DNA of 27,438 nucleotides from IMG/VR virus record IMGVR_UViG_3300035698_017672, positions 1 through 27,438 of that record. One strand, 5' to 3'. This stretch comes from a virus. The notes under the pieces are model-generated. The model was not told the DNA's origin. It searched no databases and saw nothing but the letters and a program-made list of their open reading frames with translations. Shown here one piece after another: positions 1-27,438 of this stretch. Position 1 is the first letter of the stretch. Every line of letters begins with the position of its first letter. A program made the position numbers and the translations under genes.

Positions 1-361
1 ACAAGTCCATGAACAACGCTCCAACATCACCATCATCAATCGCTGTTGGGATAGTGGATTCTGCTTGTCCACCGATTGTGATTGGGTTTGATGTATTTGC
101 TGCACCTTCGGCTACTGCGCCTTCAACATCAAAATTAACACCAGATGTTTGAGTTACAGTCGCATTTAAATCAGCGGCAGTATCTTGTATAACTTCAACA
201 CCGCTAGCAGATGCTCCTTGAACATTAACGTCCAATCTGTCATTCGTAACCGTCGCAGTTCCTCCACTTTTTCCTTGAATCTTGTTGTTAGAATTGAATT
301 GAGCCATCGCCGGGGAAGCAATCAACAACCCGGATAATACTAAAAATAATATTTTTTTCAC
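1..361 (-). CDS. Exported phage structural-like protein, cut by left edge
   Basis: The frame is open from a GTG at 361 to the window edge (120 codons seen, C-terminus missing). The start is set by AGGAGGAT a few bases upstream. The N-terminus is a textbook signal peptide: KK, about 14 hydrophobic residues, then SPAMA before QFN. The mature part is rich in Thr, Val, Gly and Asn (predicted beta). It contains NPITIGG followed by PTAIDDGD, a motif I recall from many phage structural and hypothetical proteins (family memory, not a search). It lies just after the 152-aa gene, which begins almost identically (GTGAAAAAAATATTATT), and is the last visible gene of the tail locus. Function unknown; it could be a decoration or receptor-interacting protein, or a phage-encoded envelope protein. 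The reading frame is sure, the role is not. Confidence 0.75.
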   Translation of the reverse strand, partial: MKKILFLVLSGLLIASPAMAQFNSNNKIQGKSGGTATVTNDRLDVNVQGASASGVEVIQDTAADLNATVTQTSGVNFDVEGAVAEGAANTSNPITIGGQAESTIPTAIDDGDVGALFMDL

Positions 362-374
362 TTTATCCTCCTTT

Positions 375-833
375 TTAACGATCTACAACATAAATGTGAG
401 TTACAGTCACCTGGGAATCTGCATCTGGATCAAACTTATACCGCATATACCTTGTAATCCTTGATGTAAAAGCAATCCATCTTGTAATATTTCCTAACGC
501 TGTGGCAACATTACCTTCTGCTGTTATCGTTCCATACATATCAGAAGTGTAAACTGTGTACCAATTCGTTTTATCTACTGAATATTCAACGGATATATCA
601 ACATCCCCTGTACCGCCAGATTTATCCTCTGTTACCAGCAACGCAACAAACCCGGCATTTCTTTCCATATCAATAATTTCACTATAAACCGCAGACCCGG
701 ATGTTAACGCATAGTCTGACATTGCTGTTCCAGCGGCATCATCTAAAACCATATGACCTTCATCATATCTAGCAAATGCCGGAGTACACGTTAAGGCAAT
801 CATAAGCATAACTGATAATAATATTTTTTTCAC
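375..833 (-). CDS. Exported hypothetical protein, beta-rich
   Basis: A 152-residue product. An upstream in-frame ATG at 866 would overlap the preceding gene, but the GTG at 833 follows AGGAGGGGG directly and gives a clean signal peptide: KKILLSVMLMIALT, then TPAFA before RYDEG. I take GTG 833 as the start. The mature protein of about 130 residues has alternating beta-type segments (for example VEYSVDKTNWYTVY and VTVTHIYVVDR) and no cysteines, which suggests a small beta-sandwich. It sits 10 bases after the tail-fibre-associated gene and is followed after 13 bases by another signal-peptide gene, so all belong to the tail end of the late operon. I do not recognise the family. A particle decoration protein, receptor-binding accessory or lysogenic-conversion envelope protein are all possible. 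Confidence 0.75.
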   Translation of the reverse strand: MKKILLSVMLMIALTCTPAFARYDEGHMVLDDAAGTAMSDYALTSGSAVYSEIIDMERNAGFVALLVTEDKSGGTGDVDISVEYSVDKTNWYTVYTSDMYGTITAEGNVATALGNITRWIAFTSRITRYMRYKFDPDADSQVTVTHIYVVDR

Positions 834-843
834 GATCCCCCTC

Positions 844-1191
844 CTATTGTTTAATTTTTTTAGCATCGATTCTCTCTTTAGCCATTATTTTTAATTCTTT
901 TTCTATATTCTTAGCTTCTTCGCGAACATCAATAACAGCTTGTTTTTTAGTCTCATTTATTACAAGACTCCCTCCTTTTTCTTTTTCCCAAGCACCCCGA
1001 TGTTCTCTAGTTTTAGGTAATACTGAAGTATCAACATCCTCATAATCAGAGTACCCGCCAGCATGTGACATCGCTTTACCAAAAACACGATTTAACCAAG
1101 CATCCTCAGTTTCTCCTGGTCGTTGTGATTTCGGGACTGGATGAATAATTTTTATACTTTTATTCGGAAAATATAAGATTCTACATTTCAT
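844..1191 (-). CDS. Tail-fibre-associated protein (putative chaperone/assembly)
   Basis: A 115-residue product. The ATG at 1191 lies one base after the tail-fibre stop codon, with GGAG nine bases before it; an in-frame GTG at 1206 inside the fibre gene is less well placed. The pattern (RILYFPNKSIKIIHPVPKS, then GETEDAWLNRVFGKA, then TREHRGAWE and a charged helical tail) matches, from memory, a widespread small protein found directly after podoviral and siphoviral tail-fibre genes. Those proteins start with a short beta part followed by E-x-W-L-x-R-V and R-x-A-W motifs. Their role is not settled; fibre folding or assembly is the usual guess from position. There is no signal peptide and no transmembrane segment. 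The strongly charged C-terminus is predicted helical. Confidence 0.75.
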   Translation of the reverse strand: MKCRILYFPNKSIKIIHPVPKSQRPGETEDAWLNRVFGKAMSHAGGYSDYEDVDTSVLPKTREHRGAWEKEKGGSLVINETKKQAVIDVREEAKNIEKELKIMAKERIDAKKIKQ

Positions 1192-1192
1192 A

Positions 1193-2140
1193 TTATTGAT
1201 CTCCACTTGCTATTACCATTACTGTTGACGCATCTGTCGCAACTCCATCCTTGTCTCTTGTTCTAACATCGATATATCCTGCAAATTCACCGGCTGATAA
1301 AATTTCATCAGTATTCGACGACATTGGAGCAGCATAATTCCCATCGGAGAAATCCGTATCCCATGTGACATAATACGCTCCTGTACCATTGTCAGTAATT
1401 GATGTAACATTAAGACTTCCTTTTATAGCGATAACCCCTGTCCCATTAAAATTTATCCATCCTTTAACACCAGTTGCCGCTTCTGCCGCCACCTGTGCCG
1501 CTTCCGCCGCCACTTGCGCAGCTTCCGCATTAGTCTCAGCTGTTTCTGCATTAGTCTCAGCTGTCTCAGCGTTGGTTTTCGCAGCCTCCGCATTAGTCTC
1601 AGCTGTTTCTGCATTAGTCTCAGCCGCTTCCGCTCCTGCCTGCGCTGCTTCTGCCGCTGCCTGCGCTACTGCCGCTGCCGCTATAGAATCCGCTAGAGTT
1701 TCAACAGTAACCGTATCCTGTGTAGCCCCTGAGATAACCGCTCTATCTACCTGCTCCTGTAACTGTTGGCATACCATCACTATATGGTCAAGGGCATCCT
1801 CATATGTTTCGGGAAAAAAATCACCTTGGTTGCGAATATCTGTCTCTTGCGTTAAAGGCCGAACCCTGCGGATATTAAGCTTATAGTCAGTTTTTAAATC
1901 ACCATCACCATCAAGCCAGTCTTGAGCAGCATCAACAAGAACAACCGTACCTCCAGCAGACTCTCCGGCATCCGTGACAGTATAATCGGTGGTAATCGTA
2001 AGGATAGTTTCAACATTATCCGTATCTGCAACAGTAACCACTAAATCTGTATCAGCAAATATCATAAAATCATAATCATAGATGCTTAATGTCCCGGCCC
2101 CGGTATAATCATTACTGTTAGTCGCTGATGAAAGTGTCAT
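1193..2140 (-). CDS. Tail fibre protein with T7 gp17-like N-terminus
   Basis: A 315-residue product; the ATG at 2140 follows GGAGG. Three parts are visible. Residues 1-135 resemble the T7 tail-fibre N-terminal particle-attachment domain: a beta-rich start, then RRVRPLTQETDIRNQGDF, F/Y-E-D-A-L-D and QQLQEQVDRAV. Residues 155-223 are an Ala/Glu/Thr/Asn heptad array (units such as AETAETN) forming a trimeric coiled-coil shaft. Residues 224-315 are a receptor-binding-type tip: WINFNGTG, VTSITDNGTGAYYVTW and DGNYA are familiar from many phage fibre ends. It is short compared with T7 gp17 (about 550 aa). It should mediate host-surface recognition at the tail. It follows the large internal-virion gene after 64 bases holding a possible extended -10 promoter. 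Confidence 0.9.
   Translation of the reverse strand: MTLSSATNSNDYTGAGTLSIYDYDFMIFADTDLVVTVADTDNVETILTITTDYTVTDAGESAGGTVVLVDAAQDWLDGDGDLKTDYKLNIRRVRPLTQETDIRNQGDFFPETYEDALDHIVMVCQQLQEQVDRAVISGATQDTVTVETLADSIAAAAVAQAAAEAAQAGAEAAETNAETAETNAEAAKTNAETAETNAETAETNAEAAQVAAEAAQVAAEAATGVKGWINFNGTGVIAIKGSLNVTSITDNGTGAYYVTWDTDFSDGNYAAPMSSNTDEILSAGEFAGYIDVRTRDKDGVATDASTVMVIASGDQ
1472..1678 (-). repeat. 21-bp tandem repeats encoding fibre heptads
   Basis: Imperfect 21-base units (for example GCATTAGTCTCAGCTGTTTCT on the plus strand near 1527-1635) encode successive heptads of the fibre shaft, residues about 155-223. The repetition at DNA level could allow unit gain or loss by slippage, changing shaft length in whole heptads without breaking the frame. 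Confidence 0.8.
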
Positions 2141-2158
2141 ATTATTTCCTCCAAAATT

Positions 2159-2167
2159 ATTATATCA
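2159..2167 (-). promoter_or_regulatory. Possible extended -10 promoter for tail fibre
   Basis: On the minus strand TGATATAAT (an extended -10, TGnTATAAT) lies in the 64-base gap before the tail-fibre gene, about 20 bases ahead of its start codon. No convincing -35 is visible. In AT-rich DNA such a match can occur by chance. Confidence 0.35.
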
Positions 2168-2204
2168 AACCAATAATCAAAATTACCTATTTTTATTTTA
2201 TTTT

Positions 2205-5200
2205 TCATTTACCTTCTATTGCCTTTTCAGACAAAATAAGCCTTCTTAGATCAGTTGTATCTCCGGTCGAGAGATCAATAATTCCTTCCATTCCTCTTTT
2301 TAGCTGAGAGTATGGTACTTTAAGAAAAACTGCCAGTAAGAATAGAATATCAGGAGTTGCTTTATCCAATTTACCTGCTAGAATATTTTTTATCATATAG
2401 TTCCCATGTGATAACAAAGATGCCGCCGGACTAATAGAAGGATCATATCCTCTAACTCCTGACATAAACAAGTTTCCGATAATCGGTATAGATGATATGA
2501 AATTTCCAAAGACTGCATCAAACATTTCTTCTAAATCATCAGGCAATCTTCCATGTGACAATATAAAAGCTCCAACAGAAGAAACAACTATCGCAGCAAT
2601 ATCTTTAGATGATCTCTTAAACTCACCGGCTTTTAATTGTTGAGGAATTTCTTCGCTAGTTATATTCCAAATTTTGTTCATAAAATTCGTAAACATTAAT
2701 ATTGATCGCCAAAACTCGTCATTTGTTCGATACATTCTCGATAAATCTTTAATCGCTCCTTGCGGTTGAGTTTTCAACACAGTTTTTAAAGCAATATCTT
2801 TTGCCTCCGACTCTGACTTTGTTTTTCTTTGATTCCTATAAACAGCATCATACGCTGCAAGAACAGTATAGCTATCTACATTAGTAATCATCTGGGCACC
2901 TGATTTATCAATCGAAGCAAGAGCTATTCCAACTTTTCTTTTAAAATCACTATCAGGTAAATCTCTTATCTTACGTTGAATATCCCTAATGTCTCTGGTC
3001 GCAGCCCTATTTTTCAAAGAAGGTTCTTTAGCGTAAATTTCTTCTATTACCTTCTTAGAATTCGGATTCATCGGATTAAGTCGATATAAACTTGTTGTCA
3101 ATTCCTGAAGAGAAGTATTCTTCGCAACAAGAAAATACGAAAGAAATTGTTTTCCACTTGTTCCAACATTATACCAAAGATAAGCCGCTCGGATACCTTC
3201 TCTCACATGTTTCAAAATAGCATCATGCTCGCTTCTACCCATTGTCTGCGGGCGAATTACTGATTTAAGGTAATGGTTGAAATCTTCCCAAGCGTTCTCG
3301 GAATGATTATATGTTACCGCATCTCGAATCCCGGGATTATTTAACACTTGATTAAATGCTTTCTGCAATGCAGCAAAAGCAATAAAATGTTCCTGCTCGG
3401 CGATTCCATTAATTGCATCTTTTATAAAACTTGTACTCATTCTTGCATCAGAGTTTCCGACGACTTCTTCTCTTGTAATCGTTACTCTCTTGTCAACAGA
3501 CGTATAGCTAAATTCTTTCTCTGTACGCATAATAATATCGGGTAACATTTCTGTTATAATCTCTTTTGATTCTGAAAAAGATTTCTGCTTCCCTTCTTCC
3601 AGGAAATTAGTTATTCTAATCGGGAAATAAACTTTAACTCTATCAAACTTCCGGTTAAGAATACTCTCCGTGGTTTGCATTAACGCTGGATGTCTCTCGC
3701 CAACAATTTCCTGTACTTCATCAGCAAACTTTATATACTCTGGCTTTTCTTCTCTAAGTTTCTCTATAAACTCATTTACTGTTTCTTCTGATATCTTGTT
3801 CAAAGTAATTAGCGTATCTAAAGCATGTCCATCTTTCGTTGCCATATACATTCCAAGAATATCGTCAACTTGAAAAGTCTGATTCCCAACCTTTATTTTT
3901 TCACCTAATCCAAAAAATGTAATTTTATTTTTCTTCATTCGTTCATTTATTCTATTAGTTCTATTGGTATAGAAAATTCCTTCCGTAGTATCTGCAATAT
4001 GAATACTATCGTAAAATATTTTTTCTCCCAATTTCCCAAATATTTTATTTAACATATGCAAAGGATTCCTTGCCTTCATCAGCTTACCTTCTGCTTTATT
4101 AACTTTTCTTGATTTTTTCTCCTCAACAGTGTTCTTGGCAAATTGACCCGCTTCTGTTCCGCCCGCATTTTTTATTAATACTGCGTCAAGAATGGCTCTC
4201 GCAATATCCTGTTGCTCTTCTTTATCTTTAAATAATTTACGTCCTTCATCTTTAAGATTCGCTATAATTCCAGCAATTCGCTGAAGATTCTCGGTTGACA
4301 TATTACGGATAGATTGCTTCCTTTCCCCTTTTGTTTTTCCAAGTTGATCCAGCATTTCATCAATCCTTTTCTGATATTTAATATCAGTTACATTTTCCGG
4401 CATTTTTGGTTGCTTTAGGATAATATCAGTTAACTTTTCTCGTTTCTTTTTAGTAGCTGATATTTCAACTAACTTATTAACCCGTTTCTCAATCGCATCA
4501 AGCAATCTGGAAAACTTCTCATCATTCGATACATCGCCCTCTGTAACCTGACCGATTGTTCTAACAAACTTACCTCTATCGTGAAGAGTCAAAGATTTCA
4601 ATATATCGTTAATTACTTTAATTCTTTCTCTTAAAACTTCTTTTGTAGCTACTACACCCTTTTTAAATCCTCGTCTTATATTTCTTATCTTATCTTTAAG
4701 AATCGTAGTCTCACGTTTAGCGATTATTTTAGGTTTTAAATCAGCAACTTTTGCTTCCGACTTCTTATTAGATTCTCTTAATTCAACCAAGAAGTCAACT
4801 AAATCATTGGTTGTCGATCCTTCGGGTAAAATACGCATTGCCACAAGTTCATCTAATGCTTCATCAGCAGACAAAGAATTCTTATCTGTTGACGCAAAAA
4901 CAAATGGAATCGGTTGGACCTCTTCCGTAATATCAGGATTTTTGTTCTTATTAATCCGACCTCTCATAATGTCCATTAAATTACTTAATTCTTTCTTCTC
5001 GAATTCAGCAATATCAAGTTCATCTAAACGTCGCTGTTCTTTATTAATCTCCTCCTGCAATTTTCTATCAATATATGTTCCAAGTTTTGTTTTTCGAGAA
5101 GCGATTGCTTCCTTCTCAACAACTTCCCTAACTTCTTTCGCCATCGTCTCAACTTCAACGTTATCTTCAACGTTATCTGGGACTTCCGGATCTTCAATCA

Positions 5201-6377
5201 ATCCCTGCTCAACAAAAGAAGCATGTATATCTTTTAAAATATTTTTTTCATCGCCAGTCAATTCTTCTTTTGCCATGGCTTTAACGAGAAGAGCACTACG
5301 CTGTTGTTCTTCTTCAAAAGTTTTACCGCCTAAATCTATTATATTTTTAGATAATCCATCTATAACTTTATTCGTTTCTCCTAAAACATTCTCACCTGCT
5401 TTATTCATTAACTCATTAGTCTTAGTCGTAGCTTTTTTTTCATCTAATCCAGCACGAAGAAGTGCGTTCTTAATTTTTTGTTTTTGTATAGACGCCACAC
5501 TAACAGAGGCTGATCCGCCCAAAACAGCACCGAGAGAACCTGCATATAAGGATTGATAGAGAATATCTGAAAATTTATTTTTTTCTATACCAGAAAACTT
5601 TTTTATAAGCCCTTCAGCTCCAGTTTGAGAAAATTCTTGAATAAACTCAGAAACACTGCCTTTAATCCCACGTTTAATTATTCCACCACCTGAACTAATG
5701 ATAGAATGAATACCCCAAAATTCTAACCCTCCTTCAAATACTCCCAAGAGATCACTTATTACCCTTGCTTCGCCATATGTTTTATCTGCATCAAGTGCCT
5801 CTTTGTATCCGGTTGCTTTTGCGGATGCACCAAAAACAACACCTGGAAGAACCGCGCCACCAACCATTCCCATCGTTATTGAAGCAGCTAATGAAATAGA
5901 ACCAGCCCCTAAATCCTCAACAAATTTCAATGCTGTTGTTTTCTGTTCCGGAAAACCTGACGCTATAAATTGTTTATTAGTTTCAGATAACCTTGATCCA
6001 AAATCAGATATTCTTTCATCGATATCAGTATCTTCAAATATTCTTCTTTGAGACACCCTATTACCAGCTTGAATAATGCCAAAAGGAGTTAACCTATCTA
6101 TCCAAAATTTTGGACTAGAAAAATCTTCTTCATCAATACCTTTTCCCGAAACAGAATCTGCTCCAAGTTTTATTAAGTCGCCAGCTAATCCAGGAGCACT
6201 GCCAATAGCTTTTGAAATACCTTTCCCAGCCGCGTCAAGGTAGTCAATCATAGATGTTCGCACTTTTTTAACAGTACCGAAAGACTTCATTTCCTCGATA
6301 GTCATAGACGTACCTGCTGACTCTTTGCCATCAAGCTTACTCGCTAACATCTCATCTATTGTCATTGAATTATTCAT
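2205..6377 (-). CDS. Giant internal virion / ejection protein
   Basis: A 1390-residue product whose start overlaps the end of the 514-aa gene by 8 bases. Position (after the gp14-like and 514-aa proteins, before the fibre) and size match the largest podoviral ejection protein, the counterpart of T7 gp16 (1318 aa). The N-terminal 300 residues hold several Gly/Ala-rich hydrophobic stretches (for example ISLAASITMGMVGGAVLPGV near 160-180). The middle is long, charged and predicted helical. The C-terminal 350 residues contain MFTNFMNKIWN and further hydrophobic stretches (IAAIVVSSVGAFIL, ISSIPIIGNLF), which could enter the cell envelope during DNA ejection. I do not see the lytic transglycosylase domain that T7 gp16 carries. 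The C-terminal pattern recalls large polyvalent-type podoviral proteins; this is by memory only. Confidence 0.75.
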   Translation of the reverse strand: MNNSMTIDEMLASKLDGKESAGTSMTIEEMKSFGTVKKVRTSMIDYLDAAGKGISKAIGSAPGLAGDLIKLGADSVSGKGIDEEDFSSPKFWIDRLTPFGIIQAGNRVSQRRIFEDTDIDERISDFGSRLSETNKQFIASGFPEQKTTALKFVEDLGAGSISLAASITMGMVGGAVLPGVVFGASAKATGYKEALDADKTYGEARVISDLLGVFEGGLEFWGIHSIISSGGGIIKRGIKGSVSEFIQEFSQTGAEGLIKKFSGIEKNKFSDILYQSLYAGSLGAVLGGSASVSVASIQKQKIKNALLRAGLDEKKATTKTNELMNKAGENVLGETNKVIDGLSKNIIDLGGKTFEEEQQRSALLVKAMAKEELTGDEKNILKDIHASFVEQGLIEDPEVPDNVEDNVEVETMAKEVREVVEKEAIASRKTKLGTYIDRKLQEEINKEQRRLDELDIAEFEKKELSNLMDIMRGRINKNKNPDITEEVQPIPFVFASTDKNSLSADEALDELVAMRILPEGSTTNDLVDFLVELRESNKKSEAKVADLKPKIIAKRETTILKDKIRNIRRGFKKGVVATKEVLRERIKVINDILKSLTLHDRGKFVRTIGQVTEGDVSNDEKFSRLLDAIEKRVNKLVEISATKKKREKLTDIILKQPKMPENVTDIKYQKRIDEMLDQLGKTKGERKQSIRNMSTENLQRIAGIIANLKDEGRKLFKDKEEQQDIARAILDAVLIKNAGGTEAGQFAKNTVEEKKSRKVNKAEGKLMKARNPLHMLNKIFGKLGEKIFYDSIHIADTTEGIFYTNRTNRINERMKKNKITFFGLGEKIKVGNQTFQVDDILGMYMATKDGHALDTLITLNKISEETVNEFIEKLREEKPEYIKFADEVQEIVGERHPALMQTTESILNRKFDRVKVYFPIRITNFLEEGKQKSFSESKEIITEMLPDIIMRTEKEFSYTSVDKRVTITREEVVGNSDARMSTSFIKDAINGIAEQEHFIAFAALQKAFNQVLNNPGIRDAVTYNHSENAWEDFNHYLKSVIRPQTMGRSEHDAILKHVREGIRAAYLWYNVGTSGKQFLSYFLVAKNTSLQELTTSLYRLNPMNPNSKKVIEEIYAKEPSLKNRAATRDIRDIQRKIRDLPDSDFKRKVGIALASIDKSGAQMITNVDSYTVLAAYDAVYRNQRKTKSESEAKDIALKTVLKTQPQGAIKDLSRMYRTNDEFWRSILMFTNFMNKIWNITSEEIPQQLKAGEFKRSSKDIAAIVVSSVGAFILSHGRLPDDLEEMFDAVFGNFISSIPIIGNLFMSGVRGYDPSISPAASLLSHGNYMIKNILAGKLDKATPDILFLLAVFLKVPYSQLKRGMEGIIDLSTGDTTDLRRLILSEKAIEGK

Positions 6378-7914
6378 TAGGACTCTTAGTTTCTACTATT
6401 TCGCTATATCCTGGATCACCTGGTAATAGTTCAAATGTAGGGACACCATTCTTATAACCATTTACTTTTCTCATTCCATAGGGAGTATCGTATAGCTTAC
6501 CTTCTTCCATACCACTATATTCTGGATAATTTTTGTCTCTCTCATTTTTAATTATCGCATCTGTAGCTTCAATCATTTGCTTATCGTCTTTATCCATATT
6601 AATATCGTAATCAATAATTTTTCTTAACGCATCAGAAACAGCTTTCTCTCCGAAGTTGGCTTTGTCAAGATAAGTTTTAATTTCTTCAGTAGAGTTTCTG
6701 AACCATGCGCGGAAAGGGTTCCACGGATTACCCGTAAAAGGAACCTTGGAAGGTTTAAGTTTGTTAAGCTCAACATCTTTCAAGATTGTACTAATTTTTC
6801 TTAATTTATTTTTTTCTTCCGTCGTTAAATTCCCATCAATATACGCATCCACTAGAACTTGTTTCATAGTAAAATTGTCTATATTGTCATCCACAAGTTT
6901 ATCAACAAGGTCTAAATATTTTTTGTCTTCTTTCTCTTGAACCGTTTTAATACTCATTATCTCCGTTAATTCGGACTTCTGAGTTCCTTTTATTTTCTTC
7001 AAATACTTAGCTGCTTCTTTGCTGCCGATTCCACCCTGACTAACAGGTTTGTTCATCAGGAGAACTTCTTGCGGAGTCAACTCTTTATCTAAGAGTTTAT
7101 CTTCAAACCCATCAGTTATCTCAGCAATCCTAATTTTATGAGTTGCTTTGACCGCTTTATCAATATCAGATTCATTCAGATCATCTTGATTTATCTCAGA
7201 TTTGTTATCGTTAAAATATTTTCTAGCCTCATCAGAATCAAATGATATTAAATTGTTAATAACTCCGATATGTGTTTTACTTAGAGAATCAAGAGTTTTA
7301 GCCTGAATCCACTCAGAAGATTTTCCTGTATTCTTCGCATAATTTTTTATATTATCTTTTAAATTCACAAGCGACTCATCTCTTTCCAGCGGAGCATCAA
7401 ATCCATTAATCGCTATGCTAGACTCATTCGCTAATCCTGACTCAAAAACCTCAGTTTCATACCTGTTTTTTTCATTCGAGACATGAACATTAACTCTGCT
7501 TTGTAACCTATTGTGATAATCTTGCGCTATCTCAGAAAAAGCTTGTCGCTGAAAGTCATTAGCAAGATTGCCCTCCATTCCTTTAACCGCATTATTAAAA
7601 TCTTTTTCATATTCTATTGTAAAAGCTTCTTCGCCAAAACGATTCAATACTCCCGTTTTAGAATTATTCAGATAATCATCATACCATCCAGTAAGATTGC
7701 TTTTCTCCTTCTGAATCTTTATCTCATTCGCTCGCTGTATCTCCTGAATAGCAAAATTTTGTACAGTTGACGCAAGACCTTTAGTAGCTGATGTTACTCC
7801 TTGAGCAGACGATCCTCCGCCAAATGATTCTAATGATGCACCAGTCGATAACCTGACTCCAGGCATTGATGCTGACTTAACTCTAGTCTCTGTTATCCTC
7901 GGTACTTTAACCAT
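6370..7914 (-). CDS. Internal virion protein (gp15-like position)
   Basis: A 514-residue product, almost entirely charged and predicted helical, with no membrane segment or catalytic motif that I can see. The N-terminus (VPRITETRV, then PGVRLSTGASLESFGGG) matches from memory the start of internal-virion proteins in many T7-like and BPP-1-like podoviruses. The following coiled-coil-rich body (residues about 50-420) is also typical. Gene order supports the role: it lies between the gp14-like protein (7 bases upstream) and the giant ejection protein (8-base overlap). It would sit in the capsid core and leave with the DNA. Sequence alone does not prove this. Confidence 0.7.
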   Translation of the reverse strand: MVKVPRITETRVKSASMPGVRLSTGASLESFGGGSSAQGVTSATKGLASTVQNFAIQEIQRANEIKIQKEKSNLTGWYDDYLNNSKTGVLNRFGEEAFTIEYEKDFNNAVKGMEGNLANDFQRQAFSEIAQDYHNRLQSRVNVHVSNEKNRYETEVFESGLANESSIAINGFDAPLERDESLVNLKDNIKNYAKNTGKSSEWIQAKTLDSLSKTHIGVINNLISFDSDEARKYFNDNKSEINQDDLNESDIDKAVKATHKIRIAEITDGFEDKLLDKELTPQEVLLMNKPVSQGGIGSKEAAKYLKKIKGTQKSELTEIMSIKTVQEKEDKKYLDLVDKLVDDNIDNFTMKQVLVDAYIDGNLTTEEKNKLRKISTILKDVELNKLKPSKVPFTGNPWNPFRAWFRNSTEEIKTYLDKANFGEKAVSDALRKIIDYDINMDKDDKQMIEATDAIIKNERDKNYPEYSGMEEGKLYDTPYGMRKVNGYKNGVPTFELLPGDPGYSEIVETKSPNE

Positions 7915-7921
7915 AATTCCC

Positions 7922-8428
7922 TCATGTTGTTATTTTATTAAAAGCAGACGCTCCCTGGGCGACTTGCGATGCCGCTGTTAATCCACCTGTAAGAATCGTA
8001 TTCCTCGCCTGATTTGATGCAGACGAACTTGTTAGTCCTGCTTGCTGCCTATAATCAATAGCTTCAATTCGATAACCCGTAGCTTCCTTGAAAGCATTAT
8101 TCTTAATTGTCAAAGCGTCAACTGCGCCTAACCCGGCCGTTTCAAGCTGAATCTCCAAAGCTGATCCTGAACCAATATCTATCCCTTGAGCAGCCATCGC
8201 TGCCCGTTGCCGACCTATAAGAGTTTTTGTCTTTGCTTTGGATTCTTCAGACTCTTCTTTTCCTCTGGTCTCTGCACTCCTAGCCGCTAAATCACTAAGT
8301 CTTGCCTGTGTTAAAAACTGACTTGACTGAAATTCTCCTTTACTCTCAATTGCAGATGATTGATTAAAACTTCCCGATAGGGTATTCGCTACCTGAAGAC
8401 CTGTTGCCGCTATCAACAATACTTGCAT
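7922..8428 (-). CDS. Virion core protein, T7 gp14-like
   Basis: A 168-residue product. It has a hydrophobic start (LLIAATGLQVANTL), then a helical Ala/Gln/Ser/Glu-rich body containing RAAMAAQGIDIGSGSALEI and a C-terminal Ala/Gly segment. The A-A-Q-G-I/V-x-x-x-S-G-S pattern is the hallmark I know from the T7 gp14-like internal virion family. It sits 3 bases after the tail tubular B-like gene and 7 bases before the next ejection-type gene, the order seen in T7-like podoviruses. Expected role: ejected first and inserted into the outer membrane as part of the DNA channel. That is family knowledge and not shown here. Confidence 0.8.
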   Translation of the reverse strand: MQVLLIAATGLQVANTLSGSFNQSSAIESKGEFQSSQFLTQARLSDLAARSAETRGKEESEESKAKTKTLIGRQRAAMAAQGIDIGSGSALEIQLETAGLGAVDALTIKNNAFKEATGYRIEAIDYRQQAGLTSSSASNQARNTILTGGLTAASQVAQGASAFNKITT

Positions 8429-8431
8429 AAT

Positions 8432-10933
8432 TTAACTCCCAAATGGTATGAACCCTGAAGGAACAATTGATAAAATTGTCATTGGAACAGGATCAACCTG
8501 CCTAACAAATACCCGACCGCCTTGACTCCAATCTGCCTGAATCGGTATCTCGATAACATCAGTTTTTAAATCTATTGGGCTATCAACATCTTCAGAAACT
8601 CTTGCCTTAAATTCATAAAGCCCTCCTAATGGATCAACCGTATCATCCGTCGGAGGCTCACTCCCAGCAAAAACGCCTCTCGTATTCTCAACGTGCATAT
8701 TTATATTTGTAATTAATTTCTTTTTATCAACAAGAGTTTCCCCTTGCACTGTATCAATATCAAGTGTCTCAATATCAGATGTTATAGGAATCCCAATATG
8801 CACAATAACTCTTGGCTTAGCTAAAGTAACCTTACTACTGCTAACAGTAACCGTTGTGTACGCAGAATTATTCGGACTTGCGACAACAAAACCATCAGCA
8901 AATACAGAAACATTTTCTCCTTCAAGATGACCTAAACCCGCGAAGGTATCAACTGCTTTCCCCCAAGAAGTAGCCGCGATTGCCTGCATTGTTGCTGGAA
9001 CAGTTTTATGTGGTTTAACAGAAACAATCGTTGTGCTTGTATAAGCAGTAATCTCGCATCTTATCAGCGTTCCATCTGATCCTGTTAAATGAATTTCATT
9101 GCCGACATCACCAACTGAAAAGAAAGCTGCACTTGCCGTAAGAGTTAATGTTTCCGAATAAAGCCAATCTGTTCCACCGGATAAAGTCATCGTAGTTGCT
9201 CCCGTATGTGTTCCGTCATAAGACAACGCACTATCCATAAGGATTAAATCTTCTATATCATTAATAAATCTTGATTCCATTCTTTCAACATATCTTACTG
9301 TGCTACCATCAATCGTTCTTTTAACAATAAAATAGACAGCATCTTCTGTTCCTTCTGGAACGGTGACCACGCTCTCAAATTCTCCGGAAGCCCCTGTGTC
9401 ATGCCGATGCCAAGCGAATACTTGCTGTTTCCTGACATAAGTAAACCCTAAAAGTTTTCCATCACTTCTAACCGCCCATACAACAGAATGAGGAATTTGT
9501 TGATATGCCCAATCAGTAATAGTGTATCCATCAAACAAATGCGCTGAAAATATTGTAAGGTCATCACTCGAAAGTCCCTCTATCGCATCATTGACCAAAT
9601 CTCTAACAAGGGTTGACCTTGCTTGAAGAAATAAAGCTGTTGAACCGATAAGAAGTGGGGCAACATCTCCTGATCCATAATAAGAGATTTGTTCTAAATT
9701 GATTTCTCCTGGTAAAATAACACCATCGCTATCACCTTTCGCAACAATTTCTCCACCAGAAGTAAGAATAATTAATTTTCCAAGAATAATTAGATGCTTA
9801 ACCCTATTCACTTGTCCACCCATAGCGATAGAGAATGTTATTGCATCGTCATCTTGTCCTGGAGTACTTCTTGTGAAATTATTAAAATTTGATGATCTAC
9901 TCATTTCAACTGTTTCAGGCGAATTATTCGGTCCCGCGTGAATATTTCTCTGCTGAAAGTATGACCCTGTTGCCGGTCGATTGTCTGCCCCACTAAACGG
10001 ATTTCTAGCTATCGGGGGAGTATCTGTGTTATCTCCAGTATCCGCACTGTTTACATAACTATTTGTCCCGGCCACTCCTAAAAATCCGGCAACACCATTA
10101 GATTCCAAGTAAACATTATATTCATTTACTCCTGATACAGCATCCCATGTTATTGTGTGATCATTTGAGGAAGGATCGGTTAAGGCTGCTTGGCTCTTTG
10201 TACCAGCCAGGCTTTCTTCATATGTTTCTGGATCAACAGCCGTAACATGATAAACATAAGTATTCGCTCCGCCAGTTCCGGACACAGCCACAGTCGTTGG
10301 TGTGGTCACTCCGGGAACAAAAGAAGCCACGCTTAGTGTCCATCCTGTATCAGCAGTTCTAGCCAGTTCTCTTGGATCATAAGACGGATGATCGAGTGTA
10401 ATAACATCTGCGGATTGCTTGTATTGTAAAGTCGAAATGTCTGCTTCAGCATACGGAGTTGGAATCTCAAAAATCGTACCTGTTAGGGCATACCAATAAT
10501 CAAGATAGTTTGTCCCGTCAGATGGTCGATCATTAGCTTGATTAGAAGTATGCGCTAAAATACAATAATAGTTTACTCCAGAATAAGAAACTAAATCGCC
10601 AGCAACATAGCCTGTAGCATCTGCCCATGCAGAAACACCGCTAACCGTTACATTCGCTCCATTACGATGAACGCGCATATACGCATCGCCAAATTCAAGA
10701 ACATAGGTCTGTGTAGCATTAAAAATGAAAGGAATAAGGCGGGAAGTTTTTGAAGAGTCTTTTGTTTCTATTACAAATTTTGTTCCAGGTCGATTAGCAC
10801 TACCACCATGACGCATTACCATCATGTTTCGACATGTTCTTAATGACGTACTATATTTAGCAATATCTGTCCTAGCATATAGGCTGGGAGTTACTTCACC
10901 ACCTGAAAAGCTCCGCTGGGCTACAGTTGTCAT
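8432..10933 (-). CDS. Tail tubular protein B-like nozzle protein with inserted domains
   Basis: An 833-residue product. The start RSFSGGEVTPSLYARTDIAK, then CRNMMVMRHGGSANRPGTKFV, is the signature of podoviral tail nozzle proteins (T7 gp12 / P22 gp10-like), which form the distal tail tube. Two modules seem inserted near the front. Residues about 102-150 (WADATGYVAGDLVSYSG, YYC, HTS, W) look like a carbohydrate-binding module of the CBM5/12 chitin-binding type. Residues about 205-310 (TYVYHVTAVDPET, ITWDAVSGVNEYNVY) look like a fibronectin-III/Ig-type domain. The rest is beta-rich. It lies 36 bases after the tail tubular A-like gene. The inserted modules may let the tail touch surface sugars. 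Confidence 0.87.
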   Translation of the reverse strand: MTTVAQRSFSGGEVTPSLYARTDIAKYSTSLRTCRNMMVMRHGGSANRPGTKFVIETKDSSKTSRLIPFIFNATQTYVLEFGDAYMRVHRNGANVTVSGVSAWADATGYVAGDLVSYSGVNYYCILAHTSNQANDRPSDGTNYLDYWYALTGTIFEIPTPYAEADISTLQYKQSADVITLDHPSYDPRELARTADTGWTLSVASFVPGVTTPTTVAVSGTGGANTYVYHVTAVDPETYEESLAGTKSQAALTDPSSNDHTITWDAVSGVNEYNVYLESNGVAGFLGVAGTNSYVNSADTGDNTDTPPIARNPFSGADNRPATGSYFQQRNIHAGPNNSPETVEMSRSSNFNNFTRSTPGQDDDAITFSIAMGGQVNRVKHLIILGKLIILTSGGEIVAKGDSDGVILPGEINLEQISYYGSGDVAPLLIGSTALFLQARSTLVRDLVNDAIEGLSSDDLTIFSAHLFDGYTITDWAYQQIPHSVVWAVRSDGKLLGFTYVRKQQVFAWHRHDTGASGEFESVVTVPEGTEDAVYFIVKRTIDGSTVRYVERMESRFINDIEDLILMDSALSYDGTHTGATTMTLSGGTDWLYSETLTLTASAAFFSVGDVGNEIHLTGSDGTLIRCEITAYTSTTIVSVKPHKTVPATMQAIAATSWGKAVDTFAGLGHLEGENVSVFADGFVVASPNNSAYTTVTVSSSKVTLAKPRVIVHIGIPITSDIETLDIDTVQGETLVDKKKLITNINMHVENTRGVFAGSEPPTDDTVDPLGGLYEFKARVSEDVDSPIDLKTDVIEIPIQADWSQGGRVFVRQVDPVPMTILSIVPSGFIPFGS

Positions 10934-10969
10934 TTTTTATCATTACCGTATAAAGTCTCAGAAAACATG

Positions 10970-11575
10970 TTAACCCCTCACTCTTATGAATTCAGATTCA
11001 ACAAGCTCATCATCCTGTTCTTCGTTAAATGCCGTAGCTTCTGCTTTAGTTTTAGAGAAAGCGTAAAGTTTAAATGCCCGTTCTCCTAATTTAAAAGGAT
11101 CGCCCGCCGTTACTCTTGGAGCAATATATGATGCTAATAACAATGAAAACATCATAATATAATCTGGCGTAAACAATCCAACATCAGTGACTTTCTTAGT
11201 ATATTTTAATACAGCATTGGCTTCATCAGTAAAAATTAATCCCCCACTATCATCGCTTGCTCTTTCATACACGACCCTAGACTGTCTTGAATCATTCCGT
11301 ATTCCACTCAATATTTTTCTAATCCTCATACAATCTGACGGATACCTATACGAATAGGCCCAATCTGTATTCGGATCAGATTCAACTAATCCTAACGTAA
11401 CAAACTTCTTAGCAAATGGCCAATTAAAATCTCGGAATGTCTCATCTCTTGCTGGCTCAAAAAATCTTCGACATGCAGCCGCATTTGCTGAATTTTCAGT
11501 TTCAACATTTGCTATCTCTTTGCTGACTCCATCGTGAGATAATGCCAAATTACACATTTCAGTTTTCGAAGACAT
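10970..11575 (-). CDS. Tail tubular protein A-like head-tail adaptor
   Basis: A 201-residue product. The helical N-terminus (EMCNLALSHDGVSKEIANV, then AAACRRFFEPARDETFRDFNW, then FAKKFVTL) and the YRYPSDCMRIRKI element are typical of the podoviral gatekeeper family (T7 gp11, P22 gp4), which docks on the portal and receives the nozzle. The length is close to T7 gp11 (196 aa). It lies between a small 102-aa gene (1 base) and the nozzle gene, which is the expected order. Cysteines are few and scattered. I am confident of the family and less of the exact subfamily. Confidence 0.85.
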   Translation of the reverse strand: MSSKTEMCNLALSHDGVSKEIANVETENSANAAACRRFFEPARDETFRDFNWPFAKKFVTLGLVESDPNTDWAYSYRYPSDCMRIRKILSGIRNDSRQSRVVYERASDDSGGLIFTDEANAVLKYTKKVTDVGLFTPDYIMMFSLLLASYIAPRVTAGDPFKLGERAFKLYAFSKTKAEATAFNEEQDDELVESEFIRVRG

Positions 11576-11576
11576 T

Positions 11577-11885
11577 TTAGATCACATCCTCATCGCCAGT
11601 TGTTGCCTGTTCAGGAACATTACTTTTTTCCGACAAATTTGTAGCTTTACCTAAATTCTTCGGATTAACAGCTTTTCCTTCATGCAATGCCTTACTTGCG
11701 CCATCAGATATTGCTGTTGGTTTCCTTAGATTATTAGGTTCTTTTATTTCACTTTTAGAATCTTTGTCAACTTTATCCATCCATGTTTTTGAAAATTGTT
11801 GCATATTCTTAATTTCAAAAATTTGCCCTTCCTTAATTCTTGTATGATTGAAATAACCAATCTGCAAGGCTTTCACTTTTATCAT
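11577..11885 (-). CDS. Small head-module protein, unknown function
   Basis: A 102-residue product; ATG 11885 follows AAAGGAATTGTA. The first 40 residues (IKVKALQIGYFNHTRIKEGQIFEIKN, then WMDKVD) form a small beta-rich module that I recall at the start of many phage head or head-completion hypothetical proteins. The rest is Lys/Asn/Ser-rich and probably disordered. It sits between the decoration-like protein and the tail tubular A-like protein, with a strong stem-loop just upstream. No enzymatic motif is visible. A structural or head-completion role is inferred from place alone. Confidence 0.65.
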   Translation of the reverse strand: MIKVKALQIGYFNHTRIKEGQIFEIKNMQQFSKTWMDKVDKDSKSEIKEPNNLRKPTAISDGASKALHEGKAVNPKNLGKATNLSEKSNVPEQATTGDEDVI

Positions 11886-11905
11886 TACAATTCCTTTCTT
11901 TGTTA

Positions 11906-11933
11906 GCGAGGGGAAGTTTTACCCTCCCCCCGC
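11906..11933 (-). other. GC-rich stem-loop downstream of capsid genes
   Basis: On the minus strand GCGGGGGGAG pairs with TTCCCCTCGC (10 pairs including G-U wobbles) around the loop GGTAAAAC. No T-run follows, so it is not a classical intrinsic terminator. It lies in the 70-base gap between the decoration-like gene and the 102-aa gene. It could stabilise the upstream capsid mRNA, or reduce read-through or serve as a processing site. Confidence 0.55.
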
Positions 11934-11955
11934 AGATTAAATAGTACAAATATTC

Positions 11956-12390
11956 CTACGAAATTGTAATATTATCCGCATAAGCGAGATATTTATCAAT
12001 ATTCGTAGTAATAAATGAAGTGAATGAACCAGTTGTAAGATTACCACTAGACGGTGTATATCTCAAAGCAATATACTGTAACTGCAATGGTGCTGATCCC
12101 GGATCAAGTTTAGCAAAAAACTTAGTACCCGCCGCAGTTATTGCGGGAATAGTAAACAAAGTTTGAGTAGCATCCGGGGTGATTGTTGTCGTGCTATCAC
12201 CATGCAAGATAACCTCTAATGTTGAATCAGAACCGCCATCGGTCATGACAACATCAACAATCGTAACAACATATAAACTTTTACCTGTTCCTATATCACG
12301 AACAGCACCTAAATCAATAATATTCGTTGATCGAGCATCTGCTGTGATTGCCTGTGCATCTGAAAACAATAATTGAGCATCTACATACAT
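11956..12390 (-). CDS. Capsid decoration-like protein (Bbp16-like)
   Basis: A 144-residue product, beta-rich, starting MYVDAQLLFSDAQAIT, a start I recognise from the Bbp16-like family of podoviruses related to Bordetella phage BPP-1. Further family-like parts are STNIIDLGAV, SDSTLEVILHGDST and the C-terminal NIDKYLAYADNITIS. It follows the major capsid gene by 40 bases, matching the known order, and is probably a capsid-stabilising or decoration protein. There is no signal peptide and no cysteine. Confidence in the family is good; the structural role rests on that family and on position. Confidence 0.8.
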   Translation of the reverse strand: MYVDAQLLFSDAQAITADARSTNIIDLGAVRDIGTGKSLYVVTIVDVVMTDGGSDSTLEVILHGDSTTTITPDATQTLFTIPAITAAGTKFFAKLDPGSAPLQLQYIALRYTPSSGNLTTGSFTSFITTNIDKYLAYADNITIS

Positions 12391-12430
12391 AATATCACTC
12401 CTTTTTTATTCTTTTATTATTAAACAATAA

Positions 12431-13432
12431 TTATGTTACAGCTTCTTCAGTTTCCAACAATGAATCACAAAGACGAATTGGAATATTTCTGAAATACGGA
12501 ACTAAACTTCCATCGATATTATGATAGGTAATACCTCCACCAGAAATCGCATCATCTCGTCTTTGAATATCAAGATATTGGAATAAACTTCTATTCATAT
12601 AAAATACATTTTGACCAACTTTAAGATTTGGAATTCTGTGCATAGCTTTAATCATTAACTTAGTAAGCTGTGCTGCTGAAGATTCCGCGACAAGATTGCT
12701 TACGTCAATATTTGGAATCCGAACAACATATCTCCAGTCTTTTAAAGCAATTCCACATTTCCATTGCCATTGGTCTTGGTATGCGCGCATACGTGTACCG
12801 GCAATACCAGCTGTGGTTTCAACAGTAACAAGTCCATGGTCATCATGAGAAAGGCCAGCCTTTGAACCTTTTGGGAAAATCCCATAAACTGACTGCTCAC
12901 CCCACCCAACAAGCCAAATTGATGAATTGTCTGAACCCGATCCACCTCCATTAACTATATTCTGTGCATTATTCGCCGAAAGAGAAGAATAACGAACAGC
13001 TAACCCGGTAAATTCTTCCGGAGATAATCCTGAATTACCATAAAATAATGTTGCAGCCATCTCCTGATTCATAGCTTCAATGAAAGCCATAGCTTCACTT
13101 AATCGAAAAGACGACGTATTGCCATTCAACTCTGCAAGGTCTTTATCAACTTCCGACCATGCTTCCAACATTCCAACCGATTCATCAACTTGAGCAGTCG
13201 TACTTTTCGAAGGTTGCACACCCTGGTTGAGTAAACGCCATGCAACTGTCGGTAATCCTGTTCTTACAGTTACCCGATGGCCAGTAGGAAGATTCCCTTC
13301 CCTATAAAGCATATCTGTAAGGATTTCATTCGTTTGTGATAAAAGTTCAACAATCGTTGGAATTTTACCATTAGGGTCTAATCTCTTAGCCCAATCTGCA
13401 AGCGTTAATACATTAGTTCCCAATGTAGACAT
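12431..13432 (-). CDS. Major capsid protein
   Basis: A 333-residue product; ATG 13432 follows AAGGAG with ideal spacing, as expected for the most abundant virion protein. The N-terminus (LTLADWAKRLDPNGKIPTIVELLSQTN) and the following LPTGHRVTVRTGLP, WRLLNQGVQPSKS and ELNG segments match the capsid proteins of BPP-1-like podoviruses (HK97 fold). A Gly/Ser/Asn-rich loop (VNGGGSGSDNSS) occurs near residue 165. The gene lies between the scaffold-like gene (38 bases) and the decoration-like gene. There is no separate protease gene, so maturation may not need cleavage. Confidence 0.88.
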   Translation of the reverse strand: MSTLGTNVLTLADWAKRLDPNGKIPTIVELLSQTNEILTDMLYREGNLPTGHRVTVRTGLPTVAWRLLNQGVQPSKSTTAQVDESVGMLEAWSEVDKDLAELNGNTSSFRLSEAMAFIEAMNQEMAATLFYGNSGLSPEEFTGLAVRYSSLSANNAQNIVNGGGSGSDNSSIWLVGWGEQSVYGIFPKGSKAGLSHDDHGLVTVETTAGIAGTRMRAYQDQWQWKCGIALKDWRYVVRIPNIDVSNLVAESSAAQLTKLMIKAMHRIPNLKVGQNVFYMNRSLFQYLDIQRRDDAISGGGITYHNIDGSLVPYFRNIPIRLCDSLLETEEAVT

Positions 13433-13470
13433 AGTATTACTCCTTTTATATTTTTAAGTTTTTACTTCTG

Positions 13471-14346
13471 TTAAGTTTTCTCACTATCCGGTTTTGAATC
13501 ACCATAAAAAACATCGGCAATTTCCCTTTTCTCTCCACCATGACCTTTGCTTACAATGAGTTGATCGTCCGACATGGCTTTCCCAATCCTTACAAAAGTC
13601 TTTAAAAGTCCTGGATGATTACCAAATCCCTGGCCATCCGGATTCTTTTCAGATGGTTGATCCAAAACTTTTATAAATTCTAGAGGGGCATATTTTTTCA
13701 AAACCCTCTTAGCCATTTCAGCATTTTTCCCAAAATCATCTCCTCCAATTTCCTTATCCTTAGACGCTTCAAGTGGCCAAGTTACATTGATAAGTTCATC
13801 AGCCCTCTTTAATACCTCTGCATTATTTTGTAAAGCTCCCTCACTTTTCTTTTCTACTAAAGCTTGAGCAATTTCATTCGAAAATCCTCGTTCCCGTGCA
13901 TAGGAAACAATCTCTTCGACACTCTCTTCAGATAATAAAGAATTTTCTGGTAACTTTACATCATATTTTATTTCAGCTTTTTTTGTGCTTTCAACTGCCT
14001 CCCTAGCATCATAGACAGCTTTATCAGCAAGCTTTTTATTCTCCGGGGTAGGATCAGCCTGCCATTTTTCAACAGCAGTTATCGCTGCATCCTGCAATTC
14101 AGTTATCGACGGAAGTTCTTCTTTTTTATCTTCTTTCTTTTCTTCTTTTTTCTCTTCGGGTTTTTCTTCCTTCTCTTCTTTTTCTTCTTTCTTATCTTCT
14201 TTTTCTTCTACTTTTTTTTCTTCTTGTCCGTCGGGATAAATCTTTTCCTCAGTAGACTCTTCTTTTTCTTCTACTTTTTCTTCTACTTTTTTTTCTTCAG
14301 ATTCTTCGGTTGAAGCCTGCGAATCTTTTTTTTCTTCACCTGGCAT
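13471..14346 (-). CDS. Acidic scaffold-like protein
   Basis: A 291-residue product; ATG 14346 follows AAGGAG. The first 90 residues are almost only Glu, Lys, Ser and Asp (EEKKEEKK-type runs), a low-complexity disordered region encoded by TTCTTC-rich DNA. The remaining 200 are helical and charged, with VEEIVSYARERGFSNEIAQ and EIGGDDFGKNAEMAKRVLKKY, patterns known from phage capsid-assembly scaffolding proteins. Its position directly before the major capsid gene is the standard scaffold location. The low-complexity stretch is longer than I would expect and may vary in length by slippage. No protease motif is seen. Confidence 0.78.
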   Translation of the reverse strand: MPGEEKKDSQASTEESEEKKVEEKVEEKEESTEEKIYPDGQEEKKVEEKEDKKEEKEEKEEKPEEKKEEKKEDKKEELPSITELQDAAITAVEKWQADPTPENKKLADKAVYDAREAVESTKKAEIKYDVKLPENSLLSEESVEEIVSYARERGFSNEIAQALVEKKSEGALQNNAEVLKRADELINVTWPLEASKDKEIGGDDFGKNAEMAKRVLKKYAPLEFIKVLDQPSEKNPDGQGFGNHPGLLKTFVRIGKAMSDDQLIVSKGHGGEKREIADVFYGDSKPDSEKT

Positions 14347-14347
14347 A

Positions 14348-14695
14348 TTAAACTCCTTCGTTTTGTAAAAATTTCCAGTTTTCTTGTTCAGCTTCTTGAT
14401 ACCTTTCTATCGATGCTTCTAAACAATCACTTTTTATAATTCTTCCAATATTCCTTTCTCCAAGACTATGAAAAGTTATTGATCCTGAATTATTGAAATC
14501 ATCCATATCATAATGACAAAGTTCGTTAATGCACCGATAAATAAATCTTCTTCCTTCGACAGTGGCCATTATAGTAGCTATATCATTTAATTCTCTTTGT
14601 CTTCGTGATTCTTCTTTATCAGCAGCACGATTCACTTGTTTCTCTGAAGACGTGTTTTTTACTAAAGCATTTCTTCGTTTATCAAATTCTGCCAT
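14348..14695 (-). CDS. Bbp19-like small protein
   Basis: A 115-residue product. The start overlaps the portal stop as TAATG, so translation is probably coupled. The core RRQRELNDIATIMATVEGRRFIYRCI followed by FHSLGERNIGR matches the Bbp19-like family of BPP-1-type podoviruses (short helical proteins between portal and scaffold). Their function is not established. No catalytic motif is visible. The next gene starts 2 bases later. Confidence 0.78.
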   Translation of the reverse strand: MAEFDKRRNALVKNTSSEKQVNRAADKEESRRQRELNDIATIMATVEGRRFIYRCINELCHYDMDDFNNSGSITFHSLGERNIGRIIKSDCLEASIERYQEAEQENWKFLQNEGV

Positions 14696-16428
14696 TATTT
14701 ATTCGCCTCAACTAACCTTTTCATAACACTATCTTTTTCTAAATCAGCATTCGATAATTTTTGAGCAGTATCCGCGCCTTGATTAATAAGTTCTAAAGCT
14801 TCAGCCGCTTGCTGTTTCGCTGCTCGATTCTCTCTAATAAACCTTACGTCTTCATCTGTAATAATAACTCCAGAGTCAATACCCATCCGATCCCCATAAA
14901 TATCAATTATTTGATCTAAATTAATTTTATCAAGAAGAGTAGGATTGTCTGTCTCTTTAGCTAAATTAACCGCAAATGTTATAAATCTTTCGAGACTAGC
15001 TATACCGGCCAACTTTTGAGCCTGGGCCATAATACTTATATATTCAACTTTTAAATTAATTCCCTGTAATTCTTCAGGAGGAGGAGGAAACATTCCCTGT
15101 TCAAAAGCAAAATTAAATGTATTCTCAACTAGAGGATCAAGTAATCCTTGATTTACATTTTCAAGCACGGGACCTAAACCTAGAAGTTTCTCTTCATGTC
15201 TCTCGTCAACTTCCCTAGCCGTTATTTCTCTGCGATCAGATTGAGCTAACATCAAAAACAAATTTTCAAAAAATGCTTTTTGAATTCTTGACTGATGATC
15301 TTGAATATCAATAAGAATTTCTCCTATCCTAGGGTCAACTTCATGGACAGGCTTGAACCCTTGCTGCCCTTCTCTAGCGTCTAAATAAGTAATATCTCCC
15401 GGTAAAATTGACGGTTTCCCATTCCTTAATGATGACGGTCCCGAAGTCGGAGGGTTTACCATCTTCTCAATCGCCTGGGCTTTACGTTTCTGCATTGTCT
15501 GAAGGGCCTTAACATCACCCAACGCAATCATCCCCGGACAAGATGTCGCATATGAATCTTCTCCGGTCGTTTCCCATCTTGGCGCAAGAACAGGAAAATG
15601 ATTATATCCTTTCTCATTCAAAACTTTATCTAAATCTAATTCAGAGTAATAAGAACTATTCGCTGCTCCCGATGATCCCTTCTCCCAATAAATGCTGGAA
15701 TACTTTTTAAATTTCGATTCCAACTTATCTGAATCATAATTATCGTTAGGTTTTATTACATGACAAACATAAATCCAAGTTTCTCGTTGCTCACCTTCCC
15801 ATAAATTTCTTACATGACCGCTAATATTCGACCAATCCGGGTTTCCATCATCTCCTACTTTTCCGAATTTCTCAACAACTTGTCTGACTGTCATAGATAA
15901 TTCTCTAATAAAAACTCGGACACGAAGTTTACTGTCATTCGCGATCCAATAACTGCCTAACGGAACTGAATAAAATCTAACAACCTCTTCAAAATCTTCT
16001 TCCATAAACACGCACCCTATTCCAAAAACACCAAGATCGCCATATGTAATTGGAAGAATATTATAAAGATTTGATTTTAAAAATATTGTGAGTAGTTTTT
16101 TTGTAACAACATCAAGCCAAGATTTAACTGCCCCAGGCTCAATCGAATCGTCCTCCGGAGAAGTAAGCCTAAACCACGGTCGAGCGGGAGAAGTAATCCC
16201 GGCCATCATTCCTGATCGTAAAGTTCTAGCCGCTAATGTCCCCGTTGAATCAATTATCTTTTGATTACGGCCTCCACCTTTATTCATATCTGATAAGGTA
16301 AGCCTGATCCGCCGAGGAAGAAAAAGGTCCCCTAAATCGCGCCAATGTGGTATAAAAGATGACCTCTCATTATCTAATTCAGTACGCAGGATATTGTTTT
16401 CTTTTATTTTTCCTTCTCTTTTACCCAT
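14695..16428 (-). CDS. Portal (head-tail connector) protein, T7 type
   Basis: A 577-residue product, close to T7 gp8 (536 aa) and BPP-1-like portals. Diagnostic segments are IDSTGTLAARTLRSGMMAGI followed by SPARPWFRL near residue 60-90, a VFGIGCVFMEED segment near 135, and VNPPTSGPSSLRNGKPSILP near 330. The C-terminal helical region (SDRREITAREVDERHEEKLL, LGPVLENVNQGLLDPLVE) is the usual portal stem and wing part. It forms the dodecameric ring for DNA entry and tail attachment. It lies 3 bases after the 156-aa gene and overlaps the Bbp19-like gene by one base. Confidence 0.93.
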   Translation of the reverse strand: MGKREGKIKENNILRTELDNERSSFIPHWRDLGDLFLPRRIRLTLSDMNKGGGRNQKIIDSTGTLAARTLRSGMMAGITSPARPWFRLTSPEDDSIEPGAVKSWLDVVTKKLLTIFLKSNLYNILPITYGDLGVFGIGCVFMEEDFEEVVRFYSVPLGSYWIANDSKLRVRVFIRELSMTVRQVVEKFGKVGDDGNPDWSNISGHVRNLWEGEQRETWIYVCHVIKPNDNYDSDKLESKFKKYSSIYWEKGSSGAANSSYYSELDLDKVLNEKGYNHFPVLAPRWETTGEDSYATSCPGMIALGDVKALQTMQKRKAQAIEKMVNPPTSGPSSLRNGKPSILPGDITYLDAREGQQGFKPVHEVDPRIGEILIDIQDHQSRIQKAFFENLFLMLAQSDRREITAREVDERHEEKLLGLGPVLENVNQGLLDPLVENTFNFAFEQGMFPPPPEELQGINLKVEYISIMAQAQKLAGIASLERFITFAVNLAKETDNPTLLDKINLDQIIDIYGDRMGIDSGVIITDEDVRFIRENRAAKQQAAEALELINQGADTAQKLSNADLEKDSVMKRLVEANK

Positions 16429-16431
16429 AGA

Positions 16432-16902
16432 TTATGATCCTATTAAAGTTTTTTTATCGCTAGTTTCTCCCTGGCCAGCAACCCCTAGTGGAGATGTTAA
16501 AATTGTGCTACTTCGCCCACGGGACGCTAACGCTTTTTTTCGCTGCCGTTCTTTCGCTGCAGCACTAACCGATGCTTTCGTCTTCGATGCTTCCGCTTCC
16601 GACAACGCAACCCCTTCATCAATTCTCTGCTGTTCTTCAAGCGCAGCAATCTGTTTCCCAGTCTCTGCGCGAGCGATACCAACCTGCTCGGCCGCTCCTC
16701 TTTGCGCTGAAGCAGCCCTTCGCTGTGAATTAGACATTAGAGCTCCTGCCCCGGCTACCGTTGCCGCTGTAATTGCAGCACCCGCAACAACCGAAGCCGT
16801 CGTTGCAGCTAACGTCGTTGTTCCAGCGACTGTTGCGCCAACTCCCACCGATGTACCCACCGATCCTAACGCTGCACCTATAGCTGGAATTATTTGTGGC
16901 AT
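16432..16902 (-). CDS. Ala/Gly-rich virion-associated protein
   Basis: A 156-residue product. The start overlaps the preceding stop as TAATG. Residues 1-55 are a nearly uninterrupted Ala/Gly/Val/Thr stretch (AALGSVGTSVGVGATVAG and so on), probably membrane-seeking. Residues 58-130 are a charged helix. The end, GRSSTILTSPLGVAGQ then KKTLIG, is a motif I know from small podoviral proteins next to the portal. The function in the family is uncertain; a minor virion or ejection protein is plausible because of the amphipathic N-terminus. The GC content is clearly above its neighbours, mainly because of Ala and Gly codons. Confidence 0.7.
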   Translation of the reverse strand: MPQIIPAIGAALGSVGTSVGVGATVAGTTTLAATTASVVAGAAITAATVAGAGALMSNSQRRAASAQRGAAEQVGIARAETGKQIAALEEQQRIDEGVALSEAEASKTKASVSAAAKERQRKKALASRGRSSTILTSPLGVAGQGETSDKKTLIGS

Positions 16903-17351
16903 TATTTATCCCCTCTTATAACAACAACACTTTTCATATTCGGCTTAATCCATGAAATCGTTTTCGGGTTCTTAACTTTAAAAACATCTTTTATTCCTTT
17001 TAATATCAAACCCATCCGATCAGCCCTGATAGCAAAAACGTGCATATTCTCGCCATTCTCATCACTAACTTTTTCAAACATACCCGGATTCGTTAAGTCA
17101 ATCTTTTTCTTAACAATATTTTCTAACGTCAAATCCGTGACCATCATATAAATCGCAACCCCAACAAGCGTATTCCCTTCCCTCATATATACAACACGAT
17201 GCAAATTCTTATCAATGAACTGGATAACTTTCCCAATCGTTCCATATTTTCGTATCAGCTCAAATCCGGTATAAACATATTCTGCTATCTCGACAACGAG
17301 TAACACCCGTTCCCATTCTTCTGTACTTATTTTATTATTATCCAGTTTCAT
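16902..17351 (-). CDS. Hypothetical protein between terminase and portal, possibly GNAT-like
   Basis: A 149-residue product, 33 bases after the terminase stop, with a poor ribosome binding site. The pattern VVYMREGNTLVGVAIYMMVTD, then NMHVFAIRADRMGLILKGI, then PKTISWIKPNMKSVVVIRG has the beta-alpha-beta rhythm of a GNAT-type acyltransferase. Podoviruses often carry such small acyltransferase-like proteins at this place. I see no clear acetyl-CoA P-loop (Q/RxxGxG/A), so activity is doubtful. It may be a structural relative. Recognition is weak; the gene itself is well supported by the flanking overlaps. Confidence 0.55.
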   Translation of the reverse strand: MKLDNNKISTEEWERVLLVVEIAEYVYTGFELIRKYGTIGKVIQFIDKNLHRVVYMREGNTLVGVAIYMMVTDLTLENIVKKKIDLTNPGMFEKVSDENGENMHVFAIRADRMGLILKGIKDVFKVKNPKTISWIKPNMKSVVVIRGDK

Positions 17352-17384
17352 AAATTATACAATACTAATTTAATATTTCTTTCA

Positions 17385-19793
17385 TTATCCCCTAGTGTTA
17401 TCATACGGATCAAACTCGTGTTTCGTTTTATTCTGGCCACCTGAAATTTCTTTTAACCGCATTAATAATATCTCTTCTTTCGGAATATCGGGAACCGCAA
17501 ATGTCAAACAATTAGCTACAAGAATTCCATTAGCATAATAAACATTATCTTTCTCTACTGTTAAGTTATACGTTTCTTCCGAAACGATCTCCGTTTGAAC
17601 ACTTTCTGGAACAATATCTCTGAATCCTATATTTATTGATAAGAAATTTCTTGCCGCACACAATACATTGACACTCTTTTGTTTTATATTTTCTATATGA
17701 AAAATTTCGTTGACATTTTCTTGAGCAAAACCTTGTTCTATCTTTGAAAAAAGTTGTGATTTGTTTTCCGCAATGTTCACATTTATTACCTTTTTCTCTT
17801 TCTCGACTTTTCCAAATCTTTTTTCCATGTTCACTATGCCATATTCTTCCTTCTTCACTACCATGCCACTCGCTTGCTTTTTCTCTTGCTTTGTCCAAAT
17901 TCCTAATTTGTTTAATTCTGTACTTTCCGTCGTACCATAATTTCTTTGAATGGAGAGATTGATGCTTTCCAATTTTAATACATTCAAGATTTTCAATGGC
18001 ATTGTTAGTCCAATCACTGTCTTTATGATGTACTGCATAACCCTTTGGTATGCTTCCAAACTTTTCTGAATAAATCCTTCTGTGTAAAAGTCTCTCCTTG
18101 TCTTTTTTCCTCCCCGACTGGTAATATTTACCATTTGTTTGAAGCCAATACTTTTGTCCCGCATAAATAATCCATTGTGGATTGCCCATAAAAACCTCCT
18201 TAGTTTATTATCTGATTCTATTGTATCAGTTAACACTAAAGAGTCAAGACTCTTCCATCCCTCATTCCAGGTAAAAATCTTATGTTCGGGTTTTCCTTTG
18301 AGTTCGCTTCCATTAGAAAATTTAACAGTTGTAATTCTTTTAGCTTCTGACTTCCAGAGTTTTAATACTTTTCTATTCCCAAAAGGAGTAATAACAATAT
18401 CATCAACAGATATATTTTTTATTTCCTTTTTTCCGTCTACTGTTAAAATTAATGTATTTTTTACAAAACATAAGCTGTCCGCTAAATCAGGAGACCATCC
18501 CATCCGATCTTTTATCTGCCGTTTATCCTCTAACTGGAATTTCCCGTTATTAAACATATACGTCGGAGTCGTCAACTCAGTAACTAACTCCGGGATATTC
18601 GGCAACGATCCGCCTTTTTTAATCCATTCCGCCATCATAAACCACATATACGCACGGTTATTTTTATACCTTGCGTCTACCGCCGGCAAGTGAAACGCTA
18701 CCGCCAGTGGCGCGTGTCCAGCCGCGCGCATAACGTCTATCGCTCCATGCGCCCATCCAACAGTGTCATCAAATATCTCTAATTCACTTCCCCACCGTAC
18801 CTTCCCCATTATCGCCCGGTTTGCGATATCAACCGATACCGGCGAATCCCTCCGATGTCGCATCGTTACCGGAGTAAACGACTGTAACCCTTGGCGTGGG
18901 AACATACACGTTCTATCATTTCCGAACCGCGCAACGTCTATCCCTAACCTTTTCTGTGACCAATCGTAAACATCAACGCGGTACTTCCGTCTCATCGCTT
19001 CTCTGACTTCTTCCGGGCCAAGTAATGTATTTATCGACGACGGCGGGAACTTCCCAAATACATTAACTAACACCCACGGATTATCCCGTCCATACTTCTC
19101 AATCTGATCTTTCGCCCATTTAATATCTATCCTCGGCGACCGGTTCGGATCATCAGGATCACCCGTTATCTCCGTAACATGCCATAAGTGTGCTTCACTC
19201 GTACACGCTCGATATAACGGCCCTTCCGTATGCGTCGGGTTTCCTCCCATCAATATCTTCGTTTCAATACCCGTAGCTAACCCCGCTTCAGCCGCCGCCA
19301 TTACCGCATCAGGGAACCCGCCAACTTCATCTAATATAAACAGCATATAATCCGAATGTAACCCCGCCAACGTATCCGCCTGCTGCGTCGTATCCGCCGT
19401 CTTCGACCACGTTCTCGCACTCATAAACCACGTTTCCGGCGATTCCCGGCACACTATCCTCGTCTTCGTCCACTGGAACATCTGCTTCAAAAACTGGCTC
19501 CGGTTTATCCATTTCGCCAGCTCCGGCCATAAACAATCACTTAAGTTATCCGACGTTATCGACGTCGCAGCTATCTTCGGGTGCGGACGCGTCGCTAGAA
19601 AATTTAACGCACACCATGACTCGACCGTCGTCTTCCCCGGACCTTTACACGCTTTCATCGCTAACCGGTTCTTCGTAGGAAACGCTTCTAAAACCCCGGC
19701 CTGCCACCGGTCCGGCTCCGCCCCAAGGCACTCCCTCACAAACAGGATCGGACTCTCTCGCCATCGCCGAATCTTATCCGTCGCTACACTCAT
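17385..19793 (-). CDS. terL: Terminase large subunit, interrupted by an intein
   Basis: An 802-codon frame encodes the DNA-packaging ATPase and nuclease. ATPase: Walker A-like CKGPGKTT (residues 49-56) and Walker B LFILDE (151-156). RNase H-fold nuclease: GIDVARFGNDRT (284-295), FDDT (341-344), and the third acidic motif DLADSL (436-441). Directly after L441 an intein of 320 residues begins (C442 to N761), and the terminase resumes at C762 with CLTFAVPDIPKE. The spliced product would be 482 residues, a normal size. The insertion is within the conserved nuclease motif, so the unspliced protein should be inactive as a nuclease. The gene follows the small subunit after 9 bases. Flanking terminase DNA is visibly richer in CG than the AT-rich intein. 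Confidence 0.95.
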   Translation of the reverse strand: MSVATDKIRRWRESPILFVRECLGAEPDRWQAGVLEAFPTKNRLAMKACKGPGKTTVESWCALNFLATRPHPKIAATSITSDNLSDCLWPELAKWINRSQFLKQMFQWTKTRIVCRESPETWFMSARTWSKTADTTQQADTLAGLHSDYMLFILDEVGGFPDAVMAAAEAGLATGIETKILMGGNPTHTEGPLYRACTSEAHLWHVTEITGDPDDPNRSPRIDIKWAKDQIEKYGRDNPWVLVNVFGKFPPSSINTLLGPEEVREAMRRKYRVDVYDWSQKRLGIDVARFGNDRTCMFPRQGLQSFTPVTMRHRRDSPVSVDIANRAIMGKVRWGSELEIFDDTVGWAHGAIDVMRAAGHAPLAVAFHLPAVDARYKNNRAYMWFMMAEWIKKGGSLPNIPELVTELTTPTYMFNNGKFQLEDKRQIKDRMGWSPDLADSLCFVKNTLILTVDGKKEIKNISVDDIVITPFGNRKVLKLWKSEAKRITTVKFSNGSELKGKPEHKIFTWNEGWKSLDSLVLTDTIESDNKLRRFLWAIHNGLFMRDKSIGFKQMVNITSRGGKKTRRDFYTEGFIQKSLEAYQRVMQYIIKTVIGLTMPLKILNVLKLESINLSIQRNYGTTESTELNKLGIWTKQEKKQASGMVVKKEEYGIVNMEKRFGKVEKEKKVINVNIAENKSQLFSKIEQGFAQENVNEIFHIENIKQKSVNVLCAARNFLSINIGFRDIVPESVQTEIVSEETYNLTVEKDNVYYANGILVANCLTFAVPDIPKEEILLMRLKEISGGQNKTKHEFDPYDNTRG
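17566..18189 (-). CDS. HNH homing endonuclease nested out of frame in the intein
   Basis: A 207-residue product in a different frame of the same strand from terL. HNH_3-type core: YAVHHKDSDWTNNAIENLEC (residues 51-70; H54, H55, N63, N67), then KHQSLHS (H76). Residues 100-130 (AREKASEWHGSEEG, IWHSEHGKK) are a helical linker I know from phage HNH enzymes. Two zinc fingers follow: C137-x2-C140, C155-x3-C159 and C175-x2-C178, C193-x3-C197. It starts with ATG 18189 behind AAGGAGG and ends in block F of the intein. It should nick or cut intein-less terL alleles to spread the element. It is a normal HNH protein by sequence, so it is the real product and the terL frame here is the passenger. Confidence 0.92.
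   Translation of the reverse strand: MGNPQWIIYAGQKYWLQTNGKYYQSGRKKDKERLLHRRIYSEKFGSIPKGYAVHHKDSDWTNNAIENLECIKIGKHQSLHSKKLWYDGKYRIKQIRNLDKAREKASEWHGSEEGRIWHSEHGKKIWKSREREKGNKCEHCGKQITTFFKDRTRFCSRKCQRNFSYRKYKTKECQCIVCGKKFLINKYRIQRYCSRKCSNGDRFGRNV
18195..18201 (-). promoter_or_regulatory. Ribosome binding site of nested HNH gene
   Basis: AAGGAGG on the minus strand, five T residues before ATG 18189. In the terL frame the same bases read K-L-R-R, so a full-strength internal initiation site is embedded in intein coding sequence. This decides the HNH start and argues for independent translation rather than frameshifting. Confidence 0.85.
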
Positions 19794-19802
19794 TCATTTT
19801 CC

Positions 19803-20357
19803 TTATATATCATCATCAGTTTCTACCACCTCAGACTCTTTCTTATCTACTGCCTTCTCTGCCTTCTCAGGTGCCATGCTCCCAACAACTAAATCTTCAA
19901 GCGTTACCCTCCCACTCACATCTATCTTATCCGTAAACATCTTCAGATTCTTCCCTAACATCTCTAGCCCCTTTAACTTATCAACCATCTTTATCTTTCG
20001 GACACGGCCACTCACCTCATTCCCATCCTTATCTTCCTTCGATTCCTCTATCTCTATCCCCCCTATCGCCGCTGCCGTCGTATCATCTAACTCGCTTACT
20101 TTCTTCAAACTCCCATCATCATTACATAACTTCCTCACATCCGTAAACCCTACCTTCTGTAACTCTAACAACACCCGCTGCGCTACCCACTCCCCCCTCC
20201 CTACCAACATCTCCTCATACTTCTTATGCTTAACCTCATCCCCATATATCCAATTTATCGCATCGCTATACCTCACACTTTCCCCCTCGCAATACGTTAT
20301 TAAACTCCCACCATTCAAAACATACTCGCATACTTTATCGAAATTTAATTCTTCCAT
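19803..20357 (-). CDS. terS: Terminase small subunit
   Basis: A 184-residue product; ATG 20357 behind AAGGTGAGGA. An N-terminal helix-turn-helix-type region (VCEYVLNGGSLITYCEGESV, then YSDAINWI) is followed by DVRKLCNDDGSLKKVSELDD, AAAIGGIEIEE and KMVDKLKGLEMLGKNLKMF then TDKIDVSG. This C-terminal series (D-x-x-x-L-x-x-x-D-G and LGK-x-L-x-x-F-x-D-K) is diagnostic of a widespread phage small terminase. It recognises phage DNA and feeds it to the large subunit, encoded 9 bases downstream. The tail (residues 155-184) is acidic and probably disordered. It is the first gene behind the strong promoter at 20420-20448. Confidence 0.92.
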   Translation of the reverse strand: MEELNFDKVCEYVLNGGSLITYCEGESVRYSDAINWIYGDEVKHKKYEEMLVGRGEWVAQRVLLELQKVGFTDVRKLCNDDGSLKKVSELDDTTAAAIGGIEIEESKEDKDGNEVSGRVRKIKMVDKLKGLEMLGKNLKMFTDKIDVSGRVTLEDLVVGSMAPEKAEKAVDKKESEVVETDDDI

Positions 20358-20419
20358 TCCTCACCTTCCTTCACCTTTACATTTTTTTTTCTCCAAAATT
20401 TTTTTCCAACTTATGCCCC

Positions 20420-20448
20420 ATTTTATTACTTATTCTACTCAATGTCAA
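20420..20448 (-). promoter_or_regulatory. Strong sigma70-like promoter of packaging/structural operon
   Basis: On the minus strand TTGACA (20443-20448), a 17-base spacer, then TAAAAT (20420-20425). Transcription would start near 20413, giving a leader of about 55 bases with A- and T-runs before terS. The 215-base gap (20358-20572) otherwise holds only a polypyrimidine tract upstream (about 20483-20507) and no gene. Confidence 0.8.
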
Positions 20449-20572
20449 CGTATTAAGCCCTTTTATCAGTTTTTACCGAAATCTTGGGGGAGGGAAAGGG
20501 AAGGAAGAAATAATATATGCGCGGGGGTCGAAGCTGTGGGGGAATTGGAAAAAAGGATTGTTTTTTTATCGG

Positions 20573-20911
20573 CTAGAACTCGTCGAGGTCAGCGATGGGG
20601 AGTCTTGGGGGGATTGATGCAACGGTGATCTTGAGTCCTGCGAATGTCTTAGTCTTTGTGAACTGGACACCGTGCTTCTGCTTCGCAACATACAACGAGC
20701 GGATAGCCTTATCTCTCAGGTCATTGGGAATAAGCCTAGAATAGCCTACAGCGCGCTTATGCCACCTCCAATTAATAGTTTCACTGCGTTTGTCACGAAA
20801 TAAGCACATGGGGCAACGTGGAAGATATGGGGCCCGGTAGAATTGCAGGTGTCCACACTTGGCACATTCAAATATAAATCTGTTATCTTTAGTCTTGCCT
20901 ATTCTTATCAT
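20573..20911 (-). CDS. Small zinc-ribbon protein
   Basis: A 112-residue product overlapping the end of the 96-aa gene by 23 bases. Residues 15-36 are a zinc ribbon: ECAKCGHLQFYRAP, then CPMC (CxxC...CxxC). The remainder is basic (RDKRSETINWRWHKRAVGYS, SLYVAKQKHG), suggesting nucleic-acid or protein binding. The family is not recognised. It is last in the three-gene unit driven from the promoter at 21563-21591, and a promoter for the late operon follows, so a regulatory role is conceivable but not shown. Confidence 0.7.
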   Translation of the reverse strand: MIRIGKTKDNRFIFECAKCGHLQFYRAPYLPRCPMCLFRDKRSETINWRWHKRAVGYSRLIPNDLRDKAIRSLYVAKQKHGVQFTKTKTFAGLKITVASIPPRLPIADLDEF

Positions 20912-21179
20912 GTTTAAGACTCATCATATTGTTTTGTTGATTGATCTCTGCGAATACGTCTTTATAATATTCATTTCTTATTTCTTTTCTTGCTTCCTCT
21001 CCATATTTCAATAAGAAGGACTCTTCAATTAATCTTTTCATAATAAGACTTGATCCTATCTTACAATATCCATAAGATTCATGGTTACTTCTGATATGTT
21101 CTATTATATCTTCTTTAATTTTATCAAAGTATAATCCAATTATTCCTGTTGGTGAAAAACTAATTGTTTTTTTTGCCAT
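20889..21179 (-). CDS. Hypothetical charged protein
   Basis: A 96-residue product; ATG 21179 lies one base after the preceding stop with AAGGAGG at ideal distance. Predicted mixed alpha: KIKEDIIEHIRSNHESYGYC, SSLIMKRLIEESFLLKYGEE, ARKEIRNEYYKDVFAEINQQ. The pattern of two amphipathic helices may be a small DNA-binding or dimeric regulator, but I recognise no family. The middle gene of a compact three-gene unit. Confidence 0.65.
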   Translation of the reverse strand: MAKKTISFSPTGIIGLYFDKIKEDIIEHIRSNHESYGYCKIGSSLIMKRLIEESFLLKYGEEARKEIRNEYYKDVFAEINQQNNMMSLKHDKNRQD

Positions 21180-21180
21180 G

Positions 21181-21540
21181 TTAATCCTCCTTTATTTTTA
21201 ATCCTGTAAATATTCTTAACTGTTGCCCGTCGAGATAACGTCTATTTATGCCAAATCCTCGTCGGCGCATATAATCAGCAATCATTTTTTGACTTGCCCG
21301 GCCACCCATAGCCTGAAAATACTTTTTAAAGTGCCTGACAGCAACAACGCCATCTTCGCAAATAACAAATCTCTGATTAATAAATACTTTAATTCTCTCA
21401 TCAGAACCAGTATATTTAATCCGGACCTTCGATCGTGTGGTCCCCGACACAACACCGATAATATCCGCAACACGCCGATCAACCGCGGATATAATGCGTT
21501 TCTCCATCGCATCCAAATATTGCTTTGTATCTTCCTGCAT
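21181..21540 (-). CDS. Stand-alone protein with primase-helicase C-terminal domain
   Basis: A 119-residue product, first gene behind the promoter at 21563-21591; ATG 21540 follows GGGGGTG. Residues 1-30 are an amphipathic helix and 35-58 are beta. Residues 62-116 (EDGVVAVRHFKKYFQAMGG, SQKMIADYMRRRGF, RRYLDGQQLRIFTGLKI) align with residues 388-443 of the primase-helicase encoded at 24733-26079 (EQGNIPVNSFKRKFKEING, SQKVISEYMQRN, RPYVNGIQVKSWQGIKF). By eye about 20 of 56 positions are identical with one gap. Such C-terminal domains of D5-type helicases are winged-helix-like. This protein therefore looks like a free DNA-binding or partner-binding module related to the helicase, encoded next to a repeat-rich non-coding region. 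The function is inference. Confidence 0.8.
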   Translation of the reverse strand: MQEDTKQYLDAMEKRIISAVDRRVADIIGVVSGTTRSKVRIKYTGSDERIKVFINQRFVICEDGVVAVRHFKKYFQAMGGRASQKMIADYMRRRGFGINRRYLDGQQLRIFTGLKIKED

Positions 21541-21562
21541 AAAACACCCCCTTTTTTATTCT

Positions 21563-21591
21563 ATTTTATCATATAAAACCAATCCAGTCAA
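21563..21591 (-). promoter_or_regulatory. Sigma70-like promoter for leftward three-gene unit
   Basis: On the minus strand TTGACT (21586-21591), 17 bases, TAAAAT (21563-21568). Expected start near 21556, only about 16 bases before ATG 21540. Same -10 and spacing as the promoter before terS. Confidence 0.75.
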
Positions 21592-21691
21592 GTAATAACT
21601 GCAAGAACGAACGCTTCCAAAAAGATTAAATCTTAATTTAGCTAAGTTGTTGAAATCATTTAACTTATATGAGTAGAGTCGTTAACAAGAA

Positions 21692-21728
21692 TAAACGAGG
21701 TAGGCGGTTTTGCGCTGTAACTCGTTTA
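21692..21728. repeat. Inverted repeat TAAACGAG...CTCGTTTA
   Basis: Perfect 8-base arms separated by 21 bases. A second nested pairing, GGTTTTG with CAAAACG, can form nearby. It could be an RNA hairpin or a protein-binding dyad; no T-run follows, so it is not a terminator. Confidence 0.5.
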
Positions 21729-21815
21729 GTTTGTAGGAGACAAAACGATTTAAGGCGTAAAGGCGTAATCTTTTGGGTTTTCCAGGTATTTTTTTTCGTA
21801 TCATCACCACTTATT

Positions 21816-21841
21816 ATATAAACAAAACATACCATATAAAC
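21816..21841 (+). repeat. Direct repeat ATATAAAC x2
   Basis: Exact 8-base copies at 21816-21823 and 21834-21841, 18 bases apart, within the AT-rich core. Short repeats in AT-rich DNA may be chance. Confidence 0.35.
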
Positions 21842-21946
21842 ATTATTACTTCTTTTTTTAACATAAAGTATTGGTATCTATAGACAAGATAAAGAACGAA
21901 CATAAGAATAAAGCAAGAATAACACAATTATTACTTGATTATTACT
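21842..21946 (+). repeat. Iteron-like ATTATTACT x3
   Basis: Exact 9-base copies at 21842-21850, 21927-21935 and 21938-21946. The last two are 11 bases apart, one helical turn, which would place bound proteins on one DNA face. Confidence 0.45.
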
Positions 21947-22030
21947 CACTGAAAAAGCTATTAAGAACAACCAGGCCAGTCTATTTACGACCAGCTCCTA
22001 CCCGTTCCCTGCAGGATTATAAAACGCAAT

Positions 22031-22067
22031 AAGCGCAGCTAACGTCGGGAGCTACTTAACTGCGCTT
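22031..22067. repeat. Inverted repeat AAGCGCAG...CTGCGCTT
   Basis: Perfect 8-base arms (22031-22038, 22060-22067), extended by TAA/TTA after one mismatch, around a 13-base loop CGTCGGGAGCTAC. A strong potential hairpin or operator dyad without a T-run. Confidence 0.55.
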
Positions 22068-22192
22068 AAAGCGTCGTCGGATGTAAATATTTAGTTCAAC
22101 GAAACAGGAGTTTTTAGGGTTTTTCAGGTTTTTTTAAAATATTTCTCTCGTCGAGCGGGGTTTTTGGTTCACCGTCGGGATAGCGTCGAGCC

Positions 22193-22221
22193 TTGACAGG
22201 TTTTGTGGGGCATGGTACGCT
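22193..22221 (+). promoter_or_regulatory. Promoter for rightward small-gene/lysis unit
   Basis: TTGACA at 22193-22198, exactly 17 bases, then TACGCT at 22216-22221. The -35 is perfect and the -10 is weak, so an activator may be needed. Start expected near 22228, about 30 bases before the first gene. Confidence 0.6.
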
Positions 22222-22259
22222 TAGAGCGTAGGTTAACCCGGAAAAATGGAGGTGGAGCG

Positions 22260-22460
22260 ATGAAAGAATTGAACGGTTTTATCAACGCAGTAGTTAGAAA
22301 GATTCAGAAATTGATAGTATATTGTATCATAGGTTTAGTTTTTGTTGGTGGCAGTGATTATAGCTTCAGCTTAACGAAGTTAAAACGTAATGCGTTTAGC
22401 ACTATGAACTTGATTAAGACTATCGCGGTTGTTAAACAGATTAAAGGTATTATTAGATAA
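22260..22460 (+). CDS. Small single-span membrane protein
   Basis: A 66-residue product; ATG 22260 is chosen because GGAGG lies 7 bases upstream (an upstream in-frame ATG-like start at 22203 would precede the likely transcript start). One hydrophobic segment (LIVYCIIGLVFVGG, residues 18-31) is flanked by basic residues on both sides (VRKIQK before, KLKRN after). First gene of the rightward unit. I do not recognise it; a membrane-acting early protein or a small holin-like peptide is possible, since an endolysin gene lies downstream. Confidence 0.6.
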   Translation: MKELNGFINAVVRKIQKLIVYCIIGLVFVGGSDYSFSLTKLKRNAFSTMNLIKTIAVVKQIKGIIR

Positions 22461-22472
22461 AAAAACGGTAAA

Positions 22473-22493
22473 GCCCCGACCGCTGACAGGGGC
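22473..22493 (+). other. Short stem-loop before the 126-aa gene
   Basis: GCCCC at 22473-22477 pairs with GGGGC at 22489-22493 around an 11-base loop, just upstream of the AGGAGG site. It could modulate translation or shield an mRNA end. No T-run. Confidence 0.35.
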
Positions 22494-22510
22494 AAGAGGA
22501 GGCAAGGGAA

Positions 22511-22891
22511 ATGGAAAAGATCATAAACATCAAAAAGAATTGCATGGGGACGTTAGACCTTGAAGCAAAGTTTAACGGTATGAGAAAATCGCAGTCTTTT
22601 ATTGTTTACCCAATGCATGAAGGGCAAGAAACGGACAAGATCAAAATACAATCATCAACACGAATAGGATATATTAATTTGATTGATGGCGTTGTTTATT
22701 TATGCGCTCCGCAATCAAACGGAGCTTATAACGTACATTTAATGTTTGTTAAGCCCGTTGATAAGTTAAGCGCGGAAGAACTCGCAGGCTTAAAGTTTAG
22801 GCTTGTACAGACAGCGGACAAGATGGCAGGCAGTAATGCAATTCATATCTTTACGGACAATCCAGGAGCGGAGAAAGTATCAGTATTTTAA
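22511..22891 (+). CDS. Hypothetical soluble protein
   Basis: A 126-residue product; ATG 22511 behind GAGGAGGCAAGGGAA. It is predicted as a beta-rich N-terminal part (KIKIQSSTRIGYINLIDGVV, YLCAP, YNVHLMFVKP) followed by a helix (LSAEELAGLKFRLVQTADKM) and a final beta element (NAIHIFTDN). It has no signal peptide and no membrane segment. I recognise no family. It lies in the rightward unit between a small membrane protein and the lysis genes, so an early host-takeover function is as likely as any. Confidence 0.65.
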   Translation: MEKIINIKKNCMGTLDLEAKFNGMRKSQSFIVYPMHEGQETDKIKIQSSTRIGYINLIDGVVYLCAPQSNGAYNVHLMFVKPVDKLSAEELAGLKFRLVQTADKMAGSNAIHIFTDNPGAEKVSVF

Positions 22892-22943
22892 ATATTAACT
22901 ATTAAAGAAAGGAATAAAACACTAAGGAATCAGGAGGAGGTGC

Positions 22944-22988
22944 ATGATTAATATACCATTTTCAGAAATACAGGAGCTAACCCAATGA
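22944..22988 (+). CDS. Possible 14-aa leader peptide
   Basis: ATG 22944 follows an excellent CAGGAGGAGG site, encodes 14 residues (MINIPFSEIQELTQ) and ends in an ATGA overlap with the next start. It may serve to bring ribosomes to the 52-aa gene by coupling. Too short for a family call; the strong site is the only direct evidence. Confidence 0.45.
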   Translation: MINIPFSEIQELTQ

Positions 22989-23143
22989 ACAAAATATACA
23001 AAAAACTCCGTGAGAAGATAGAAACGGAGGTATTAAGCGAAAAGAAGTTGAACACGGTATGCGATAGGTTGATAAAGATTGAAAGAGTACACCCTGAATA
23101 TCATCAAGAATACCATCTAACAGAGAGGAGTTTGACGGTATGA
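22985..23143 (+). CDS. Small hypothetical protein, 52 aa
   Basis: ATG 22985 overlaps the 14-aa leader stop and the TGA at 23141 overlaps the endolysin ATG, so three frames are joined by ATGA junctions. The product is charged and predicted helical (KKLREKIETEVLSEKKL, then CDRLIKIERVHPEYHQEYHL). No membrane segment is seen. The family is unknown. The tight couplings at both ends support it as a real gene. Confidence 0.6.
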   Translation: MNKIYKKLREKIETEVLSEKKLNTVCDRLIKIERVHPEYHQEYHLTERSLTV

Positions 23144-23598
23144 GCTATGAACCCATTAGAAACATTGGCCTCTTGAAATTCTGCACTGTTACAGCCTTTC
23201 TTTTAACTGTATTAATAATTATTGGGCTAGTCTATTGTGGGCTAGCCTTGGCAGATGATACCGCTATTGAGACGATAGCTTATGAGGCTAGCAATCAATC
23301 AATGCAGGGGAAAATCATGGTTGCTAGTGTTATTAAAACCAGGATGAAGGCAAGAAGTAAGTCGGCTAAGGTTATCTGTAAGCAAGCATATCAGTTTAGC
23401 TGTTGGGATCCTAATACGGGCGCGCCAACACAGTGGAGACGGTTGACGGGCAAAGAAATAAATGATGCAAAATCAGCCTGGGCAATGGCTACCGCGGGAG
23501 AGTTTAACCATTATGCAAGGTTTGACTGTAAGCCGTACTGGATTAAATCAGCTAAAAAGTCATTGAGGGTTGGAGATCATGTATTTTATAAACTATAA
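23140..23598 (+). CDS. SleB-type cell-wall hydrolase (endolysin)
   Basis: A 152-residue product. An N-terminal hydrophobic segment (residues 12-37, AFLLTVLIIIGLVYCGLALA before DD) is either a cleaved signal or a signal-anchor-release element. The catalytic domain follows: IAYEASNQSMQGKIMVASVI with the expected catalytic Glu at 49, RMKARSKSA, YQFSCWDPN, and HYARFDCKPYW, then VGDHVFYK. This is the order of the Hydrolase_2/SleB family, which cleaves the glycan strands of peptidoglycan. A secretory N-terminus means export may not depend on a large holin pore. It is coupled to the 52-aa gene upstream and followed by a small membrane peptide, forming a lysis cassette. Confidence 0.88.
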   Translation: MSYEPIRNIGLLKFCTVTAFLLTVLIIIGLVYCGLALADDTAIETIAYEASNQSMQGKIMVASVIKTRMKARSKSAKVICKQAYQFSCWDPNTGAPTQWRRLTGKEINDAKSAWAMATAGEFNHYARFDCKPYWIKSAKKSLRVGDHVFYKL

Positions 23599-23616
23599 GA
23601 CAAGGAGGGGTGAATT

Positions 23617-23769
23617 ATGCAGTCTAAATGTGAATATAGGCAATACTTGGAATATCTAAAATTGTTGAATACCAGAGATTTAGAAAAGAAAAAGCATGCC
23701 GGCGCGATTTTAGCAATCGGCGTGCTTGTAATATGCCTTGCTTTCGTAATCGCGGTAATGATACAATGA
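23617..23769 (+). CDS. Small single-span membrane protein, holin-like candidate
   Basis: A 50-residue product; ATG 23617 behind AAGGAGGGG. Residues 1-27 are polar and charged (RDLEKKKHAG), and residues 28-50 form one transmembrane helix (AILAIGVLVICLAFVIAVMI) ending the protein. Its place directly after the endolysin and its single helix suit a pinholin-type or otherwise lysis-associated peptide; no family is recognised. Its stop overlaps the next start as ATGA. Confidence 0.6.
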   Translation: MQSKCEYRQYLEYLKLLNTRDLEKKKHAGAILAIGVLVICLAFVIAVMIQ

Positions 23770-23924
23770 TCGGCTTTTGGATTCCCAAGCATAAATATCA
23801 ATTAGTGGATTGGCTGCTTAGGTGCTACCCAGCAGAAAAGACGAAGTTAAAACGTATGAGTAAGAAACAGCTTTACGCTATATTTTATAATGTAATAAAA
23901 AGAAAGGATAAATATGGATATTAA
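23766..23924 (+). CDS. Small basic protein, 52 aa
   Basis: ATG 23766 overlaps the preceding TGA (ATGA), which decides this start over an upstream in-frame one. The sequence is basic and partly helical: FWIPKHKYQLVDWLL, YPAEKTKLKRMSKKQLYAIF, NVIKRKDKYGY. The K-x-x-L-V-x-W-L / M-S-K-x-Q-L-Y-A-I pattern recalls small phage proteins of unknown function. It could be nucleic-acid binding. It overlaps the following HTH gene by 11 bases. Confidence 0.6.
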   Translation: MIGFWIPKHKYQLVDWLLRCYPAEKTKLKRMSKKQLYAIFYNVIKRKDKYGY

Positions 23925-24138
23925 GATTGATACGTCAAAAGATAATCCAGTAATATTAATTGATTCTGAGCCAGTTACCCCGGCCCAAGGTATCCAGGCG
24001 ATCTTAAAGTTTAAGAATTGGTCCCGCGTAGATATGGCACATTATCTAAAAGTAAGTAATAGGACGATTGATGGCTGGGTTTCCGGGAGGACACCGGGCA
24101 AACCGATTATGATCGCATTAAGTTATATGTTGATTTAA
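23914..24138 (+). CDS. Helix-turn-helix DNA-binding protein
   Basis: A 74-residue product; ATG 23914 behind AAAGGATAAAT. After a short beta start (DIKIDTSKDNPVILIDSEP), residues 22-70 show a XRE/Cro-like fold: QGIQAILKFKNWSRVDMAHY, then LKVSNRTIDGWVSGRTPGKP with the recognition helix near NRTIDGW. It is probably a phage transcription regulator. It is the last gene of the rightward unit before a terminator. Its target is unknown; the repeat-rich region at 21592-22192 is a candidate. Confidence 0.75.
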   Translation: MDIKIDTSKDNPVILIDSEPVTPAQGIQAILKFKNWSRVDMAHYLKVSNRTIDGWVSGRTPGKPIMIALSYMLI

Positions 24139-24162
24139 TCCTGCCAAAGCCACGGAGAGAAA

Positions 24163-24198
24163 CTCCGCTTTGCCTAATAAGCATTGCGGGGTTTTTTT
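24163..24198 (+). terminator. Rho-independent terminator of rightward unit
   Basis: CTCCGC-TT-TGC pairs with GCA-TT-GCGGGG around CTAATAA, followed by seven T. It lies 25 bases after the HTH gene. An alternative hairpin CGGAG/CTCCG (24153-24167) precedes it. The last codon of the convergent CHC2 gene lies inside the T-run. Confidence 0.85.
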
Positions 24199-24736
24199 AT
24201 TGTTTCAGCAGGAATTTTATCGCATCAGGGAAGTTAAACTCATGCAGTTTTTTAATAAAAGCTATCGCATCGCCACCGAATTGACAACTAAAACAATAAA
24301 ATGTATTATTTCCCCGGTAAATAAAGAATGAGCCTACTTTTTCCGGGTGAAACGGACAGCAAGCATTAAGTCGTTCCTGGCTAATATGTTGCTTTTCGAA
24401 ATCGTATAGATCAATAATAGGCACATTTTTAGCCTGCTCTATCATGGCATCAGTGATTTTATTGCATTGTGGGGCATCTAGGGACGTTAAAATTATCTTA
24501 TTTCTGCGGATCAGGTGTTCTATTGCGTCGGGATTATATAAGATACGCATACATGCTAATAAAAAAGTCTCGGTAAAGTCGTCATAATACCGATTACGGA
24601 TAGATTTACAGTGCAATAAGTAAGGCTTGATCGCTGATTTTAAGCACCGATTAACGCGCGGGATCATCGCCCGGCACTCATCCGGGAATGTTTCGGTTAT
24701 CTGAGTTATAGTTAGATTATTTAGATTATTTTTCAT
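24197..24736 (-). CDS. CHC2 zinc-finger primase-like protein
   Basis: A 179-residue product whose start overlaps the helicase stop by 4 bases (ATGA). Residues 127-151 are a DnaG-type CHC2 zinc finger with exact spacing (C127-x2-H130-x17-C148-x2-C151: CCPFHPEK, FYCFSC), followed by GGDAIAFIKKLHEFNFPDAI as in DnaG. The first 110 residues are helical and not recognised. There is no TOPRIM catalytic domain, so this is only the template-recognition part of a bacterial primase, perhaps supplying DNA sequence recognition to the helicase encoded upstream, or acting with a catalytic subunit outside the window. Confidence 0.85.
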   Translation of the reverse strand: MKNNLNNLTITQITETFPDECRAMIPRVNRCLKSAIKPYLLHCKSIRNRYYDDFTETFLLACMRILYNPDAIEHLIRRNKIILTSLDAPQCNKITDAMIEQAKNVPIIDLYDFEKQHISQERLNACCPFHPEKVGSFFIYRGNNTFYCFSCQFGGDAIAFIKKLHEFNFPDAIKFLLKQ

Positions 24737-26079
24737 TCAAAAATACTCGGGAACTTGATTCCTTGCCATGATTTTACTTGGATTCCGTTCACGTAAGGAC
24801 GGCTGCTTAAGATATTGTTTCGTTGCATATACTCTGAGATAACTTTTTGGCTTTTATGATACCCATTTATTTCTTTAAATTTACGTTTGAAAGAATTCAC
24901 CGGGATATTCCCTTGCTCATCAGTAACGCAATAATCCCGGATAAACTGGCCAAGATCATCCTCCTCATCCTGATAATTACAAGTAGCATCAAATATTTCT
25001 TTCGGAGTATTAAGCCCGGTTTCTAGCCATCTCTTATATCCCCGGACGGCCCAAATTAATATCCCCGGAAGTTCAGTTTTTAATTTATCCCCAAGATTCC
25101 GGTCATCATTTTTATCTGTTATCCTAAGATTAAAAGGTATCATCCGAATTCTTCGCCAGATACCTATATCAGTCCCCCTGATATTAGGCTTATGATTGGT
25201 AGCAATAAAGATTTTAAAAGTCGGGCTGAACTCAAAAAACTCTTTATGAAGAAACCGCGCGGTTATCTTATCACTCCCAGTTAATGATTTTACCAAAGAC
25301 TCATCAAGCGTCACATTCTGGTTATTTTCGGTAGCAGTAACGAACCTGGCCCCTTTCAGCGTAGCAACGTCATTTGGTATGCCTCCAACGAAATCTTTGC
25401 GTATGAGGGCATTCTGTGGACAATTTACAGCGTAATCCCCTAACATTTTAGTGATTGTATTGATAAATATAGATTTTCCGTTCCGGCCACAACCATAAAG
25501 GATAAATAAGCATTGCTCTTTAGTTGAAGCTGTTAAAGAATAACCGATAACACGCTGCATAAAATCGATAATATTCTGATTCCCCAAGAATATATCATCA
25601 AGGAATTTAAGCCATAAAGGACATTCGGCCCGACCATTGAATTCAACGCTAGCCATTTTTGTTAGAAGATCATCCGGGTTGAAGGGGTGACACCTGATTT
25701 TTCCATCCGGCCCCGGAACTATATCCAGCGTTTTATTAGTTAAATTTATCAGGTTATCTCGTGCGTCAAAATTATTTTGCGATTCACCTAGGAACGCTTT
25801 AGTGCAGTCCAGCATTGCTTCTAGTTTAGCATTTGCCCCGGAAGTTTTAACATGCCGTGCGAACTGTTCCTGCTGACTATTATCGCCAAAAAAATCTTGC
25901 AAATCAAGCTGAAGCTGGCGGTGTAACTCGACTGCATAAGATTTTATCCGGTTATTAGTATCACGTTCCCATATTCTACCATTATAAATAAACCATCCAC
26001 CGTAATCACGGGACCAGCGAACTTTATCTCCAAACATTTTACAAAATTTCTCAGCGTTGGATATATCACAATAGAGCAT
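24733..26079 (-). CDS. D5-type SF3 primase-helicase
   Basis: A 448-residue product; ATG 26079 behind AAAGGATTA. Residues 8-155 form a D5_N domain (NAEKFCKMFGDKVRWSRDYG, GWFIYNGRIWERD). The SF3 ATPase has Walker A GCGRNGKS (196-203), a Walker B region GARFVTATEN (243-252) and motif C FKIFIATNHKPNI (288-300), then an arginine-finger region GIWRRIRMIPF. Residues 388-448 are a winged-helix-like end shared with the 119-aa protein at 21181-21540. No primase catalytic domain precedes it, unlike P4 alpha. It is the replicative helicase, in an operon with a nuclease and a CHC2 protein. Confidence 0.92.
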   Translation of the reverse strand: MLYCDISNAEKFCKMFGDKVRWSRDYGGWFIYNGRIWERDTNNRIKSYAVELHRQLQLDLQDFFGDNSQQEQFARHVKTSGANAKLEAMLDCTKAFLGESQNNFDARDNLINLTNKTLDIVPGPDGKIRCHPFNPDDLLTKMASVEFNGRAECPLWLKFLDDIFLGNQNIIDFMQRVIGYSLTASTKEQCLFILYGCGRNGKSIFINTITKMLGDYAVNCPQNALIRKDFVGGIPNDVATLKGARFVTATENNQNVTLDESLVKSLTGSDKITARFLHKEFFEFSPTFKIFIATNHKPNIRGTDIGIWRRIRMIPFNLRITDKNDDRNLGDKLKTELPGILIWAVRGYKRWLETGLNTPKEIFDATCNYQDEEDDLGQFIRDYCVTDEQGNIPVNSFKRKFKEINGYHKSQKVISEYMQRNNILSSRPYVNGIQVKSWQGIKFPSIFE

Positions 26080-26090
26080 TAATTAATCCT

Positions 26091-26306
26091 TTAATTTAAT
26101 ATTGGTTCTCTTAAAGAAATTTTTGCAAATTCTCCATACTTGGGGTACACGAACTCAAGCCTAACCATCGCTCCACGCGCTACATCACTTACTGCCGAAT
26201 CAGTTAAGTAATATTTTCTTGTTTCACCGGAAGGGAATGAAATAGTTATTTTAACCCCATATGGTTTATAAAATAAATTAGAAAAATATAATTTTAGTTT
26301 ATTCAT
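26091..26306 (-). CDS. Small hypothetical protein, 71 aa
   Basis: ATG 26306 is preferred (AAGGAG seven bases upstream) over the GTG just before it. It overlaps the 78-aa gene end. The sequence has a hydrophobic aromatic start (LKLYFSNLFYKPYG), then beta segments (VKITISFPSGETRKYYL, AMVRLEFVYP, AKISL), compatible with a small beta-barrel. No family recognised. Confidence 0.6.
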   Translation of the reverse strand: MNKLKLYFSNLFYKPYGVKITISFPSGETRKYYLTDSAVSDVARGAMVRLEFVYPKYGEFAKISLREPILN

Positions 26307-26535
26307 CACCGGACTCCTTTTCTATGTACGGATTAACTACTTCTATTTTTCCATCACTATTAATAAACCAAGGCAACCCCAAAGCAATCGACTCTTGGAT
26401 TTTGCCTATAACGCCTTCTTCGTTAAGCTTTTTATTCAGTATTTCCTTCATAAATTTTTCATATTTTCTTACTTGAGGAGTTCGGTCAACTTCTTTAAAG
26501 ATAATATTTTTAACAATATTATTATAGTTTCTCAT
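26299..26535 (-). CDS. Small hypothetical protein, 78 aa
   Basis: ATG 26535 overlaps the end of the VRR-NUC gene by 14 bases. The product is charged and helical (NIVKNIIFKEVDRTPQVRKY, EKFMKEILNKKLNEEG) with an acidic end. No motif is recognised. The compact overlaps on both sides support it as a true gene of the replication operon. Confidence 0.6.
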   Translation of the reverse strand: MRNYNNIVKNIIFKEVDRTPQVRKYEKFMKEILNKKLNEEGVIGKIQESIALGLPWFINSDGKIEVVNPYIEKESGDE

Positions 26536-26851
26536 TACTCGTCATCTCCCTATATTTTTTAACAGCTTCCTCTACAGAATAAACAACCATACCGATTCCG
26601 CCAAAATTATTTACCTGAAGCAAAAACTGTGCTTGCTCCAAACGAATGCTACCTCTCTTAGTTTTTACTTCTATGGCAAGAAAAATCCCTTTACTTGTCC
26701 ACCCAATCAAATCCGATGATCCCTTGCATAACCCTGCATGAGTTGGACGACCATCTTTTGTATAGAATAATCCTGAATTATTCCTAAATATCCTAGCTCC
26801 TTCTTGGGTTAAAGCGACCTGAATTAAGCGACTTAAATCTGCTTCTTTCAT
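26522..26851 (-). CDS. VRR-NUC domain nuclease
   Basis: A 109-residue product, ATG 26851 behind GAGG. It is a single-domain VRR-NUC (PD-(D/E)xK fold) enzyme. Active-site pattern: GSSDLIGW with D47, FLAIEVKTKRG with E61 and K63, then LEQAQFLLQV with Q73, and GGIGMVVYSVEEAV at the end. Phage VRR-NUC proteins of this size act on branched DNA such as Holliday junctions. It lies in the replication operon upstream of the helicase, a common arrangement. All catalytic residues are present. Confidence 0.92.
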   Translation of the reverse strand: MKEADLSRLIQVALTQEGARIFRNNSGLFYTKDGRPTHAGLCKGSSDLIGWTSKGIFLAIEVKTKRGSIRLEQAQFLLQVNNFGGIGMVVYSVEEAVKKYREMTSNEKL

Positions 26852-26990
26852 AAGAATCCTCTAATTGATAAATTAAGTTATTATTTTCATCCTGAATCTG
26901 AGTTATTTCTCCGTGGAATAAAGTTAGGAATGGTTGTAATTCTTTGTATTCTGAAGGATAGAGATATTTATTAATTTTTAAACCCTCCAA
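26793..26990 (-). CDS. Small hypothetical protein, uncertain start
   Basis: An open frame of 65 codons between the 103-aa gene and the nuclease gene, overlapping both. No ATG is available: TTG at 26990 directly follows two in-frame stops and lacks a binding site, while GGAGGG inside it could serve an ATT start a few codons on. The product is polar (YPSEYKELQPFLTLFHGEIT, DENNNLIYQLEDSYER). It fills the only gap in a dense operon, which supports it, but the start is unresolved and it could be non-coding. Confidence 0.4.
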   Translation of the reverse strand: MEGLKINKYLYPSEYKELQPFLTLFHGEITQIQDENNNLIYQLEDSYERSRFKSLNSGRFNPRRS

Positions 26991-27282
26991 TTATTACTGA
27001 GTCATCGGAATATAAATGTTTATGATTCATAAAGTCAGTATATGTCTTATTAGTAATCTTGATTAAAATTTCTTTATTTAGTTTTTGTTTCTTAGTAATC
27101 CAACTCTTTAGGTTAACTTCATTAACATCATTCTGCCGTCTAAGCTCTTTTGAGATAAGACTAAATTCTGTCTGAAACCCTAAAAGAGAAATTCCATATA
27201 TCAATGTTGAAAAATAAATAACTACAATAAGAATTGACCATTTAACAAGGCTAATATTTTCTTTCAAAACATTCTTGGGCAT
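26971..27282 (-). CDS. Small membrane-anchored protein
   Basis: A 103-residue product; ATG 27282 with AAGGAGG ten bases upstream, overlapping the preceding gene end by 19 bases. One transmembrane helix (residues 14-35, WSILIVVIYFSTLIYGISLL) follows a short basic start. The rest is a charged helical domain (SKELRRQNDVNEVNLKSWIT, KKQKLNKEILIKI). The topology suggests an inner-membrane anchor with a coiled-coil part. The family is not recognised. Confidence 0.65.
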   Translation of the reverse strand: MPKNVLKENISLVKWSILIVVIYFSTLIYGISLLGFQTEFSLISKELRRQNDVNEVNLKSWITKKQKLNKEILIKITNKTYTDFMNHKHLYSDDSVIIGGFKN

Positions 27283-27438
27283 GATCGATATTCCTCCTTG
27301 GGGAAATTTTTGTTTAATTTACATAACTGATTTGTGCATTTGTATAGTTTCACTTCATGGAACCCACCCGATCCATTACTAAATTTATTAATAACAACCT
27401 TCAGGGCCCGGCCGCAGAACTTGCATTTTTTCTTATTC
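27264..27438 (-). CDS. Zinc-ribbon protein, cut by right edge
   Basis: The last 57 codons of a gene whose start lies beyond the window. The frame reads KKKCKFCGRALK, then GFHEVKLYKC-TNQLC, ending SCPRMF and TGA at 27264-27266. CxxC and CxxxxC pairs suggest a zinc ribbon. Its end overlaps the membrane-protein gene. Function unknown; DNA or RNA binding would be typical. Confidence 0.65.
   Translation of the reverse strand, partial: NKKKCKFCGRALKVVINKFSNGSGGFHEVKLYKCTNQLCKLNKNFPKEEYRSCPRMF

Follow-up and report, generated by a model that had tools for sequence, protein, structure and literature searches.

The analysed window, a stretch of 27,438 nucleotides of viral DNA, carries a gene for the large terminase subunit (TerL) that contains an intein, and within the intein-coding part of this gene lies a second gene, which encodes an HNH endonuclease in another reading frame (Table 1). 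The preliminary description of this DNA had reported an 802-codon terL frame that stays open from end to end with intein blocks on both sides of the insert, as well as a complete 207-codon HNH gene on the same strand but in another frame. Both observations hold: the ORF is uninterrupted, the Pfam family Intein_splicing matches residues 460-761 of the terL frame (E 1e-10), and the HNH gene, at offset 2, matches the Pfam family HNH_3 at its residues 34-72 (E 6e-13). The start of the HNH ORF corresponds approximately to intein residue 94, and the stop overlaps block F, as had been claimed, the TAA codon lying at the start of this block.

Table 1. Features of the terL locus in the window (positions are those of the whole stretch)
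Feature	Position	Strand	Remarks
terL, TerL	17385-19793	-	One open frame, 802 codons
TerL N-extein, residues 1-441	18471..19793	-	ORF; PHROG terminase matches
Intein, terL frame, C442-N761 = C1-N320, 320 residues	17511..18470	-	Defined by Intein_splicing, flanks and an empty-site relative
Intein block A, CFVKNTLILTVDG	18432..18470	-	C1 invariant in 36 aligned inteins
Intein block B region	18270..18305	-	His63 present; Lys60 where most relatives carry Thr
Intein blocks F and G, YNLTVEKDNVYYANGILVAN	17511..17582	-	Penultimate residue Ala, not His
TerL C-extein	17385..17510	-	First residue is the +1 nucleophile Cys
HNH endonuclease gene, 207 codons	17566..18189	-	Nested in the intein; other frame, same strand; offset 2 relative to terL
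HNH core, residues 36-80	17950..18084	-	Invariant H36, H54, H55, N62, N63, H76 and H80
Two CxxC...CxxxC zinc-ribbon-like elements	17599..17781	-	C137/C140/C155/C159 and C175/C178/C193/C197
Shine-Dalgarno-like sequence, TAAGGAGG	18195..18202	-	5 nt upstream of the HNH ATG; 8-nt match

Three other regions of the window, all on the minus strand, were annotated in passing. Positions 24197-26079 hold a D5_N/DUF5906 primase-helicase gene and then an ORF that overlaps it and has a C-terminal CHC2 DnaG-type zinc ribbon; the zinc-finger and helicase parts are thus separate genes in that order. The ORF at 1193-2140 contains a repetitive AEAAETNAETAETNAEAAK stretch and has no Pfam match; it likely encodes a coiled, tail-fibre-like protein. 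A 1,390-residue ORF at 2205-6377, also without a Pfam match, is virion-like in size and position.

Relatives of the N-extein are annotated as the terminase large subunit, with about 50% identity in Xanthomonas phages. The intein interrupts the C-terminal SPDLADSL/CLTFA stretch of TerL (the slash marks the insertion point), and its junctions read SPDLADSL/CF...ILVAN/CLTFA, so that splicing would leave a 482-aa extein. The intein-free relative L007 reads SPDLGDGL/ALTF at the insertion point, with Ala where the invaded terL has the splicing Cys, and this uninterrupted sequence fixes the ends of the intein. Base composition also changes at the insert: GC content at the three codon positions is 0.50/0.46/0.54 in the exteins versus 0.34/0.33/0.20 in the N-terminal part of the intein.

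Most elements of a splicing domain are in place. The N-terminal nucleophile C1 stands at the start of block A, and the C-terminal N320 is followed by Cys at +1, although the penultimate Ala deviates from the usual His. Block B reads KPEH rather than T-x-x-H, which is a variant residue and not a missing block; since Lys replaces this Thr, we file the intein as one with a deviating block B and not as a textbook class 1 intein. The two deviations make the efficiency of splicing uncertain, though both are common to the nearest relative, L026. In the AlphaFold model, the intein ends are confidently predicted (pLDDT 91-98 for residues 1-90 and 94-96 for residues 291-320), and the spacer between them is predicted to be disordered, with pLDDT 38-56 nearly throughout. 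The modelled ends adopt a HINT fold, matching intein structures, including gp41-1, at VIA Z 19.5-19.8 and rmsd 1.2-1.5 over 121-123 residues. A further match of the terL frame, to phrog_35162, spans the HNH region (residues 581-763); it may be a shadow of HNH conservation together with blocks F and G, or may reflect another nested intein.

The HNH gene is complete. Its core is intact, and across 30 aligned sequences the residues of the zinc-ribbon-like elements are invariant or nearly so. Its AlphaFold model has a mean pLDDT of 92.6, and the best VIA match is the homing endonuclease I-HmuI (Z 7.9, rmsd 2.9, 75 residues); together with the HNH_3 match and the invariant His and Asn residues, this identifies an HNH catalytic core. 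Thus, both products are predicted by modelling to have an intact fold. The third frame of the HNH stretch contains 21 stops. An assembly error that hides an indel was rejected, since the window and the IMG/VR contig L001 are 99.99% identical over 8,646 nt in an ungapped alignment with a single mismatch. A scan of genome contigs with the HNH of the window found no relative.

To place this locus among its relatives, we used 161 distinct HNH loci, obtained by profile and single-protein scans of IMG/VR, phage records and one haloarchaeal plasmid; as the loci were collected via their HNH, the sample consists of HNH-bearing loci. Each locus was classified by running profiles of both intein halves on stop-masked frames, which makes the assignment to nested or split independent of stops. 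The half-intein profiles were themselves built from an initial nested set defined by the absence of stops, and a stop-blind repetition agreed. Both intein halves flank the HNH in 141 of the 161 loci. The host frame is open and out of frame with the HNH in 130 of these 141, with 112 in the layout of the window, where the host frame is at +1 of the HNH (d1), and 18 with the host frame at +2 (d2). The remaining 11 are split inteins, which have at least 8 stops or have their halves in different frames. In none of the 141 intein-flanked loci does the HNH share one frame with both intein halves.

The nested loci follow a common plan. The HNH ORF extends from about residue 86 of the intein to 18 residues short of its end, and 129 of the 130 loci retain the terminal Asn, as 129 retain Cys or Ser at +1. 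Their host proteins belong mainly to TerL families, and these terminases are often less than 25% identical to each other. Among cultured or named phages, the continuous layout is seen in Tetrasphaera phage TJE1, Acinetobacter phage Highwayman and Rhodobacteraceae phage LS06-2018-MD07, in all three of which the terminase is annotated as a single gene. The proposal that the HNH is nested out of frame, with selection holding the second frame open, is thus borne out by 130 relatives that are open and out of phase. An indel or stops in relatives, which would have spoken against it, were looked for and not found: there is no indel relative to L001, the host frame is stop-free in the 130 relatives, and in none of them is the HNH in frame. 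The view of the arrangement as a singular oddity had to be abandoned, as a large family is normally laid out in this way, and one passing mention, for brucellaphages, had been published (PMC4422536).

Several individual loci deserve a separate record. Split terL genes occur in L013 and L014 (Vibrio phages 1.238.A and 1.245.O), L021 (Lactobacillus phage CL2), L039, L077, L085, L091, L092 and L093; the order in these nine loci is an annotated or open terL that ends in the N-intein, a homologous HNH gene, and a short ORF that opens with the C-intein and the TerL C-terminus. In CL2 this last piece (L021:2487-2771) carries no annotation. The terL of L013 (1212-4088) seemingly contains a second, in-frame intein of canonical length near Walker A (ends VTHN/TTVLHEY). 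In L104 and L105 the nested architecture occupies another terminase site, FHGGW/C...N/CDE, apparently the ATPase Walker B motif. L106, the Halobacterium sp. GSL-19 plasmid pGSL19_54.9, has a terL-like gene with a nested out-of-frame HNH at 2424-4736; this gene is annotated solely as a Hint domain-containing protein and adjoins portal and capsid genes, which marks a phage-like archaeal element. In L020 (Brevundimonas phage Poludnitsa), an unannotated free-standing HNH gene lies between terL and portal at approximately 4001-4447.

On the HNH tree nested, split and free genes are intermingled, such that the groups need 18 changes; the deep branches are weak. The HNH, intein and extein distances are intercorrelated (Mantel r 0.57-0.65), and vertical inheritance therefore contributes part of the spread. 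As a point against homing, no pair of strains with and without the element was found inside one phage lineage, the intein-free L007 being 76% identical at best.

HNH proteins assist packaging in some phages, and free-standing homologues of the present one adjoin terminase genes in Shemara, PAE1, EauM-23 and BP10. The main function of the HNH could accordingly be partnership with the terminase instead of homing, a possibility also raised by the authors of the brucellaphage study (PMC4422536). We regard this as unlikely: the patchy distribution, the use of several terminase sites, the existence of element-free relatives and the placement inside an intein suit homing better, and the best solved match is a homing enzyme, I-HmuI.

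A somewhat less likely alternative is that the overlap is accidental or decaying, that is, a mini-intein with a long spacer in which the HNH ORF is dead or was never translated. The atypical splicing residues at two positions would fit such decay, and so would the statistics of the window gene taken by itself. The preliminary description had put the chance of 207 sense codons at (61/64)^207; the arithmetic is correct (4.8e-5), but this is not the best null model. Within-gene synonymous permutation, from which all expected stop counts given here were derived, predicts 2.0 host-frame stops in the window gene with P(0)=0.047, and the probability of no stop is 0.0064 with random synonymous codons, 0.0002 with GC3-weighted codons, and 0.0009 from the stop rate of non-nested homologues. 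As these single-gene values are only moderately low, the case rests on the relatives. The 112 d1-nested genes contain no d1 stops versus 214 expected, and 1,929 d2 stops versus 1,939 expected. Conversely, the 18 d2-nested genes contain no d2 stops versus 139 expected, and 150 d1 stops versus 129 expected. The free-standing homologues show no depletion (104 d1 stops versus 102 expected). Thus, each set avoids stops only in the frame of its own intein.

For 36 independent d1 pairs, the conservation of the two frames was compared. Differences per site at positions 1, 2 and 3 of the HNH codons amount to 0.29, 0.26 and 0.49, respectively, and the identity of the HNH exceeds that of the host frame in all 36 pairs. 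Over the HNH gene, the host frame and the unused frame are equally identical, and the possibility that the spacer is conserved as a protein was rejected because the host frame is no better conserved than the unused one. Substitutions track HNH codons, so that what the host frame provides across the HNH is a spacer devoid of stops. As judged from these comparisons, the HNH is under protein-level selection, and the host frame across it need merely remain open. The earlier notion of dual coding therefore applies only in a weak form: protein conservation is seen in the HNH frame, and in the intein frame across it nothing but the absence of stops is maintained. An accidental or decaying overlap is further opposed by the intact catalytic and zinc residues, by the strong ribosome-binding site in the window, by an HNH frame that is the protein-conserved one across dozens of pairs, and by an arrangement kept in 112 loci.

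Expression of the HNH could proceed from its own start or by programmed ribosomal frameshifting from terL, the latter giving a TerL-IntN-HNH fusion. Frameshifting would agree with the location of the HNH in the -1 frame of terL in 112 of the 130 relatives. However, this d1 preference is explained by stop content, for d1 in non-nested HNH genes has threefold fewer stops than d2 (approximately 3.4 versus 9.8 per 100 codons), and 18 relatives use the other frame. An HNH-frame stop also precedes the first start codon by a median of 12 nt and lies within 30 nt of it in 116 of the 130 loci; in the window it is the TAA at 18207-18205, 15 nt upstream of the ATG. A stop so near the start leaves almost no room for a frameshifted fusion, and in the window the gap between this stop and the start holds a textbook Shine-Dalgarno sequence. 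Of 70 nested loci, 29 show a Shine-Dalgarno match of at least 5 nt ahead of the HNH, with 7.7 expected; a clear one is missing from roughly half of the nested relatives. On these sequence features, frameshifting is very improbable, and internal initiation would be the simplest route to the HNH protein. That the insert is instead a self-splicing RNA intron with an HNH gene is scarcely credible: phage group I introns often carry HNH homing genes, but the host frame is open through the entire insert and encodes complete intein motifs, and no Rfam group I or II intron match was found in 17300-18700, even at E values up to 1.

We consider it very probable that the window carries a mobile cis-splicing intein in TerL with a homing endonuclease that is specified by another frame and has an internal start of translation. 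We infer splicing, internal initiation, cleavage and homing to proceed as follows. The intein would lie within the nuclease portion at the C-terminus of the large terminase of the phage, with the loop between blocks B and F filled by the separate HNH gene in the other reading frame. Ribosomes that read terL would cross the HNH gene in the wrong frame and produce a floppy spacer of approximately 180 residues; the intein would then fold from both ends, excise itself and ligate the TerL halves. Other ribosomes would use the internal Shine-Dalgarno sequence to begin translation of the HNH protein, and this enzyme would cut intein-free terL so that the whole intein is copied in; the intein-free terL of L007 is a candidate target for this cleavage. 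Selection on the HNH protein, along with selection against stops in the terL frame, would keep both frames together.

Comparison with known systems sets this arrangement apart in several respects: (i) the window resembles canonical inteins in having an endonuclease placed between blocks B and F of a splicing domain, but in canonical inteins the two share a frame, and here the endonuclease is a separate protein in another frame (offset 2); (ii) in fractured genes, split-intein halves flank an independent endonuclease gene (Dassa 2009, as cited in PMC8228797 and PMC10448857), a layout found in 11 relatives with homologous HNHs, and the best-matching structures include the gp41-1 intein, whereas the window has a single 802-codon frame that would splice in cis and an endonuclease inside the open frame rather than in a gap; and (iii) the ShiLan element, an out-of-frame HNH insertion in mycobacteriophage methylases (PMC11855218, 2025), resembles the window in its zinc fingers, open host frame and presumed homing. 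The ShiLan element differs from the window in its host gene, in having no splicing domain and in that its authors found no ribosome-binding site (PMC11855218), whereas the window has a full splicing domain, and hence is not of the ShiLan type, and a strong ribosome-binding site. I-HmuI (1u3e), the closest solved structure to the HNH core, is an HNH homing endonuclease of a group I intron; it is intron-encoded, and its C-terminal half differs from that of the window HNH with its two zinc-ribbon-like elements.

The nearest precedent is the intein-encoded HNH gene out of frame within terL of brucellaphages (PMC4422536, 2015). This case occupies a few sentences of that paper, which gives no intein anatomy, no relatives and no frame statistics and proposes no class, and its likeness to the window rests on the statement of its authors (PMC4422536). 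A survey of mycobacteriophage inteins locates terminase inteins in the ATPase domain, and the available portion of its text does not describe the nested arrangement (PMC5050341). A search limited to the open-access literature found no description of inteins with out-of-frame endonucleases as a class. The window thus belongs to a class of which single cases were noticed earlier; what appears to be new is the breadth, the use of two frames and the avoidance of stops specific to each of them.

More generally, it seems rather likely, with less assurance than for the window itself, that terminase inteins with an out-of-frame endonuclease form a large phage class in which nesting arose in two frames and stops are purged from the frame of the intein, and that many seemingly endonuclease-free phage inteins are hidden homing elements that grade into split inteins upon loss of the host frame. 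The split relatives hint at a path that links the continuous form of intein with the split one. Because surveys score an intein as endonuclease-free by the intein frame alone, nested HNHs can be misread if the preferred reading, a mobile intein with an out-of-frame endonuclease, is true. In that case a large set of phage inteins, here 130 loci including one on an archaeal plasmid, would be open to such misreading. The d1- and d2-nested sub-classes, each purged of stops in the frame opposite to that of the other, would then constitute a natural experiment on the origin and upkeep of overlapping genes, and since the overlap demands only a stop-free frame, the cost of becoming dual-coding would be directly measurable.
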